From positions 1,931,501 to 1,995,500 of the forward strand of contig CP054675.1 in assembly GCA_013348845.1 (NCBI GenBank): 64,000 bases of DNA, written 5' to 3'. Source of the stretch: Candidatus Tepidiaquacella proteinivora (GTDB lineage: Bacteria > Bacteroidota > Ignavibacteria > Tepidaquicellales > Tepidaquicellaceae). The notes below the pieces were generated by a model that worked only from the letters and a program-made list of their open reading frames with translations, searched no databases and was not told the origin of the DNA. Every line of letters begins with the position of its first letter. Positions within the stretch are counted from its first letter, which is position 1. Below, piece after piece: positions 1-64,000 of the stretch. Position numbers and translations under genes: made by a program.

Positions 1-297
1 TTCTTCAACAATTCCATCTATATGATATGGAGAGTAAAAAATATCATCTATTAAACACTCATTATTTACCGTAAGAAGTCTTTTAAATTCATTATGTATA
101 TCTTCTAATTCTTCTAACGTTAAAAGCCCATGAGCAACAACGGATTGATTGGTTGTAATAATATTTAAGAAACCAAGTTTTTTAAAAATCTTAAGAGCTT
201 TTTTAACTCCAGGGAATATTATGATTTCTTCTTTTCTGGTTAAATAATTTATATCTTTATTTAATGTCCCGTCTCTATCTAAAAATATTGCTTTCAA
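1..297 (-). CDS. HAD-family phosphatase, GmhB/histidinol-phosphatase type (partial, C-terminus off window)
   Basis: The reading frame runs off the left edge, so only the first 99 residues are visible. It begins LKAIFLDRDGTLNKD, where DRDGT is HAD motif I with the nucleophilic Asp, and it carries a TTNQS motif II. This pattern is typical of the D-glycero-D-manno-heptose 1,7-bisphosphate 7-phosphatase (GmhB) and histidinol-phosphate phosphatase group. The expected CPHH-like zinc-loop region reads SPYH here, so a zinc-binding loop may be altered. The start must be TTG at 297, because an in-frame TAA lies 12 bases upstream and no ATG or GTG lies between. It follows the glycogen synthase gene by 44 bases on the same strand and is probably co-transcribed. 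The substrate cannot be decided from half the protein. Confidence 0.75.
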   Translation of the reverse strand, partial: MKAIFLDRDGTLNKDINYLTRKEEIIIFPGVKKALKIFKKLGFLNIITTNQSVVAHGLLTLEELEDIHNEFKRLLTVNNECLIDDIFYSPYHIDGIVEE

Positions 298-341
298 GGT
301 TTTTTATTTATTTTATAATTTTGTTAATTAAATAAAGATAA

Positions 342-1823
342 CTATCTATGGGCAATAAGCTTATATAGTTCCATATATTTTTTAGCGGAAGTTTTCCACG
401 AAAAATCCTGATTCATTGCATTTCTGATCATTGAACACCATCTTGATTTATTGTTATGATAAACGGATAAAGCAAGTTTTACAGTATTTAGGAAATCCTT
501 TGGATTATATTTTTCAAAAACAAAACCATTACCTTCTGGTTTATTATAATTTATTATTGTATCAGCTAATCCACCGGTTTTTCTAACAACAGGAATTGTT
601 CCATAACTTAAGCTATACATTTGATTGTATCCACAGGGTTCATATCTTGATGGCATTAAAAATATATCAGCACCGGCTTCTATATGATGAGCGAGTTCCT
701 CATCATATCCTATATGAACGATTAATTTTTCAGGATATTTTTTCTTGGCTTGTAATAAAAATTTCTGATAATGCTCTTCACCTCTTCCTAATATTATCAT
801 TTGTATGTTTTCTTTCATTAATTCAGGTAATATTTTTACCACTAAATCAAATCCCTTATGATCTACAAGTTTTGTAATCATTCCGATTAAGGGTACATCT
901 TCTTTATATTCAAAATTGAATCTTTTCAGTAACTCTCTTTTATTCTCATATTTTAATGGAATTTCCTGGTATGTATATCTGTAATAAATTATTTTGTCAA
1001 CATTTGGACTCCAGACAGAATAATCTATCCCGCTTAATATTCCAATAATATCTTTTTTCCTTTTTATTAAAACATCCTCAAGTCCTTTATTTATTTCTTT
1101 ATCAGTAAGGATTTCCTCCGCAAATTTCTTACTGACGGTCGTTATTTTATCAGCATATATTAACCCGGTTTTAAGAAAATTGAACTTATTATTCTGTCCT
1201 TGCAATTGTTCTTCAAAAACAGTTTCAGGGAGGCCGGTCTTATTGAATGATGATTTTGGGAATATTCCCTGCTTGACTAAATTGTGAATTGTAAGAACAG
1301 TTTTTATTCCTTTTATATGTTCATTTTTCTTGTATATCCTTTTGAGCATAGCAGGTATAAGGCTCGTTTGCCAATCATTACAATGAATAACATCGGGTTT
1401 CCATTGTAATATTTCTAAAATTTCAATTACTGCTTTGGAAAAAAACAGAAATCTTTCATCATTATTAGAAAATTCCTTCTTTGTTCGTGGGTTATAATAT
1501 ATCCCTTTGTTCTTGAAAAAGTCATTGTTTTCTAATAAGTATATTTGAGCCTTTGTATTCTTGCCATGAATGAAAGATGATTTTATACTGAACTTCACCT
1601 GTTTACCAAGAAAATCTATTTTTATATCTTTTAAACGTTTTATTTCATGAATTTGTAATCGCCGCTCATCTAAAGGCCCATACTTTGGAGTTATAATTCT
1701 GACTTCATTGCCAAGAGAGTTTAATGCCTGAGGTAAAGAATTTGAAACATCTGCTAATCCCCCTGTCTTTGAATATGGGAATACTTCCGATGTTACAAAA
1801 AGAACGTTATATCCTTTTTTCAT
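342..1823 (-). CDS. glgA: Glycogen synthase (ADP-glucose type, GT5)
   Basis: This 493-residue protein has the two Rossmann halves of a GT-B glycosyltransferase. The N-terminal KTGGLADV motif binds ADP-glucose and sits near residue 20, as in bacterial GlgA. The C-terminal half has the family signature EAGADIFLMPSRYEPCG followed by a second KTGGLADT. It transfers glucose from ADP-glucose to the non-reducing end of an alpha-1,4-glucan in the cytoplasm. The length is close to the usual 475-500 residues. The ATG start lies directly before KKGYNVLFVTSEVFPYSKTGG, which matches the family N-terminus. No other glycogen gene is in the window. The downstream neighbour on the same strand is the HAD phosphatase fragment. 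Between this start and 2047 lie 223 AT-rich bases in which I see only possible divergent promoters. Confidence 0.93.
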   Translation of the reverse strand: MKKGYNVLFVTSEVFPYSKTGGLADVSNSLPQALNSLGNEVRIITPKYGPLDERRLQIHEIKRLKDIKIDFLGKQVKFSIKSSFIHGKNTKAQIYLLENNDFFKNKGIYYNPRTKKEFSNNDERFLFFSKAVIEILEILQWKPDVIHCNDWQTSLIPAMLKRIYKKNEHIKGIKTVLTIHNLVKQGIFPKSSFNKTGLPETVFEEQLQGQNNKFNFLKTGLIYADKITTVSKKFAEEILTDKEINKGLEDVLIKRKKDIIGILSGIDYSVWSPNVDKIIYYRYTYQEIPLKYENKRELLKRFNFEYKEDVPLIGMITKLVDHKGFDLVVKILPELMKENIQMIILGRGEEHYQKFLLQAKKKYPEKLIVHIGYDEELAHHIEAGADIFLMPSRYEPCGYNQMYSLSYGTIPVVRKTGGLADTIINYNKPEGNGFVFEKYNPKDFLNTVKLALSVYHNNKSRWCSMIRNAMNQDFSWKTSAKKYMELYKLIAHR

Positions 1824-2046
1824 TTAAGAATTTAATTTTTACAAAATTACTTTTATATCTTTAGATATTCAATACAATTATTTAGTTATAAAACCAAATA
1901 ATTAATATATTATTTAAAGTAAGTTTATATGCATATATGAATTTTCTTTTAGTAATATATTTTATCCAATTATATTTTTTTAATTAAATTTTAGTTTTAT
2001 ATTCAATTACTTTTGTTATGAGCAAGATATATTATTATTACTTTTT

Positions 2047-2586
2047 ATGAAAAATTTTTTTATTATTTTGTTTGCATTTTTCATTGTTTTAATTTTCGGG
2101 TTTCATTTTCAAACTAATCAGTTTAAATATGTAGGGGTTACAAAGTGTGTAAGTTCTTGTCACAAATCAGAAAGACAGGGAAAACAACTCGAAATATGGA
2201 AAAACTCAAAACATTCAATAGCATGGAAAACTCTTGAAACAGATGCAGCGAAAATAATTGCTGCTGATAAAGGTTATAAAGAGATGCCAACAGAAATACC
2301 TGAATGTATCAGGTGTCATTTAATTGGCAGAGATTTCACTCCGGAAGATTTATCCGCTACATTTGAAATACAGGAAGGGGTACAATGTGAAAGTTGTCAT
2401 GGGGCTGGTTCCGGGTATATGAAAATGTCAATAATGAAGGATGTAAATAAATCAATTGAAAATGGTTTGATAATATATAAAGAAATAAATAAACTTTGTA
2501 TAAATTGTCATAATGAAAATAGCCCTATAAAAAAGGATTTTGATTTTGAAAGTTCCTGGGATAAAATAAAACATTATAAACCTTGA
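2047..2586 (+). CDS. Tetraheme cytochrome c, cytochrome c554-like
   Basis: The 179-residue protein has one N-terminal hydrophobic segment (residues 3-20), a signal peptide or anchor, and so is exported. Four c-type heme sites are visible: CIRCH (87-91), CESCH (114-118), CINCH (151-155) and an unusual first site CVSSCH (34-39), which has three residues between the cysteines instead of two. The text around the first site (KYVG...C...CH, then IW..SKH) resembles the cytochrome c554 family of periplasmic multiheme electron carriers. The gene opens a run of exported cytochromes and a predicted barrel, so a periplasmic electron-transfer role is likely. Its stop overlaps the TTG start of the next gene (TTGA), suggesting translational coupling. 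The electron donor and acceptor cannot be read from the sequence. Confidence 0.83.
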   Translation: MKNFFIILFAFFIVLIFGFHFQTNQFKYVGVTKCVSSCHKSERQGKQLEIWKNSKHSIAWKTLETDAAKIIAADKGYKEMPTEIPECIRCHLIGRDFTPEDLSATFEIQEGVQCESCHGAGSGYMKMSIMKDVNKSIENGLIIYKEINKLCINCHNENSPIKKDFDFESSWDKIKHYKP

Positions 2587-3905
2587 ATAGAATAAAAGGA
2601 ACATATATAAAATTTTATTACTATTTTTTATTTATTTTAATATTGATTGGTATTAATATATCAAATGCTCAAAATTTAAATTTTAGAGTAAGTTCATTTT
2701 TTTATTCCTTTGAAAGATATGATTCATTAAGCCCATCAGGAGAAAAGTATTCACAAAAATTTTTAAAAGGGTATCAAAATTTACTCTTTGATATTACAAA
2801 GAAGGATTGGTCATTTAATACCAACTTTCAAATTGAAGAAGATGTAATAGGGAAAACAGGTAAAGGATTTAATTATAGGTTTTACTCCGTTTTTATAAAA
2901 AGAAATAATATTTTTAATCTTATTGATTTGAAAGTTGGAAGGCAGTATGTTTCTGCTGGAACAGGTCGTGGAACTATTGATGGGCTTTTCTTGAAACTTA
3001 AACTTGGGAAGGAAAAAGAATATCAGTTGAAAAGTTATATTGGTGCCAATACTCCCTTTTCTTATGATTTCAGTAATTACGGGAAACTTTCAGAAAATTA
3101 TTCTTTTGGTGCTCAATTTTCTTATTATGGAGTAAAGGACTTATCTCTCTCTTTAAGCTATTTTGTAAAACGTAGCAAACCGGAATCTTATTATACAATC
3201 AGGCCCGATAGTATTTTCAATCCTAAAGAATTATTAATAGATATCGATGAATTTGACAGTAAACTTACCGGAATAGATTTAGTTTACGACAAGAAGTATT
3301 TATCTTTTTTTAGTAAACTTTATTATGATATTAATTTAAAAAGATTTTATCGTTGTGAAGTAAATTTAAGTTATAATATTTTTAAAACTCTTAGATTAAA
3401 TGTTGGTTATAATTATAGGGAACCGCAAATTAGTTATAATACAATATTTTGGGTATTTAATCACAAACAAACTCAGGAATTGGAAGGGGGGGTAGATTTT
3501 ATCTTAAAAGAAAAATTTAATATTTATACAAGGATTTCTAATGTATTTTATAATAATGATAATTCATTAAAAATTTCTATTGGTTTTCTACATCCATCTT
3601 ATGGAATATCTGTAATTAAACATACAGGGTATTCTGGTGAATCTGAAGGGATTTATGGTTATTTTAATTATGAAATAATTAATAAAAAATTATCATTAAC
3701 GTCAGGACTTAACTTTTCAAGTTACAAGTTAGATAATTATCTAAACTCCAGAGAAACTGCTATAGCAGGAATAATAGGATTTGTTTATTGTCCAATAAAT
3801 AAATTGAATTTAAATATGCAAGGTCAGTTTATCAAAAACAGAATTTATAAATTCGATACCAGGATTTTAGTCGGTATCAGTTATTGGCTTTTTACAAAGT
3901 TATAA
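2583..3905 (+). CDS. Predicted outer-membrane beta-barrel protein of the cytochrome cluster
   Basis: The 440-residue protein starts with a signal peptide (hydrophobic residues 11-27, ending SNAQ). The rest alternates short aromatic, amphipathic strands with polar turns. Strand endings such as YSFGAQFSYYG and LRLNVGYNYRE, with abundant Tyr and Phe, are typical of an outer-membrane barrel. I see no heme motif and no family I can name with certainty. The start is TTG at 2583, overlapping the stop of the cytochrome before it. An ATG start that keeps the signal peptide is not available. Lying between a tetraheme cytochrome and a 14-heme cytochrome, it is a candidate for the porin that lets a multiheme cytochrome cross the outer membrane. 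That role is inferred from context only. Confidence 0.72.
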   Translation: MNRIKGTYIKFYYYFLFILILIGINISNAQNLNFRVSSFFYSFERYDSLSPSGEKYSQKFLKGYQNLLFDITKKDWSFNTNFQIEEDVIGKTGKGFNYRFYSVFIKRNNIFNLIDLKVGRQYVSAGTGRGTIDGLFLKLKLGKEKEYQLKSYIGANTPFSYDFSNYGKLSENYSFGAQFSYYGVKDLSLSLSYFVKRSKPESYYTIRPDSIFNPKELLIDIDEFDSKLTGIDLVYDKKYLSFFSKLYYDINLKRFYRCEVNLSYNIFKTLRLNVGYNYREPQISYNTIFWVFNHKQTQELEGGVDFILKEKFNIYTRISNVFYNNDNSLKISIGFLHPSYGISVIKHTGYSGESEGIYGYFNYEIINKKLSLTSGLNFSSYKLDNYLNSRETAIAGIIGFVYCPINKLNLNMQGQFIKNRIYKFDTRILVGISYWLFTKL

Positions 3906-3917
3906 TATTTAAATCTA

Positions 3918-5147
3918 ATGAGAATCTTGAAATATTATTCTGTTTTTATCGTTTGTTTAATAATTTATATATTGTTGTCTTCTTATTCTTTACACTTTAA
4001 TATTGAGTATCAGAGAAATGATAACAGAGATATAATAAAATTTAATCACAGCATTCATATCAAAGAATTTAAAATAAAATGTATTACCTGTCATAGAAAA
4101 GCGAATAACTCTGAAAATGCCGATGATGCTCTAACTCCTGATAAACCATCCTGTGCTAAATGTCATGATGTTAATGATGAAAACAGTTGTTCAATTTGTC
4201 ATTATGAAAAAGTTTTTAAAAAATTAATCCCTACAGTTAAAGAATTAAATTTTTCTCATAAAATTCATCTTAGTTTAGGGCAGGAATGTGGTAATTGTCA
4301 TATCAATATGATGAATTATAAATATTCTGGGGACAATCCTCAAAAATTTCCATCTATGGAATTTTGTTACAATTGCCATAATTCTGAAAAAGATATTTCA
4401 AATTCATCTTCAGGAGAATGTGAAGTATGTCATAAAAATCTGACTAACCTCATACCCCTTAATCATCTGAATTCTAATTTTTTAAATGAACATAAATGGG
4501 TATTTGAAGTTTCAGGTACAAATGATAATTGTATGATGTGTCATAGTGATTATTTTTGTCAGGTGTGTCATTCTCCTTTAGGATACACTGGCGAAAATAA
4601 AAAAAATAATTTTTATGCACCTTACTATACAAGAAATAACAGCAAAAGGATAGATAGAGCCGAGCTGCAAAAATTAACTCTTGTACATGAGCTCAATTAT
4701 TTATATAATCACGGAATAGATGCCAAACACAAGAGTTTTGAATGCAAGACCTGTCATAATGTTTCAGACTTCTGCAGCTCCTGTCATTTAAATAATGGAA
4801 ATATTATCACAGGCATTTTACCCAAAAGTCATTTAGAACCTAATTTTACTACTTTTGGAGTCAATACTGGTGGAGGTTTACATGCAAAATTAGCAAAACA
4901 GGATATTGAATTCTGCCAGAGTTGTCATGATGCTAATGGAGCTGATCCTATTTGTATTCGTTGTCATTTTGATAACGATGGAATTAAAGGTACAAATCCT
5001 GCAACGCACGAAAAAAATTTTTTAAAAGATGAAAAAGGTATCTGGCATAATACAAATGGAGCTATTTGTTATTTATGTCATACTGATTTAAATGCGAAAC
5101 CAAATGGCAGAAAAGGAATAGGATTCTGTGGATATTGTCATTATTAA
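3918..5147 (+). CDS. Fourteen-heme c-type cytochrome
   Basis: The 409-residue protein has an N-terminal hydrophobic signal or anchor (residues 8-24) and 14 CXXCH heme-binding motifs spread over the whole chain, from CITCH near residue 55 to CGYCH at the last residues. Many additional His residues (FNHSIH, FSHKIH, NHLNSN) can serve as distal ligands, as in bis-His multiheme cytochromes. It most likely conducts electrons in the periplasm or through the envelope. It follows the predicted barrel protein by 12 bases and precedes a heme lipoprotein, which suggests that the three act as one conduit. I do not recognise a named family beyond multiheme cytochrome. The motif count is direct reading; the conduit role is inference. 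Confidence 0.85.
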   Translation: MRILKYYSVFIVCLIIYILLSSYSLHFNIEYQRNDNRDIIKFNHSIHIKEFKIKCITCHRKANNSENADDALTPDKPSCAKCHDVNDENSCSICHYEKVFKKLIPTVKELNFSHKIHLSLGQECGNCHINMMNYKYSGDNPQKFPSMEFCYNCHNSEKDISNSSSGECEVCHKNLTNLIPLNHLNSNFLNEHKWVFEVSGTNDNCMMCHSDYFCQVCHSPLGYTGENKKNNFYAPYYTRNNSKRIDRAELQKLTLVHELNYLYNHGIDAKHKSFECKTCHNVSDFCSSCHLNNGNIITGILPKSHLEPNFTTFGVNTGGGLHAKLAKQDIEFCQSCHDANGADPICIRCHFDNDGIKGTNPATHEKNFLKDEKGIWHNTNGAICYLCHTDLNAKPNGRKGIGFCGYCHY

Positions 5148-5161
5148 AAAAAATATTTAAA

Positions 5162-6001
5162 ATGTTTAAGTTAAAGTACATATACTTTTTATTGTTTATT
5201 GGAATAATAATTTTTTTTAGTAATTGCAGTAAAATTTATGATGATTTGATATTTGCCCCTAAAGATGGTCAACATCCAGATGGCTGGTTAATAAAGACAT
5301 CTTTAAATTTTCACGGTTTATATATTTATAACCACAAACTATGGAATCTTTCTACTTGTCAAAAATGTCATGGTTTAGATTATTGGGGAGGCTCTTCTGG
5401 TAAAGGTTGTTATGATTGTCATAAAGCCAGTCCGGAAGATTGCAGATTATGCCATGGTAATAATGTTAATACTATTTACCCACCAAAAGCACTAAACGGA
5501 GATACTTCTATACAATATATTGGGGTAGGGACTCATTCATCTCATTTAAAACCAAAGTATTCCGCTTCTACCGGATGTATCTGTTGTCATAAAAAGATTA
5601 CTTCTTTTGAAGACCCTGTTCACATTGGAAATAATCCTGATGGTATTGCAGAGGTTACTTTTGATTCAACATCCGTTAAAATTACAGGTGGAATTAAACC
5701 AATCCCAGTTTGGGAAAGAAATACAGGCATTTGTGATGGTTCTTATTGCCATGGTAATTTTGTTAATGGAAATTATAGATTAATTAACCCACCGATAAAT
5801 CCTTTGTGGACTTTACCAGCATCTGTGAAGTGTGGGTCTTGTCATGGAGATCCGCAAACAGAAAATCCTTTACCCGGTGGTAGTCATCCACAGGGATATA
5901 CAATATATAATTGTTACCAGTGCCACGGGTCGGTTATTAATTCTCAAGGTATAATTATCAATAAAAATTTTCACATAAATGGTATTATAAATTGGAACTG
6001 A
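5162..6001 (+). CDS. Multiheme cytochrome lipoprotein with CX4CH...CXXCH domain
   Basis: With the ATG start at 5162 the protein has 279 residues. It has a lipoprotein signal (hydrophobic residues 7-19, then FFSNC with the lipid Cys at 22). An in-frame TTG at 5135 would overlap the preceding gene and only adds nine residues before the signal. Six CXXCH motifs (CQKCH, CYDCH, CRLCH, CICCH, CGSCH, CYQCH) and one CX4CH motif (CDGSYCH) are present. The pair CX4CH...CGSCHG matches the repeat known from Geobacter cytochromes as the CxxxxCH...CXXCH domain (TIGR01904 type). It is probably anchored to the outer membrane and may form the outer or inner face of the putative conduit with the barrel and the 14-heme cytochrome. 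No donor or acceptor is evident. Confidence 0.82.
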   Translation: MFKLKYIYFLLFIGIIIFFSNCSKIYDDLIFAPKDGQHPDGWLIKTSLNFHGLYIYNHKLWNLSTCQKCHGLDYWGGSSGKGCYDCHKASPEDCRLCHGNNVNTIYPPKALNGDTSIQYIGVGTHSSHLKPKYSASTGCICCHKKITSFEDPVHIGNNPDGIAEVTFDSTSVKITGGIKPIPVWERNTGICDGSYCHGNFVNGNYRLINPPINPLWTLPASVKCGSCHGDPQTENPLPGGSHPQGYTIYNCYQCHGSVINSQGIIINKNFHINGIINWN

Positions 6002-6104
6002 ATTTTTACAAATATTATTTTATTATAGTGTATCTTTCATTATTAAATTTATTTTTTTAATGTAATGATATTTTCATATTTCGATAGAAAATCTGGAATG
6101 ATAA

Positions 6105-6776
6105 ATGAATAAATACTTTATATATTTATTATTTGCTTTATTTTCTTTGTATATTGTTTTATCATTTTTATTACCTATACCTTATATTCCTCTTTTAGGA
6201 GAAAAAGCAAGAATAATTTTTTATCATGTACCAACCGCATGGCTTGCAGTAATAGCATTTTTTATTTCCATGATGAATTCCATTACTTATTTAATTAAGC
6301 GGAATATCATTAATGATATAAAAGCATTTTCTTCAGCTGAACTGGGTTTTTTGTTTTGTATTCTTGCTACTATTACTGGTTCAATCTGGGCAAAATTTAG
6401 CTGGGGTAGTTTCTGGAATTGGGATCCCCGTGAAACTTCAATTATTTTTTTATTACTGATTTATGGTGCTTATTTTGCTCTTCGTTCTGCAATTGACAAT
6501 TACGAACAAAAAGCACGTTTGGCTTCTGTTTATTCGGTAATTGCATTTGTTACAGTTCCTTTTTTTATTTTTGTTTTACCAAGAATTGTTGAGTCTTTAC
6601 ATCCCGACCCCATAATTAATCTTAGAGGTGAATTGAATATCGACTCAAATATGATGGCTTTATTTATTTTATCTCTGGTATCTTTCACTATGCTTTTTAT
6701 TTGGCTATATAGTTTAAAAATAAGAATAGAAAAATTGTTTTTTGAAAATTATTTAAAAATAAATGAATACAATTAA
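6105..6776 (+). CDS. ccmC: Heme exporter / heme-handling protein CcmC
   Basis: The 223-residue membrane protein has six predicted transmembrane segments and the tryptophan-rich heme-binding motif WGSFWNWDPRETS, the WWD domain of the CcmC/CcmF/CcsA superfamily. The HVPTAW sequence before it supplies a periplasmic His of the CcmC type. Length and topology fit CcmC, which loads heme onto CcmE in cytochrome c maturation system I. Placement next to ccmD, ccmE and ccmF supports this. The neighbouring cytochromes are the expected clients. The ATP-transporter genes ccmA and ccmB are not in the window and must be elsewhere if present. Confidence 0.9.
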   Translation: MNKYFIYLLFALFSLYIVLSFLLPIPYIPLLGEKARIIFYHVPTAWLAVIAFFISMMNSITYLIKRNIINDIKAFSSAELGFLFCILATITGSIWAKFSWGSFWNWDPRETSIIFLLLIYGAYFALRSAIDNYEQKARLASVYSVIAFVTVPFFIFVLPRIVESLHPDPIINLRGELNIDSNMMALFILSLVSFTMLFIWLYSLKIRIEKLFFENYLKINEYN

Positions 6777-6900
6777 AAATTTTCTTGAATCTAATTCTAT
6801 TTACATTGTTTTAATTATTGCAATTATTATATGGATTGGAATTTTTTTATATATTTACAGACTTGAGAAAAAAGTAAAAAAATTTGAAAAAAATAATTGA
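6763..6900 (+). CDS. ccmD: CcmD-like small membrane protein
   Basis: This 45-residue reading frame starts at an ATG that overlaps the end of ccmC by 14 bases and stops 15 bases before ccmE. It encodes one hydrophobic helix (about residues 13-32) followed by a basic and acidic tail RLEKKVKKFEKNN. Size, topology (short N-terminus, one helix, charged C-terminus) and position between ccmC and ccmE are those of CcmD, which stabilises the release of heme-loaded CcmE. It resembles the shorter alternative CcmD family seen in Bacteroidota. The sequence itself is too short for certainty, but the location makes the call strong. Confidence 0.82.
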   Translation: MNTIKNFLESNSIYIVLIIAIIIWIGIFLYIYRLEKKVKKFEKNN

Positions 6901-6915
6901 ATTTAACAGAATTTT

Positions 6916-7287
6916 ATGAATAAAAAATTAAAGATTTTTATCGGTATTATTGTAATTTTGTTTTTTTCTATTTATGGGTTTATTACATTGCTGTCAAGCA
7001 AAATTGACTATGTTGATTTTAATACTGCAGCTAAACATTCCGGAAAAGAATTCGAGGTCAGGGGGAAATGGCTAAAAGATATGGAATATAAAAGTGATAT
7101 GGAGTTTGTCTTTTTTATGAAAGATGATAATAATACAATTATGAAAGTAATTTATGAAAAACCGAAGCCAAATAACCTTGAACACGCTGAAACAATTGTT
7201 GTAAGGGGTAGAGTTAAAGAAAATATTTTTTACGCTACACAAATTCTTACAAAATGCCCTTCTAAATATGAATCTATAAATAAATAA
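6916..7287 (+). CDS. ccmE: Cytochrome c maturation heme chaperone CcmE, cysteine (CXXXY) variant
   Basis: The 123-residue protein has an N-terminal membrane anchor (residues 5-27) and then an OB-fold beta domain with the family pattern VDFNTAAKHSGKEFEVRGK and ETIVVRGRV. CcmE binds heme covalently in the periplasm and hands it to CcmF. In most bacteria the heme-binding residue is the His of an HXXXY motif. Here the corresponding stretch is TKCPSKY, with Cys 114 and Tyr 118. This matches the CXXXY type of CcmE known from some archaea and sulfate reducers, which goes with a CcmABCDEF pathway lacking CcmH. No His lies nearby to substitute. It is followed after 3 bases by ccmF. Confidence 0.9.
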   Translation: MNKKLKIFIGIIVILFFSIYGFITLLSSKIDYVDFNTAAKHSGKEFEVRGKWLKDMEYKSDMEFVFFMKDDNNTIMKVIYEKPKPNNLEHAETIVVRGRVKENIFYATQILTKCPSKYESINK

Positions 7288-7290
7288 TCT

Positions 7291-9573
7291 ATGTTTGGAA
7301 AAATCCTTATTTATATTACTTTTGTATTTGCATTACTGACAGTTTTATTTTATCTGCTTCATTATAATAAAAAAATAAAATCTCTCTTATTCCCACGTTT
7401 TACATTTCATATTTCTGTCATTTCCGTTTTACTTGCATCATCTTATTTGTTGAGTTTAATACTTAACCATCAATTTCAATATACTTATGTTTGGGAATAT
7501 AGCAGCAGAGATTTGAGTTTCCCTTTACTTTTATCAACTTTTTATGCCGGGCAGGAAGGTAGTTTTCTTTTATGGTTATTGTTTTCTGTAATTATTGGTG
7601 TTTTTCTCCTTACTTTTATTAAAAAATATGAAGAATTTGAAAGTCCTGTTATGATTTTTTATTCGCTTGTTATTGTATTCTTAAGTCTCTTATTAATTTT
7701 ACAAAGTCCATTCCAGTATGTATGGGAGACTTTTCCAAAAGAGGCAAAAGTTGGTTTTGTTCCACAGGACGGCAGAGGTTTAAATCCGATATTACAGAAT
7801 TTCTGGATGGTTATTCATCCACCAGTATTATTTATTGGATTTGCCTCACTTGCAGTTCCGTTTTCTTTTTCTGTTTCTGCTTTATTAACCCGTAAATATC
7901 AAAAATGGATTTATCTGACTTTACCCTGGCTTTTATTTTCCACAGGAATACTTGGCGCAGGTATTATTTTAGGAGCTTTCTGGGCTTATGGGGTACTTGG
8001 ATGGGGTGGTTATTGGTCTTGGGACCCCGTAGAAAATTCATCTTTGATACCCTGGATTTTTAGTGTTGCGGCTGTTCATACAATGATTGCACAACAGATT
8101 ACTAAAAAATATGTAATAACTAATATTTTACTTAATATTTTTTCTTTTATTTTTGTACTTTATTCAACTTTCCTAACCAGAAGTGGTATTTTAGCTGATG
8201 CTTCTGTTCATTCTTTTGTTAAACCTGGAAATGAAATTTATATTACACTTCTTTCTTTCATAATTTTATTTTTGATTTTATCATTATCTTTATTCTTTTA
8301 CAGATTTAAAAAAATAAAAGTCTATGCTGATTCTGTGGATAAAGGATTAAAGGTTACCTCTAAAGAAAACATTATTTTTATTGGCTCTGTAGTATTAATT
8401 ATTTCCGCCTTCTTGATTTTGATTGGTACAAGTTTACCGATTGTTTCCTCTTCAAAAGTTGATGCAGATTCTTACTATAATCAGACTAATATGATATTGG
8501 CAATTGCATTTGTTTTGCTTGCTGGTATTGCATTTTTTCTTTCCTGGGAAAAGAATATCGAAAAAGACCTTAAAGAATTGTGGATAATATTATTAATTAG
8601 CTTTATAGTTACTGCTGTTATTGGGTTTGTTGCTGTTCCAAATTTATATTTTTTATTATTTATTTTTACCTGTATCTTTACCTTATTTGTAAGCGTTGTG
8701 GCAATTGTAAAAAAACTCAGAATAAGAAATTTTAAAATTGGTTTTGCAATCGGACATTTAGGATTAGTTCTTCTCTTCCTTGGAGTAATTGGCTCTGCTA
8801 AATACTCTGAAGAAACAAATCTTGAGTTAGAAAAAAATGTACCTTACGAAGCTTTTGGCTATAAATTTACATATTTTGGTGATGAAGAATTTTTAGATAA
8901 TAATAATAAAAAATATTATTTACTTATAAAGGTTGAAAAGGATAACCAGGAAATAATTATGAAACCTGTAATGTATTACAGCTCATATATGAATAGTGTA
9001 ATGAAAGAACCTCACATTAAAAGCTTTCTGACAAAAGACTTATATATTTCCCCTTTAGAGTTGATAGCACCACAACCGTTTTCAGATGAGCAAATTCTTA
9101 CTTTTAAAACCAATGAAGTAAAAGAATTTGATAAATTGAAAATGAAATTTTTAAATGTTGATGTATCACAAATTCCTATGCGCTCTGGCAATATAAACAG
9201 CAGAAAATATTCAGTATTTGCAAATTTTGAGATATATAAAGAAGATAAGAAAGAACTTTTAAAACTGGAATTAATTTATAATTCTGATAATTCTGAGCCG
9301 GTTCCAATGAAATCAACTATTGATACCAATTATACTTTTTACTTTACTGGTATAAATGTAGATAATGATGGAAATGGTACTGTTGTTAAAGTTGCTGTTG
9401 TAGATTCAAAAAATAACATTAAACTGGAAAATGAAAAATTAATTGTTTCTGTATCAGTTAAACCTTTTATTGGAATCTTGTGGATTGGTTCAATTTTATT
9501 GATTGTTGGATTTTTCTATTCTATTTTCAACAGAGTTAAAATGTTAAAAAATACTACTGATGTAAAAAAGTGA
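7291..9573 (+). CDS. ccmF: Cytochrome c heme lyase CcmF
   Basis: The 760-residue polytopic membrane protein contains the WWD heme-handling motif WGGYWSWDPVENSSLIPW, and the downstream LTRSGILADASVHSF that is characteristic of CcmF. Conserved His residues flank the motif (IHPPVLF, VHSF). About 15 membrane segments surround a periplasmic domain near residues 500-720, and one final helix closes the chain near the C-terminus. The protein attaches heme from CcmE to apocytochromes. It is somewhat longer than the usual 650 residues because of the enlarged C-terminal soluble region. It ends the ccmC-D-E-F run and no terminator is obvious behind it. The 112 bases to etfB hold no gene that I can support. 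Confidence 0.92.
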   Translation: MFGKILIYITFVFALLTVLFYLLHYNKKIKSLLFPRFTFHISVISVLLASSYLLSLILNHQFQYTYVWEYSSRDLSFPLLLSTFYAGQEGSFLLWLLFSVIIGVFLLTFIKKYEEFESPVMIFYSLVIVFLSLLLILQSPFQYVWETFPKEAKVGFVPQDGRGLNPILQNFWMVIHPPVLFIGFASLAVPFSFSVSALLTRKYQKWIYLTLPWLLFSTGILGAGIILGAFWAYGVLGWGGYWSWDPVENSSLIPWIFSVAAVHTMIAQQITKKYVITNILLNIFSFIFVLYSTFLTRSGILADASVHSFVKPGNEIYITLLSFIILFLILSLSLFFYRFKKIKVYADSVDKGLKVTSKENIIFIGSVVLIISAFLILIGTSLPIVSSSKVDADSYYNQTNMILAIAFVLLAGIAFFLSWEKNIEKDLKELWIILLISFIVTAVIGFVAVPNLYFLLFIFTCIFTLFVSVVAIVKKLRIRNFKIGFAIGHLGLVLLFLGVIGSAKYSEETNLELEKNVPYEAFGYKFTYFGDEEFLDNNNKKYYLLIKVEKDNQEIIMKPVMYYSSYMNSVMKEPHIKSFLTKDLYISPLELIAPQPFSDEQILTFKTNEVKEFDKLKMKFLNVDVSQIPMRSGNINSRKYSVFANFEIYKEDKKELLKLELIYNSDNSEPVPMKSTIDTNYTFYFTGINVDNDGNGTVVKVAVVDSKNNIKLENEKLIVSVSVKPFIGILWIGSILLIVGFFYSIFNRVKMLKNTTDVKK

Positions 9574-9685
9574 TTTTATGAAAAATATTAATCGTTCTGA
9601 TTTTCCTTTTACATTTAATTGATTGTATATAATTTAAACAACTTTTTTAATTTAAAAATCATAAACCTGTAATAAAATATCCTTT

Positions 9686-10570
9686 ATGTACAATTCAATA
9701 GTTCTTGTAAAACAAGTACCGGATACAGCAAACATTACTGGACAGGTAATGAAAGAAGATGGAACTGTTAACCGCGCTTTATTACCTGCAATATTCAATT
9801 ATGAAGATAAAGTTGCCCTTGAAATTGCTCTTAGGGTAAAAGAAAAATATGGTGGTAAGGTAATATGTATTACAATGGGACCACCAAGAGCGACTGATGT
9901 TTTAAGGGAATGTCTTTATATGGGAGCTGATGAAGTCTATGCTATAACCGATAGAAAATTTGCAGGTGCTGATACCCTTGCCACTTCTTATGTATTAAGT
10001 GAGGTGATTAAGAAAATCGGGAATTATCATTTTGTCTTTGGTGGTAGGCAGGCAATTGATGGTGATACTGCTCAGGTCGGACCACAAACCGCAGAAAAAC
10101 TTAACATACCTCAAATTACTTATGCTGAAGAAATTATTGATATCAAAAATAATAAAGTAAGAGTTAAAAGAAAAATTGATGGTGGTTATGAAATTTTAGA
10201 AAGCACGATCCCGGTCTTAATTACCGTAATTAAAGAAGCAGCTGAACCGAGACCATTCAGTGCAAAAAGAGTTATGACATATAAAACAGCTAAATCTCTC
10301 TCTGAACTTGAAAAACTAACTGAAGGTAATTCACTTTTATATATTGATAGTTTATTGCATGAGTATAAACAAAAAAACAAGTTTATTCCAACAATTACAT
10401 CTGAAGATATTGATATTGACCAATCAAGGATTGGAATAAAAGGGTCTCCAACAAAGGTTTTTAAAGTTGAATCAGTTGTGCTTTCTGGTGGTAACCACGA
10501 GAAAATTGAAGCTTCAAAACAAGGAATCAGTATGTTAATAGATAAGTTGATTGAAGACAAGATTTTTTAA
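9686..10570 (+). CDS. etfB: Electron transfer flavoprotein subunit beta
   Basis: The 294-residue protein begins with the EtfB pattern VLVKQVPDTA, then EDKVALEIALRVKEKYGGKV, DGDTAQVGPQTAEKL and the AMP/FAD-site stretch. It forms a heterodimer with EtfA and carries electrons from acyl-CoA dehydrogenases. It is about 40 residues longer than typical EtfB, with an extended C-terminus. It is followed after 23 bases by etfA and then by an acyl-CoA dehydrogenase, so the three probably form one fatty-acid oxidation operon. I see no bifurcating partner such as CarC or FixCX adjacent, so an ordinary ETF is the simplest reading. Confidence 0.93.
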   Translation: MYNSIVLVKQVPDTANITGQVMKEDGTVNRALLPAIFNYEDKVALEIALRVKEKYGGKVICITMGPPRATDVLRECLYMGADEVYAITDRKFAGADTLATSYVLSEVIKKIGNYHFVFGGRQAIDGDTAQVGPQTAEKLNIPQITYAEEIIDIKNNKVRVKRKIDGGYEILESTIPVLITVIKEAAEPRPFSAKRVMTYKTAKSLSELEKLTEGNSLLYIDSLLHEYKQKNKFIPTITSEDIDIDQSRIGIKGSPTKVFKVESVVLSGGNHEKIEASKQGISMLIDKLIEDKIF

Positions 10571-10593
10571 TTTATTAAACAATAAATTCTAAT

Positions 10594-11610
10594 ATGATAG
10601 CAAATAATCAAGTATGGGTTTTTACAGAACAAAGAGATGGCAAGCCTGCTGATGTGAGTTTGGAACTTCTTAGCAAGGGGAGAAAACTTGCAGATAGTAT
10701 GAATGGTATATTAAAGTCTATTGTTATCGGAGATAATGTATTGGAAGTTGCAAAAGAAACTTTTTGGTATGGTGCTGACGTTTGTTTTCTTATTCAACAT
10801 CCTGACTTAAAACATTATAGAACTCTTCCGTATAGCAGAATTATTAATGAGCTTATTAAAAAAGAATTACCGCGAATTGTTCTTTTTGGAGCAACTGTTG
10901 TCGGGAGAGATTTAGCACCAAGAGTGGCATCAAACACAAAAAGTGGTTTAACCGCTGATTGTACTGATTTAAAAGTTTCTGACGTTACATACCTCGGTAC
11001 TAAGTATGAAAAACTTCTTTTACAGATAAGACCTGCATTTGGTGGAAATATAATTGCAACAATTATTACTCCTGATGCTCCTGTACAGATGGCAACAGTA
11101 AGAGAAGGCGTTATGGAAATGCATAGATTAGATAAACCAAAGGAATTTAAAATTGAAGAAATAAAATATACCCCGCTTGAAACTGATAATTTAGTTACTT
11201 TTATAGAACAACACAGAGAAGAAAGTAAAGTTAATCTTAAATCTGCACCTATTATCGTTGCCGGTGGCTACGGACTTGGTACGAAAGAAAATTTTTCATT
11301 AATTTATGAACTTGCTCATATCATTGGCGGAGAAGTAGCAGGTAGTCGTGCTGCTGTTGATGCTGGCTTTGTTCCCGCGGAAAGACAGGTTGGTCAAACA
11401 GGGGTTACTGTCAGACCGAAACTTTATATTGCTGTCGGTATTTCCGGGGCAATACAGCACAGAGCAGGTATGCAGGATTCTAAAAAAATCATTGCTATTA
11501 ACACTGACCCTGAAGCTCCTATCTTTGATATTGCACATTATGGTATTGTAGGAGATGCAACTGAAGTAATACCAATTTTTATAGAAACATACAAAAGTAA
11601 ATTGAAATAA
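10594..11610 (+). CDS. etfA: Electron transfer flavoprotein subunit alpha
   Basis: The 338-residue protein has the C-terminal FAD-binding signature of EtfA: GSRAAVDAGFVPAERQVGQTG, then PKLYIAVGISGAIQHRAGM and INTDPEAPIFDIAHYGIVGD. The N-terminal half has the alpha/beta domain shared with EtfB. It binds the electron-carrying FAD and pairs with EtfB. It lies 23 bases after etfB and 3 bases before the acyl-CoA dehydrogenase that should reduce it. The length is slightly above the usual 310-330 residues. Confidence 0.95.
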   Translation: MIANNQVWVFTEQRDGKPADVSLELLSKGRKLADSMNGILKSIVIGDNVLEVAKETFWYGADVCFLIQHPDLKHYRTLPYSRIINELIKKELPRIVLFGATVVGRDLAPRVASNTKSGLTADCTDLKVSDVTYLGTKYEKLLLQIRPAFGGNIIATIITPDAPVQMATVREGVMEMHRLDKPKEFKIEEIKYTPLETDNLVTFIEQHREESKVNLKSAPIIVAGGYGLGTKENFSLIYELAHIIGGEVAGSRAAVDAGFVPAERQVGQTGVTVRPKLYIAVGISGAIQHRAGMQDSKKIIAINTDPEAPIFDIAHYGIVGDATEVIPIFIETYKSKLK

Positions 11611-11613
11611 CTT

Positions 11614-13335
11614 ATGCCAAATTTTTTCACAGACAATCCGGATATTCTTTTTCATTTTAACAATTTTGATTTGAGGGAAATTGTTGAAATTGCAGAAGAT
11701 AATTATCAACAGGCAAAAATTTATGATTATGCACCGGTTAATTATGAAGACGCAATTGAAAATTACAGAAAAGTTTTAGAAATCGTTGGGGACATTGCGG
11801 GAAATTTTATTGAACCACGTGCCACAGATGTTGACCTTGAAGGTGCTCATTATAAAGATGGAAAAGTTATTTATGCAAAAGGTACACAGGAAAGTTTAAA
11901 TCAACTTGCTAAAGCAGATTTGATGGGTATGGTTCTTCCCCGAAAATATGGGGGATTGAATTTCCCTATGTCTATTTATATGATTGCAACGGAAATTATT
12001 TCAAGAGCAGATGCTTCACTTATGAACATTTTTGGATTGCAGGATATAGGCGAAATGATTTATAAATATGGATCTGAGTCACAAAAGCAGGAGTTTTTAC
12101 CAAAGTTTTGCACAGGTGAATATACCGGAGCAATGGCGTTAACAGAACCTGATGCCGGTTCTGATTTGCAGGCGGTGAAATTACAGGCATATCAGGATGA
12201 AAACGGAAAGTGGTTTTTAAAAGGAGTCAAGAGATTCATTACAAATGGAAATGCAAATGTACTTCTTGTCCTTGCAAGATCTGAACCAGGTACAAAAGAT
12301 GGCAGGGGTTTAAGTATGTTTGTTTGTTATGGTGATGAAACTGTTAAAATAAGGAGAATAGAAAATAAACTTGGGATACACGGCTCACCAACTTGTGAAC
12401 TTCAATTCAATAATACTCCGGCTCAACTTGTCGGAAGTAGAAAGTTTGGACTTATTAAATATGTTTTTGATTTAATGTTCAGAGCAAGACTTGGTGTATC
12501 TGCTCAGGCGTTAGGAATTTCGCAGGCGGCTTATGAAGAAGCATTATCTTATGCGAAATCGAGAGAGCAATTTGGCAAAGCGATTTATAATATTCCCGCT
12601 GTTACAAATATACTTCTTGATATGAGAACTATGCTGGAAAGTAACCGCTCTCTTTTATATTCTGCCGGAATTATAGTTGACAGGAAAGAAAAACTTGAAG
12701 AAAAAATTGAAAAATTAAAAGCCGAAAATAAACCCGTTACCGAATATACTAATGAATTAAAATACCTCACTAAAGTTGCTAATCTTTTGACTCCTATGTG
12801 TAAATATGTTTTAACAGAATCTGTCAATAAAATTACTTATGATGCTTTACAATTACATGGTGGCACTGGCTATATGCGGGAGTTTAAAGTTGAAAGATAT
12901 GCAAGAGATGCAAGGATAACAAATATATACGAAGGAACATCCCAACTCCAGATTGTTGCTGCTGCCGGTGGAGTTATAGGTGACATTTTGAAAGAATATT
13001 TTGATAAAAAAGAACAAAAAATTTATCCCGGAGGACTTTCAAGACTTTCAAATTACCTGAAGGAAATCAGACAGATTTTCTATGATTCTTTAAAATATGT
13101 TTTAGATAAAAAAGATGTAATGTTTCAGGAAGTTGCCTCTAAAGATTTGGTTGAACTTTACAGTTATTTGTTTGTAGGTTATTTATTACTTGATGAAGCT
13201 CTGATTGATGAAAGAAAAAAATTCATTGCTAATCGATATATCATTAATTCCCTTGCTAATGCGAGAAGGAATGCTGAAAATATAAGAAATGAACTTTTTT
13301 CTGATTTACTTCACAGTGATAAAATATTAATATAA
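11614..13335 (+). CDS. Acyl-CoA dehydrogenase
   Basis: The 573-residue flavoprotein has the standard acyl-CoA dehydrogenase blocks: ALTEPDAGSDLQAVK in the middle domain, REQFGKAIYNIPAVTNILLDM in the helical domain, QLHGGTGYMRE, and the catalytic-base signature NIYEGTSQLQI. It oxidises an acyl-CoA at the alpha-beta bond and passes electrons to the ETF encoded immediately upstream. It is longer than the usual 380-residue enzymes. The extra is a helical C-terminal extension of about 120 residues and a charged insertion (KLEEKIEKLKAENK, near residue 355), as in very-long-chain or ACAD9-like members. Chain-length preference cannot be read. Confidence 0.93.
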   Translation: MPNFFTDNPDILFHFNNFDLREIVEIAEDNYQQAKIYDYAPVNYEDAIENYRKVLEIVGDIAGNFIEPRATDVDLEGAHYKDGKVIYAKGTQESLNQLAKADLMGMVLPRKYGGLNFPMSIYMIATEIISRADASLMNIFGLQDIGEMIYKYGSESQKQEFLPKFCTGEYTGAMALTEPDAGSDLQAVKLQAYQDENGKWFLKGVKRFITNGNANVLLVLARSEPGTKDGRGLSMFVCYGDETVKIRRIENKLGIHGSPTCELQFNNTPAQLVGSRKFGLIKYVFDLMFRARLGVSAQALGISQAAYEEALSYAKSREQFGKAIYNIPAVTNILLDMRTMLESNRSLLYSAGIIVDRKEKLEEKIEKLKAENKPVTEYTNELKYLTKVANLLTPMCKYVLTESVNKITYDALQLHGGTGYMREFKVERYARDARITNIYEGTSQLQIVAAAGGVIGDILKEYFDKKEQKIYPGGLSRLSNYLKEIRQIFYDSLKYVLDKKDVMFQEVASKDLVELYSYLFVGYLLLDEALIDERKKFIANRYIINSLANARRNAENIRNELFSDLLHSDKILI

Positions 13336-13345
13336 AAATATTTTA

Positions 13346-13351
13346 AGGAGG
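13346..13351 (+). promoter_or_regulatory. Strong Shine-Dalgarno for a TTG-start small gene
   Basis: AGGAGG stands seven bases before the TTG at 13359. Most genes of this window lack such a site, so its presence decides the start of the 65-residue protein. Confidence 0.75.
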
Positions 13352-13358
13352 TTTAAAA

Positions 13359-13556
13359 TTGTTTTATTATAAAATTTATGATGACTGTGGAAACCTGAAT
13401 TATTTTAAAAGTTCGCTTTCCTATAAAGATATTGTTAAGTGTATTGAGGAATTTAAGACAAATAATGATGAGTATTTAAATACTACATTCTTCGAATATA
13501 TGAAAACATTAGATAAAGATTTCCAGGAAATTGAAATAAATGAAATTTTTTATTAA
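13359..13556 (+). CDS. Small protein of unknown function (65 residues)
   Basis: A 65-residue acidic reading frame starts with TTG and is preceded at 13346-13351 by a perfect AGGAGG ribosome binding site with seven bases of spacing, which supports translation from this unusual start. It is rich in Tyr, Asp and Glu (MFYYKIYDDCGN..., EYMKTLDKDFQE) and has no signal peptide or membrane segment. I recognise no family. It follows the acyl-CoA dehydrogenase by 23 bases and may belong to that operon. It could be a cytosolic accessory protein. Only the ribosome binding site and the full-length frame support it. Confidence 0.6.
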   Translation: MFYYKIYDDCGNLNYFKSSLSYKDIVKCIEEFKTNNDEYLNTTFFEYMKTLDKDFQEIEINEIFY

Positions 13557-13574
13557 TTAAAATTTTTTATTTGA

Positions 13575-13946
13575 TTATTTCTTTGACCACAAGCCAATAA
13601 CATTATTATCGAGGTCTCTGAACAAAGCATAATATCCTGCGGTTTCGCTTATAAGAGTTTTTTCCTGCTCGATTTTTCCTCCGATCTCTTTAACTTTTCT
13701 TAACTTCTCTTCAATATCATCTACCTCAATATATAAAATTATTGATTGTCCCACTTGTTCGGAAAACTCTCTTCTGGTAAAACCTCCACCAATAGTGTTT
13801 TCGCCAGTATATATATTCCAATAAATTGTTTTAGAGCCTTGAGAGAGTTTAAATTCCCAATCAAAAAGTTGGCTATAAAAATTTTTTGCTCTTTCGAAAT
13901 CTGTTACTCTTATTTCAAACCAACCTATAGGATTTTTTCCTGCCAT
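13575..13946 (-). CDS. VOC-family (glyoxalase/bleomycin-resistance fold) protein
   Basis: The 123-residue protein has one paired beta-alpha-beta-beta-beta unit set of the vicinal oxygen chelate fold. It begins WFEIRVTDFERAKNFYSQLFDW and ends YYALFRDLDNNVIGLWS, the usual end of such proteins. The group includes glyoxalases, dioxygenases and many unassigned proteins, and substrate or metal cannot be told here. The start ATG at 13946 has a good AGGAG ribosome binding site upstream. It is a single gene convergent with the small protein before it. The 253 bases up to the next gene hold only a terminator. Confidence 0.85.
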   Translation of the reverse strand: MAGKNPIGWFEIRVTDFERAKNFYSQLFDWEFKLSQGSKTIYWNIYTGENTIGGGFTRREFSEQVGQSIILYIEVDDIEEKLRKVKEIGGKIEQEKTLISETAGYYALFRDLDNNVIGLWSKK

Positions 13947-14146
13947 ATTTTACTCCTGTTATTATTTTAGTTACAAAATTAATTTTTTCATTTATGTATT
14001 TCAAATATAATTAACAATATTTTTTTAATTTAAGTTTATTTATCATTTAGAAAAAATATTATTTTAAATAACAATTACATTATAGGCGGCATTTTCATTT
14101 AGAAATTTTGCAATTTATTTGATATAGAAAATATTAGTGATAAAAA

Positions 14147-14178
14147 AAAAGCCCTTCATTTTTCAACGAAGGGCTTTT
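14147..14178 (-). terminator. Rho-independent terminator of the kelch-type gene
   Basis: An 11-bp perfect stem (AAAAGCCCTTC with GAAGGGCTTTT, loop of ten bases) lies 22 bases after the stop of the minus-strand gene at 14200. Read on the minus strand it is followed by a run of T, so it should end that transcript. Confidence 0.9.
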
Positions 14179-14199
14179 AAAACTGTTTTGATTTTTATA

Positions 14200-16143
14200 T
14201 TATTTCATTAGCATCATCTTCTTTACAGCAGTGAACCCATTACTTTCTAATTTATAGAAGTAAATTCCGCTTGAAAGACCTGAAGCATCAAATTCTACGG
14301 TATATGTTCCGGCATTTTTTACTTCATTTACAAGTGTTGATACTTCTCTTCCAAGTACATCATATACCTTTAGTGTTACTAATCCGGATTTTGGTAATGC
14401 AAATGTAATCTTAGTTGTCGGATTAAATGGATTCGGATAATTTTGAGATAAATTGTAATCCTTTGGAATTTCCGGGTTCACACTGATGTTTGTTATAGTG
14501 CATGGGTCAACCTGAATTTGATAAAGTCCCGGGAATGCAGTACTCAGTGCTCCTCCGGGGATGAATATCTTTATCTTTCCATTAGGTAAAATAATGTTGG
14601 ATACACAAGCCCAGTAATTTGATGCTGTACCTGCTCCTCTACCTGTTAAATATGTTGTAAGCCAGGCGTTGGTTTGGGTATTGAAGATGTAAATCGTATC
14701 ATGACTTGTTGGCGCGGGTGTTACTTCTCCTGTGATTAGATAAAATCTATTGTTAACAGCAGTCCCTCCAGGACGAGAAGAACCAGTCTTACCACCAAGG
14801 AATGGTACATTCGGCCCAGCTGCCCAGGTAATTGTAGATGCATTAGCACCTATTGTACCAATTTGTAAATCATTTCTGAATGTCCCTGAATAACCACAGG
14901 ATAAATATATTTTACCATTCCATATTCCACAAGCAGCACTTCTTCTTCCTGTTCCGGCAGGTAATGAAGTAGAAGTAATCCATGTGTTACTCGCCGGTCT
15001 ATATGCATACACTCCTGTTGAATAAGAAGTCCAGCCACCAGCTAATACAAATATTACACTGTCTCCCCAGTTAACTGCATTATGACCAGATAAGGCTACT
15101 GGAAGTGGTGCAATTGATACCCACGCGCCTGTGGAAGGTGTATATTTCCAACAGGTAGTTCCACCCGTTGATACAGAAGCGCTTCCTCCAATCAGATATA
15201 ATGCGTTTCCACATTTAGTTAACGTATGTCCTGCTTTAGATTCAGGTAATGCAACACCAGCGCTCCAGGTATTAGAATTGTAATGGTATCTTTGCATTGT
15301 AGTTGAACCTGAACCAGCAGATGAACCTCCGCATATATATAATGTATCACCTAACCAATCAGATGCATGACCCCAAACCCCGGAAGAATATAATGGTATA
15401 GTTCCATAGTTACAAACATTTGTTGGGTCTTGAATAGTAGGTCCGGTTGAGGTTCTTACAATTGAAATTGCATCAATTCCAATATAATCGGAATTATTTC
15501 CACTCGGTCCACCATTCACAACGCAGTATCTGATTGCGAACCTTCCGTTGGTACTTGTCGTTGGTGCTCTAAATCCTTTAAGTGTCCAGTTTGTTAAATC
15601 GGTTTTAAATCTACCTAATTCTGTCCAGCTTCCTTCAGGAACAGAATCGTTTGTTGAATACATTACCCTGATTGAGTCAGGCCATGTACTGCCGTCCGGA
15701 GATCTTTGATAAAAATATAGAGAATCACCAGCTTGTAACCCACCAGCTAATCTTGGGAATACCAGCCAGCTATCTATGTTATTTGCTCCTTGAACTACCT
15801 GATAGTTAGCTGCGACATAGCCGGTTGCTGGTCCATTAAATGCAGGAAATACTGATGAATTACCCTGGAACCAGGTCGCTGCTGCACCTTGTGGTCCCGT
15901 ACCTCTGTAATATGGTTTATATCCTCTTGCTTTTAATGCATTGGTATCATTTGCTCCATTCATACTATCAACATAAATCACTGTTCCGTACGGTGAAACA
16001 TAAGGGGTTGGATTTTGAGTAATCGTTTGATTATCAGTTGTATTTCCTCTTGAACCATTTGGTTCTCCGATTAAAATAAAACCGGTTATGATACTAAAAA
16101 TAACAAGTAGTACCATACCGGTATAGGTAATCTTCTTTTTCAT
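14200..16143 (-). CDS. T9SS-secreted kelch-repeat protein
   Basis: The 647-residue protein begins with a signal peptide (MKKK, hydrophobic residues 8-25). The middle, about residues 250-540, holds kelch-type beta-propeller blades, seen as repeated patterns such as SKAGHTLTKCGNALYLIGG and GHNAVNWGDSVIFVLAGG. The last 85 residues are a type IX secretion C-terminal sorting domain: YNLSQNYPNPFNPTT, YDVLGREVSTLV and GIYFYKLESNGF followed by a basic end. The protein is therefore expected outside the cell or on its surface. What it binds is unknown. Its ATG has an AAGGAGG ribosome binding site and its promoter closely resembles that of the divergent secreted protein at 16439. No catalytic motif is visible. 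Confidence 0.88.
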   Translation of the reverse strand: MKKKITYTGMVLLVIFSIITGFILIGEPNGSRGNTTDNQTITQNPTPYVSPYGTVIYVDSMNGANDTNALKARGYKPYYRGTGPQGAAATWFQGNSSVFPAFNGPATGYVAANYQVVQGANNIDSWLVFPRLAGGLQAGDSLYFYQRSPDGSTWPDSIRVMYSTNDSVPEGSWTELGRFKTDLTNWTLKGFRAPTTSTNGRFAIRYCVVNGGPSGNNSDYIGIDAISIVRTSTGPTIQDPTNVCNYGTIPLYSSGVWGHASDWLGDTLYICGGSSAGSGSTTMQRYHYNSNTWSAGVALPESKAGHTLTKCGNALYLIGGSASVSTGGTTCWKYTPSTGAWVSIAPLPVALSGHNAVNWGDSVIFVLAGGWTSYSTGVYAYRPASNTWITSTSLPAGTGRRSAACGIWNGKIYLSCGYSGTFRNDLQIGTIGANASTITWAAGPNVPFLGGKTGSSRPGGTAVNNRFYLITGEVTPAPTSHDTIYIFNTQTNAWLTTYLTGRGAGTASNYWACVSNIILPNGKIKIFIPGGALSTAFPGLYQIQVDPCTITNISVNPEIPKDYNLSQNYPNPFNPTTKITFALPKSGLVTLKVYDVLGREVSTLVNEVKNAGTYTVEFDASGLSSGIYFYKLESNGFTAVKKMMLMK

Positions 16144-16178
16144 TTTACCTCCTTGTTTTGGTTTAGGTTTATTTAGTT

Positions 16179-16207
16179 AAAGTAATTATTAATTTTAAAA
16201 TTGTCAA
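16179..16207 (-). promoter_or_regulatory. Sigma70-like promoter of the kelch-type gene
   Basis: On the minus strand, TTGACA (16207-16202), a 17-base spacer and TACTTT (16184-16179) form a near-consensus promoter about 36 bases before the ATG. The spacer sequence is very like that of the divergent promoter at 16377. Confidence 0.7.
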
Positions 16208-16376
16208 GTGATATTTGTTTACTTTTGTTTTTTTAACATTACAAATCAATGTTCCTAAAGTAATTGGCTAATGTCAACGGTTCTGTTCATTAAATAAAAT
16301 ATTTAATTAGCTTGGTAATGCAAATATAAAATCACAGCTGTCAAAAATAAAAATCTCAATATCCCTAAAAAGTATA

Positions 16377-16405
16377 TTGACAATTTAAAATTAAATTATT
16401 ACTAT
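16377..16405 (+). promoter_or_regulatory. Sigma70-like promoter of the divergent secreted propeller gene
   Basis: TTGACA (16377-16382), 17 bases and TACTAT (16400-16405) stand 34 bases before the ATG at 16439, which also has a GGAGGG ribosome binding site. Spacing and even spacer bases match the promoter of the gene at 14200-16143. Confidence 0.72.
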
Positions 16406-16438
16406 ACTTTTAAATTAATAAACAAAACGGAGGGCAAA

Positions 16439-18799
16439 ATGAAAAAAGTCCTTTTTTTTATTGTTTTATTTTTTATTACTTCACAAGTAACATTTTGTCA
16501 GAGTGATAGTATAGGTGGTTGGTCATTGAACTTTAACAATTATGCAAGAATTTTTTGTGGCGTTATTAATCCAGTAAATCAAAGTATTATGTATATCGGT
16601 GGGCTTGATTCAGGAGTATATAAAACAACTAATGGAGGGTTAAATTGGTTTGCGGTTAATAATGGATTAACTTACAATAAAGTTCAAGCTATGGATATTT
16701 GCAAAGGATCTCCTGATGTTTTATATGTCGGAACAGATCAGAATGGTGGTGCTAATAGCGGTATTTATAAAACAACTAATGGTGGCAACAACTGGTTTTA
16801 TGTTGGTACTACACTTGCTGATACATCAAAAGCAATTCAAGCAATTGCTGTTCACCCTACGAATCCGGATATAGTATGGATTTGTGTTTTTGATGGATTA
16901 AGTCCTTCTACGGTTGGATTATGGAAAACAACTAACGGAGGTAATAATTGGTTCCCATCTAATAATGGTATTGCCTCAGATAATAAAAATTTGCTTGCGG
17001 TTGTTATTAATCCATTAAATCCAAATGTTCTTTACGCTGGAACTTCTTTAGTTTTGCCTGGAAGCACAGGTCCGTCAAAAATTTACAAGTCTTATGATGG
17101 AGGCGCTAACTGGATTTTATCCAGTAACGGTTTACCTACTGCAACATCCTCCAATAATCCGGTGAGAGCAATCAGTATTAGTAATGTTGATACATCAAGA
17201 GTTCTCGCTGTTCTTTTTGTTAATGATACTACAGGTGGTGTATATATTTCTACGAATGCTGGACAAAGCTGGTCAAAAAGATGGGGATTACCAAACACTA
17301 CTGGTACTTTGTATAGGGCTTGTTTAATTAAACCTGGTAGTGCTTCTGAAATGTATGTGGGACTTGACCAAAGTTCTGCTGCTTCACCAAGAGGAGTATA
17401 TCGTTCTACCGATGGCGGAAATACATGGTCTGATTTTAGTGGTGGTGCGCTTTTAAATACTTATACAATCAGATTACTGATGTTCAGAACAACTGGAAAT
17501 CCGACTCTTTATGCCGGAGCAGCACATTCAACATTAACTAATGGAAGAGGTATTTTTGAATATAGCTGGCTTGCTCCACCACCAATGGGATGGATAGAGC
17601 AAACATCTCCGGTTACTACTGTATTAAATTCTGTTAGTGCTGTTGATATGAATGTCGGATGGACAACCGGATACTCAGGAGTTGTACTCAGAACAACAAA
17701 TGGTGGTAATAATTGGGTTAATGTAGGCGGTGGGGCAATCGGGACAAATGATTGTCATAATATATGCGGTATTGATGCCAATACAGCACTTGTTGCCTGT
17801 AATCCTTCAAGTGGTGGTTTTATTTATAGAACTTCTAACGGTGGTGCTAATTGGGTAGAAGTCTTTAACCAACCTGGTGGATTTATAAATCATATTGCAA
17901 AATTAAGTCCATCAAATCTTTTTATGTACGGAGACCCTGTCGGTGGTAGATGGACTCTTTTCAAATCAACTAATAATGGTATTAACTGGGATTCGTCAGG
18001 GTTATATTTACCACAATCCGGAAGTGAAGCAGGCTGGAATAACGCTATGTATGTTATGGGAAATAGAATCTGGTTTGGAACTAACAATACAAGGGTATAT
18101 TATAGTACAAATTATGGTCAAAGCTGGGCATATTCAACTACCACAGGAAGTGTTAATTCCTACAGTGTAGCTTTTTGGGGTAATGTTGGATTTACAGGTC
18201 AAACGACAGTTTTGAAATCAACTGATTATGGTCTCAATTGGGTTACTTTTACTGCACCGGGAACAGGTACTGCATTTTCATTTGTGTCAGCTTTAAGTAG
18301 ATTCTGGTATGCAAGAGGTTCGTCAATTTATATTTCCACTGATAACGGTTCTAATTTTGCTTTGGACTACACTGCGCCCGCCGGTACTGTTTATCATATA
18401 AGTATGTTCTATAACGCTACTGTGAACCCCGGTGCGATGATATGGTATGGATATGCTGTTCGAAGTAATGGTGGTATCTCAAGATATTATTATGAGATTA
18501 TAACAGGGATTAACCCGATTTCTAATGAAATACCAAAAGAATATAAATTATATCAGAATTACCCAAATCCTTTTAACCCCTCTACAAAAATTGATTATGC
18601 AATTTCAAAATCAGGTTTTGTATCTTTAAAGGTTTATGATATACTTGGAAGAGAAATTTCTACAGTCGTTAATGAACATAAAGATGCCGGATATTATTCA
18701 GTTACTTTCGATGGTTCTCAATTATCAAGCGGAGTTTACTTTTATAGGTTAGAATCTAATGGCTTTTCTGATACGAAACGTATGATCATAATGAAATAG
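16439..18799 (+). CDS. T9SS-secreted sialidase-like (BNR/YCF48-type) beta-propeller protein
   Basis: The 786-residue protein has a signal peptide (MKKVLFFIVLFF..., cleaved after about residue 20). It contains many repeats of the BNR type, seen as S/TTNGGxNW (for example YKTTNGGNNWF, YRSTDGGNTWS, YISTDNGSNF), forming two propellers in the style of YCF48 and sialidase-like proteins. No sialidase catalytic set (Arg triad with FRIP motif) is visible, so an enzymatic role is doubtful. The C-terminal 85 residues are a type IX secretion sorting domain (KLYQNYPNPFNPSTKI, DILGREISTV, GVYFYRLESNGF). It is expected to be extracellular. It is a single gene with its own promoter and terminator, and its molecular task is unknown. 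Confidence 0.86.
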   Translation: MKKVLFFIVLFFITSQVTFCQSDSIGGWSLNFNNYARIFCGVINPVNQSIMYIGGLDSGVYKTTNGGLNWFAVNNGLTYNKVQAMDICKGSPDVLYVGTDQNGGANSGIYKTTNGGNNWFYVGTTLADTSKAIQAIAVHPTNPDIVWICVFDGLSPSTVGLWKTTNGGNNWFPSNNGIASDNKNLLAVVINPLNPNVLYAGTSLVLPGSTGPSKIYKSYDGGANWILSSNGLPTATSSNNPVRAISISNVDTSRVLAVLFVNDTTGGVYISTNAGQSWSKRWGLPNTTGTLYRACLIKPGSASEMYVGLDQSSAASPRGVYRSTDGGNTWSDFSGGALLNTYTIRLLMFRTTGNPTLYAGAAHSTLTNGRGIFEYSWLAPPPMGWIEQTSPVTTVLNSVSAVDMNVGWTTGYSGVVLRTTNGGNNWVNVGGGAIGTNDCHNICGIDANTALVACNPSSGGFIYRTSNGGANWVEVFNQPGGFINHIAKLSPSNLFMYGDPVGGRWTLFKSTNNGINWDSSGLYLPQSGSEAGWNNAMYVMGNRIWFGTNNTRVYYSTNYGQSWAYSTTTGSVNSYSVAFWGNVGFTGQTTVLKSTDYGLNWVTFTAPGTGTAFSFVSALSRFWYARGSSIYISTDNGSNFALDYTAPAGTVYHISMFYNATVNPGAMIWYGYAVRSNGGISRYYYEIITGINPISNEIPKEYKLYQNYPNPFNPSTKIDYAISKSGFVSLKVYDILGREISTVVNEHKDAGYYSVTFDGSQLSSGVYFYRLESNGFSDTKRMIIMK

Positions 18800-18823
18800 T
18801 ATAATTGAAAAATCGTTTTTTCA

Positions 18824-18861
18824 AACGGGATTGCTTATTAAGGCAATTCCGTTTTTTTTTA
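18824..18861 (+). terminator. Rho-independent terminator after the propeller gene
   Basis: AACGGGATTGC pairs with GCAATTCCGTT (11 pairs with one G-T) around an eight-base loop, and a run of T follows directly. It lies 25 bases after the stop at 18799 and isolates the sensor kinase operon. Confidence 0.9.
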
Positions 18862-18879
18862 TTTTTTATATATTTATAA

Positions 18880-18908
18880 TTGACTGTATAAAAAATTATT
18901 CATAATTT
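18880..18908 (+). promoter_or_regulatory. Sigma70-like promoter of the kinase operon, with palindrome in its spacer
   Basis: TTGACT (18880-18885), 17 bases and TAATTT (18903-18908) precede the kinase gene at 18935. The palindrome TGTATA-N6-TATTCA (18885-18902) fills the spacer exactly, so a bound regulator could block or control initiation. The -10 box is weak. Confidence 0.45.
18885..18902. promoter_or_regulatory. Palindromic site, TGTATA-N6-TATTCA (one mismatch)
   Basis: This 18-base site differs at one position from the four perfect TGTATA-N6-TATACA copies at 23885, 23905, 23992 and 25385. Its first 15 bases are identical to those of the copy at 25385. It lies 33 bases before the first sensor kinase gene, which suggests self-regulation of the operon. 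Confidence 0.6.
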
Positions 18909-18934
18909 GAATTTACAGTATAAATATATTTTGG

Positions 18935-20329
18935 ATGATAAATTTAATTCCGTCATACACTTATAATGTAGAGCAGTTACTGTCTATTATTACTAAAAGA
19001 AATAGTTGGTTAATTAAGTTACGGTATTTTGTCTTTATTGCTTTGGTAATATTTATTGTTTTTTCAATTTATGGAATTAAAATTAATTATGCTGATATTC
19101 AAATTTATGCTTTAATTTCAATCGCAGTTTTTATTCTCATATATAACATTGTTTTTAATCTCATCCTCAATTCGGGTTTAATAAAAAATAAAGCAGATTC
19201 GTTTAACCCACTCCATTTTTCATTGATACAAATTATATTCGATATCGTTGTTCTTTGTATCCTTGCTTATTTTACTGGTGGTATAGAAAGTCCGTTTTGT
19301 ATTTTTTTTGTTTTTCATATGATTATCGGTAGTCTTATACTGCCCGGATATATTGTATATACAATTGCTACTGTGATTGTATTGTTTTTCTTTTTGGCTT
19401 CATTTCTTGAATATTTTAATTTCGTCCCTCATTATAGTCTTGATGTTATATTTACTTATTCGTTATACAACAATCCTTATTATATTATACTTTTTGGTTT
19501 GACTTTTACTATAATGATGTTTGTAAGTGTTTTACTTACTAACTCTATGGCGAGAGCTTTATATACAAGAGAGCAGGAACTACAAAATGCTCTGGAAGAA
19601 CTCAATAAAGCAGAATTAGTAAAACAAAAATATACTATGGCTATTGTTCATGAGATTAAATCTCCTATAGCAGTAGTACAGTCTTATCTTGATTTAATTT
19701 TACAACATTACCTTGGTCCTGTACCCCCGGCAATAGAAGAAAAATTATCAAGAGCAAGACTTAGAACAGATGAAGCTATTCAGATTATTAATGATGTAAT
19801 AAATATTTCAAAATTAAAAATACTTTCTGATATTAAAAGGGAAGATGTTAATTTATTTGCATTACTTAAAAAGATTACCGATAAGAAAAAATCTCAATGT
19901 GATTATTCAAACCTTAAATTAAATTTATATAAACTTCAAAGTAAGGAAATAATAGCAAAAGGAGATCCACAATTACTTGAACTTGCTTTTTCCAATTTAG
20001 TGAATAATGCAATTAAATATACCTTACCAGGTGGTACAATTGAAATAGTTATTGATGATGAAGCCAAGGAAAATTATGTTATGGTGGAAATATGTGATAA
20101 TGGTATCGGTATCCCGGATAGTGAAAAAGACAAAATTTTTAATGCATTTTACCGTGCTACTAATGTGAAACAAAAAGGATATGAAGGAACTGGTTTAGGA
20201 CTTTCTGTTGTCAAACAAATAATAGAATATCACAACGGAGAAATTTCATTTGAAAGTCCTTCAAGACTTGCGGATGAGAAAGGAAGAGGAACAAGCTTCA
20301 GAATATATTTACCAACAAACAAAAATTAA
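18935..20329 (+). CDS. Membrane sensor histidine kinase (six-helix, RegB-like sensor region)
   Basis: The 464-residue kinase has about six membrane helices in residues 30-205 with almost no extracytoplasmic domain. A short coiled linker follows, then HisKA (phosphorylated His 239 in VHEIKSP) and a HATPase domain with N box NLVNNAIKY, G1 CDNGIGIP and G2 GTGLGLSVV. Between the helices stands FTGGIESPF. This resembles the GGXXNPF motif of RegB/PrrB redox sensors, where it takes part in quinone sensing, with Ser in place of Asn. It is the first gene of an operon with a second kinase and a sigma-54 activator. A role in sensing redox state for hydrogenase control is an inference from this motif and the neighbours. 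Confidence 0.88.
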   Translation: MINLIPSYTYNVEQLLSIITKRNSWLIKLRYFVFIALVIFIVFSIYGIKINYADIQIYALISIAVFILIYNIVFNLILNSGLIKNKADSFNPLHFSLIQIIFDIVVLCILAYFTGGIESPFCIFFVFHMIIGSLILPGYIVYTIATVIVLFFFLASFLEYFNFVPHYSLDVIFTYSLYNNPYYIILFGLTFTIMMFVSVLLTNSMARALYTREQELQNALEELNKAELVKQKYTMAIVHEIKSPIAVVQSYLDLILQHYLGPVPPAIEEKLSRARLRTDEAIQIINDVINISKLKILSDIKREDVNLFALLKKITDKKKSQCDYSNLKLNLYKLQSKEIIAKGDPQLLELAFSNLVNNAIKYTLPGGTIEIVIDDEAKENYVMVEICDNGIGIPDSEKDKIFNAFYRATNVKQKGYEGTGLGLSVVKQIIEYHNGEISFESPSRLADEKGRGTSFRIYLPTNKN

Positions 20330-20355
20330 ATTTTTTATAATGTAATTTATACTAT

Positions 20356-22359
20356 ATGAAAAATATTACTAATTTAGAAAGAAAGTTCGTCAGAAGTATT
20401 CAATCTTATTTGGTTGTGTATTTTTCTATTGCTGTGCTTATGCCGACAATTATTTTAAGTGTACTTGGAACTTACATAATTTACAATCAGGTAATTAACA
20501 GGGCAGAGGTAAAAGTACTTTCTGATTTAAATTCGGCAAAAGAAATATACAAAAATACTATTTCGCACTTAGAAACAGTTGCCCGTTTAACTTCTGCAAG
20601 GAATTTTATTATTAATGCTATTTTGGAAAAAAATGTAGATACTCTCCAATATGATTTACAACAAACCTTGTATAATGAAAGGTTGGATATATTTACTCTT
20701 GTCGATAGTAAAGGTGTTGTAATATGCAGGGCAAGAAATGCTTTCAGTAGAGGTGATACTTTATTAAATAATGAATGTATTCAGAGAGTACTCTCAAATA
20801 AACAGATTTTTTCTGGTACTGAAATAATAAATGCAAAAGAACTTGAGAAAGAATCTTATGAACTAATGGAAAGAGCTTCAATTCAACTGATTAAAACACC
20901 TAAATCGCGTCCTAATGAAAAAGAAGTTGAGACTGAAGGGCTTATGTTAAAATCAGCAGTGCCTATTTTCGATAAGAAAGGGAATCTTATAGCAATTTTA
21001 ATTGCTGGAAAATTACTTAATAGAAATTATGATATAGTTTCTAGAATTAAAGATGTTGTTCACGAAGGAGAAATATATAAAGGTAAAGAAATCGGAACTT
21101 CAACAATTTTTTTAAGAGACGTGAGAATTTCAACAAATGTAAAAAACAAGGATGGAACTTATGCAATTGGTACTCTTGTCTCGGAAGAAGTATATAACAA
21201 AGTTATTTTAGAGGGACAAAGATGGATTGGTGATGCTTTTGTTGTAAATGACTGGTATATTGGTGCCTATGATCCTATTAAAGATTTTAAAGGTAATGTT
21301 ATTGGTATGTTATATGTAGGATTGTTGAAAAAGCCCTTTGACGATATTATGTGGAGTACAATTTTAATATTTGTTGGAATTGGTATAGGCGCAATGTTGA
21401 TAATTTTTATTGTTGCAGTGTTTTTAGCAAAAAGAATCACAACGCCATTGCGAAAACTTGAAGAAGTAGCAAAAAAGATAACAGAAGGAGATATTAAACA
21501 AGAGTTTACAATTAAAAATGCACCACGCGAAGTAGAAAACCTTGCTAATACTTTAGACCATATGGCAAAAGAATTAGAAAAAGAAAAACAAGAGTTGGAA
21601 GAGTGGGCAGATAAATTAGAATTAAAGGTTCAGGAGAGAACAGCTGAATTAAAGAAAATTCATGGCCAGCTATTCCGTTCGGAAAAATTAGCTTCAATTG
21701 GTAAACTTGCTGCGGGAGTTGCTCACGAAATAAATAATCCTTTGACAGGTGTATTAACTAACGCAAGTTTACTTTTAGAAGATTTACCTGAAGGTGACCC
21801 TAAAAAAGAAGATGTTAAAGTGATTGTAAATGAAACTATTAGATGTAGAGAAATTGTAAAGAGATTACTTGATTTTGCACGACAAACAAAACCACAGAAA
21901 AAATTAATTAATGTTAATTCATTAATTGAAAATATTATTCTTCTGGTCAGGAATCAAACATCATTCAGGAATATTGTGATTGAAAAGGAATTGGAAAATA
22001 ATCTGCCTGAAATAATGGCTGACGGAGACCAGATTCAACAAGTAATAATTAATTTTATTTTAAATGCCGCAGATGCTATGCCTAAAGGTGGTAATCTTAA
22101 AATTACTTCAAAATTGTTGGATAATAATGAGTTCATTGAATTAAAATTTACTGATACAGGTATAGGAATTTCTGAAGAAAACAGAAACAGAATTTTTGAC
22201 CCGTTTTTTACAACAAAAGAAAACGGAACCGGACTTGGACTTTCAATAAGTTATGGTATTATTGAACAGCATGGTGGTACAATTTATGTAGAAAGTGAAA
22301 TTGGTAAAGGAACTACATTTACAGTTCATCTTCCAATTAAATCACCTTTTGAAGAATAA
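20356..22359 (+). CDS. Sensor histidine kinase with extracytoplasmic Cache-type domain and HAMP
   Basis: The 667-residue kinase has a first membrane helix (about residues 17-40) and a large extracytoplasmic region (about 41-325) of double-Cache type, with the closing pattern FVVNDWYIGAYDPIKD...GMLYVGLLKKPF common to Cache sensors. A second helix (about 335-358) and a HAMP domain follow, then a coiled coil (ELEKEKQELEEWADKLELKV). HisKA carries His 457 in VAHEINNP, and a HATPase closes the chain (GTGLGLSI). It begins 26 bases after the first kinase and stops 14 bases before the response regulator. Which ligand the Cache domain binds is not visible. Two kinases feeding one regulator would allow two inputs. 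Confidence 0.9.
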   Translation: MKNITNLERKFVRSIQSYLVVYFSIAVLMPTIILSVLGTYIIYNQVINRAEVKVLSDLNSAKEIYKNTISHLETVARLTSARNFIINAILEKNVDTLQYDLQQTLYNERLDIFTLVDSKGVVICRARNAFSRGDTLLNNECIQRVLSNKQIFSGTEIINAKELEKESYELMERASIQLIKTPKSRPNEKEVETEGLMLKSAVPIFDKKGNLIAILIAGKLLNRNYDIVSRIKDVVHEGEIYKGKEIGTSTIFLRDVRISTNVKNKDGTYAIGTLVSEEVYNKVILEGQRWIGDAFVVNDWYIGAYDPIKDFKGNVIGMLYVGLLKKPFDDIMWSTILIFVGIGIGAMLIIFIVAVFLAKRITTPLRKLEEVAKKITEGDIKQEFTIKNAPREVENLANTLDHMAKELEKEKQELEEWADKLELKVQERTAELKKIHGQLFRSEKLASIGKLAAGVAHEINNPLTGVLTNASLLLEDLPEGDPKKEDVKVIVNETIRCREIVKRLLDFARQTKPQKKLINVNSLIENIILLVRNQTSFRNIVIEKELENNLPEIMADGDQIQQVIINFILNAADAMPKGGNLKITSKLLDNNEFIELKFTDTGIGISEENRNRIFDPFFTTKENGTGLGLSISYGIIEQHGGTIYVESEIGKGTTFTVHLPIKSPFEE

Positions 22360-22373
22360 AAATGAATTAAACT

Positions 22374-23798
22374 ATGCAAGCAAACATTTTAATTATAGAT
22401 GATGAATTAGTAGTTTGTCAGAGCTGTGAGAAAATTTTTTTAAGAGCTGGTCATAATGTGAAATATACCACAAGTGGAAAACAAGCTTTATTAATGCTTG
22501 AAGAGGAAGAATTTGATGTGGTTTTCACTGATTTGAAAATGGTTGATATTGGAGGAATGGAGATTTTACAAACAGTGAAAACTAAATATCCTGATATTGT
22601 TGTTGTTGTTATTACTGGATATGCTACTATTGCTTCTGCTGTTGAGACTATGAGGTACGGGGCATTTGATTATTTACCAAAACCTTTTACCCCAGCAGAA
22701 TTACTTGCTGTATTAAATAAGGCGTTGGAAAAAAGAAGATTGATCAAAATCACAAAAAGTGAATTTAAATATGAAGATTATTCGGGCTTTGAAGGTATAA
22801 TTGGTAAATGCTCCAAAATGCTGGAAGTCTATAACTTGATTGATAAAGTAGCACAAACCGATAGTACTGTTCTCATTCTTGGAGAAAGTGGTACAGGTAA
22901 AGATTTAACTGCAAGAGCAATTCATAACAGAAGTAAAAGAAAAGATTTTAAGTTTTTCGCTGTTGATGTTTCTACGCTTTCCAGTAGTTTAATAGAAAGT
23001 GAACTCTTCGGTTATGTAAAAGGTGCTTTTACAGGTGCCAATACTGATAAGCAGGGAGTATTTGAGGTTGCAGATAAAGGGACAATTTTTTTAGACGAAA
23101 TAGGAAATCTTTCTCTTGATATTCAGGCAAGATTATTAAGAGTTTTACAGGAAAAAGAATTCCTTCCGGTCGGAAGCACTATTGTAAAGAAAGTTGATGT
23201 TAGGTTAATATTTGCAACAAATCAGAATTTAAAGAAACTTGTAGAAGAAAATAAATTTCGGGAGGATTTATATTATAGATTAAATGTATTTCCCATTTTA
23301 TTACCTCCCTTACGAGAGAGAAAAGATGACATACCTGAACTCGTTAAACATTTTATAAAAAATTATTCTGAAAAATTTAATCGTCCGGAACCATCTATTG
23401 ATGTTGAAGCGATGCAAATGCTTCAGAATTATCACTGGCCCGGAAATGTCAGAGAACTCGAGCATACTATAGAAAGGCTTATGATTATTGTAGAAGGTGA
23501 AGAGATTACCCCTATACATATCTCAAGCATACTTTATAAAACAGATACTCAAAAAAAATTCAATATTCCAAAAGATATTTATGAATTAAACAATTTAAAA
23601 AAACAAATAAGGGAAACTTCAATACATGAAATAGAAAAATTATTTATTTTGGAAGCTCTGTCAAGAAATAACTGGAATATTTCGAAAGCAGCATTGGATG
23701 TTAGCATGCAAAGGCCTAATTTTCAGGCACTTATGAAAAAATATGGTATTAGAAAACCTGGAAAGGAACATACAGAAAATGATTCTCAAGAGGAATAA
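22374..23798 (+). CDS. NtrC-family sigma-54-dependent response regulator
   Basis: The 474-residue regulator has an N-terminal receiver (phosphorylated Asp 53 in FTDLKM), then a sigma-54 AAA+ domain with Walker A GESGTGKD (170-177), the sigma-54-contacting GAFTGA loop (217-222), Walker B TIFLDEIG and the arginine-finger region. It ends with a Fis-type helix-turn-helix (NNWNISKAALDVSMQRPNFQALMKKYGI region). All parts needed for activating sigma-54 RNA polymerase are intact. It is the last gene of the kinase operon. The nearest sigma-54 promoter lies 262 bases downstream, preceded by three palindromes that are the obvious candidates for its binding sites. It is most likely the direct activator of the double-receiver gene. 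Confidence 0.93.
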   Translation: MQANILIIDDELVVCQSCEKIFLRAGHNVKYTTSGKQALLMLEEEEFDVVFTDLKMVDIGGMEILQTVKTKYPDIVVVVITGYATIASAVETMRYGAFDYLPKPFTPAELLAVLNKALEKRRLIKITKSEFKYEDYSGFEGIIGKCSKMLEVYNLIDKVAQTDSTVLILGESGTGKDLTARAIHNRSKRKDFKFFAVDVSTLSSSLIESELFGYVKGAFTGANTDKQGVFEVADKGTIFLDEIGNLSLDIQARLLRVLQEKEFLPVGSTIVKKVDVRLIFATNQNLKKLVEENKFREDLYYRLNVFPILLPPLRERKDDIPELVKHFIKNYSEKFNRPEPSIDVEAMQMLQNYHWPGNVRELEHTIERLMIIVEGEEITPIHISSILYKTDTQKKFNIPKDIYELNNLKKQIRETSIHEIEKLFILEALSRNNWNISKAALDVSMQRPNFQALMKKYGIRKPGKEHTENDSQEE

Positions 23799-23884
23799 AA
23801 TTCTTTTTTATATATATTATAATTTTTGGGTTATTTTTTATATAAAATATTATTAAATCAATAAATTAATAGATAAAAAATGTA

Positions 23885-23902
23885 TGTATAAAAATTTATA
23901 CA
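23885..23902. promoter_or_regulatory. Palindromic enhancer-like site 1, TGTATA-N6-TATACA
   Basis: A perfect 18-base palindrome (arms of eight, TGTATAAA/TTTATACA) lies about 170 bases upstream of the sigma-54 promoter at 24060. It is the first of three in this gap and a likely NtrC-type activator site. Confidence 0.7.
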
Positions 23903-23904
23903 TC

Positions 23905-23922
23905 TGTATATTTTTTTATACA
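23905..23922. promoter_or_regulatory. Palindromic enhancer-like site 2, TGTATA-N6-TATACA
   Basis: The second copy begins 20 bases after the first, about two helical turns, so two dimers could bind on the same DNA face. The arms match site 1 exactly in the outer six bases. Confidence 0.7.
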
Positions 23923-23991
23923 TATAAAAATATTAATTTTTTTGAATTTCTATGCAGTTTTTGGTATCTTTAATGAGGAACAAATATAAAG

Positions 23992-24009
23992 TGTATATAC
24001 ACTTATACA
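23992..24009. promoter_or_regulatory. Palindromic enhancer-like site 3, TGTATA-N6-TATACA
   Basis: The third copy lies 50 bases before the sigma-54 -24 element, a usual distance for activator sites. Its spacer TACACT differs from the other copies, so it is not part of a simple repeat. Confidence 0.7.
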
Positions 24010-24059
24010 GTATGCTTAAAATATTATCAAATAATCCTTCTATTTAGTAATTTTTTAGT

Positions 24060-24076
24060 TTGGCACACTAATTGCA
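24060..24076 (+). promoter_or_regulatory. Sigma-54 promoter (-24/-12) of the double-receiver gene
   Basis: TTGGCACACTAATTGCA matches the consensus TTGGCACGNNNNTTGCW with GG and GC ten bases apart. Transcription should start near 24088, before the ribosome binding site at 24124 and the ATG at 24139. The gap 23799-24138 holds this promoter, the three palindromes and no gene that I can support. Confidence 0.92.
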
Positions 24077-24138
24077 ACCAATATGGTGAAATGAATTCAG
24101 AAAACAAAATAAAAATTAAAAATAAGGAGAAACAAAAA

Positions 24139-25311
24139 ATGTTAACAGAAAAAATTTTAGTAGTAGACGACGAATCAACAGTCTGTGATAGTGTAACAAA
24201 GATACTATCCAGAAAAGGATTCACAGTAGATAATTCTTCGAATGCTGATGAAGCATTGGAAAAAATGAAGGGGAACAATTTTGATATCGTTATTACAGAT
24301 ATAATGATGCCAAAAACCAATGGTCTTGAATTACTTGAACTTATAAAAAAGCATTATCCTGAAATTGATGTATTAATTATAACCGGGTATGCCTCAATTG
24401 AATCTGCTGTAAAAGCTACCAAACTTGGAGCTCTTGATTATATTCCAAAGCCATTTACACCAGATGAATTAGTTTCAAGAATTCAAAAAGCGGTTGAATT
24501 AAGGAAATTAAAAGAAGTAAAGAAGACAGAAATTAAGGTTAAGTTAGATGACAAGAAAGAATCGAAAAACGATGTAATCGATGTAGATATGCCTTTTAGT
24601 GAAAAGGAAGTAAGTGAAGCGACTTCCAAAGATTTTGCCGATAAATTAACCCGTTCCGATGTTACTACCCCTGCAAGAAAAGCAAAAACCGCTTACTGTA
24701 ACACAGGACAAAGAGAATGCAGAAGATTAGTTTTAACAGGCACAGAATGTAAAGGTGAATGTCCAATTGTTAAGAAGGAAAGAGAAAGAGCAAAAACAGC
24801 CAAGCAAATACAACCTGGTGTAGAAATTATTGATGTTGATATGCCATTTAACCTTTCAGAAGTTGAAGCTCTGGTTGGCAGTGATTATCTTGATTGTCTT
24901 GATAGATCTGATTATCCAAGAGCAGCATTATATGGAAAAAATAATGAAGCAAGACATACAGTTCTTGTTGTCGATGATGAACCAATTGTATGTCATAGTT
25001 TAAGAAGAATTCTTGCTAAGCATAGTTGCGCAGTGGAAGAAGCATTTGAAGCAAGAATTGCTGAACAAAAGTTAAAAAATAAAAAATATGACCTGATATT
25101 TTTAGACCTTAAGATGCCTGATAAAGATGGTATGGATATATTACTTTCAATAAAAGAAAATTATCCGGAGACACCCGTAATTATGATAACAGGCTATGCT
25201 TCTATAGATAAAGCAGTGGAAGCTACAAAATTAGGTGCATATCAATTTATCCCAAAACCATTTACACCTGAAGAACTGAAAGAAGTAGCATTAGAAGCAA
25301 TGAAGTCTTAA
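24139..25311 (+). CDS. Double-receiver response regulator with duplicated DVDMPF motif and four-Cys linker
   Basis: From the ATG at 24139 (ribosome binding site AAGGAG at 24124, nine bases before) the protein has 390 residues. An upstream in-frame ATG at 24091 is rejected because it lies at the expected transcription start. Two receiver domains are present: residues 1-125 with Asp 54 (ITDIMMP) and about 273-390 with Asp 323 (FLDLKMP). The linker carries a repeated motif of about 29 residues, VIDVDMPF...SD at 146-174 and IIDVDMPF...RSD at 230-258. Between these are four cysteines, C187, C194, C204 and C208, which could bind a metal or an iron-sulfur cluster. No DNA-binding or output enzyme domain is seen, so it may act by protein contact. 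I cannot name the linker family. Confidence 0.88.
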   Translation: MLTEKILVVDDESTVCDSVTKILSRKGFTVDNSSNADEALEKMKGNNFDIVITDIMMPKTNGLELLELIKKHYPEIDVLIITGYASIESAVKATKLGALDYIPKPFTPDELVSRIQKAVELRKLKEVKKTEIKVKLDDKKESKNDVIDVDMPFSEKEVSEATSKDFADKLTRSDVTTPARKAKTAYCNTGQRECRRLVLTGTECKGECPIVKKERERAKTAKQIQPGVEIIDVDMPFNLSEVEALVGSDYLDCLDRSDYPRAALYGKNNEARHTVLVVDDEPIVCHSLRRILAKHSCAVEEAFEARIAEQKLKNKKYDLIFLDLKMPDKDGMDILLSIKENYPETPVIMITGYASIDKAVEATKLGAYQFIPKPFTPEELKEVALEAMKS

Positions 25312-25339
25312 TCGGTTTAAAATAAGTAAAGATTTATAG

Positions 25340-25371
25340 AAGACTATCTCAATTGAGATAGTCTTTTTTTT
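25340..25371 (+). terminator. Rho-independent terminator after the double-receiver gene
   Basis: An 11-bp perfect stem (AAGACTATCTC with GAGATAGTCTT, loop AATT) is followed by eight T. It lies 29 bases after the stop at 25311 and separates this gene from the hydrogenase operon. Confidence 0.95.
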
Positions 25372-25384
25372 GTTTTATCAAGAA

Positions 25385-25402
25385 TGTATAAAAAATTATA
25401 CA
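25385..25402. promoter_or_regulatory. Palindromic site before the hydrogenase operon, TGTATA-N6-TATACA
   Basis: A perfect copy of the 18-base palindrome found before the sigma-54 promoter lies 14 bases after a terminator and 160 bases before the first operon gene. The following 106 bases contain no GG dinucleotide, so no sigma-54 -24 element exists there. A different mode of action, or another sigma factor, must apply. Confidence 0.68.
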
Positions 25403-25463
25403 ATATTTGAGATGTATTATTTTTCAATTTTAATACTTGATTTTTAAATAAAATTCAGTAATT

Positions 25464-25492
25464 TTGAAATAAATTACTTAGTATTTTAATGA
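25464..25492 (+). promoter_or_regulatory. Possible sigma70-like promoter of the hydrogenase operon
   Basis: TTGAAA (25464-25469), 17 bases and TAATGA (25487-25492) form a weak promoter-like pair 70 bases before the ATG at 25562. AT-rich DNA makes such matches common. Confidence 0.3.
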
Positions 25493-25561
25493 TGAATATA
25501 TAAAGTTGTGATTACCCTATCTAACCACATCGAGACTTCTGAAACCAGCAGTATAAAAGAC

Positions 25562-26182
25562 ATGAAAGAGAAAAAAGTTTCAAAGACTTTAATATTAGGA
25601 ATGGGGAATACTATATTGAGTGATGATGCGATTGGTATTTTAGTAAAACGGTTACTTGAAATATGTTTGAAAAATGTTGAGCATTTAAACTTTGAAGAAA
25701 CATCCTGGGGGGGATTTAGAATTATAGATTTAATTAAAGGTTACGATTATGTCATTGTTGTTGATGCAATGAAAACCGGAAATTGCAAACCCGGTACTAT
25801 TAAACATTTAAAGGTAAATGATTTTCTTCCAACTCTGAGATTTAATTCCTATCATGACATTAATTTTATAACTGCTTTAAAATTGGCGGAAGCAATGGAA
25901 GAAAAAGTACCAAATGATATAGATATTTTCACAGTGGAAATAATTGATAACAGAACTATTAGTTTTAAGTTAAGTGAAGAAGTTGAACAATCTCTTTGTA
26001 ATTGTACAATGGAAATATTGAATAAATTGTTTGAAAAAGATATTATTTCTGAATCAGAAAAAAATTCTTGTGTTAGTAATCTATCCGACTTTATGAACAA
26101 TAAAGAAAATTTTATAAAAGAAAAGTTATACAGCGAAGAATATAATATTATTATAAAATCAAAACAATTTGAAACAAAATAA
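25562..26182 (+). CDS. Hydrogenase maturation protease (HycI/HoxM type)
   Basis: From the ATG at 25562 the protein has 206 residues. It shows the family start LILGMGNTILSDDAIGILV, with Glu/Asp nickel-binding residues (SDDAIG), and VIVVDAM in the second strand. Such proteases cleave the C-terminal tail of [NiFe]-hydrogenase large subunits after nickel insertion. A GTG at 25508 in frame would add 18 residues not expected in the family, so the ATG is preferred. It opens the hydrogenase operon, while its substrate, MvhA with a cleavable tail, is the last gene. About 50 extra residues at the C-terminus are unlike the usual 150-residue proteases. The 250 bases before it hold a terminator, a palindrome and a weak promoter. 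Confidence 0.88.
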   Translation: MKEKKVSKTLILGMGNTILSDDAIGILVKRLLEICLKNVEHLNFEETSWGGFRIIDLIKGYDYVIVVDAMKTGNCKPGTIKHLKVNDFLPTLRFNSYHDINFITALKLAEAMEEKVPNDIDIFTVEIIDNRTISFKLSEEVEQSLCNCTMEILNKLFEKDIISESEKNSCVSNLSDFMNNKENFIKEKLYSEEYNIIIKSKQFETK

Positions 26183-26191
26183 CCTCATAAA

Positions 26192-26884
26192 ATGAAGATA
26201 GAAGACATTAAAATACCGGGTAAGTTATCTAAAAGAGAAGAGGATTTAAAAAACTCTTTCTTCAGACAACTTGAGGCTGTTCCTAACAGTGAGAAAATTA
26301 AATCGTGTATTCAATGCGGTACTTGTACCGGTTCATGTCCTGTTTCTTATGCGATGGATATTTCCCCCCGTGAATTGATTGCACTTTTCCGTGCCGGTGA
26401 TATAGAAACAATTTTACACAGCAAAACTATCTGGGTATGTGCTTCTTGTTACGCTTGTCAGACTCGTTGTCCGGCATTAATTAAGGTAACGGATGTGATT
26501 TATGCGTTGAAGCGTCTTGCAATGGAAAAGAAAATTTATCCCCCTAAATTTCCTGTATATTCTCTCTCTCAATCTTTTGTTAAAATAATGAATCAATACG
26601 GCAGATTACATGAACCCAAGTTGATGATTTATTTTTTGTTGAAGATTAATCCTTTTAAATTATTTAGTTTAATCCCATTGAGTTTAAGAATGGCTAAGAG
26701 AAAGAGAATTGCTTATATACCTTCTAAAATAAAGGACCTTGAGGGCTTTCAAAGAATTATTGCGAAAGCAGAACAACTTGATATGCCAAGTATTGCTGAA
26801 CAAAAGCAATATATGACAGACACCGTTGGTTACGGTGCTGTTGATAAAGAAATTATTTTGGAAACAACAAAACATAAAGAATAA
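26192..26884 (+). CDS. hdrC: Heterodisulfide reductase subunit C-like iron-sulfur protein
   Basis: The 230-residue protein has two [4Fe-4S] motifs of the HdrC type: CIQCGTCTGSCP (C39, C42, C45, C49) and CASCYACQTRCP (C83, C86, C89, C93). In HdrABC complexes HdrC carries electrons from the FAD of HdrA to the catalytic subunit HdrB. It lies nine bases after the protease and its stop overlaps the start of hdrB by one base (TAATG). It is slightly longer than the methanogen HdrC because of a C-terminal basic helical region. The organism has no sign of methanogenesis here, so the terminal acceptor is unknown. Confidence 0.92.
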   Translation: MKIEDIKIPGKLSKREEDLKNSFFRQLEAVPNSEKIKSCIQCGTCTGSCPVSYAMDISPRELIALFRAGDIETILHSKTIWVCASCYACQTRCPALIKVTDVIYALKRLAMEKKIYPPKFPVYSLSQSFVKIMNQYGRLHEPKLMIYFLLKINPFKLFSLIPLSLRMAKRKRIAYIPSKIKDLEGFQRIIAKAEQLDMPSIAEQKQYMTDTVGYGAVDKEIILETTKHKE

Positions 26885-27747
26885 TGGATTACACATATTA
26901 CCCTGGATGCAGTCTTGAATCTGCACATAAAAGTTACGGCGATTCTGTTAAGAGAGTTTTTAGCCATTTAGGTTGTAATTTAATTGAGCTTGAAGATTGG
27001 AATTGTTGCGGAGCTACTATGTATATGTCAGTAAAGGAAACAGTAGGGTTTGCAATTTCTGCAAGAAATCTTGCTCTGGCTGAAAAACACAACCGCGATG
27101 TAGTGGCACCTTGTAGTGCATGTTTTACAGTACTTTCAAAAACAAATCGCTATTTAAAAGAGTTACCGGATTTACACCAGAAAATAAACGAATGCCTTGC
27201 TGAGTCAGGATTAAGTTATAATTTGTCGGTTAAAATCAGGCATCCACTTGATGTTCTTATTAATGATATAGGCATTGATAAAATTAAAGAAAAAGCTGTT
27301 TACAGCCTTAAAGGGTTAAAAATAGCAAATTATTACGGTTGTCAGATTGTAAGACCTGAGCGGGGATTTGATGATAGAGAAGAACCTATGACTATGGATA
27401 ATTTATTCGCTGCTCTTGGTGCTGAAAATGTATATTATCCAATGAAAGTGAAATGTTGTGGTGGAATGCTAATGACAACATACGAAGATGTTGCCTTAAA
27501 ATTATCAAAAGGAATAATCGAAACCGCGGTTGAAAATGGTGCGAATTGTATAGTTACTACCTGTCCGTTATGCCAGATGAATGTTGAAGCTTATCAGGAT
27601 GTTATAAATAAAACTTACAATACAAATTTCAATATACCGGTATTATTCTTTACCCAGGTTCTCGGTTTAGCTTTTGGTTATAATGATAAAGAACTTGGTA
27701 TTGATACTCTCCTTACAGAAGGAGTAAAAGTAACAGAAAAATTATAA
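26884..27747 (+). CDS. hdrB: Heterodisulfide reductase subunit B-like protein with two complete CCG domains
   Basis: The 287-residue protein has two full cysteine-rich CCG motifs: C9, C41-C42, C77, C80 (CX31CCX34CXXC) and C153, C191-C192, C227, C230 (CX37CCX34CXXC). In true HdrB each holds a non-cubane [4Fe-4S] cluster that reduces a disulfide. Both motifs are complete, so catalytic disulfide reduction is possible, although the substrate is not CoM-S-S-CoB in a bacterium of this kind. It is translationally coupled to hdrC and is followed after 21 bases by the N-terminal half of HdrA. Confidence 0.93.
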   Translation: MDYTYYPGCSLESAHKSYGDSVKRVFSHLGCNLIELEDWNCCGATMYMSVKETVGFAISARNLALAEKHNRDVVAPCSACFTVLSKTNRYLKELPDLHQKINECLAESGLSYNLSVKIRHPLDVLINDIGIDKIKEKAVYSLKGLKIANYYGCQIVRPERGFDDREEPMTMDNLFAALGAENVYYPMKVKCCGGMLMTTYEDVALKLSKGIIETAVENGANCIVTTCPLCQMNVEAYQDVINKTYNTNFNIPVLFFTQVLGLAFGYNDKELGIDTLLTEGVKVTEKL

Positions 27748-27768
27748 ATTTTAATAAAATAATAACAC

Positions 27769-28626
27769 ATGGCTCAAGAAGAAAAAAACAATGGAGAAGT
27801 AAGAATTGGCTTTTTTATTTGCCACTGCGGCGTAAATATCTCATCAACCGTAAATGTTGCTGAAGTTAGGGATTACATCGCTACATTACCTAATGTTGTT
27901 ATATCGCAGGATTATAAATTTATGTGTTCAGATCCAGGTCAGGATATGATAAAAAATGCTATTAAAACACATAAACTTAACAGGGTTGTAGTAGCTGCCT
28001 GCTCACCTTTAATGCACGAATTAACATTTAGAAATGCCTGCGAGAAAGCTGGTCTGAATAGATATTTATTCCAAATGGCTAACATAAGAGAGCATGTTTC
28101 ATGGGTGCATGATGACAGAGTTAAAGCCACAACTAAAGCAAAAGCACATGCAAGAGCAGCAGTTAGTCGGGTTGCATATCAGACACCACTTGAGATTACC
28201 AAATCCAAAATAAATCCTGATACATTAATTATCGGTGGTGGAATAGCAGGTATTCAAGCCGCATTAGAAATTGCTGATTCTGGCAATAATGTAATTCTTG
28301 TTGAAAAAGAACCTTCCATAGGTGGAAAAATGGCTCTCTTTGATAAAACTTTTCCAACTCTTGATTGTTCTGCGTGTATATTAACTCCTAAGATGGTCTC
28401 TGTAGGACATAGAGAAAATATAAAACTCTATAGTTGGGCTGAAGTTGTTTCTGTATCAGGATATCTTGGTAACTTTAAAGTAAAGATAAAAAAACACGCA
28501 AGGTATGTAGATACTGATAAATGTACTGGCTGTGGTCAATGCTGGAGTCATTGTCCTGCAACTAAATTCCCGACGAGGAGACAAATAATTATTGGTAAAG
28601 ATACTTTAGTAAATGAGAAAAGATAA
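27769..28626 (+). CDS. hdrA: N-terminal half of HdrA (split heterodisulfide reductase flavoprotein)
   Basis: This 285-residue protein covers only the first part of HdrA, which usually has about 650 residues. Residues 13-115 are the HdrA N-terminal domain with Cys 18/20, C53 (MCSDPGQ) and C78 (AACSPLMHE). The FAD-binding GGGIAG is at 156-161, and the HdrA-specific DCSACILTPKMV is at 199-210. The first inserted ferredoxin cluster is C252, C255, C258, C262. The chain then ends after 23 residues. The remainder, starting at the next conserved block, is found in the gene at 35125. The stop is followed at once by an unrelated gene, so this is a true end and not a frameshift. A complete FAD site requires both halves to assemble. 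Confidence 0.93.
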   Translation: MAQEEKNNGEVRIGFFICHCGVNISSTVNVAEVRDYIATLPNVVISQDYKFMCSDPGQDMIKNAIKTHKLNRVVVAACSPLMHELTFRNACEKAGLNRYLFQMANIREHVSWVHDDRVKATTKAKAHARAAVSRVAYQTPLEITKSKINPDTLIIGGGIAGIQAALEIADSGNNVILVEKEPSIGGKMALFDKTFPTLDCSACILTPKMVSVGHRENIKLYSWAEVVSVSGYLGNFKVKIKKHARYVDTDKCTGCGQCWSHCPATKFPTRRQIIIGKDTLVNEKR

Positions 28627-28627
28627 T

Positions 28628-28999
28628 ATGCTTTTAAAAGAAATTAAAGAAATATTAAATTGTCAAAATTATACTGACACAAGTTATTTAGAGAAAGAGA
28701 TTAATTATTGTTATGCAACTGATATGATGAGTGATGTTTTAAAATCATGTAAAACTGGTTCTTTGTTAATTACCGGTTTAGTTAATCAACAGGTGATTCA
28801 GGTAGCGGAAATAATGGACTTAAGCGGAATTATCTTCGTATCAGGAAAAAAACCAACCGATGAGATGATTAAGAGTGTAGATAAAAAGAATTTACCTCTG
28901 TTAACTACAGACTTGCATATGTTCGAAGCTTGTGGAATACTTTATTCTAAAGGTTTAAAACAACAAGTCTCTCAGAGCAAAGTTGAAGATGGAAGATGA
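28628..28999 (+). CDS. DRTGG-domain protein 1
   Basis: From the ATG at 28628, two bases after the hdrA stop, the protein has 123 residues. An earlier in-frame ATG at 28613 would overlap hdrA. The chosen start matches the start of the paralogue at 30748. Residues such as ATDMMSDVLKSCKTGSLLITGLVN and GIIFVSGKKPTDEMI follow the DRTGG fold. DRTGG domains occur in phosphotransacetylases and next to [FeFe]-hydrogenase operons, where they are thought to bind nucleotide or act in signalling. The DRTGG tetrad itself is not conserved here. Its function is not established. Confidence 0.75.
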   Translation: MLLKEIKEILNCQNYTDTSYLEKEINYCYATDMMSDVLKSCKTGSLLITGLVNQQVIQVAEIMDLSGIIFVSGKKPTDEMIKSVDKKNLPLLTTDLHMFEACGILYSKGLKQQVSQSKVEDGR

Positions 29000-29420
29000 A
29001 GTACTATATAGCCAAACATTCAAAATTATTGGTAGAGATTTTGCTAACGCTGGTGCTGTTTCAGTTTCAATTAAAAGATTTTTAAAAGAGATACAAATTA
29101 AACCAGAAATTATTTATAGAGTTTCTATATGTTGTTACGAAGCAGAAATGAACGTAGTTATGTATGCAATGATTGGTACACTTGATTTTACAATTACCCA
29201 AGATCAAATTATTATAATTGTGGAAGACGAAGGACCCGGAATAGAAGATATTGAAAAAGCAATGCAGGAAGGATATTCAACTGCTACTCCTGCAATGAGA
29301 GAAATGGGATTTGGAGCAGGTTTAGGTTTACCAAATATTAAGAAGAATGCTGATGAATTCAATATACAGTCTGAAGTTGCTAAAGGAACAAAATTGACAA
29401 TTAAAATTAATTATAATTGA
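28989..29420 (+). CDS. GHKL-type ATP-binding protein 1 (anti-sigma/RsbW-like)
   Basis: From the ATG at 28989 the protein has 143 residues. A TTG six bases earlier is also possible. It is a stand-alone HATPase domain: N-box region CCYEAEMNVVMYA, G1 VEDEGPGIEDIE and G2 FGAGLGLPNIKKNAD. It resembles RsbW/SpoIIAB-like serine kinases and the ATPases that accompany clostridial [FeFe]-hydrogenase operons. It lacks HisKA and a sensor region, so it probably phosphorylates or binds a partner. It overlaps DRTGG protein 1 by 11 bases and the next gene by the TTGA junction, indicating tight coupling of the three. Confidence 0.8.
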   Translation: MEDEVLYSQTFKIIGRDFANAGAVSVSIKRFLKEIQIKPEIIYRVSICCYEAEMNVVMYAMIGTLDFTITQDQIIIIVEDEGPGIEDIEKAMQEGYSTATPAMREMGFGAGLGLPNIKKNADEFNIQSEVAKGTKLTIKINYN

Positions 29421-30730
29421 CACAAATTAAACAGGACATAAAGAGTTACAGAATTTGTTTTGACCCGCAGAAATGCGTTGGTGATATGAATTGTATGCGG
29501 GTTTGTCCTGTCGGAGCGATTAGAATCAGAGAAGGAAAAGCAAAATACTTAGAAGATAAGTGTATTGAATGTGGGGAATGTGTTAAAGTATGTACCTATA
29601 ATGCTATTTATCCTTTAACAAATACACTAGGTGATTTTCAAAAATATAAATATACAGTTGCCTTACCTTCTTTAGCTCTATATAGCCAATTTGATAGGAA
29701 TATAAAACCAAGAACCATACTAAATTCTTTAACAAAAATTGGTTTTAATGAAGCTTATGATATTTCGCATGCGGCAATTTCTGTGGTAAAAGCAACTAAA
29801 AAATATATACTTGCACATAAAGAAAATAAACCACTTATTTCGCCTTTTTGCCCGACTTGTGTAAAAATTATTCAGATGAAATATATGGAGATGACATCAA
29901 GATTAATCCCGGTCATTTCTCCTATAGAACTTGCAGCAAAAGCAATAAGAGAAGAAGTTTCCAAAAGGATGAAATTAGATAAAAATGATATTGGTATTTT
30001 TTATATTACCCCCTGTTCATCAAAACTACTCCTTATATCAGAAGAAGATAAGCATTATACAGATGTTAACGGCGCAATTCCATTTAATGAAATTTATAAC
30101 TCATTGTACACAGCAATCTATCAGTTAAGAAAAAGCTCCGTACCGGAAATTGAGCATTATGATATTAGTGGTTTTGGTTTGAATTTCATTCGGACTGGCG
30201 GAATTTCTCAAATGATGGGTATTGATAATAGCATTTCTGTTTCAGGAATAAATAATGTCTTATATATACTTGATGAAATTGAAAAAGGTAAAATGCATAA
30301 TGTAGATTTTGTTGAATTAAATGCTTGTCAGGAAGGTTGCCTTGGCGGTCCAATGACTGTCGAAAATGTATATATTGCCAGAAGTAATCTTCTAAATCTG
30401 ATAAATTATTTTGGAGAGACTAAATTACCAATTGGAAAAAAGGATGAATATGAATCTTACAATCTTCAGCAAGATAATTTATTTCATCCCCATGAACACA
30501 ATAATAAAAAGATTGATATTAAAATTGCTTTAAGTAAAATGGCAGAACGGAGAAAGATTTTAGCATCTTTACCTAAAATTAATTGTGGAGCGTGTGGTTC
30601 TCCAAATTGTGAAGTGTTTGCAGATGATGTTGTTAATGGTGAAACTGAATTGTTTGATTGTGTTATACTTAGGAATTTGAAGTTAAAAAAAATGTTAGAA
30701 GATGCAGAATTTGGTATGTCAGGAGAATAA
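29417..30730 (+). CDS. [FeFe]-hydrogenase-like protein, probably a sensor
   Basis: The 437-residue protein has two N-terminal [4Fe-4S] motifs (Cys 20-30 and 49-59). An H-cluster-like domain follows: SPFCPTC (C145), ITPCSSK (C200) and NACQEGCLGGP (C304, C308). A C-terminal FeS domain CGACGSPNC (C390, C393, C398 and C415) ends the chain. The four cubane-binding cysteines of the H-cluster are kept. The proton-transfer Cys just before C145 is Phe, and the Met of both MPC and EXMAC is replaced by Thr and Asn. This fits the non-catalytic, presumably H2-sensing, group of [FeFe] proteins. TTG is the start, overlapping the stop of the gene before. The maturases HydE, HydF and HydG are not in the window. 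Whether an active H-cluster is built is uncertain. Confidence 0.86.
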   Translation: MTQIKQDIKSYRICFDPQKCVGDMNCMRVCPVGAIRIREGKAKYLEDKCIECGECVKVCTYNAIYPLTNTLGDFQKYKYTVALPSLALYSQFDRNIKPRTILNSLTKIGFNEAYDISHAAISVVKATKKYILAHKENKPLISPFCPTCVKIIQMKYMEMTSRLIPVISPIELAAKAIREEVSKRMKLDKNDIGIFYITPCSSKLLLISEEDKHYTDVNGAIPFNEIYNSLYTAIYQLRKSSVPEIEHYDISGFGLNFIRTGGISQMMGIDNSISVSGINNVLYILDEIEKGKMHNVDFVELNACQEGCLGGPMTVENVYIARSNLLNLINYFGETKLPIGKKDEYESYNLQQDNLFHPHEHNNKKIDIKIALSKMAERRKILASLPKINCGACGSPNCEVFADDVVNGETELFDCVILRNLKLKKMLEDAEFGMSGE

Positions 30731-30747
30731 ACAGTAAATTATAGATT

Positions 30748-31095
30748 ATGAATTTAACAGAGATAATAAATAAATGTGAATTAAAACTTGTTTCAGGAAA
30801 CAAGGCAGAACTTGATTCAAAAGGATCTATTTCTGGTGCTTATACAGGAGATTTGTTAAGTGATGTAATTGCTAATGCAAAAAAAGACAACATTTGGATT
30901 ACAATTCAGACACATTTGAATATTATTGCAGTAGCAACCTTAAAAGAACTTTCAGCAATTATAATAGCAATGAATAAATCAATACCTGATGAAGTGAAAA
31001 ATAAAGCAGAAGAGGAGAATGTAGTTTTATTGAGTTCAGATAAGACTTCCTATGAAATTTCTGGTAAATTGTACGAATTAGGAATTGGAAAATAA
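30748..31095 (+). CDS. DRTGG-domain protein 2
   Basis: The 115-residue protein is a paralogue of the one at 28628. Shared features include GAYTGDLLSDVIANAKKDNIWITIQ, IIIAMNKSIPDEV and the closing VVLLSSDKTSYEISGKLYELG. It contains the usual C-terminal pattern of DRTGG domains, with SDVI taking the place of the DRTGG core. Small stand-alone DRTGG proteins commonly flank Fe-hydrogenase-like genes. The domain probably binds a ligand, perhaps a nucleotide. It starts 17 bases after the H-cluster-like gene and stops 13 bases before the PHP gene. Confidence 0.76.
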   Translation: MNLTEIINKCELKLVSGNKAELDSKGSISGAYTGDLLSDVIANAKKDNIWITIQTHLNIIAVATLKELSAIIIAMNKSIPDEVKNKAEEENVVLLSSDKTSYEISGKLYELGIGK

Positions 31096-31108
31096 ATGAA
31101 GACAAGAA

Positions 31109-31825
31109 ATGATTTTAATAAAAGCGGATGTACATTTACATACTTGTTTATCTCCTTGTGCAGAGATAACACAGTCACCAAAACGAGTTGTACAAAAAGC
31201 ATTCGAAAAAGGATATAATATGATTTTTATTACAGACCATAATACAACAGCAAATAGTATCTATGCAATAAAAGCAGCCAGAGAATATCCTTCGTTGAGT
31301 GTTTATCCGGGTATGGAAATAACCAGCAGGGAAGAAATTCACGTACTCTCCCTGTTTGAAAATTTTACAAAAGCAGAACAACTTCAAACAGAATTAAATA
31401 ACTATTTACCGGATGTATATTTTGAAAAGGAAAAGGAACAACAAATTATTGCTAATGAACTTGATGAAGTTGAAGGATTTTATGAAAAATCTTTATTCAG
31501 TGCAGTAGATTTAACAATTGAAGAAATTCTGGATTTGATACATAAATATAAAGGTGTTGCAATCGCTGCTCATATTGATAGACAAAGTTTTTCTGTTTTA
31601 AGTCAGTTAGGTTCAATACCGGAAAATCTTAAGTTTGATGCTTTGGAAGTTTCTCCCAACACGGATCTAGAAAAAGCAAAAGACATATATAAAGAATATT
31701 CAACCAAATATAAATTTATTTCAGGCTCAGATGCTCATTCTCTGGAACAGATGGGAAAGGTATACACGGAATTTTACAGCGAAAGTAATACATATTCTGA
31801 TTTTATAAAATTTTTAAATGGATGA
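31109..31825 (+). CDS. PHP-domain protein (predicted metal-dependent phosphoesterase)
   Basis: The 238-residue protein carries PHP motifs: DVHLHTCLSPC at the N-terminus, then FITDHNTTANS, YPGMEITSREEIHVL, GVAIAAHIDR and the closing SGSDAHSLEQMG. These supply the His and Asp residues of the trinuclear metal site, all present. The enzyme probably hydrolyses a phosphate ester, possibly a phosphoprotein or nucleotide made in the adjacent ATPase/DRTGG system. Similar genes occur in clostridial hydrogenase operons. It overlaps the next gene by eight bases. The substrate is unknown. Confidence 0.88.
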   Translation: MILIKADVHLHTCLSPCAEITQSPKRVVQKAFEKGYNMIFITDHNTTANSIYAIKAAREYPSLSVYPGMEITSREEIHVLSLFENFTKAEQLQTELNNYLPDVYFEKEKEQQIIANELDEVEGFYEKSLFSAVDLTIEEILDLIHKYKGVAIAAHIDRQSFSVLSQLGSIPENLKFDALEVSPNTDLEKAKDIYKEYSTKYKFISGSDAHSLEQMGKVYTEFYSESNTYSDFIKFLNG

Positions 31826-32363
31826 TTTATCATTACACATACTTGATATTGCTGAAAATAGTATTAATGCAGGTGCACAAAACATAACAATTAAAATTAT
31901 TGAAGACACTAATAAAGATTTACTTATGATAGAAATAGCAGATGACGGAAAAGGAATGGAAAAAGAAGTAGTTGAAAAAGTAACTAACCCTTTCATTACA
32001 TCACGAACAACAAGAAAGGTTGGTCTCGGAATTCCTTTGTTGAAACTTGCAGCAGAAAATTGTGATGGCAATTTTGAAATTAATTCTGAAAAAGGAATAG
32101 GTACCACCGTAAAAGCTTCGTTTAAGTTATCTCACATAGATAGGCAACCACTTGGAGATATTGTAGGAACAATTTTAGCACTTCTTGCAAATGAACATAA
32201 ATTCAATTTAAAATTTTATCATCAAAAAGATGAAAATTTGTTTGAATTTGACAGTAAAGAATTTAGAACTTTGCTAAAACAGATGGATATTGATGAGAAT
32301 GGTGTAATTTCTATTGCAAATAAATATTTAAAAGAAAATTATAATAACTTTAAAACTAACTAA
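31818..32363 (+). CDS. GHKL-type ATP-binding protein 2
   Basis: The 181-residue protein is another HATPase domain without HisKA. It starts MDDLSLHILDIAENSINAGA (N box), followed by IADDGKGMEKEV (G1) and VGLGIPLLKLAAENCDG (G2), then a C-terminal region of about 70 residues. The pattern resembles the ATPase encoded just before NuoE-like subunits in [FeFe]-hydrogenase operons of Clostridia. It overlaps the PHP gene and lies one base before nuoE. The task is probably regulatory. ATP-dependent phosphorylation is plausible from the fold but unproven. Confidence 0.83.
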   Translation: MDDLSLHILDIAENSINAGAQNITIKIIEDTNKDLLMIEIADDGKGMEKEVVEKVTNPFITSRTTRKVGLGIPLLKLAAENCDGNFEINSEKGIGTTVKASFKLSHIDRQPLGDIVGTILALLANEHKFNLKFYHQKDENLFEFDSKEFRTLLKQMDIDENGVISIANKYLKENYNNFKTN

Positions 32364-32364
32364 T

Positions 32365-32832
32365 ATGTCAAACGATACATTAGAAAAAGCCAAAAAGATT
32401 GCTGCTAAATGGGGAAAGAAACCTGAAAACATCATAGAAATGATGCATGATGTTCAGAGCGAGTTTAATTATTTACCTAAGGAAATTTTGGAGATTATTT
32501 CTAAGGAAGCAAATGTACCTATTGCCCAAATTTACAGCATTGCAACTTTTTATAATGCTTTTAGTCTGAAACCAAAAGGGAAACATAAAATTTGTGTATG
32601 TATGGGAACCCCATGCCATGCACTTGGAGCACCAAAAGTAGTTAGTGCCCTTGAAAGAGAACTCAATATTAAATGTGGAGAAACAACACCTGATATGGAA
32701 TTTAGTTTAGATATTTCAGGGTGTGTTGGTACTTGCGGTTTAGCTCCTGTGGTTGTGATAAATGATGATTTATATGGTCCTGTACCAGCTACTAATGTTA
32801 AAAAGTTATTAAAAAAATATGGTAAGAAATAA
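32365..32832 (+). CDS. NuoE/HydC-like [2Fe-2S] subunit
   Basis: The 155-residue protein has a helical N-terminus and a thioredoxin-like [2Fe-2S] domain with Cys 79 and 84 (CMGTPC) and Cys 120 and 124 (CVGTC), all four ligands of the NuoE family. It partners with the NuoF-like subunit, encoded second next, in NAD(H) oxidoreduction. Such NuoE/NuoF pairs occur in complex I, in NAD-reducing hydrogenases and in bifurcating HydABC/HndABCD. The gene begins one base after the ATPase and is part of the hydrogenase operon. Confidence 0.93.
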   Translation: MSNDTLEKAKKIAAKWGKKPENIIEMMHDVQSEFNYLPKEILEIISKEANVPIAQIYSIATFYNAFSLKPKGKHKICVCMGTPCHALGAPKVVSALERELNIKCGETTPDMEFSLDISGCVGTCGLAPVVVINDDLYGPVPATNVKKLLKKYGKK

Positions 32833-32849
32833 AAATTTTAGGAGGAAAA

Positions 32850-33233
32850 ATGGCAAAATTAAAAATTGAAGATTTAGAAAAAATTGCTGATGACTACAAG
32901 AGAAAAATGACTGTTAGAGAAGGAGGAGGAAGGGTAAAGGTTACCGTTCATATGGGTACCTGCGGAATAGCGGCAGGTGCAAGAGAAATTATGAATACAT
33001 TTGTTAGTGAAATTGAAGAAAAAAATGTAAAGGATGTTATTTTAACAACTTCCGGGTGTGCTGGATTATGTAGTGAAGAACCAATGATAACAGTAGAGGT
33101 TTTAGGTCAGGCACCGGTTAAGTATTCTAAACTCACACCTGAAAAAGCAAAAAAAATTTTCGAGCAACATGTATTACAAGGTATATTCGTGAAAGAATAC
33201 GCCTTATCAATTGGAAGTGAAAAAGTTCAATAG
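32850..33233 (+). CDS. Thioredoxin-like [2Fe-2S] ferredoxin (HndB-type)
   Basis: The 127-residue protein has the pattern VHMGTCGIAAGAREIMNTF and TTSGCAGLCSEEPMITVE, typical of the small thioredoxin-like [2Fe-2S] proteins of bifurcating hydrogenase operons, such as HndB of Desulfovibrio. The ligand set looks like one Cys in MGTC and the cysteines of SGCAGLC, so the count of classical cysteines is low. It has a rare strong ribosome binding site, AGGAGG, before its ATG. It lies between nuoE-like and nuoF-like genes and very likely is a subunit of the same complex. Confidence 0.85.
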   Translation: MAKLKIEDLEKIADDYKRKMTVREGGGRVKVTVHMGTCGIAAGAREIMNTFVSEIEEKNVKDVILTTSGCAGLCSEEPMITVEVLGQAPVKYSKLTPEKAKKIFEQHVLQGIFVKEYALSIGSEKVQ

Positions 33234-33251
33234 AATTTAAAATTTATTAAT

Positions 33252-35084
33252 ATGAAAACATATAGAATTCAATTAATGGTTTGTACAGGTACGGGTTGCG
33301 TATCGAATCATGCATTTGACATAAAAAGTGCATTAGAGAAGGAAATTGCTAAACATAATTTGCAGGCAGAAGCTGAAGTCGTTACAACGGGTTGTAATGG
33401 CTTTTGTGGCGCTGGTCCTATTTTAGTAGTACAACCAGATGGGATATTTTATCAGACTCTGAAAGTTTCTGATATTCCGTTTCTTGTAGAAGAACATCTT
33501 TTGAAAGGTAGACCTGTAAAAAAATTAATGTATGTTCCACCAAAGGAAAAAGCTCCAATTCCAAAGATGTCAGAAATTCCTTTCTTTTCAGATCAGACTT
33601 TGATTGCTCTTAGAAATAGAGGAATGATTGACCCCGAAAATATCGATGATTACATTGCCAGAGGTGGTTATAAAGCATTAGCTAAAGCATTAACATCTAT
33701 GACTCCCGATGAAGTATTACAGGAAATTAAGAAATCCGGATTAAGAGGAAGAGGTGGTGGAGGTTTTCCAACTGGTATAAAATGGGAAACTTGTAAAAAA
33801 GCAGAAGGTTCAACTAAATATGTGATTTGTAATGCTGATGAAGGTGACCCGGGTGCTTTTATGGATAGAAGTATTATTGAAGGTGATCCGCATAGCGTTA
33901 TTGAAGGAATGATTATTGGAGCTTATGCAATAGAAAATGTAAGAGAAGGATATATTTATGTCAGAATGGAGTACCCGCTTGCTATTAAGAGATTCAATAT
34001 CGCAATAGAACAGGCGAAAGAATACGGACTTTTAGGAGAAAGAATTTTTGATACAGATTTTAGTTTTAATATTTATGTAAGAAGAGGTGCAGGTGCATTT
34101 GTATGTGGGGAATCAACTGCATTAATGGCTTCTATTGAAGGTAAACCAGGAGAACCAAGAGCAAAATATGTTCATACAGTAGAAAAAGGATTAAATGACT
34201 GTCCGACCTGTTTGAATAATGTGGAAACCTGGGCAAATGTCCCACAAATAATTCTTAAAGGTGCAGATTGGTTTTCTTCTATTGGAACAGGAGATGTTAC
34301 TCATGACCCATGGGGTGGAAGCAAAGGTACTAAAGTATTTTCTTTAGCAGGGAAAGTAAATAATACCGGTCTTGTTGAAGTTCCTATGGGTATTACTCTG
34401 AGAGACATTATTTTTAAAGTAGGTGGTGGAATAAAAGATGGTAAGAAATTCAAGGCAGTTCAGACAGGAGGACCCTCAGGTGGTTTTATCCCTGAAAGCC
34501 TTATTGATTTACCGGTGGATTATGAAGAATTAACAAAAGTCGGTTCTATGATGGGTTCGGGAGGTATGGTGGTTATGGATGAAGAAAATTGCATGGTTGA
34601 TATGGCAAAATATTTCTTGAAATTTACTCAGGAAGAATCCTGTGGAAAGTGTATCCCCTGCAGAGAAGGAACTAAAAGAATGCTTGATATTCTTGAAAGA
34701 ATTACCGTCGGAAAAGGAAGAGAAGAAGATCTTGACCTTTTAGAAGAGTTATCAATGATGATTGTTGAATCTTCCTTATGTGCTCTTGGAGGTTCTGCTC
34801 CTAACCCTGTTTTGACAACATTAAAATATTTCAGAGATGAATATATCGCCCATGTAAGAGATAAAAAATGCCCCGCACATGTTTGCAGGCAATTATTAAC
34901 ATTTACAATTGACCCCCAAATATGTCTTGAAATAGGTCACGGTTGTGGTATGTGTAAGAAGAATTGCCCTGATGGAGCAATTATTGGGGAAACAAAAAAG
35001 GTGCATTACATTGACCCAATGAAGTGCGGTAAGTGTGGAATATGTTATGATGTATGTAATTTTGAAGCAATTAAAGTTGAATAA
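33252..35084 (+). CDS. NuoF/HydB-like NAD(H)- and FMN-binding iron-sulfur subunit
   Basis: The 610-residue protein has an N-terminal thioredoxin-like [2Fe-2S] domain (C11, C16 and CNGFC near 53-57). The NuoF core follows, with the glycine-rich GLRGRGGGGFPTGIKWE (FMN/NAD site), CNADEGDPGAFMDR and GAGAFVCGESTAL. The [4Fe-4S] motif is ESCGKCIPCREGT, and a C-terminal two-cluster ferredoxin is seen in CGMCKKNCPDG and CGKCGICYDVC. This arrangement is that of HydB/HndC in electron-bifurcating hydrogenases, not that of complex I NuoF, which lacks the end ferredoxin. It should exchange electrons with NAD(H). Note that a bifurcating site could reside here or in HdrA. Confidence 0.95.
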   Translation: MKTYRIQLMVCTGTGCVSNHAFDIKSALEKEIAKHNLQAEAEVVTTGCNGFCGAGPILVVQPDGIFYQTLKVSDIPFLVEEHLLKGRPVKKLMYVPPKEKAPIPKMSEIPFFSDQTLIALRNRGMIDPENIDDYIARGGYKALAKALTSMTPDEVLQEIKKSGLRGRGGGGFPTGIKWETCKKAEGSTKYVICNADEGDPGAFMDRSIIEGDPHSVIEGMIIGAYAIENVREGYIYVRMEYPLAIKRFNIAIEQAKEYGLLGERIFDTDFSFNIYVRRGAGAFVCGESTALMASIEGKPGEPRAKYVHTVEKGLNDCPTCLNNVETWANVPQIILKGADWFSSIGTGDVTHDPWGGSKGTKVFSLAGKVNNTGLVEVPMGITLRDIIFKVGGGIKDGKKFKAVQTGGPSGGFIPESLIDLPVDYEELTKVGSMMGSGGMVVMDEENCMVDMAKYFLKFTQEESCGKCIPCREGTKRMLDILERITVGKGREEDLDLLEELSMMIVESSLCALGGSAPNPVLTTLKYFRDEYIAHVRDKKCPAHVCRQLLTFTIDPQICLEIGHGCGMCKKNCPDGAIIGETKKVHYIDPMKCGKCGICYDVCNFEAIKVE

Positions 35085-35124
35085 AATTTTTAAATAAAAT
35101 TTATATAACATAAAAATATAACAA

Positions 35125-36894
35125 ATGATTACTGTAAATATAGATGGCGTAGAAGTTCAGGTGGCAGAAGAAACCACTATTCTGAAAGCAGCAGAAAAAG
35201 CAGGAATCTGGATTCCAACAATGTGTTATTCTGAAATACTTGAACCCTACGGAGTATGCCGGTTATGTAGTGTTGAAATTATTAGGGGAAAGCGTTCTCG
35301 TATAGTTACTGCATGCAATTATCCTTTAAGGATGAATGGTATCACAGTGAGAACAAATTCACCTAAAATTCAAAGTATCAGAAAAATTATAATGGAATTG
35401 ATGCTCTCTCGCTGGCCTAATGTTGAAGTAGTTAAGAATATGGCAAAGGAATTAGGTGTTACTGAACCAAGGTTTGAATCCCTTGAAAAAGATGAAAGTC
35501 CTGATGCCTGTATTTTATGTGGAGCATGTGTTAATATTTGCAGAGATGTGGTAAAAGCGAATATACTTTGCTTTGCAAATAGAGGTATTAAGCGGGAAGT
35601 TGTTTTACCTTATGAAGAGAAAAATAATCAATGTATTGTTTGTGGTGCCTGTGCATACGTTTGTCCTACAGGACATATTAAACTAAAATCGCTTGAATAT
35701 GAAAGAGGAGCTTTAAGAGATTTTTATTTAGGTCCTAAAACTGCAATTAATATTCCAACACTACAAGCAATACCAAGGGTTCCGGTAATTGATGAAAATT
35801 CCTGTATTAAAAAGAAAACAGATGGGTGTGGTATCTGTTCTACATTCTGTGAACCTGAGGCAATTAAATATGATATGGAAGATGAAGAAATTGAAGTAGA
35901 AGTTGGACAAATATTAATTACAACAGGTTTTAAACTTATTGATGTGACTCAAATGCCTCAATACGGTTATGGAAGACTTGATAATGTTTATACCTCACTT
36001 GAATTTGAACACTTATTAAATTCTACTGGTCCAACAGGAGGAACTATCCTGTGTAAAGATGGAACTGAGCCAAGAGCCGTTGCAATAATCCATTGTATAG
36101 GTTCAAGAGATGAAAATTATAAAAAATATTGCTCAAGGGTATGTTGTATGTACGCATTGAAATTTGCGCATCTTGTTAAGGATAGAACTTCTGCGGAAGT
36201 CTATCAATTTTATATTGATATGCGTGCTTTCGGTAAAGGGTATGAGGAATTTTATAAAAGACTGCTTGATGAAGGAGTCAATATGATTAGAGGAAAAGTA
36301 GCAGAAATAGTTGAAGGGCCGGTTAGGAATGGGCAAAAGCCATATTTGCTTGTAAGATGTGAGGATACACTAATTGGAAAGTTTAGAGAAATTCCTGTAG
36401 ATATGGCAATTTTATGTCCTGCATTTGAGCCTTCAGAAGATGCTGAAAAAATTAGAAAAATTTTATCAATTAGTCAAAGTCCGGATAAGTTTTTCCTCGA
36501 ACGGCATCCAAAATTAGACCCGGTAGCAACTATGACAGATGGTATATTTATCGCTGGGGCTGCACAAGGTCCTAAGGATATACCTGATTCAGTTGCGCAA
36601 GCATCAGCTGCTGCTGCAAGGATTCTCTCCTTAATATCTGTAGGTGAAGTTGCAATTGAACCTATCAAGGCAAATATCATAGAAGAATATTGTAGTGGTT
36701 GTAGAATTTGTAATAACTTATGTCCATATACAGCAATTACCTTTAATGAAGAAAAGAAAGTTTCAGAAATAAATGAAATGCTTTGCAAAGGATGTGGAAC
36801 ATGTGTTTCTGCTTGTCCGGCTTCTGCAATTAAAGGTAAAGGATTTACAGATACTCAAATACTTGCTGAATTGGAAGGATTACTTTCTGTTTAG
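35125..36894 (+). CDS. Fusion of NuoG/HydA-like ferredoxin domain with the C-terminal half of HdrA
   Basis: The 589-residue protein has a [2Fe-2S] domain (C34, C45, C48, C64) like the N-terminus of NuoG and HydA. Two [4Fe-4S] motifs follow (C129-C139 and C170-C180), but no His-Cys3 cluster. From about residue 206 it is HdrA: INIPTLQAIPRVPVID, the second half of the inserted ferredoxin (C227, C235, C238, C242), the FAD domain with GYGRLDNVYTSLEFEHLL, CIGSRDE, YCSRVCCMYA and FYIDMRAFGKGYEEF. Two C-terminal [4Fe-4S] motifs follow (C523-C533 and C554-C564). It begins exactly where the HdrA fragment at 27769 ends. It probably joins the NuoEF-like module to HdrBC and the Mvh hydrogenase. I know no named family with this order. 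Confidence 0.92.
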   Translation: MITVNIDGVEVQVAEETTILKAAEKAGIWIPTMCYSEILEPYGVCRLCSVEIIRGKRSRIVTACNYPLRMNGITVRTNSPKIQSIRKIIMELMLSRWPNVEVVKNMAKELGVTEPRFESLEKDESPDACILCGACVNICRDVVKANILCFANRGIKREVVLPYEEKNNQCIVCGACAYVCPTGHIKLKSLEYERGALRDFYLGPKTAINIPTLQAIPRVPVIDENSCIKKKTDGCGICSTFCEPEAIKYDMEDEEIEVEVGQILITTGFKLIDVTQMPQYGYGRLDNVYTSLEFEHLLNSTGPTGGTILCKDGTEPRAVAIIHCIGSRDENYKKYCSRVCCMYALKFAHLVKDRTSAEVYQFYIDMRAFGKGYEEFYKRLLDEGVNMIRGKVAEIVEGPVRNGQKPYLLVRCEDTLIGKFREIPVDMAILCPAFEPSEDAEKIRKILSISQSPDKFFLERHPKLDPVATMTDGIFIAGAAQGPKDIPDSVAQASAAAARILSLISVGEVAIEPIKANIIEEYCSGCRICNNLCPYTAITFNEEKKVSEINEMLCKGCGTCVSACPASAIKGKGFTDTQILAELEGLLSV

Positions 36895-36944
36895 ATTTAA
36901 TTTAATTTTAATTATCATAAATAATTTAATATTAATAATAGCAA

Positions 36945-37376
36945 ATGTCAGAAGAGAAAAAACAAAACGGATGGGACCCTAAAATAGCTGCATTCCTTTG
37001 CAACTGGTGTACATATACTGGTGCAGACCTTGCAGGGGTATCAAGATTAAAATCTTCTCCATGTGTGAGGATTATCAGAGTAATGTGCAGTGGAAGGGTT
37101 GACCCAACATTTGTGTTAAAAGCATTTGAAAATGGGGCAGATGGTGTTTTTATTGGAGGATGTCACTTTGGTGATTGCCACTATTCAGAGGGTAATTATA
37201 AAACTTTTAGACGAGTGGAATTTTTAAAAGTGTTTCTTGAACAATTTGGAATTAATCCGAAAAGATTAAGATTGGAATGGATTTCTGCTTCAGAAGGAGA
37301 TAAGTATGCAGAGACAACCCTCGATTTTGAGCGAGAGATAAGAGAACTTGGACCTTTAAAACTTATAAAAGAATAA
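36945..37376 (+). CDS. mvhD: MvhD-like [2Fe-2S] subunit (F420-non-reducing hydrogenase delta)
   Basis: The 143-residue protein has the MvhD pattern AAFLCNWCTYTGADLAG, SSPCVRIIRVMCSGRVDP and GVFIGGCHFGDCHY, with cysteines 19, 22, 40, 48, 73 and 78. MvhD docks the [NiFe] hydrogenase MvhAG onto HdrA and passes electrons to its FAD. It follows the NuoG-HdrA fusion gene by 50 bases and precedes mvhG by 27 bases, the expected context. It is a stand-alone protein here, not fused to HdrA as in some archaea. Confidence 0.93.
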   Translation: MSEEKKQNGWDPKIAAFLCNWCTYTGADLAGVSRLKSSPCVRIIRVMCSGRVDPTFVLKAFENGADGVFIGGCHFGDCHYSEGNYKTFRRVEFLKVFLEQFGINPKRLRLEWISASEGDKYAETTLDFEREIRELGPLKLIKE

Positions 37377-37403
37377 ATTTTTGTGAAACTTTAATTATAT
37401 AAA

Positions 37404-38384
37404 ATGAAACCAAAACTTGCTTTATATTGGGCTGCATCCTGTGGTGGATGTGAAATTGCTGTTGTTGATATTGAACTCAAAATACTGGAAGTTGATGAAT
37501 TTTTTGATATTGTTTTTTGGCCTTGTATAATGGATTTCAAATACAAGGATGTTGAAGCTATGCAGGATGGTGAGATTGATTTATGTTTGTTTAATGGTGC
37601 TATAAGAACTTCAGAAAATGAGTACCTTGCAAAACTTTTAAGAAAAAAATCTAAAATTCTTGTTGCATTCGGCTCTTGTGCTCACGAAGGTTGTATTCCT
37701 GGCTTGGCTAATTTTTATGATAAAAAATCTATTTTCGATTGTGTCTATAAAGATAGCCCTTCTGTGGATGAACAATCTAAAGGTGTGTTTCCGGTTCCGG
37801 TTACTCATATGCCTGAAGGGGAAATTGAAATTCCTGAATTTTGGAATACTGTAAAGACTCTTGACCAGGTTGTAGATGTAGATTATTATGTCCCGGGTTG
37901 TCCTCCACAATCATTTCAAATTTCTAATGTTATTGATGCAGTTGTTGATATTATTAAAAATGGTAAACCTTTTCCGCCAAAAGGTACAGTTTTAGGTGCC
38001 GGAGATAAAACCTGTTGTGATGAATGCCCGAGGGAAAGAAAAGAAAAGAAAATCAAAAAGTTTTATAGACCACAGGAAATAATTCCAGACCCGAATGAAT
38101 GCTTACTTGACCAGGGGATATTATGTCTTGGACCTGCAACAAGAAGTGGTTGCGATGCGCTATGTGTAAAAGCAAATGTTGGATGTAGGGGATGTTATGG
38201 ACCACCTCCGAATGTGTTAGACCAGGGAGCAAAAATGGTATCAGCACTTAGTTCTGTTATTGATACGCTTGACCCGAATGAAATGCAGGAAATAATTAAG
38301 ACTATTGCTGACCCGCTTGGTACTTTTTATAGATTTTCTCTTGCACATTCTGTTTTGAAAAGAGTTCAACCAAAAGAAAAGTAA
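37404..38384 (+). CDS. mvhG: [NiFe]-hydrogenase small subunit, MvhG type (group 3c-like)
   Basis: The 326-residue protein starts with the proximal-cluster pattern SCGGCEI (C13, C16). FGSCAHEGCIPG and DYYVPGCPPQ supply further ligands, and a second set of cysteines follows (CCDECP, CLGPATRSGCDALCVKANVGCRGCYGPPP) for the medial and distal clusters. No twin-arginine signal is present, so it is cytoplasmic. It transfers electrons from the nickel site in MvhA to MvhD. The order mvhD-mvhG-mvhA and the Hdr genes point to group 3c. Assignment to the group was by motif and context, not by phylogeny. Confidence 0.94.
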   Translation: MKPKLALYWAASCGGCEIAVVDIELKILEVDEFFDIVFWPCIMDFKYKDVEAMQDGEIDLCLFNGAIRTSENEYLAKLLRKKSKILVAFGSCAHEGCIPGLANFYDKKSIFDCVYKDSPSVDEQSKGVFPVPVTHMPEGEIEIPEFWNTVKTLDQVVDVDYYVPGCPPQSFQISNVIDAVVDIIKNGKPFPPKGTVLGAGDKTCCDECPRERKEKKIKKFYRPQEIIPDPNECLLDQGILCLGPATRSGCDALCVKANVGCRGCYGPPPNVLDQGAKMVSALSSVIDTLDPNEMQEIIKTIADPLGTFYRFSLAHSVLKRVQPKEK

Positions 38385-38435
38385 AACAAAAGGATTTTAA
38401 ATTATTATTCAGTAAAGTTAAAAATCAATTAATAT

Positions 38436-39914
38436 ATGAAACAGATTAAAATAGATCCAATAACACGGCTGGAGGGACACGGAAAAATTGATATATTTTT
38501 AAATGACGAAGGAGAAGTAGCAAATTGTTATTTACAAATACCCGAGTTAAGAGGTTTTGAACAATTTGTTGTCGGAAGACCTATTGAAGAGATGCCACGT
38601 ATAACTACACGAATTTGTGGAGTCTGTCCTGAAGCACATCATATGGCTGCTGCAAAAGCCTGTGATGATGTATATAAAGTAAAGATACCATCTGCAGGGA
38701 AAAAATTAAGGGAACTTCTCTATAATACTTTCTTTACAGCAGATCATACAGTGCATTTTTATGCTCTTGCAGGACCTGATTTCGTTTGCGGACCAGATGC
38801 TCCACCGGCTGAAAGAAATATATTAGGTTTGATAAAGAAAGTGGGACTTGAAGCAGGAGGAAAAGTTATCGGACTGAGAGCAAGATGCCAGGAAATAATA
38901 CAAACTCTTGGAGGCAAGAAAATTCATCAGGTAAGTGCAATTCCGGGCGGAGTTTCAAGAGGTCTTACGGAGGAAGAAAGAAAAAAGTTTGAAGAGTATG
39001 CTCAATATATGGTGGAATTTGGACAATTTACTTTTAAAATATTTGAAGATGTTGTTCTTAAAAATTCTGCGTATGTGGATTTAATTCTTAACGGTCCGTA
39101 TATACATCAGACTTACTATATGGGACTTGTAGATGAAAACAATAAAGTCAACTTTTATGATGGTAAAGTTAGAGTAGTTGATCCGGACGGTAATGAATTT
39201 TGTAAATATGAACCGAAAGATTATCTTGAACATGTTGCTGAACATGTAGAAAGCTGGAATTATCTTAAGTATCCTTATTTGAAAAAAGTTGGATGGAAAG
39301 GGTTCGTAGATGGCAAAGATAGTGGAGTATATAGAGCAACACCGCTTTCAAGATTAAATGCTTCTGATGGAATGGCAACTCCTCTTGCGCAAGCAGAATA
39401 TGAAAAATATTATGAAACATTAACCGGGGATAGGTCAGGTAAAAAACCAGTACATCATACTCTCGCAACACACTGGGCAAGAATAATAGAACTTCAGTAT
39501 GCAGCAGAAAGAGTGATGGAACTAATTAAAGATCCTGAAATAACTTCACAGGATTATCGTGTTTTACCAACAGAAATACCAACAGAAGGAATTGGAATTG
39601 TTGAAGCACCGCGAGGTACATTGACACACCATTATTTTACTGATGAAAAAGGAATTGTTACAAAGGCAAATTTAATTGTTGGAACTACAAATAATCATGC
39701 AGCAATTTCTATGTCTATAAAGAAAGCTGCAGAAGGTTTAATTAAGAAAGGTGTTGAGATTACAGAAGGATTATTAAATAAAATTGAAATGGCATTCCGT
39801 GCTTATGATCCTTGTTTCGGATGTGCTACTCATACATTACCCGGAGAGATGCCGCTTGAAATAAATATCCGGGAACCAAATGGAGATTTAATACAATCAG
39901 TAAAAAGATTTTAA
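38436..39914 (+). CDS. mvhA: [NiFe]-hydrogenase large subunit, MvhA type
   Basis: The 492-residue protein has the N-terminal nickel-binding motif RICGVCPEAHH (C61, C64) and the C-terminal motif DPCFGCATH (C460, C463, ending at His 466), so all four nickel cysteines are present. After His 466 come 26 further residues (TLPGEMPLEI...), a tail to be removed by the protease encoded at the start of the operon. It splits or forms H2 with MvhG. No signal peptide is present. It is the last gene of the operon and is followed by a terminator. Confidence 0.95.
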   Translation: MKQIKIDPITRLEGHGKIDIFLNDEGEVANCYLQIPELRGFEQFVVGRPIEEMPRITTRICGVCPEAHHMAAAKACDDVYKVKIPSAGKKLRELLYNTFFTADHTVHFYALAGPDFVCGPDAPPAERNILGLIKKVGLEAGGKVIGLRARCQEIIQTLGGKKIHQVSAIPGGVSRGLTEEERKKFEEYAQYMVEFGQFTFKIFEDVVLKNSAYVDLILNGPYIHQTYYMGLVDENNKVNFYDGKVRVVDPDGNEFCKYEPKDYLEHVAEHVESWNYLKYPYLKKVGWKGFVDGKDSGVYRATPLSRLNASDGMATPLAQAEYEKYYETLTGDRSGKKPVHHTLATHWARIIELQYAAERVMELIKDPEITSQDYRVLPTEIPTEGIGIVEAPRGTLTHHYFTDEKGIVTKANLIVGTTNNHAAISMSIKKAAEGLIKKGVEITEGLLNKIEMAFRAYDPCFGCATHTLPGEMPLEINIREPNGDLIQSVKRF

Positions 39915-39940
39915 TATTATTTAGATACCAAATTTTAGTA

Positions 39941-39971
39941 AAAAAGCAGATTTAAAAAAATCTGCTTTTTT
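39941..39971 (+). terminator. Rho-independent terminator of the hydrogenase operon
   Basis: A 13-bp perfect stem (AAAAAGCAGATTT with AAATCTGCTTTTT) with a four-base loop and a T run lies 27 bases after mvhA. Read in the other direction it can also serve the convergent gene at 40002. Confidence 0.92.
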
Positions 39972-40001
39972 ATTTTAAGAAATTCTATTTTTATAAATTA
40001 G

Positions 40002-40823
40002 TTACTTTCGGGAACCAATATAAAAATTAACTCCTGCATAGATAGAAAAACTTCCTATTATTCGAGAGGAAGATAAATATGGATTCAATGAGGTATTTTC
40101 ATCGTCATTTAAATATACTGATGTATCATCCGCTTCTTTTGAAGTTCTACCAATTAGGTTATTGAGTGTATAACGGAAGCCAAAAACCATTCCGAACATT
40201 TCTGCGACCCTGTAATTATAGGCAGCATTTAATGCAAAACCAAATCTTAAGTTTTCTTGTATTGATTGATATGGCTCATATGGTTCAGAAGTGTTAATGG
40301 TATCGTTATAATATCTACCGAATATAATACTCGAATTTATTTCAACCCCGAAATTAAAATGTGATTTTAAACAAGGGTCAATAAATATTGCATATTCAAA
40401 TCCTACCCCTGCATATGGGATATTAATTCTTGCAAAACTTGAACCAGTTGTTTTGGGATGATTTGCAGGGAAGTTTCTTGGCCAACCTATCTGAAACCAT
40501 CCAACATTTGAATAAGCATTATTTTGAGACCTTGTAAATTGCGAGTAACCGATATTAGAATAAACTCTAAATTGGCTGTGATCTAAAGTAGCAACTGAAA
40601 ATTTAACAGTAAATCCTGTTGAAAAACCATTGGTTACACCATAACTTTGAAAATTATAAAATTCCCCGATTTCACTTCCGCTTAAATCATGCATTGGAAA
40701 GTTATATCCACCATAGGTTTCTATCATTACAATTGGCTTTTTTAATCTTTTTGTACTTGTTTGTGGATACGCTGTAGTAACGACTAACACTGAAATAACG
40801 AGAATTGTAATAATTTTTTTCAT
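40002..40823 (-). CDS. Predicted outer-membrane beta-barrel protein, unknown role
   Basis: The 273-residue protein has a signal peptide (MKKIITILVISVLVVTTAYPQ) and alternating strands with aromatic ends (FRVYSNIGYSQF, FGFALNAAYNYRV, SIYAGVNFYIGSRK). The final aromatic-rich strand is typical of small Bacteroidota porin-like barrels. I cannot name a family. It is convergent with the hydrogenase operon and shares its terminator. No functional link to hydrogenase is evident. Confidence 0.7.
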   Translation of the reverse strand: MKKIITILVISVLVVTTAYPQTSTKRLKKPIVMIETYGGYNFPMHDLSGSEIGEFYNFQSYGVTNGFSTGFTVKFSVATLDHSQFRVYSNIGYSQFTRSQNNAYSNVGWFQIGWPRNFPANHPKTTGSSFARINIPYAGVGFEYAIFIDPCLKSHFNFGVEINSSIIFGRYYNDTINTSEPYEPYQSIQENLRFGFALNAAYNYRVAEMFGMVFGFRYTLNNLIGRTSKEADDTSVYLNDDENTSLNPYLSSSRIIGSFSIYAGVNFYIGSRK

Positions 40824-40926
40824 CTTTTTTTATTTTAATTATTAAAATAAAATTTCTTGCTTTTTAAAATTAAAATAAGATATTTATTTATAACAGGATA
40901 AGAAACTAAAGATTTGTTCTTAGAGC

Positions 40927-41184
40927 TTATGGTAATTTCAGGTCAACTAATTTAGACTTAACACCTTCAATTAGTTGCATTTTGCGAGCTAATTCCTTTT
41001 TTTGTTCTTTTGTACCGTAAAGTTCACATATAATTAATCCTTTGTCAGAGCAGTTTTCAAGAATTCCATCGTGAATTCCAAGTCTTGTCTTAATTAAGCA
41101 TCCCCATGCTGTTAATAGTTTCTGTACTTTTACAGCGGCGTCTTTTCTTTTTCCAATTAGAATAAGAAGTATAGTTTTTTCCAT
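40927..41184 (-). CDS. TM1266-like ACT-fold protein (hydrogenase-associated putative regulator)
   Basis: The 85-residue protein, taking the ATG at 41184 as start, begins MEKTILLILIGKRKDAAVKVQKLLTAWG and ends MQLIEGVKSKLVDLKL. Size, the two beta-alpha-beta halves and the end pattern resemble the family annotated as the iron-only hydrogenase system regulator of the TM1266 type. An in-frame ATG at 41223 would add 13 residues with no family match. Its nearness to a putative H-cluster sensor operon and to the receiver and NuoE-like pair supports the call. The family's action is not well defined, and the assignment is by pattern only. Confidence 0.62.
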   Translation of the reverse strand: MEKTILLILIGKRKDAAVKVQKLLTAWGCLIKTRLGIHDGILENCSDKGLIICELYGTKEQKKELARKMQLIEGVKSKLVDLKLP

Positions 41185-41339
41185 AATTATATTTTTGCTG
41201 AATTTATTCATAAATAAATTCAAAATAAATGAAAAAATTATTAATCCTAATAATTTAATACTTAATTTTTTTGAATAGTAAAAATCAATAATAATTGATA
41301 TTTTGTAGCTTTATAAATAATCTTACTCGTGGAGGTATT

Positions 41340-41708
41340 ATGGCATTAATTGTTGTGATTGATGATGACCCTGATATCAGGGAAGCAAGTACTGTTGTTT
41401 TAACAGCGAAAGGTCATGAAGTAATTACTGCTGCAAACCCTGAGGAAGGATATAACCTTGTTATTAGTAAAAAACCAGATTTAATAATTCTTGATGTTAT
41501 GATGAACGAACCAGATGACGGCTTCTTCCTTGCACAGCGTTTTAGAAAGGAGAATATCTCTACACCAATTATAATGTACACCTCCGTTTCTAAAGCGATG
41601 GGTATGTCATTTGAGGTTAGTAATATGGTACCAGTTGATGAATTTATTGAGAAACCAATTTCCCCGGATACTCTAATTGAAAAAGTTAATAAATTATTGA
41701 ATAAATAA
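41340..41708 (+). CDS. Single-domain response regulator
   Basis: The 122-residue protein is a receiver domain only. Acidic pocket VIDDDPD is at the start, the phosphorylated Asp lies in ILDVMM near residue 53, the Thr/Ser switch is YTSVSKA, and the Lys is in EKPIS. The ATG at 41340 has a GGAGG ribosome binding site five bases upstream, so the longer in-frame start at 41295 is not needed. It is followed after eight bases by a NuoE-like gene. Its partner kinase is unknown and may be one of those at 18935 and 20356. Confidence 0.88.
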   Translation: MALIVVIDDDPDIREASTVVLTAKGHEVITAANPEEGYNLVISKKPDLIILDVMMNEPDDGFFLAQRFRKENISTPIIMYTSVSKAMGMSFEVSNMVPVDEFIEKPISPDTLIEKVNKLLNK

Positions 41709-41716
41709 AGAATTTT

Positions 41717-42190
41717 ATGCAAGATAATAAAAACGCTTTAGCAAAAGACATAGAAATTTTTGTAAATGAATATGGTAATGACCGTTCAGCATTATTACCT
41801 ATTTTACAATCAATACAAAAAAAATATTCTTATATTTCAAGTTTTGCTCAACAGGAAGTTGCTCGATTGTTAGACATACATCCTGTAGAGGTATTTGGTG
41901 TAATTTCATTTTATTCTTTTTTAAGTTCTGAACCAAAAGGGAAATATATAATAAGACTTTGCAAAACTATAATTTGTGATATTTCAGGGAGGGCGGAGGT
42001 TGAAAGAGCTATTGTAAAAGCAACAGGTACAAATTTCGGTGAAACTTCAAAAGATAAAATATTTACTCTTGAATATACTAATTGTCTTGGTATGTGTGAT
42101 ATGGGACCAGCGATGATGGTAAATGATAAAGTATATACAAAACTCACTCCGGAAAAAGTAATCGAGATTTTAACTAACCTAAACCGTTAA
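41717..42190 (+). CDS. Second NuoE/HoxE-like [2Fe-2S] protein
   Basis: The 157-residue protein has a NuoE fold with all four ligands: C82 and C87 (CKTIIC), C123 and C127 (CLGMC). It differs clearly from the operon's own NuoE-like subunit at 32365, so it is no recent copy. No NuoF partner lies next to it. It may be a substitute subunit or an electron carrier working with the receiver protein, with which it forms a two-gene unit (eight bases apart). A role with the hydrogenase is inferred only from being 2 kb away. Confidence 0.85.
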   Translation: MQDNKNALAKDIEIFVNEYGNDRSALLPILQSIQKKYSYISSFAQQEVARLLDIHPVEVFGVISFYSFLSSEPKGKYIIRLCKTIICDISGRAEVERAIVKATGTNFGETSKDKIFTLEYTNCLGMCDMGPAMMVNDKVYTKLTPEKVIEILTNLNR

Positions 42191-42251
42191 TAATTAACAT
42201 CTTCCAGTCTTTAAAAATTAAATTAATTCAAATAAATATTAATCTTAAAAA

Positions 42252-45200
42252 ATGAAAAAGTTATTTTTTGTTATTATTTTTATCTCATTTTATTATTCAT
42301 TGTTTGCTGGTGAACCGCCAAAAGGTATAACACTGTTTAAAGATGCTGATGGATATACTATAAAATTTAATATTCCTGATTATTATTTTAAAGATGTAAA
42401 TATTAATTCGGAAAGATTCACAGTACTCTCAATACCTGAATATGGAATTACTCCCGAAGTGGGTAAACCTCAATTACCCCAGATTAGTTTTTTCCTTTTA
42501 ATAGGAAAAGGTGAGTTATCTGTAAACTATAAGGTTATTTCTCAAAATACTACTACTGAGATATTATCTGCAAAAATTTTTCCTACACAAATGCCATGGG
42601 AGAAAAATAAGCCATACAAGGATAGGCCGTTTACAATTGATAGAGAATATTACAACAGTAAAGGAAATATAGATGAACCAATTGTAAAAATATCAGAACC
42701 ATTTATTATTGGTGGAGCAAAAGGTGTAATGATTACAATTTACCCATTTACTTATAATCCTTCAGAAGATAAATTAATAGTAACTAATACTGCGCAAGTT
42801 AAAATAAATCTCAAAGAAGCTGCGGAACTTGGATTTATTCCACAAGAAGCAATGGGAAAGTTTTTATCAAGTGTTTTCGTAAACTATGAGGCAATAAGAA
42901 CTACTGGTACAAATAATTATCTAATTATTACAGCTCCTGATTACGAAAGTGGATTAACTCCTTTAGTAAATCATAAACAGGGAATGGGTTTCAATGTTAC
43001 AGTAGTAAATACAAATGTCACAGGAACATCAAATACTGCAATTAAAAACTATATTCAAACCCTTTATAATAACATAAATACAAGACCTGAATTTATTCTT
43101 TTAGTTGGAGATGTTGATAAAATACCGGACTGGATAGGTGGTGGAGAAGGGACTCCACACACAGATTGGAATTATGCTCTTTTAGAAGGTGGTGACTTAT
43201 GGGTAGATGCATTTCTTGGTAGATTCCCAATTCAGAACCTAACACAATTGAGCAATATTATTAACAAAACCATTTATATGGAAACTAGTATTAATAATTT
43301 ATGGAAGAAAAATGTTTTTATGGCATCTACCGATAATCACTTGATTACTGAAGGTACTCATAATTATGTTATTGATACATTTTTTATTCCAAATAATTTT
43401 ACTGTTAATACAAAACTCTATTCTTACTATGGTGCTACAACAGCAATGGTTTCTGCTTCTCTTGACTCAAATAAAATTTTCGCAATTTATTCAGGACATG
43501 GTTCAGAGACATCTTGGGCTGATGGTCCACCATTTTCACAAGCAAATGTAAATGCTCTCAATAATACAATTTATCCTTTTGTTTATTCTTATGCTTGTGT
43601 TACTGGTTCTTTTCACATTTCTGGTGAATGCTTTGCTGAAACATGGATTAGAATACCTAAAGCAGGTGTAATTTTCTGGGGCTCTTCAGTAAATTCTTAC
43701 TGGGATGAAGATGATATTCTTGAGCGAAGAGTTGTAAAAGCATTATTTAATGATAATCTTAAAAGAAATGCAGAAAATTTCGTTAAAGGTAAAATTTATT
43801 TAGTCCAACATTACGGCTCGATAACTCCTACTATGCAAAGATATATGGAAATGTATAATTGTATGGGAGACCCTTCAATTTATCAATTATCTTATGGACC
43901 AGCAATATCACATAATCCCCTTCCAAATACTGAAAATCTCAATGGTCCTTATATAGTTAATTGTACTGTTTCTCCTGCTGGTAGCAATATTCTCTGGACA
44001 AAATTATTCTGGACGAGGACAAATACATACGATAGTTTAAATATGACAAACACAGGTGGAAATAATTGGACTGGAAATATACCAGGTAATGGACAACCCG
44101 CAGTTTATAAGTACTACTTATCAACTAAAGATTCAGCAGGTAGAGTTACAATGCTTCCAATTGGTGCTCCCACAAATTACTTCTCCTTTATTGCGGCTAC
44201 CGATACAATTAAACCTGTAATTACTCACACTCCATTAACAAATACCCCAAAGACCAGTTGGCCAGCAACAGTTACAGCAACAGTTACAGATAATATAGGT
44301 ATTGATTCAGTATGGGTACGCTGGTATAAGAACACTCCATCAAATGGAATAAAACACTTCAAACTAATAAATACAACAGGTAATACTTTTACTGCGTTAT
44401 TTAATTCAACTCAGGCAGAAGTTAATTTTAATGATTCAATATATTATAGGATATATGCACAGGACAATGGATCATTACATAAACGTGATTCAACTAATTT
44501 ATATTCGTTTAAGATAATAGCACAGGCAAATGCGATAGTAGGTACAGGGACAACCTCAGTGGGTTATCCGTTTTATACATTTTATATGGACTCAAGGACA
44601 GATATGTTATATTTAGCAAGTGAAATAACAGCAGGTGGTGGTGCACAAGGTATTATTAAGAAAATAGGATTCAATGTCATTTCAAATGCGACACAGGTTA
44701 TGAATGGCTTCAAGGTTAAAATGCAGACAACTACCGCAACTACAATATCAGGTTTCACAAATACTGGTTGGTGGGTTGTATATGATAGTAGTTATGTAGT
44801 ACCAGGTACAGGATGGCAATACATTGATTTACAGACTCCGTTCAATTGGGATGGTACAAGTAATCTTTTGATAGAAATATGTTATAATAATTCAAGTTAT
44901 ACATCAAACACGACGGTAAATGCGACAGCAGCAACAGGGAAAAATGTACACAATCATAGTGATTTATCTTCTGGCGATGGATGTATTGATATAACGACTC
45001 CCGGTTCCTCATATACTGCAAGACCAAATATATCACTAATCATTGATTTGGTTATAACGGGTCTTGAAAATAATATATCAGGAATACCGGATAAATATGA
45101 ATTATCACAGAACTATCCAAACCCATTCAATCCTGTAACGAAGATAAATTTTGGAATTCCAAAGCAAGGAATGGTTACCTTAAAGATATATGATATACTT

Positions 45201-45353
45201 GGAAGAGAAGTTGTAAGGTTGATAAATGAAGTTAAGCCAGCCGGATATTATACAATAGATTTTGATGGTTCGGGATTATCAAGCGGAGTATATTTCTATA
45301 AATTAGAAGTAAATGGATTTTCAGATGTAAAACGAATGGTATTAATAAAATAA
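42252..45353 (+). CDS. T9SS-secreted gingipain-type C25 peptidase 1
   Basis: The 1033-residue protein has a signal peptide (MKKLFFVIIFISFYYSLFAG) and a propeptide-like N-terminal region. The C25 catalytic domain holds the likely catalytic His 416 in YSGHGSETSW and Cys 449 in SYACVTGSF. After the peptidase come Ig-like and lectin-like beta domains, and a C-terminal type IX secretion tail (ELSQNYPNPFNPVTKI, DILGREV, GVYFYKLEVNGF). It should be exported and cell-surface bound or released. The 3' 1,170 bases are nearly identical to those of the next gene. Substrate preference cannot be read. The gap to the next gene is 83 bases, so the two may be co-transcribed. Confidence 0.9.
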   Translation: MKKLFFVIIFISFYYSLFAGEPPKGITLFKDADGYTIKFNIPDYYFKDVNINSERFTVLSIPEYGITPEVGKPQLPQISFFLLIGKGELSVNYKVISQNTTTEILSAKIFPTQMPWEKNKPYKDRPFTIDREYYNSKGNIDEPIVKISEPFIIGGAKGVMITIYPFTYNPSEDKLIVTNTAQVKINLKEAAELGFIPQEAMGKFLSSVFVNYEAIRTTGTNNYLIITAPDYESGLTPLVNHKQGMGFNVTVVNTNVTGTSNTAIKNYIQTLYNNINTRPEFILLVGDVDKIPDWIGGGEGTPHTDWNYALLEGGDLWVDAFLGRFPIQNLTQLSNIINKTIYMETSINNLWKKNVFMASTDNHLITEGTHNYVIDTFFIPNNFTVNTKLYSYYGATTAMVSASLDSNKIFAIYSGHGSETSWADGPPFSQANVNALNNTIYPFVYSYACVTGSFHISGECFAETWIRIPKAGVIFWGSSVNSYWDEDDILERRVVKALFNDNLKRNAENFVKGKIYLVQHYGSITPTMQRYMEMYNCMGDPSIYQLSYGPAISHNPLPNTENLNGPYIVNCTVSPAGSNILWTKLFWTRTNTYDSLNMTNTGGNNWTGNIPGNGQPAVYKYYLSTKDSAGRVTMLPIGAPTNYFSFIAATDTIKPVITHTPLTNTPKTSWPATVTATVTDNIGIDSVWVRWYKNTPSNGIKHFKLINTTGNTFTALFNSTQAEVNFNDSIYYRIYAQDNGSLHKRDSTNLYSFKIIAQANAIVGTGTTSVGYPFYTFYMDSRTDMLYLASEITAGGGAQGIIKKIGFNVISNATQVMNGFKVKMQTTTATTISGFTNTGWWVVYDSSYVVPGTGWQYIDLQTPFNWDGTSNLLIEICYNNSSYTSNTTVNATAATGKNVHNHSDLSSGDGCIDITTPGSSYTARPNISLIIDLVITGLENNISGIPDKYELSQNYPNPFNPVTKINFGIPKQGMVTLKIYDILGREVVRLINEVKPAGYYTIDFDGSGLSSGVYFYKLEVNGFSDVKRMVLIK
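44184..45353 (+). repeat. Direct repeat copy A (3' part of C25 peptidase 1)
   Basis: These 1,170 bases align without gaps, at an offset of 3,281 bases, with 47465-48634. In protein terms I counted about 30 differences in about 388 residues. It covers beta domains and the sorting tail, not the catalytic domain. Confidence 0.93.
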
Positions 45354-45436
45354 ATATGAAACTAATACATTTTGATATTGATATATAAATTTAATATACA
45401 TACATTAAAAAATATTTTAAAAATAAATACAAGAAA

Positions 45437-48400
45437 ATGAAAGTAACAAAACTTTTATTCTTTTTGCTGATTACATTATTTCTTAGTAGTTTTTGCTTTT
45501 CACAGATTACTGAGGGAATGTCAAATCGTGTGCTGGAAAATTCTGGCCAAAAAATAAGAATTGAATTCACTTTTAATGGTTATAGTCAAAAGGAAGTTAA
45601 AATTAATGGAGAGACATATTTAGCATTATCATCACCTGGATTTGCTTCTACAATGGTTAAGGGAGAACCGGAAATACCGATATACAGGAATAGTGTTGTA
45701 ATTCCTGATTTAGCAGCGATGAATTTTAAAATTCTTTCTGAAGAATCAGAAGTTATATCTATTAGTAAAATTATGCCTTCTAAAGGTCATTATACAAGAG
45801 ATATAGATCCGAACTCTATTCCATATACATTTGGTGAAGTTTATAACAAAGATGAATATTATCCCGGAGAAATTGTAATATTAAGTGACCCGTATATAGT
45901 TCGTGATTTGAGAGGTATGACTGTACAAATAAATCCCTTGCAATATAACCCAGTAAGAAATGAATTAAAAATTTATAAAAAATTAACTATAGAAATTTAT
46001 ACAGATCCAGGCAAACAAGTAGTTAATCCTTTTTATAGAACACGTGCATTAACAAAAGTATCAAATGAATTTGCACCAATATACAGGGAATTGTTTATTA
46101 ATTACGGGATTGGTGCAACACGTTTTGATTCAATACCTGAACCAGGGAGAATGTTAGTTGTATGTCCAAGTGCATATATGACAACAATACAGCCGTTTGT
46201 GCAATGGAAACAATCTCGGGGATTAACTGTTGTGGTAGCTGAATATCCAACTGCTACAGGTTCTGGTGCTGCAGCAATAAAAACTTATATCCAGAATATG
46301 TATAATTCTCAACAGTCAGTTACTTATATCGTATTAGTAGGTGATATTGCAGAAATGCCCACTTTGAATGGAGTATATGAATCTGCGCCTTCTGACCCAT
46401 GCTATGTAAAATTAGCAGGTAATGATGCTTATCCTGATGCATTTATTTCAAGAATTTCTTGCCAGAATGCTTCAAATATAAACTATGTAACACAAAAATT
46501 TATAAGATTCGAAAGAGATATTGATGCTGGTGCACCATGGTATAACAAAGCAGTAGGAGTAGCCGGTCCGGATGTTGGAGGGTCACCACCTTACGCTGAT
46601 TCTATTAGAATGAATTGGGTTAGAGATACTTTATTACTCGGCGGTTTTACTTGGGTTGATAAGGTTAATCATCCATTTCAGAATGCTCAGGATTTAATCA
46701 ATGTTTTAAATAATGGAAGATTTGTTTTAAATTATATAGGACATGGTTCAGGTACCTCATGGAGTAATACGGGATTCAATGTATCTAATGCTTATCAGCT
46801 TGCAAATGGTTGGAAAAATCCTTATCTGGTAGATGTTGCTTGTTTAAATGGTAATTTTACACTTAATGAATGTCTTGCAGAAGCTTTGCTAAGAGCGGGA
46901 GATACTTTAAATCCCAAAGGTGTTATTGCTGCTTATGCATCATCAACAAATGCAAGTTGGGTTCCACCTTGTGATATGCAACTTTATGCTATGCATCTTA
47001 TGGCAAGACAATATAGAAAGACAGCTGGTGCTATGTCGTTCTTTGGAGTAATGAAAGCAATGGACATGTGGGGCGGCAGTACAGGTGAAGGTTTGAAATT
47101 GATGGAACAATATAATTTATTTGGTGATTGCTCTATTCTGTTAACGAGGGGTGTTCCTCTTGGTCCTGCTATTTCTCATACTCCATTACAGAATACCGAA
47201 AACCTGAATGGTCCCTATGTTGTTAATTGTGTTATTACACCTTTAAATAATACTCCAATTGTTCCTTCAAAAACGAAATTATTCTGGTCAAGAAACAGTA
47301 CCACTGTTTATGATAGTGTTCTCTTAACAAATACATCTGGGAATAACTGGAGTGGTAATATTCCGGGGAATGGTATGTCTGCTGTTTATAGATATTATAT
47401 TGTAACTGCTGATACTACTGGTAAAGTATCAAAATTACCGGGAAATGCACCAACTAATGTATTTTCCTTTATTGCGGCTACTGATACAATTAATCCTGTA
47501 ATTACTCATACCCCATTAATGAATACCCCAAAGAATAATTGGCCAGTAGCGGTTACGGCAACGGTTACAGATAATATGGGTATTGATTCTGTCTGGGTAC
47601 GCTGGTATAAAAACACTCCATCAAATGGAATTAAACACTTCAAACTAATAAATACAACAGGTAATATTTTTACAGCGTTATTTAATTCAACGCAGGCAGA
47701 AGTTAATTTTAATGATTCAATATATTATAGAATATATGCACAGGACAATGGATCATTACACAAACGGGATTCAACGAATTTATATTCATTTAAGATAATA
47801 GCACAGGCTAATGCAATAGTAGGGACAGGGACTACTTCAGTGGGTTATCCATTTTATACATATTATATGGATTCAAGGACAGATATGTTATATTTAGCAA
47901 GTGAAATAATAGCGGGCGGTGGTGCTACTGGCCAGATAAGAAAGATTGGGTTCAATGTTATTTCAAATGCGACGCAAGTTATGAATGGATTTAAAGTTAA
48001 AATGCAGACTACTACTGCAACAACAATATCAGGTTTCACAAATACTGGTTGGTTGGTTGTATATGATAGTAGTTATGTAGTACCAGGGACAGGATGGCAA
48101 TATATTAATTTACAGACACCGTTCAATTGGGATGGTACGAGCAATCTTTTGATAGAGATATGTTTCAATAATTCAAGTTGGACATCAAACACAACGGTAA
48201 ATGCGACAACAGTGACAGGGAAGAATATACATAATCATAGTGATTTACCTTCTGGTGATGGATGTGTTGGGATAACAACGCCAGGTACATCATACACTGC
48301 GAGACCAAATATATCACTAATTATTGATTTGATGGTAACGGGTCTTGAAAATAATATAGCGGGTATTCCGGATAAATATGAATTATCTCAGAACTATCCG

Positions 48401-48634
48401 AACCCATTCAATCCAGTAACAAAGATAAATTTTGGAATTCCGAGACAAGGGATGGTTACCTTAAAGATATATGATATACTTGGGAGGGAAGTTATGAAGT
48501 TGATAAATGAAGTTAAGCCAGCCGGATATTATACAATAGATTTTGATGGTTCGGGTTTATCAAGTGGAGTATATTTCTACAAATTAGAGGTAAATGGATT
48601 TTCGGATGTAAAACGAATGGTGCTAATCAAGTAA
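45437..48634 (+). CDS. T9SS-secreted gingipain-type C25 peptidase 2
   Basis: The 1065-residue protein has a signal peptide (MKVTKLLFFLLITLFLSSFCFS) and an N-terminal prodomain. The C25 catalytic domain holds His 436 in YIGHGSGTSW and Cys 469 in DVACLNGNF, followed by beta domains and the same type IX secretion tail as the gene before. The catalytic part is only distantly similar to peptidase 1, while the C-terminal third is nearly identical, so the two genes differ in specificity but share anchoring and accessory modules. It is followed by a strong terminator. Confidence 0.9.
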   Translation: MKVTKLLFFLLITLFLSSFCFSQITEGMSNRVLENSGQKIRIEFTFNGYSQKEVKINGETYLALSSPGFASTMVKGEPEIPIYRNSVVIPDLAAMNFKILSEESEVISISKIMPSKGHYTRDIDPNSIPYTFGEVYNKDEYYPGEIVILSDPYIVRDLRGMTVQINPLQYNPVRNELKIYKKLTIEIYTDPGKQVVNPFYRTRALTKVSNEFAPIYRELFINYGIGATRFDSIPEPGRMLVVCPSAYMTTIQPFVQWKQSRGLTVVVAEYPTATGSGAAAIKTYIQNMYNSQQSVTYIVLVGDIAEMPTLNGVYESAPSDPCYVKLAGNDAYPDAFISRISCQNASNINYVTQKFIRFERDIDAGAPWYNKAVGVAGPDVGGSPPYADSIRMNWVRDTLLLGGFTWVDKVNHPFQNAQDLINVLNNGRFVLNYIGHGSGTSWSNTGFNVSNAYQLANGWKNPYLVDVACLNGNFTLNECLAEALLRAGDTLNPKGVIAAYASSTNASWVPPCDMQLYAMHLMARQYRKTAGAMSFFGVMKAMDMWGGSTGEGLKLMEQYNLFGDCSILLTRGVPLGPAISHTPLQNTENLNGPYVVNCVITPLNNTPIVPSKTKLFWSRNSTTVYDSVLLTNTSGNNWSGNIPGNGMSAVYRYYIVTADTTGKVSKLPGNAPTNVFSFIAATDTINPVITHTPLMNTPKNNWPVAVTATVTDNMGIDSVWVRWYKNTPSNGIKHFKLINTTGNIFTALFNSTQAEVNFNDSIYYRIYAQDNGSLHKRDSTNLYSFKIIAQANAIVGTGTTSVGYPFYTYYMDSRTDMLYLASEIIAGGGATGQIRKIGFNVISNATQVMNGFKVKMQTTTATTISGFTNTGWLVVYDSSYVVPGTGWQYINLQTPFNWDGTSNLLIEICFNNSSWTSNTTVNATTVTGKNIHNHSDLPSGDGCVGITTPGTSYTARPNISLIIDLMVTGLENNIAGIPDKYELSQNYPNPFNPVTKINFGIPRQGMVTLKIYDILGREVMKLINEVKPAGYYTIDFDGSGLSSGVYFYKLEVNGFSDVKRMVLIK
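47465..48634 (+). repeat. Direct repeat copy B (3' part of C25 peptidase 2)
   Basis: This copy matches 44184-45353 with no insertion or deletion. Similarity falls sharply upstream of TCCTTTATTGCGGC, where the shared block begins in both genes. Confidence 0.93.
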
Positions 48635-48653
48635 TTTTAATTATAAAAACAAG

Positions 48654-48685
48654 AAGCCCCTTTTTATCTATATAAAAAGGGGCTT
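48654..48685. terminator. Bidirectional hairpin terminator
   Basis: A 14-bp perfect stem (AAGCCCCTTTTTAT with ATAAAAAGGGGCTT, loop of four) lies between the convergent genes ending at 48634 and 48707. The T run on either side is modest. Confidence 0.85.
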
Positions 48686-48706
48686 TCTATTTTAATACTT
48701 TGAGTT

Positions 48707-50494
48707 TTATTTTTCTACAAACTCATTAATATTTCGTTTATATATTTTCCCTGATTCTGTGCCTGCAAATACAAAATCACCGCTTATCAAAAGTGATTTA
48801 ATTTTTAATTCAGATAATCCTTCGTTTGCTTCATACCATTCACCACCATTATCAGTAGAATAGTAAATACCGCCACCCCATGAACTTATAATAACTGTTT
48901 CATCTTTTGTAACAATTGAAGTTAGTTGTAAGTTTTTAATCCCATCGTTATAATCGTCCCATCCTTTACCATATAAATCAGCACGATAAAAACCACCGCC
49001 GAAGGTTATAGCGAATAAATAATCACTATTATATGCAAGACCAGGTATGTCATAAGACTTATCGAAAGATACTCTTGTAAAATCTGCTCCTTTATCTATT
49101 ACACAATATATATTACCATTAATGCCAGCATAGTAGTTATTATTATTGATTGCTATTGATTGAACTTTTCCTAAGGTTAAAGATTGATACTCAGATAATC
49201 GCCATGATCTGCCATCATCAATAGATGTATATAGACCATTACCTGTACCGGCAAAAAGATTGTTCCTATATTGTAAAATTGAATAAACATTCCTGTTCAT
49301 TAATCCGTTATTGATTGGTTTCCAGCTATTACCATTGTCAAATGATTTAAATACTCCACTATCAGTTGCAATATAAACGGTTCCAATTCCACAGGTAATA
49401 TTGTATATATTACCTACAGCTGATATAATTTTCCCTTCATATTCTTTTACTATTCCAGCATTGTTGTAAGAATACCAAACGTTTCCGTTATCTAATGAAG
49501 TAAAAACTCTACCTTGATTTGTAGCAGCATAAATAGTATTTCCGCTTGCTGCCATACAATTTATAGTTTGATTGCTTACTATTCCTGTACTTATATTTGT
49601 CCATTGATTTCCATTATCAACAGAGTAATATAATCCACCAAATGTTGCTGCAAATAAATAATTCCTATAAGCAAAAATTGAGATTACTCTATGACTTGTC
49701 AGCCCGTTGTTTACAGGTACCCAACTCGCTCCATAGTTTATAGAAAAGTAAATACCAGAGCCATCAGTAGCAGCGAAGATACTACTACCAATAACTGCTA
49801 TTGAATTAATTGTTGTATACTCCGGTAAACCATTACTTGCTTGAATCCAGTTTTTCCCGTTATCTCTTGTTACGTAAACACCATTATATTCTGTACCGGC
49901 TATTACATATTCACCGGTTACTGCAAGAGATTTTGCATTAATTGAATAACTTACTTTATACCAATTTTCACCTTTATCGTATGTATTGTAAATTCCATCG
50001 GATGTTGCCGCAAATAATATGGTATCTTTAAAAGCAAGTGCTCTAACATTCGAAATACCCATAATTTGAGCCCAATTATCTCCATTGTTGTGGGAAATAT
50101 ATAAATTTTCTCCTGCGGAAACATATATTTCATTATTATAAACAATAATATCATTTATCTTTTGATTAATTAAACCTGTATTTGCTGCCATCCAACTATC
50201 GCCATTATCAGAAGAGCGAAAAAGCCCTCTATCAACAGTACCAGCAAAAATGTTACTTCCACAAACAGCAAACTTATTTACATATAAATTTATTACTCCC
50301 AGATTTATTGAATTCCAGGTGCTACCATAGTTAACAGAGCGGAAAATCCCCATTGGGGTACCAACAAATATTAAATTGTCTTTTACACACAAAGAGTAAA
50401 TAATTGATACAGGTTTTCCTGCTTCTTTCCATTGAGAGTGAGATATATTAAATAAACATAAAATAATTAGAAAAATTAATAATCCTTTTTTCAT
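48707..50494 (-). CDS. Secreted BNR/YCF48-like beta-propeller protein without sorting tail
   Basis: From the ATG at 50494 the protein has 595 residues. It starts MKKGLLIFLIILCLFNISHSQ, a clear signal peptide. A start at 50533 would bury this signal behind 13 residues. Many blades repeat the pattern S-DNGxxW (RSSDNGDSWM, YSVDNGNQWT, KSFDNGNSWK). Unlike the other secreted propellers here it ends in KIYKRNINEFVEK with no type IX tail, so it may stay in the periplasm or use another route. No active-site residues are recognisable. Confidence 0.82.
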   Translation of the reverse strand: MKKGLLIFLIILCLFNISHSQWKEAGKPVSIIYSLCVKDNLIFVGTPMGIFRSVNYGSTWNSINLGVINLYVNKFAVCGSNIFAGTVDRGLFRSSDNGDSWMAANTGLINQKINDIIVYNNEIYVSAGENLYISHNNGDNWAQIMGISNVRALAFKDTILFAATSDGIYNTYDKGENWYKVSYSINAKSLAVTGEYVIAGTEYNGVYVTRDNGKNWIQASNGLPEYTTINSIAVIGSSIFAATDGSGIYFSINYGASWVPVNNGLTSHRVISIFAYRNYLFAATFGGLYYSVDNGNQWTNISTGIVSNQTINCMAASGNTIYAATNQGRVFTSLDNGNVWYSYNNAGIVKEYEGKIISAVGNIYNITCGIGTVYIATDSGVFKSFDNGNSWKPINNGLMNRNVYSILQYRNNLFAGTGNGLYTSIDDGRSWRLSEYQSLTLGKVQSIAINNNNYYAGINGNIYCVIDKGADFTRVSFDKSYDIPGLAYNSDYLFAITFGGGFYRADLYGKGWDDYNDGIKNLQLTSIVTKDETVIISSWGGGIYYSTDNGGEWYEANEGLSELKIKSLLISGDFVFAGTESGKIYKRNINEFVEK

Positions 50495-50633
50495 ATTAAT
50501 ATAATTTTTTATAAAGATAATTTTTTTTAACATTTATTTAAATTCATTTTATTTTTCAATAAAATAATATTTAAATAAATGTAATCCTCTTTTTAAAAAA
50601 ATTTTTCTATAGATACTTTTGTAACGCTAAATG

Positions 50634-53033
50634 TTAAAAAAGACTGGGGTATCTCTTCGGATTATATTCATGCATAATTTCATAAATAACTGTGAAAACC
50701 TCCTCTGCATTTGGCTTTGAGTAATAATCTCCGTCATTTCCGTAAGCAGGTCTGTGAGCTTTTCCCGTTAAAGTTCTTGGGGGTGAGTCTAAATATTTAT
50801 ATCCGTCTTGTTCATCTAATACTTGTTGCATCATATAAGCCGTTGCTCCACCAGGAACGTCTTCATCAAGGAATAAAACTTTATTTGTTTTCTTTATTGA
50901 GTCTTTTATTATACCAAATCTATCAAATGGTAAAAGTGTTCGTACATCAATTAATTCAACAGAAATTCCAATTTGTTCTAATTTTGATATTGCTGATTTT
51001 GCAATATCAACACATGCACCGTATGTTACAACAGTTATATCTGTTCCTTCCTGTAAAATTTCAGGAATTCCAAGAGGGATAGTTATTTCACCGATATTTT
51101 CCGGTAAAAGTTCTTTTATTCTGTAAGCATTTAATCTTTCTATAACAAGACCCGGGTCATCACCTTTTAGTAAAGTATTATAAAACCCGGCAGCTTGAGT
51201 CATATTTCTTGGTACACAAATATGCAAACCCCTGAAAGCGTGAGTAATCATCCCAATTGGAGACCCTGAATGAAAAATCCCGACAAGTCTGTGTCCACGA
51301 GTTCTGATTATAACAGGTGCTTTTTGCCCACCTTTTGTTCTCCAATGTAAAAGGGCTAAATCATCACTAATTATTTGTAATGCATATAATAAATAATCAA
51401 GATATTGTATTTCAACGATCGGTCTTAATCCTCTTAAAGCTGCACCTATTCCCTGACCTGCAATTGTTGCTTCTCTGATTCCGGTATCTGTTATTCTTAT
51501 ATCACCATATTTTGCTTGTAATCCAGCCATACCTTGATTTACATCCCCTAATCTTCCTATGTCTTCTCCAATTGCAAATATTCGCGGGTCTGTTTTAAAT
51601 GCATAATCAAAGAAAGCCAATAAAACTTCTCTACCATCAACCCTTTTTGAATCTGGTTTATAAACTGGCTTTACTTCTTTTACATTAAGGGGGCTTTCAT
51701 CTGATTGACTATATAAATGCGAGCCGTAGTTGTATTCATTGGTTTTTTTATATTTATCATTCCAATCAATTAATTTTTGTTTAATTTCTAATGGTTCATT
51801 TCGTAATGTTATTAACGCATCATTTGCGGCTGCTGCGATTACTCGTCTCGATGTTTCCAGAGCTCTGAAGATATCATTGCTGATTTTCTTTATAGTTTCT
51901 GCTTCTCTGCTTACTTTAGATATCTCTGTTAATATTTTATTTAATTCATCTCTTTCTTTTTTAATCGGATTAATAAAATCTTCCCATGCTTTTTGTTGAG
52001 CTTTTTTCACAGTAACTTTTGATTCTTCTTCTATCTCTTCTAATTCTTTTTCGTTTGCAAACCCTTTTTTTAAAATCCATAATTTAAATTGTCTTATGCA
52101 ATCGTATTCCCTTTCCCATTCAAGCCGCTCTTTCGTTTTATATCTCTCATGCGAACCTGAAGTTGAATGTCCTTGAGGTTGAGTTAACTCTGTTATGTGA
52201 AATATTGCTGGTATGTGTTTTTCTCTGACAATGGAGATTCCTTCCCTATATACTTTAACAAGTTGTTCATAATTCCAACCGGGAATTCTGTAAATTAAAA
52301 ATCCCTGCCCGAGTTTTTCACTATATTCAAATCCTTTTAATATCTCTGAAATATTTGATTTTGTCATTTGATAAATATTAGGTACTGAAATGCCAAAACC
52401 ATCATCCCATATTGAAATTGCAAGCGGAACCATCAAAACACCAGCTGCATTAATCGTCTCGAAAAAAATACCTTCTGCAGTACTTGCATTACCTATTGTA
52501 CCAAAGGCAACTTCGTTACCGTTATTAGAAAACTCTTTTAAATATGATAATTCAGGGTTATTTCTGTATAATTTGGATGCATAAGCAAGACCGAGCAATC
52601 TTTGCATTTGAGATGCAGTAGGGGCAATGTCGGAAGAAGTATTTTTCATTTGCATCAGATTTTTCCATTTTCCGTTATTATCAAGAAGTCTTGACCCAAA
52701 GTGATTATTCATACCTCTGCCACCGGAATGGGGTTCCCGGTTAATATCAGTATCCCCATAAAGTTGAGCAAAAAACTGCTCCAAAGTTAGCATTCCTGTT
52801 GCAAACATAAATGTTTGGTCTCTGTAGTATCCTGAACGAAAATCCCCATTTTGAAAGGTCTTTGCCATAGCAATCTGAGGAAGTTCTTTCCCATCTCCGA
52901 AAATACCAAAATTTGCTTTACCAATCAGGGTTTCTTTTCTTCCTAATAAACTTGCTTGTCTGCTTTCATTTGCAAGTTTAAAATCTGCAATTACTTCTTC
53001 TTTTGTAAATTCAAAATCCTGGTTTTTAGCCAT
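50634..53033 (-). CDS. Fused 2-oxoacid dehydrogenase E1 (alpha and beta in one chain)
   Basis: The 799-residue protein unites an E1 alpha part (about 1-440) and an E1 beta part (about 460-799). The alpha part shows the thiamine-diphosphate site GTIGNASTAEGIFFETINAA. The beta part shows FAIGEDIGRLGDVNQG, ITDTGIREATIAGQGIGAALRGLRP and the closing DEDVPGGATAYMM. Such fusions of the branched-chain or pyruvate E1 type are common in Bacteroidota. It decarboxylates a 2-oxoacid and passes the acyl group to an E2 lipoyl protein, which is not encoded nearby. The substrate is not clear from sequence. Confidence 0.9.
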   Translation of the reverse strand: MAKNQDFEFTKEEVIADFKLANESRQASLLGRKETLIGKANFGIFGDGKELPQIAMAKTFQNGDFRSGYYRDQTFMFATGMLTLEQFFAQLYGDTDINREPHSGGRGMNNHFGSRLLDNNGKWKNLMQMKNTSSDIAPTASQMQRLLGLAYASKLYRNNPELSYLKEFSNNGNEVAFGTIGNASTAEGIFFETINAAGVLMVPLAISIWDDGFGISVPNIYQMTKSNISEILKGFEYSEKLGQGFLIYRIPGWNYEQLVKVYREGISIVREKHIPAIFHITELTQPQGHSTSGSHERYKTKERLEWEREYDCIRQFKLWILKKGFANEKELEEIEEESKVTVKKAQQKAWEDFINPIKKERDELNKILTEISKVSREAETIKKISNDIFRALETSRRVIAAAANDALITLRNEPLEIKQKLIDWNDKYKKTNEYNYGSHLYSQSDESPLNVKEVKPVYKPDSKRVDGREVLLAFFDYAFKTDPRIFAIGEDIGRLGDVNQGMAGLQAKYGDIRITDTGIREATIAGQGIGAALRGLRPIVEIQYLDYLLYALQIISDDLALLHWRTKGGQKAPVIIRTRGHRLVGIFHSGSPIGMITHAFRGLHICVPRNMTQAAGFYNTLLKGDDPGLVIERLNAYRIKELLPENIGEITIPLGIPEILQEGTDITVVTYGACVDIAKSAISKLEQIGISVELIDVRTLLPFDRFGIIKDSIKKTNKVLFLDEDVPGGATAYMMQQVLDEQDGYKYLDSPPRTLTGKAHRPAYGNDGDYYSKPNAEEVFTVIYEIMHEYNPKRYPSLF

Positions 53034-53231
53034 AAAATAATATTTTTATAAATTAATATTATTAAAACAAATAAATATTCTGTTAAGTTGCAATTACATT
53101 ATTTTATTTAATTTAAACAAATTTGCAAATTTTTTAAATGAAGTTGTTTGTTTATATTGTAAATTATTAAATTGAATTAATTTAATTTTTATAATGTTTT
53201 TATTATATTGAAATTAATAAATGTAAATAAT

Positions 53232-53645
53232 ATGCTTGAAAATATATTTACTCCGGAAGAAATTAGTTTAATACAAACGAGTTTTTTGAAAATTTGTGAA
53301 TCAGATTGCTGGGAAATTCATTATAACAGATTGTTTGAACTTGACCCTGATGCCATAAAACTTTTCAAGGGGGATATTAAAGACCAACAGCACAGGATTA
53401 TGACAATGATGAAAACAGTTGTAGAGGGCTTGAATAATCCTCAGATAATCATACCTGCTGTGCAAGAGTTGGGGAAAAGGCATTACGAATATAATGTAAG
53501 AGAGGAAGATTACGAATTATTCAAAGAATCTTTATTATACGCAATTGAAAAGGTTTTAGGAGATGAGTTTACCCCTGATTTAAAGTCTGCCTGGAATAAA
53601 TTTTATGATGTCCTTGCAGATGTTATGAAAAGTTCCAAATATTAA
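53232..53645 (+). CDS. Single-domain globin
   Basis: From the ATG at 53232 the protein has 137 residues. An in-frame TTG at 53208 would add eight residues. It has the pattern of flavohemoglobin-type globins: LFELDPDAIKLFKGD, the CD region, and PAVQELGKRHYEYNV with proximal heme ligand His 84. The distal E7 position appears to be Gln (KDQQHRIM). Without a reductase domain it may serve in O2 or NO binding or sensing. It stands alone between divergently placed genes, and the 198 bases before it hold no gene I can support. Confidence 0.85.
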   Translation: MLENIFTPEEISLIQTSFLKICESDCWEIHYNRLFELDPDAIKLFKGDIKDQQHRIMTMMKTVVEGLNNPQIIIPAVQELGKRHYEYNVREEDYELFKESLLYAIEKVLGDEFTPDLKSAWNKFYDVLADVMKSSKY

Positions 53646-53668
53646 ATTTAATTGTTTATACTTTATTC

Positions 53669-54235
53669 TTACTTTAACTTGAAAAATTTTTCAATTTCAG
53701 GTAATGCTTCTTTGTATTTTTTAAATTCGTGTCCGCAGTCTTCAAACTCAAGTATTTTACCAGCATTTGGAAAAGTAGCTTTTGTTTCTTCATGATTTAA
53801 TAATTCATCATCCTTTGAAAGTAGAAGAAATAATTTTTTCTGATTGATATACTTAAAGAATTTTTTATTTAAATCATACAATTCATTTATATATTCTTCT
53901 TTCCACTCAAACTTTTTTCCAGTATGATAATTTGTTAGTTCTCCGATGTATGGTTTTAGTACTAAATATGGCTTTATTGCTGGATTTATAAGTACTGCTC
54001 TTGAGCCATATTTTGCATTAAGTAACATAGCATAAAACCCTCCGAGTGAAGAACCTATTAAGTTTGGCTTTTGGCCTGCATCTCTTATGATATCGCATAA
54101 AAGAAAAAATGCTAACTTTGGTGATACCGGTAAATCAGGAGCAAAGACTTTAGTGCTTTTGTTAAAATATTCCTTCGTCTCTTCAGCTTTTCTTGCTTTA
54201 GATGAACTTCTGAATCCGTGTATATAAATTATCAT
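53669..54235 (-). CDS. YqiA-like alpha/beta-hydrolase (predicted esterase)
   Basis: The 188-residue protein begins MIIYIHGFRSSSKARKAEE, with the oxyanion HGF. The nucleophile motif GSSLGG lies in LIGSSLGGFYAMLLNAKYG, then INPAIKPY and a final CGHEFKKY with the likely catalytic His. This is the YqiA/UPF0227 pattern. It probably hydrolyses short acyl esters in the cytoplasm. No functional partner is adjacent. Confidence 0.85.
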   Translation of the reverse strand: MIIYIHGFRSSSKARKAEETKEYFNKSTKVFAPDLPVSPKLAFFLLCDIIRDAGQKPNLIGSSLGGFYAMLLNAKYGSRAVLINPAIKPYLVLKPYIGELTNYHTGKKFEWKEEYINELYDLNKKFFKYINQKKLFLLLSKDDELLNHEETKATFPNAGKILEFEDCGHEFKKYKEALPEIEKFFKLK

Positions 54236-54304
54236 TTTTTATTCTAATTACTATTTAATGTTCTTAACTTAACAACTATTTTTGTATTATGAAATGATAA
54301 TCAA

Positions 54305-56911
54305 ATGAAAGGTAATTTTTTTAAAAACATTATTGGAATTTTAATTGTTATTGTCGTCTTTGCACTTACGGCATTTGTTTTATTCAGGGATTTATCTACA
54401 AAGAGTTTGTATCAGGAAGAAGGGATTTTAAAAATTGATGAACTTTTAGATACAGTTGTAGTATATAGGGATGATTTCGGTGTACCACATATAGAAGCAA
54501 AAAATGAAAAGGATATGTATTTTACACTTGGATACACTCATGCACAGGATAGACTTTGGGAAATGGATTTTATAAGACGGGTTACTCAGGGAAGATTAGC
54601 AGAAATATTTGGCATTGAATCACTACAATATGATAAATTATTCAGAACTATTGGAATTTACAGAACCGCTAAGAAACTTTATAATAATTTACCTTCAGAA
54701 ACTAAGAAAATTCTTGAATATTATTCCGACGGAGTAAATTATTTTATTAATAAAAATAAAAAGAAACTGCCATTTGAATTTGATGCCCTTGATTATAAGC
54801 CTGATAAGTGGGAACCTGTTGATTGCCTTGCTGTGGTTAGATTTATGGGATGGAGTTTAAATATCTCTTGGTACACAGATTATTGTTTTGGCAAAATTGT
54901 GGATAGATTTGGTATCGAAAAAGCAAAAGATTTTATTCCTGATATTTCGCCTGAAGCACCGAATGTGATTAAATCAACAGAAGAAAGAGAACGGGAAAAA
55001 CAGCAGGAAAAAATAAAAAAAGAGTTAGATTCTAATTACACAAAACAGAATATCAGTGAAGAGTTATATTCTTCTCTAAAAAATAATTTCATTTCTGTAT
55101 GTTTTAATTTTCTTAATGAATTTGGCACTGGTGAAATTTCATCCGGTAGTAATGCCTGGGTAATTTCCGGAAGTAAAACAGAAATGGGTAAACCGTTAAT
55201 TGCAAATGACCCCCATCTTCCTTTACAGGTTCCTTCTACATGGTATGAAGTGGAATTAATTAATTCTGTTGATGGATTTAGGATTGCCGGATTTTCTATT
55301 CCTGGGGTTCCCGGTGTTTTAATTGGTATGAATAATTCGATAAGTTGGGGAATTACAAACTTAATGAATGACGAAACAGATTTATTTCTGCTCAATGATG
55401 ATTCTAACTCTGTTGTAATAGATAGTGTGTTAGAAAACATTTCTGTTAAAGGTAAGCAAGAAGATATAACTTTTGCTGTTTACTTTACGAAAGAAGGACC
55501 GATAGTTTCAAATCTTGAAAAAGTCAATATTGTTAATAACCAAAAATTTGAGACTAATAATCGTAATGTTATTGTGCTTAAATGGGCTGGCTATGATTTC
55601 AGTGATGAAATTACAGCACTATTGAGTGTAAATAAAGCAAATAGCTGGAATAGTTTTAAATCTTCGTTAAAAACATTTGGTGTTCCCGCTTTAAATTTTG
55701 TATATGCTGACACTAATGGGAATATTGGCTACTGTGTTGCAGGAAAAATACCGATAAGAAGATTGCATTCTGAACAATCGGAAAGTATTAGTACTCTTGC
55801 CCTTGCTACTAACAGGGATTATTATGAATGGAAAGGATATGTGAATTATGAAGATTTACCTTCTGTTTTTAATCCTCGTGAGCAATATATCGTTTCTGCT
55901 AATAACAGACCACAAGCTGGATTAAAGTATTATATTACAAATTTATATGAACCGCATTACCGCGCTGCAAGAATTGAAGAATTGCTTAAAGGAAGGAATA
56001 ATTTTTCTGCTTCTGAAATCCAGTATTTACAACTTGATGTCAATAGTCTGTATGCAAAAGAACTCTGCAATTATTTGTTTAAAGCAGTAAATTCTTTAAC
56101 GCTTGATACTTCACGTATGGCAAAACATCCTGTGATATATTTGACTGAAGAAGAAAAAGATTATTTGCAACTTTTAAAGAATTGGAATTATGAATTTAAA
56201 TTGATTAGCCCTGCTGCAACTTTATTTTCTCAATTTGAAGTTGAATTGTATAAAAACTTATATAAAGAAAAACTGGGAGAAGATTTATTTACAGAATACA
56301 TTACTATTGCATCTATTCCTGTTCGAAACACTTCTAAATTGTTGAGAGAGAATTTTCTTAATGTATCCGTAACAAAATACAATGAATCAACCGGAAAAGG
56401 TGTCATAGGCAAAAATGATGATTATAACTATGAAAATCTTCGTGACGCTTTATTAAAAAGTATAAAAGATGCTATAATCAGCTTAAAAAATAAATTTAAA
56501 ACTTCCGAAACCAAAGAATGGTTATGGGGAAAGGTACACAAAGTAAAATTCCGTCATCAATTGGGCTCTGTTGCCTCTTTCTCTCAAATTCTTGACGCAG
56601 GTCCTTATGAAGCAGATGGATGTGGAAGTACTGTTTGTTGTATCCAGTACAATTATATTAACGCTTCAAAAAATTCAGATTTTGAATCTTTTCTTGGTCC
56701 ATCATTGAGATTCATTGGTGATATGTCAAATACTCGTATATATTATTCTATTCTTCCACCTGGACAGAACGGTCAAAATATATCTGTAAATTACAGAAAT
56801 CAGGTAAGACTCTGGTTAAATGGGGAATATAAACAAACATTATCTTCTTCTATTGTTAGAGTGGCATCTACAAAAGTAATGTCTTTAATACCAACAAGAA
56901 ACTATAAATAA
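54305..56911 (+). CDS. Penicillin acylase family protein (Ntn-hydrolase)
   Basis: The 868-residue protein has one N-terminal membrane helix or signal (residues 9-28) and the alpha-domain pattern VYRDDFGVPHIEAKNEKDMYFTLGYTHAQDRLWEMDF. The autoprocessing site GSNAWVISGSK follows, where Ser 282 would be the nucleophile after cleavage. NDPHLPLQVPSTWYEVEL and the closing HQLGS region complete the family picture. These enzymes cleave amide bonds (penicillins, acyl-homoserine lactones, other N-acyl compounds). The natural substrate cannot be told. It may act in the periplasm, anchored by the N-terminal helix. Confidence 0.92.
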   Translation: MKGNFFKNIIGILIVIVVFALTAFVLFRDLSTKSLYQEEGILKIDELLDTVVVYRDDFGVPHIEAKNEKDMYFTLGYTHAQDRLWEMDFIRRVTQGRLAEIFGIESLQYDKLFRTIGIYRTAKKLYNNLPSETKKILEYYSDGVNYFINKNKKKLPFEFDALDYKPDKWEPVDCLAVVRFMGWSLNISWYTDYCFGKIVDRFGIEKAKDFIPDISPEAPNVIKSTEEREREKQQEKIKKELDSNYTKQNISEELYSSLKNNFISVCFNFLNEFGTGEISSGSNAWVISGSKTEMGKPLIANDPHLPLQVPSTWYEVELINSVDGFRIAGFSIPGVPGVLIGMNNSISWGITNLMNDETDLFLLNDDSNSVVIDSVLENISVKGKQEDITFAVYFTKEGPIVSNLEKVNIVNNQKFETNNRNVIVLKWAGYDFSDEITALLSVNKANSWNSFKSSLKTFGVPALNFVYADTNGNIGYCVAGKIPIRRLHSEQSESISTLALATNRDYYEWKGYVNYEDLPSVFNPREQYIVSANNRPQAGLKYYITNLYEPHYRAARIEELLKGRNNFSASEIQYLQLDVNSLYAKELCNYLFKAVNSLTLDTSRMAKHPVIYLTEEEKDYLQLLKNWNYEFKLISPAATLFSQFEVELYKNLYKEKLGEDLFTEYITIASIPVRNTSKLLRENFLNVSVTKYNESTGKGVIGKNDDYNYENLRDALLKSIKDAIISLKNKFKTSETKEWLWGKVHKVKFRHQLGSVASFSQILDAGPYEADGCGSTVCCIQYNYINASKNSDFESFLGPSLRFIGDMSNTRIYYSILPPGQNGQNISVNYRNQVRLWLNGEYKQTLSSSIVRVASTKVMSLIPTRNYK

Positions 56912-56932
56912 AACAGTCCTCTATTGTTTTAT
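56908..56932. terminator. Weak AT-rich bidirectional hairpin
   Basis: ATAAAACA pairs with TGTTTTAT around nine bases between the convergent genes ending at 56911 and 56921, and T follows on the plus strand. The stem has few G-C pairs, so the call is uncertain. Confidence 0.35.
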
Positions 56933-57727
56933 TTTTAATCTTTCTAACGTATTGTATAAATCTAAGAGTTCAACCGGTGAAAGTTCTTCAGCGCGGCGGG
57001 AAAAATCATAATTTATCAGGTCTCTTTCATAACTTTTTATATAATCCTTTAGACAATTTTTAAGTGTTTTTCTTCTCTTACCAAAAGCTGTTTTTATGAA
57101 AGTAGAAAAATGTTCGGGTTCTTTAATATTATATTTATTATGAAATGTTAATTTAAAAACACTTGAGTCAACTTTCGGTTTTGGGAAGAAAACTGTCGGA
57201 GGTAAAGTAAATAAGTTCTTGTAATATGCATTTAACTGAGTATGTACAGTTAATATCCCGTATTGTTTTGTTTTTGGTTTTGCATTTAATCTTTGTGCAA
57301 CTTCCTTTTGCGTCATTATTACAGCAGAATGGATATAAAATTTATTCTCAAATAATTTGAATAATATCTCAGAAGTAATATTATAAGGTATATTACCAAT
57401 TATTTTAATAGACTGAAATTTGAAAGGAAATTTTATAACATCATTTCTAAAATCAAATTCAAGAAAATCTTTTTTTAAAAAAATTATTTTATCCCCAAAT
57501 TTTTCTTTTAGCGCATTTATACACTTTTCATCAATTTCAATTCCAATGTATTTGTTTGTATGATTAATTATGTGTTTTGTAAGTGCGCCATAACCGGCTC
57601 CTATTTCAATTATTAAATCCCCATCATTTATTTCAAGTGATTTTACTATTTTCTTCGCAATGTTTTCATCTACAAGAAAATTCTGCCCTAAAAATTTAAC
57701 AGGTCTGTATTTTTTAAATTTGTCCAC
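56921..57727 (-). CDS. rsmA: 16S rRNA dimethyladenosine transferase
   Basis: The 268-residue protein has the RsmA/KsgA blocks: LGQNFLVDENIAKKIVKSL, the SAM-binding EIGAGYGALTKHI, the acidic EIDEKCI, the active-site NIPYNITSEILFKL, and a C-terminal helical domain with FGKRRKTLKNCL. It dimethylates two adjacent adenosines near the 3' end of 16S rRNA during small-subunit assembly. Length and all motifs are standard. It is divergent from mfd, with 192 AT-rich bases between. Confidence 0.96.
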   Translation of the reverse strand: MDKFKKYRPVKFLGQNFLVDENIAKKIVKSLEINDGDLIIEIGAGYGALTKHIINHTNKYIGIEIDEKCINALKEKFGDKIIFLKKDFLEFDFRNDVIKFPFKFQSIKIIGNIPYNITSEILFKLFENKFYIHSAVIMTQKEVAQRLNAKPKTKQYGILTVHTQLNAYYKNLFTLPPTVFFPKPKVDSSVFKLTFHNKYNIKEPEHFSTFIKTAFGKRRKTLKNCLKDYIKSYERDLINYDFSRRAEELSPVELLDLYNTLERLKIKQ

Positions 57728-57919
57728 CTTGCAAATATCTTTTAATAATTTAACATATACAATCCATTTTAAAATTAAATATAATTAAATATATGATAAT
57801 ATAATAATTTGAACACATAAATTAATAAATTTACATTTATATTGTGTATTCTATATTTATGTTTGAGATTAATATTCGTATATTTATTTAATTGAGAATT
57901 TGTTCAGGCTTTTGCTGAT

Positions 57920-60900
57920 TTGTTTAGTGAGATAAAGAATAAGATTTATAAATCCGATAGTTTTCAAAAAATAATAAGACTACTATCGGAAAAAAAGACC
58001 CCCCCCTTAAATGTGGGTGGTATGGGGATAACTATTTCCAATATAAATGGTTCTTTAATTTCTTTCCTGTTGGATTTTATTTATTTAAGAGGTTTTAACA
58101 AAATATTTTATATAGTTTCTGATAATGAGAAAGTAAATTATATAAAAGATGACCTTTCTATACTTATTGGAGAAGAAAACATTTCCGCATTCACTCCTGA
58201 AAAGTCGTATGATAATGAAGATACTACAAAATCTCTTACCTTGCTTTCAGAGAATAAAAATTTTATAATAATTTCTGCTGTTGATAAATTATCTTATTCT
58301 GTTATTCCAAAAGAAAAATACAGTAAAAGTTTACTACACTTAAAAAGTGGAGATGAATTTCTGTTTGAAGAACTGGTCGAAAAGCTTGAAGAATATCAAT
58401 ATGAAAAAAAATATTTTGTCGAGCAACCGGGTGATTTTGCTATTAGAGGGGGAATTATTGATATATTTCCGGAAAGTTTTTCTGTACCTGTAAGACTTGA
58501 GTTTTTTGGAGAGACAATAGAATCAATCCGTGAATTTGATATTAATAACCAGCGCTCTATAAATCAATTGGAGGAAATAAAAATCCCAATTGTATTATCA
58601 TCATATATAAATGAAAAAGAACAATTTTCAAGCAAAAATATATTTGACTATTTTTCAGATGATATGTTAATTTTAATTGATGAAGAATGTCTACCTGATT
58701 CATTACTAAATGATTTTCTACGGAATAGCATTCAAAGTAAAATTATTATAGAGAGGTATTATAATTTTAAAAGTGATTTAAGTTTTAATTCTTTACCGCA
58801 ACCTGATTTTCATTCAAACATAAAAATTCTATATAATAATTTAATAAATCATTCTAAGAATGACTTTGATATATTTATTACTTGTTCTGATTCCTATCAG
58901 GTAAACCGAATGAAAGAGCTAATAACTGAATATGAAGATGAATTACTTTCTCAATATAATAACGATGAAAATAAAAAATTAATTTTTCTAACTGAAAAAG
59001 ATAAATTAATTTTTAAAACTAACCCCGCCACATTACAAAATTATGAAGAAAAACCTGTTCCAAAGAATAAAATTAATAGAATTAAACTCCTTCCTAAATC
59101 AATAAGTAATGGATTTATTTTCAATGATATCAAAATTGTTGTTTATACAGAGCATCAGATTTTTAATCGTTATTTTAGACAATATAAAAAACAAAAAAGG
59201 TATCGTTCCATTTCTCTCGATGAATTAAAACAACTTAAACTTGGTGATTATGTTGTACACAGGGATTTTGGAATTGGAATATATTCTGGATTGGTAACAA
59301 GAGAGGTAAAAGGAATTAAAAGTAAAAGTTATCAAGATTTCATTAAGTTAACTTATGCTGATGGCGACATAATTTACCTGTCTTTAAATTATATAAATCT
59401 CATTTCCAAATATACATCTACAGAGGGATATACTCCAAAGATTACAAGAATTGGTGGGGGTGATTGGGATAGAATTAAAGAAAGAACTAAAAAAAATGTT
59501 GAAAATATTGCTCGTGATTTAATTCTGCTTTATGCGAAAAGAAAAGCAAGTAAAGGAATAGCATTTCAATCTGATACTCATTGGGAAAGAGAACTTGAAG
59601 CGAGCTTTATTTATGAAGATACTCCCGACCAGGTAAAAGCCACTGCAGATGTAAAATCAGATATGCAGTCTGAAAGTCCGATGGATAGATTAATTTGTGG
59701 TGATGTGGGATTTGGAAAAACTGAAGTCGCTATCCGTGCCTCATTTAAAGCGGTTCTTGGTAATAAGCAGGTTGCAGTGCTTGTTCCAACTACTATTCTT
59801 GCTGTTCAGCATTATCATACCTTTAAAGACAGATTATCTCAATTTGCTGTTGAAGTTGAATCCTTAACACGATTTAAGTCAAAAAAAGAACAAAAAGAAA
59901 TACTTGAGAAACTATCTGAAGGAAAAATTGATGTAATAATAGGTACTCATCGACTACTTTCAAAGGATGTTAAATTCAAAGATTTGGGCTTGTTAATTAT
60001 AGATGAAGAACACAGGTTTGGTGTGAAAGCCAAAGAAAAATTAAGAGTATTAAAACCGAATGTTGATACTTTAACCTTAACAGCTACTCCAATACCACGA
60101 ACATTGAATTTCTCTTTGCTTGGTGCAAGAGATTTATCTATTATAAATACCCCGCCCAAAAATCGCAAACCTATTTTAACAGAAATTATTAAATATGACT
60201 GGAATTTGATAACAGAGATAATTAAAAGTGAATTAGCTCGAGGGGGTCAGGTATATTTTGTAAATGATAAAATCTCCGGTTTATATAACATTGCAGATAA
60301 GTTGAAGCGACTAATCCCTTATGCTCGTATTGGAGTGGCATATGGACAAATGGGTTCCGGAAAAAATATTAATATATCAAATTATTCCGGGCTCTATGTT
60401 GATAAGTTACCTGACCTTGAAAAAGTAATTGTAGATTTTATTGAACGGAAAATTGATGTACTTGTTTGTACGAAAATAATTGAATCTGGTCTTGATATCC
60501 CAAATGTCAATACTATCATTATTAATAATGCAAATTCATTTGGCCTTGCGGAATTATATCAATTGCGTGGTAGAGTCGGGAGGAGTAGTCAGCAGGCGTA
60601 TGCATATTTTATTGCACCACCTGTTTCAACATTGACTAAATCTGCACTTATGCGATTGCAAGCAATTGAAGAATATACAGAACTTGGTACTGGGTTTAAT
60701 TTATCAATGCGAGACATTGAAATTCGCGGAGTTGGAAATTTACTCGGTAAAGAACAATCAGGATTTATTCAGCAAATTGGCTTCGAATTATACCTTGATA
60801 TTATTAACGAAACAGTTTCTCAATTAAAAGAAAAAGAATTTGCAGCTTTGTTTTCCGGTGAAGAACAAGTGAAAAACTCAAAGGATAAAACAAAAATTTT

Positions 60901-61423
60901 TACTGATGAAAATGAAGATATTAAAACTGAATATAAATTAATAACAGAAAAGCCCGGCATACATTCACCTGCCAGTTCACACTTTATTTTTGAGCATGAT
61001 GTGAATGCTTTTATTCCGAAATATTATATTGAAGATGAGAACGAAAGAATTAATATTTATAAGAAGTTATATTCTTCTAATCAGGACTCCTTCCATTTCG
61101 AAGATGAATTAAAAGACAGATTTGGTCCTCTACCTGCTGAAGTAAAAAATCTGCTTATTCTTGTGAAAATAAGAAATGAAGCAATATCGCTTGGAATAGA
61201 AAAATTAACTTACTTTAATAATACTCTCGAAGTATATTTTCCTCATGATAAGCAGAATGAAATATATAATTCGGATTTCTTTAAAAATTTAGTTCAGCAA
61301 ATTTCAGTCAATAAAACAAACAGGTACTTTTTTAAACAATCAGAAACTGAATTTTCTTTAGAAATATTAAATTTAGATTTTCCTTTTGATTTAAAAAAGG
61401 TATTATTTTTAAATCAAGATTAA
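57920..61423 (+). CDS. mfd: Transcription-repair coupling factor Mfd
   Basis: The 1167-residue protein shows the Mfd order. A UvrB-like N-terminal part comes first (EQPGDFAIRGGIIDIFPE), then the RNA-polymerase-interacting CarD-like domain (LKLGDYVVHRDFGIGIYSGL). The RecG-like helicase carries Walker A GDVGFGKTEVA, box DEEHRFG, TATPIPRTL and QLRGRVGRS. A C-terminal TRCF domain ends the chain. It removes stalled RNA polymerase and recruits repair enzymes. No ATG is available near the expected N-terminus, so TTG at 57920 is taken as start (an in-frame TGA lies two codons upstream). A run of eight C at 57999-58006 falls in codons 27-29. Confidence 0.95.
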   Translation: MFSEIKNKIYKSDSFQKIIRLLSEKKTPPLNVGGMGITISNINGSLISFLLDFIYLRGFNKIFYIVSDNEKVNYIKDDLSILIGEENISAFTPEKSYDNEDTTKSLTLLSENKNFIIISAVDKLSYSVIPKEKYSKSLLHLKSGDEFLFEELVEKLEEYQYEKKYFVEQPGDFAIRGGIIDIFPESFSVPVRLEFFGETIESIREFDINNQRSINQLEEIKIPIVLSSYINEKEQFSSKNIFDYFSDDMLILIDEECLPDSLLNDFLRNSIQSKIIIERYYNFKSDLSFNSLPQPDFHSNIKILYNNLINHSKNDFDIFITCSDSYQVNRMKELITEYEDELLSQYNNDENKKLIFLTEKDKLIFKTNPATLQNYEEKPVPKNKINRIKLLPKSISNGFIFNDIKIVVYTEHQIFNRYFRQYKKQKRYRSISLDELKQLKLGDYVVHRDFGIGIYSGLVTREVKGIKSKSYQDFIKLTYADGDIIYLSLNYINLISKYTSTEGYTPKITRIGGGDWDRIKERTKKNVENIARDLILLYAKRKASKGIAFQSDTHWERELEASFIYEDTPDQVKATADVKSDMQSESPMDRLICGDVGFGKTEVAIRASFKAVLGNKQVAVLVPTTILAVQHYHTFKDRLSQFAVEVESLTRFKSKKEQKEILEKLSEGKIDVIIGTHRLLSKDVKFKDLGLLIIDEEHRFGVKAKEKLRVLKPNVDTLTLTATPIPRTLNFSLLGARDLSIINTPPKNRKPILTEIIKYDWNLITEIIKSELARGGQVYFVNDKISGLYNIADKLKRLIPYARIGVAYGQMGSGKNINISNYSGLYVDKLPDLEKVIVDFIERKIDVLVCTKIIESGLDIPNVNTIIINNANSFGLAELYQLRGRVGRSSQQAYAYFIAPPVSTLTKSALMRLQAIEEYTELGTGFNLSMRDIEIRGVGNLLGKEQSGFIQQIGFELYLDIINETVSQLKEKEFAALFSGEEQVKNSKDKTKIFTDENEDIKTEYKLITEKPGIHSPASSHFIFEHDVNAFIPKYYIEDENERINIYKKLYSSNQDSFHFEDELKDRFGPLPAEVKNLLILVKIRNEAISLGIEKLTYFNNTLEVYFPHDKQNEIYNSDFFKNLVQQISVNKTNRYFFKQSETEFSLEILNLDFPFDLKKVLFLNQD

Positions 61424-61623
61424 ACTGATTAATTAAGAATTCCGGGTGAACTTTTGCATAATTTTAAGAAATTAGATAATTTTTGATAAGTTTTATTAAT
61501 ATTTTAGAAAATAACAAAAGCGATTGATATTTTATAAGGATAAGAAAAATCATAGTTTAAAAGTTTTAGCACAGAGTTTCTTAATATTTTCTTATTTTGC
61601 CTTTATTAAAGTAAATTTTTCAC

Positions 61624-61629
61624 TTGACA
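61624..61629 (+). promoter_or_regulatory. -35-like TTGACA upstream of the polysaccharide locus regulator
   Basis: TTGACA stands 57 bases before the ATG at 61686. The best -10-like hexamer, TATTAT, would lie inside the palindrome at 61641 with 19 bases of spacing, so the fit is not ideal. Confidence 0.35.
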
Positions 61630-61640
61630 TTTAATTCTTT

Positions 61641-61661
61641 TTGAGTAATATTATTACTCAA
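61641..61661. promoter_or_regulatory. Perfect 21-base palindrome, likely operator
   Basis: TTGAGTAAT-ATT-ATTACTCAA is a perfect inverted repeat with nine-base arms, 24 bases before the start of a winged-helix regulator gene and just after a TTGACA. A symmetric site in this place is typical of self-control by a dimeric DNA-binding protein. The 262-base gap 61424-61685 holds nothing else I recognise. Confidence 0.72.
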
Positions 61662-61685
61662 TTGTGAGTTTAAAAATAAATACTA

Positions 61686-62219
61686 ATGATAGACTCATTG
61701 ATTACATCGAAAACGAGGGTAAAGCTGCTATTAAAGTTTTTTCTTAATGCGGAGTCAACATCATATTTGCGGAATCTTGAATCTGAATTTGGGGAATCAA
61801 CAAATGCAATTAGGGTTGAGCTAAACAGGTTTGAAAAGGCAGGGTTACTAAAATCCTCCAGAGTTGGTAATAAAAAAATTTTTAGGGCTAATAAAAAACA
61901 CCCATTCTTTCCTGAAATTAATAAAATAATAAGAAAATATACTGGACTTGAACAGGTTATTGAACGGGTTACCAGGAAAATTGGTGACATTAAAAAAGTA
62001 TATGCCTGTGGTGATATAGCTAAGGGAAGAGATACAAAAACAATAGAATTAATATTTGTTGGTGATAATATTGAAACTGATTACTTAAATAAAATTGTTT
62101 GTAAAGCGGAAAAGTTGATTAGAAGAAAGATAAAGTATTTCGTTTGTAGTAATGGTGATGATAAATTTAATTTGAGAAAAATAAAGAAAAAAGATATACT
62201 ACTTCTCTGGCAAGCATAA
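61686..62219 (+). CDS. Winged-helix regulator with nucleotidyltransferase-like C-terminal domain
   Basis: The 177-residue protein begins with a helix-turn-helix of ArsR type (about 8-75: SKTRVKLLLKFFLN, SYLRNLESEFGESTNAIRVELNRFEKAGLLKSSRVGNKKIFRAN). The second half (about 100-177) has a fold like small nucleotidyltransferases (VYACGDIAKG, IELIFVGDNI, KIKYFVCSNG), but it lacks an intact GS...D catalytic pattern. Such proteins often stand at the head of capsule or exopolysaccharide loci in Bacteroidota. The perfect palindrome before it is a likely binding site. It is followed by an export-type SLBB gene. Confidence 0.8.
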   Translation: MIDSLITSKTRVKLLLKFFLNAESTSYLRNLESEFGESTNAIRVELNRFEKAGLLKSSRVGNKKIFRANKKHPFFPEINKIIRKYTGLEQVIERVTRKIGDIKKVYACGDIAKGRDTKTIELIFVGDNIETDYLNKIVCKAEKLIRRKIKYFVCSNGDDKFNLRKIKKKDILLLWQA

Positions 62220-62335
62220 AAAGTCTTTTAAAAATGAATTGCATAATGCTAGAATGTGACTTATATGGCGGAGCCATGCCCAAAAATTACAAAAAACTTA
62301 ATCTAAATATATTTTCTAATTTTAATAAAATATCA

Positions 62336-62869
62336 ATGAGAATAACTTTTGTATTATTATTAACACTTATCATTCCAATACATTTGTTTGCACAAGAGGA
62401 TTCAATCAAGTTTGGACCTATTGAAACAATGAAAGTGGGCACAAATTACTATAATTATTCTGACAAAGACAAAGCGAACATAGAAGTATTGGTACTCGGT
62501 GGGGTAAAAAATCCGGGTGTGTATTTAATACCACAAGGTAAAACACTAATGGAACTTCTTACCTTAACAGGGGGGGCGTTAGATGAAACGAACTATGAAA
62601 ATTTCAAATTTATTAGAACAAAGTATAAAAATCCAGAGCTGAAAGCTGATTCAATTCTCGTTCTAAATTACAGGGATTTTTTTGATAGAGATGTAACAAA
62701 AAGTTTAACTGTTCCAAATCCAATCTTAAATAATGGAGATATAATTGCGTTTCCAATAAAACCAGAAAAAGAATTCTGGGACTATGCTCAAAGAATAGCA
62801 GGCGTATTTGTTGTCCCTTTATTTACTATTGCAACTTTGATTCTACAAATAATAAATCTATCAAAATAA
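62336..62869 (+). CDS. SLBB-domain polysaccharide export-type protein
   Basis: From the ATG at 62336 the protein has 177 residues. It starts MRITFVLLLTLIIPIHLFAQ, a good signal peptide. Earlier in-frame ATGs at 62234 and 62276 would place 14-34 residues before the signal. Residues about 38-95 form a SLBB (soluble ligand-binding beta-grasp) domain with VLVLGGVKNPGVYLIPQGKTLMELLTLTGGA. A hydrophobic helix closes the chain (about 158-173). It lacks the Wza-type poly-export domain, so it would be an accessory of export rather than the main channel. A run of seven G at 62570-62576 lies in the coding region. Confidence 0.78.
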   Translation: MRITFVLLLTLIIPIHLFAQEDSIKFGPIETMKVGTNYYNYSDKDKANIEVLVLGGVKNPGVYLIPQGKTLMELLTLTGGALDETNYENFKFIRTKYKNPELKADSILVLNYRDFFDRDVTKSLTVPNPILNNGDIIAFPIKPEKEFWDYAQRIAGVFVVPLFTIATLILQIINLSK

Positions 62870-62961
62870 TTTTATTGATGGAAATAAGCAGTGTGATTTT
62901 CGAAAGAGTAATATAATTTATAAATAATTAATATACTTTTTACTAAATAAAATAATATAAT

Positions 62962-63897
62962 TTGCATTACTTAGTCACAGGCGGGGCAGGATTTATTGGT
63001 AGTAACATAGTAGAAGAGTTAGTTAAAAAAGGAGAAAAAGTAAGGGTATTGGATAATTTTTCTACTGGTGAAAGGGAAAACTTAAAGGAGTTTGAAAATG
63101 ATATTGAATTAATAGAAGGAGATATACGCAGTTACCACACCGTTATGCAAGCAGTTAAAGGAATAGATATTGTTTTACATCAGGCAGCCTTACCATCAGT
63201 TCCCCGTTCAATTTATGACCCAATAACTACAAATGAGATTAATATAACCGGTACATTAAACCTGCTTGATGCGTCAAAAGAAGCAAAGGTAAAGAAATTT
63301 GTATTTGCTTCTTCATCTTCAGTTTATGGAGATACTCCCGAGTTACCCAAAAAAGAAGATATGCCTGTTAATCCACTTTCCCCATATGCAGTGAGCAAAT
63401 TAGCAGGGGAGAAATATTGTCAGGTATTTTCAAAGGTCTATGGTTTACATACTGTAATATTAAGGTATTTTAATGTATTCGGACCGCGTCAGGACCCTAA
63501 TTCGCAATATTCTGCTGTAATTCCGAAATTCATAAAATTAATGTTAAATAATGAAAGACCTGTTATATACGGTGATGGAACCCAGACAAGAGATTTCACT
63601 TATGTAACAAATGTAGTAGAAGCCAACATATTGGCATCTATAAAAGAATGTGATGCAGGAATTGTAATGAACTGTGCTTGTGGTGAGCAAATTCAATTAA
63701 ATTATCTTATAGAAGAAATTAACAGATTATCAAATAAAAATATCGAGCCAATTTACACTGAATATAGAAAAGGAGATATAATCCATAGCTTTGCCGATAT
63801 AAGGTTAATCAAAAAAGTATTGGGATGGGAACCAAAGTTTTCATTTCAGAAAGGGCTTAAACTTAATTTAAATTATTATAGAAATGCTAAACAATAA
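62962..63897 (+). CDS. NAD-dependent sugar epimerase/dehydratase (UDP-hexose 4-epimerase-like)
   Basis: The 311-residue protein begins LHYLVTGGAGFIGSNIVEEL with the NAD-binding GGAGFIG. The catalytic set FASSSSVYGD and YAVSKLAGEKY (Tyr-X3-Lys) follows, with RYFNVFGPRQDPNSQYSAVIPKF and GDGTQTRDFTYV. This resembles UDP-GlcNAc/UDP-GalNAc 4-epimerases of the WbpP/Gne type within the extended SDR family. It probably makes a nucleotide sugar for the polysaccharide of this locus. The start is TTG at 62962, which places GGAGFIG at the usual distance. It overlaps the next gene by 14 bases. Confidence 0.9.
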   Translation: MHYLVTGGAGFIGSNIVEELVKKGEKVRVLDNFSTGERENLKEFENDIELIEGDIRSYHTVMQAVKGIDIVLHQAALPSVPRSIYDPITTNEINITGTLNLLDASKEAKVKKFVFASSSSVYGDTPELPKKEDMPVNPLSPYAVSKLAGEKYCQVFSKVYGLHTVILRYFNVFGPRQDPNSQYSAVIPKFIKLMLNNERPVIYGDGTQTRDFTYVTNVVEANILASIKECDAGIVMNCACGEQIQLNYLIEEINRLSNKNIEPIYTEYRKGDIIHSFADIRLIKKVLGWEPKFSFQKGLKLNLNYYRNAKQ

Positions 63898-64000
63898 AAC
63901 AGTAGCGGTTGTAGTTCCAGCTTATAATGAAGAAAAGCAGATTGGAAGGGTAATAGAAACGATGCCGAAATTTGTAGATAGAATTGTAATAGTAAATGAT
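63884..64000 (+). CDS. Family 2 glycosyltransferase (partial, N-terminus only)
   Basis: Thirty-nine residues are visible before the window ends: VAVVVPAYNEEKQIGRVIETMP and IVIVND. The VPAYNEE and VND patterns are the start of a GT-A, family 2, glycosyltransferase such as dolichol-phosphate-mannose-synthase-like or polysaccharide enzymes. It starts at an ATG overlapping the epimerase gene, so it is part of the same operon. The sugar and acceptor cannot be told. Confidence 0.85.
   Translation, partial: MLNNKTVAVVVPAYNEEKQIGRVIETMPKFVDRIVIVND

What the first reader, a model, noticed from the sequence alone, without database searches (positions are those of the whole stretch)
2047..6001. Candidate porin-cytochrome conduit: tetraheme cytochrome, barrel, 14-heme cytochrome and heptaheme lipoprotein
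Four adjacent genes encode, in order, a periplasmic-type tetraheme protein, a predicted outer-membrane barrel, a protein with 14 CXXCH and a lipoprotein with six CXXCH plus one CX4CH. This is the composition of known porin-cytochrome complexes used to move electrons across the outer membrane, but the sequences do not look like Mtr or the Geobacter OmbB-OmaB-OmcB set. It is followed by heme-attachment genes. Together with a hydrogenase it would suggest use of solid or extracellular acceptors.
Basis: partly seen in the sequence, partly recalled or inferred. Interest (0 to 1): 0.75.

Follow-up and report, generated by a model that had tools for sequence, protein, structure and literature searches.

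The report
Ignavibacteria outer-membrane electron conduit operon
Four neighbouring genes encode a haem-filled outer-membrane channel that most likely lets this anaerobic bacterium pass respiratory electrons out of the cell; it belongs to an already described type that I find across the bacterial class Ignavibacteria, here without the usual genes that would feed it.

Summary
Window 2047-6001 carries four co-directional, nearly touching genes: a c554-like tetrahaem cytochrome (3 CXXCH + 1 CX3CH), a plug-less ~22-strand outer-membrane barrel, a 14-CXXCH cytochrome and a lipoprotein with 6 CXXCH + 1 CX4CH, followed by ccmC, ccmE and ccmF.

The porin-cytochrome (Pcc) reading is well supported but not new. 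Shi et al. 2014 described such a cluster in Ignavibacterium album (IALB_1837-1840, including a 400-aa 14-haem protein). I find the same four genes in the Melioribacter roseus type-strain genome (L219; a reported Fe(III) reducer) and throughout the class. The barrel and 14-haem genes were adjacent in every locus where the contig allowed a test.

New here: the family is essentially restricted to Ignavibacteria; the barrel model is the size of a TonB-receptor barrel without a plug; the 14-haem protein is c7/ActA-like, not MtrA-like; and in most relatives the core sits beside large multihaem cytochromes that look like quinol dehydrogenases. The window genome (2.40 Mb) has neither of the two types searched, so NrfH is my best guess for the donor. 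The window's hydrogenase is cytoplasmic, with no direct tie to the conduit.

Verdict: a real new member of a known kind, of moderate interest.

The parts
2047..2586 (+). c554-like tetrahaem cytochrome, putative periplasmic electron carrier (3 CXXCH + 1 CX3CH)
   Evidence: PF13435 59.6 bits, above cut-off; family profile matches cytochrome c554 1bvb, E 3.5e-13; haem Cys/His invariant in 24 aligned sequences, first site CX3CH or CXXCH
2583..3905 (+). outer-membrane beta-barrel of the conduit
   Evidence: AlphaFold2 mean pLDDT 88.7, 22 long strands plus one short pair over residues 30-439, no plug domain; VIA-align best Z 21.0 to the Fiu barrel and 19.8 to BtuB; adjacent to the 14-haem gene in relatives
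3918..5147 (+). 14-haem c-type cytochrome proposed to fill or line the barrel
   Evidence: 14 CXXCH; c7-like PF14522; profile matches the 12-haem protein 3ov0 (E 7e-26) and ActA of alternative complex III
5162..6001 (+). outer-membrane lipoprotein cytochrome, 6 CXXCH + 1 CX4CH, proposed outer-face relay (ORF listed from TTG 5135)
   Evidence: TIGR01904/PF09698 above cut-off; lipobox Cys and CX4CH conserved in the family
6105..6776 (+). ccmC-like haem export/handling protein
   Evidence: PF01578 93 bits; TIGR01191 129.6 bits, below its 186-bit cut-off
6916..7287 (+). ccmE haem chaperone
   Evidence: PF03100 47.4 bits, above cut-off
7291..9573 (+). ccmF haem lyase
   Evidence: PF16327 and PF01578 above cut-off

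Best explanation
[quoted passage not shown] The 14-haem cytochrome is proposed to thread or plug the ~22-strand barrel and form a continuous haem chain. The tetrahaem c554-like protein delivers electrons from the inner membrane through the periplasm, and the seven-site lipoprotein relays them on the outer face to an extracellular acceptor (Fe(III)/Mn(IV) minerals, humics, electrodes or partner cells). ccmC, ccmE and ccmF next door serve haem attachment. In most relatives electrons plausibly enter from adjacent large multihaem quinol dehydrogenases. The window genome lacks both types searched, so a general quinol dehydrogenase, most likely NrfH, would have to feed the conduit. Shown here: gene set, order, haem motifs, predicted barrel fold, conservation, and absence of the two usual donor types. 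Inferred: assembly of the complex, localisation, direction of flow, donor and acceptor.
For: Gene content and motifs. Barrel model confident, matching 22-strand TonB-receptor barrels without their plug. Same four-gene order across the class: a barrel ORF lies directly upstream of the 14-haem gene in 73 of 80 named loci; of the other seven, six are at contig ends and one (L125) has a fragmented barrel. Same genes in the M. roseus type strain: L219 comes from a single 3,300,414-bp contig, the published chromosome length; M. roseus reduces Fe(III) according to work cited in PMC6137239. Conduit and 18-haem donor-type gene co-occur: 41 of 45 conduit-positive genomes have the donor-type gene, against 1 of 14 conduit-negative ones, and that one is 67% complete. 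Window copy under purifying constraint: all haem sites intact at 62-71% protein identity to its sister species, dN 0.2 with dS above 1. Published precedent: Shi 2014.
Against: No complex was modelled. The AlphaFold2 model of the 14-haem protein is reliable only to about residue 160 (mean pLDDT 59.8), so threading of the barrel is untested. The window genome lacks both donor types, which could mean another partner or a changed role. The co-occurrence counts are not independent across related genomes. No expression or activity data exist for this organism, and I found none for these genes in relatives.
Confidence: 0.8

Rival explanations
1. A porin-cytochrome conduit that runs inward: electrons from an extracellular donor (Fe(II), another cell, a cathode) enter through the same proteins to feed quinone or periplasmic reductases such as NrfA.
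For: Conduits of this build can be wired either way (MtoAB/PioAB are linked to Fe(II) oxidation, PMC5566968). The window genome lacks both usual donor types but keeps NrfHA.
Against: An outer-surface lipoprotein cytochrome is more typical of reducing systems. Relatives place the core beside quinol-dehydrogenase-type cytochromes. M. roseus, which has the same genes, is reported as an Fe(III) reducer.
Confidence: 0.12
2. A decaying remnant in this lineage: the dedicated donors are gone and the conduit is no longer used.
For: Both donor types are absent from G000 and G001. G017, the next lineage out in the 14-haem tree, also lacks both and has no tetrahaem gene directly upstream.
Against: All 25 haem sites, the barrel frame and the lipobox are intact in the window. 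dN is about 0.2 against dS above 1 between congeners, similar to the neighbouring ccm genes. All four genes are kept in three species of the genus.
Confidence: 0.06
3. The barrel is an ordinary transporter that happens to lie beside soluble periplasmic cytochromes serving another reductase.
For: No sequence match to MtrB/PioB or any named porin family that covers the barrel. Barrel folds alone say little about function.
Against: Adjacency is conserved across the class. The barrel is wide and has no plug, so it would need a filler. Three cytochrome genes, one a lipoprotein, travel with it.
Confidence: 0.02

Closest known systems
Ignavibacterium album pcc cluster IALB_1837-1840 (Shi, Fredrickson and Zachara 2014, PMC4245776)
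   Same: Same components as described: associated periplasmic cytochrome, porin, 14-haem cytochrome of about 400 aa, outer-membrane cytochrome with an atypical haem motif. Ignavibacterium-named loci and M. roseus show the same four genes.
   Different: 14-haem proteins from Ignavibacterium-named loci are about 43-45% identical to the window copy. The window genus has ccmC, ccmE and ccmF directly downstream and glgA upstream.
OmbB-OmaB-OmcB of Geobacter sulfurreducens
   Same: Barrel plus periplasmic multihaem cytochrome plus outer-membrane multihaem lipoprotein, encoded together.
   Different: Geobacter has 8 and 12 haems; here 14 and 7, plus a tetrahaem gene. Sequence homology could not be tested here; Shi 2014 leaves the I. 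album proteins outside its five groups.
MtrCAB / MtoAB / PioAB
   Same: Same design: a cytochrome inside an outer-membrane barrel.
   Different: No MtrB_PioB match in 63 barrels. The 14-haem protein is not of the decahaem MtrA/DmsE family. About 22 strands, against 28 predicted for MtrB/MtoB/PioB in Shi 2014.
ActA of alternative complex III and the 12-haem c7-repeat protein 3ov0
   Same: c7-type fold and haem spacing in the N-terminal part of the 14-haem protein (profile E 7e-26 to 3ov0; VIA Z about 7 to ActA).
   Different: These are not outer-membrane conduits; a weak match to a common building block.

Membership tests
Porin-cytochrome (Pcc) conduits | Outer-membrane barrel gene adjacent to a periplasmic-type multihaem cytochrome gene | tested here: met
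Porin-cytochrome (Pcc) conduits | Outer-membrane multihaem cytochrome in the same cluster | tested here: met
   Lipoprotein-type cytochrome at 5162-6001, invariant lipobox Cys in 26 sequences; localisation itself inferred
Porin-cytochrome (Pcc) conduits | Porin of about 18-22 strands without a plug domain | tested here: met
   22 long strands plus a short pair, barrel begins at residue 30; matches 22-strand TonB-receptor barrels
Porin-cytochrome (Pcc) conduits | The cytochrome sits inside the barrel as one complex | not testable with these tools
   No multimer prediction available; single-chain model of the 14-haem protein poor beyond residue 160
Porin-cytochrome (Pcc) conduits | Electron transfer across the outer membrane | not testable with these tools
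   Needs biochemistry or electrochemistry
Ignavibacteria pcc cluster (IALB_1837-1840 type) | Tetrahaem, barrel, ~400-aa 14-haem and atypical-motif lipoprotein genes in this order | tested here: met
   Window, M. roseus type-strain genome L219, Ignavibacterium-named loci L175 and L179; the I. album sequence itself was not retrieved
MtrCAB/MtoAB/PioAB | Porin of the MtrB_PioB family | tested here: not met
   No such match among 63 barrels at E up to 0.1
MtrCAB/MtoAB/PioAB | Decahaem MtrA/DmsE-type periplasmic cytochrome | tested here: not met
   14 haems; no TIGR03508 match for the window protein, weak match in 6 of 69 family members
OmbB-OmaB-OmcB (Geobacter Pcc) | 8-haem periplasmic and 12-haem outer-membrane cytochromes | tested here: not met
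   14 and 7 sites here
OmbB-OmaB-OmcB (Geobacter Pcc) | Sequence homology of the porin to OmbB | not tested
   No Geobacter sequence obtained; literature differs (PMC4245776 against PMC7399161 and PMC6137239)
Cytochrome c554 family | PF13435 domain above its curated cut-off | tested here: met
   59.6 bits against 20.8 for P0001

The most novel reading that the evidence does not exclude
In this streamlined anaerobic genus the conduit has been cut loose from the large multihaem quinol dehydrogenases that accompany it in other Ignavibacteria, and is fed by the small NapC/NrfH-type dehydrogenase otherwise used for nitrite reduction: an independent parallel to CymA feeding Mtr in Shewanella, and a minimal extracellular-respiration chain.
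Probability: 0.3. Interest if true: 0.5.

Novelty: new member of a known kind. Interest (0 to 1): 0.35.

Why it matters
It shows that the I. album-type conduit is a conserved family of most sampled Ignavibacteria rather than a curiosity of one strain, so extracellular respiration is probably an ancestral or early trait of a class found in sediments, hot springs and anode biofilms. The window genus is a natural stripped-down case (in the window genome no cytochrome oxidase, no NrfD-type complex, and no dedicated donor of the two types searched), which makes the question 'what feeds the conduit?' directly testable with few candidates.

Tried and rejected
Mtr membership: rejected on the family scans and haem count. 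Chance CXXCH: rejected. Barrel unlinked to the cytochromes in relatives: rejected. First thought that the 17-18-haem genes upstream in relatives were extracellular wires: rejected after reading them; the 17-haem protein has a NapC/NrfH-like membrane N-terminus and the 18-haem protein a C-terminal TM segment with a cytochrome-b neighbour. LptD match of the barrel (PF04453, 23.3 bits over 50 residues, 10 of 63 members): taken as a common barrel-strand resemblance, as LptD has a periplasmic jelly roll absent here. Sequence search of the barrel profile in the PDB: nothing. MtrB did not appear among the 50 VIA rows shown, which excludes nothing. The 14-haem single-chain model was not usable beyond about residue 160. 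Direct comparison with Geobacter OmbB was not possible. An expression paper on M. roseus (PMC5492636) held no mention of porin, multiheme or ferrihydrite.

Full report
WHAT IS THERE. The four genes are present as described, on one strand, within a few bases of each other. The tetrahaem gene and the barrel gene overlap at the stop/start, and the last two genes are 14 bases apart if the lipoprotein starts at ATG 5162, so one transcript is likely (inference). Motif counts: tetrahaem protein 3 CXXCH + 1 CX3CH; barrel none; third protein 14 CXXCH; lipoprotein 6 CXXCH + 1 CX4CH. Shuffled versions of the third protein never gave more than 3. Pfam/NCBIfam: cytochrome c554 domain (PF13435, above cut-off) in the first, c7-type (PF14522, above cut-off) in the third, and the Geobacter-type CX4CH/CXXCH domain (PF09698/TIGR01904, above cut-off) in the fourth. 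ccmC, ccmE and ccmF follow directly.

CONSERVATION. In 59 genomes (the window's own and 58 relatives) the barrel was found in 45 and the 14-haem protein in the same 45, plus one weak hit in G040. In the fetched regions the order tetrahaem - barrel - 14-haem - lipoprotein recurs across families. A named-genome scan found 284 relatives of the 14-haem protein; the best 80 are Ignavibacteria or records labelled Bacteroidetes/Chlorobi that branch among them. Of these 80 loci, 73 have a barrel ORF immediately upstream; six of the others lie at contig ends, and L125 has the barrel in fragments. In a sample of 395 genomes of the phylum, 57 of the class have the family at E 1e-30 and one genome outside the class (G186) has a 12-haem relative beside large multihaem genes. 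The 14-haem count varies: 11-12 in some families, with the lipoprotein then often carrying five CXXCH and two CX4CH. The first haem site of the tetrahaem protein is CX3CH or CXXCH depending on the lineage.

STRUCTURE. The barrel model is confident (mean pLDDT 88.7) with 22 long strands and one short pair, starting at residue 30. The best structural matches are barrel domains of TonB-dependent receptors (Fiu Z 21.0, rmsd 4.5, 349 aligned; BtuB Z 19.8, rmsd 4.2, 345 aligned). Those barrels have 22 strands and are filled by a plug domain (established knowledge) that the window protein lacks. I infer that something must fill this lumen and that the cytochrome next door is the natural candidate; this was not modelled. 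The 14-haem model is reliable only for about the first 160 residues, and that part resembles ActA of alternative complex III weakly (Z about 7). By profile the closest solved sequence is 3ov0, the 12-haem c7-repeat protein (E 7e-26). Between 31 and 54 of the 69 family members also match the c7 triheme, QrcA and DsrJ models.

CONTEXT AND DONOR. In most relatives of the order the core is preceded by a 17-haem protein with a NapC/NrfH-like N-terminus and an 18-haem protein with a C-terminal membrane segment and a b-type cytochrome partner; on the Melioribacter side, by a 16-haem protein with a cytochrome-b part. Their role as quinol dehydrogenases is inferred from these features. Of 45 conduit-positive genomes, 41 have the 18-haem gene type; of 14 conduit-negative genomes only one has it, an assembly 67% complete. 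This supports a functional link, with the caveat that related genomes are not independent. The exceptions are G000 (the window), G001, G016 (which keeps the 17-haem gene) and G017. G002, of the window's genus, keeps the 18-haem/cytochrome-b pair elsewhere. The tree of the 14-haem protein places the window with G002, then G001, then L143/G017, so the donor-poor state clusters. Besides the conduit, the CXXCH scan shows three multihaem loci in the window genome: NrfHA, an octahaem tetrathionate-reductase-type cytochrome with a cytochrome b561, and another octahaem membrane protein. The scan's listing stops at 2.24 Mb, and the remaining 166 kb was read directly without finding any. COX1 and NrfD families were not found. 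NrfH is therefore the most plausible quinol dehydrogenase for the conduit; this is inference at perhaps 30%.

IS IT STILL USED? All haem sites are intact. Protein identity to the nearest congener is 62-71%, with dN about 0.2 and dS above 1 (dS near saturation), like the neighbouring ccm genes. This argues against decay.

WHAT IS KNOWN. Shi et al. 2014 list a pcc cluster in Ignavibacterium album: IALB_1840 (periplasmic cytochrome), IALB_1839 (porin), IALB_1838 (400 aa, 14 haem motifs, the largest Pcc periplasmic cytochrome then known) and IALB_1837 (outer-membrane cytochrome with an atypical motif) (PMC4245776). Later papers report Pcc clusters in M. roseus and in Ignavibacteria MAGs from bioanodes and Chocolate Pots (PMC7399161, PMC6137239). 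I confirmed the four genes in the genome whose single contig has exactly the published M. roseus length. The finding is therefore a new member of a published kind. What I could add is its class-wide distribution, the fold and size of the barrel, the c7/ActA character of the 14-haem protein, and the absence of the usual donors in this genome.

THE HYDROGENASE. The window's hydrogenase (about 25.5-39.9 kb) consists of Vhu-type large and small subunits, HdrA/HdrB-like proteins and NuoF, a cytoplasmic system; it gives no direct support for extracellular acceptors.

Noticed in passing
window 27769-28626, 35125-36894, 36945-37376: The HdrA2 model (777 positions) is divided over three ORFs: 1-262, 262-640 (behind a NuoG/HoxU-like N-terminus) and 642-774, in a cluster with HdrB-like, NuoF-like and Vhu-type [NiFe] hydrogenase genes.
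   Followed up: partly
window 29417-30730: ORF resembling [FeFe]-hydrogenase (TIGR04105 124.7 bits, well below its 450-bit cut-off), beside ORFs that read like histidine-kinase-type ATPases and a PHP phosphoesterase; possibly regulatory.
   Followed up: no
L075 5624, L115 5806, L116 12372, L182-L192: Several relatives carry an 8-9-haem cytochrome near the conduit; the L115 copy ends in a type IX secretion sorting domain, so it may be a secreted surface cytochrome.
   Followed up: no
A3 alignment (tetrahaem family), first haem site: The first haem motif switches between CX3CH and CXXCH among closely related genomes: a natural series for asking what the extra residue does.
   Followed up: no
L220 (G186, outside the class): A 12-haem relative of the 14-haem protein beside a 19-haem and a 17-haem/cytochrome-b gene, suggesting that the module also exists elsewhere in the phylum.
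   Followed up: partly
L095 7757-10216 (own genome, 381 kb): An 819-aa octahaem protein with C-terminal membrane helices and no close named family, lying near restriction-modification-like genes.
   Followed up: no
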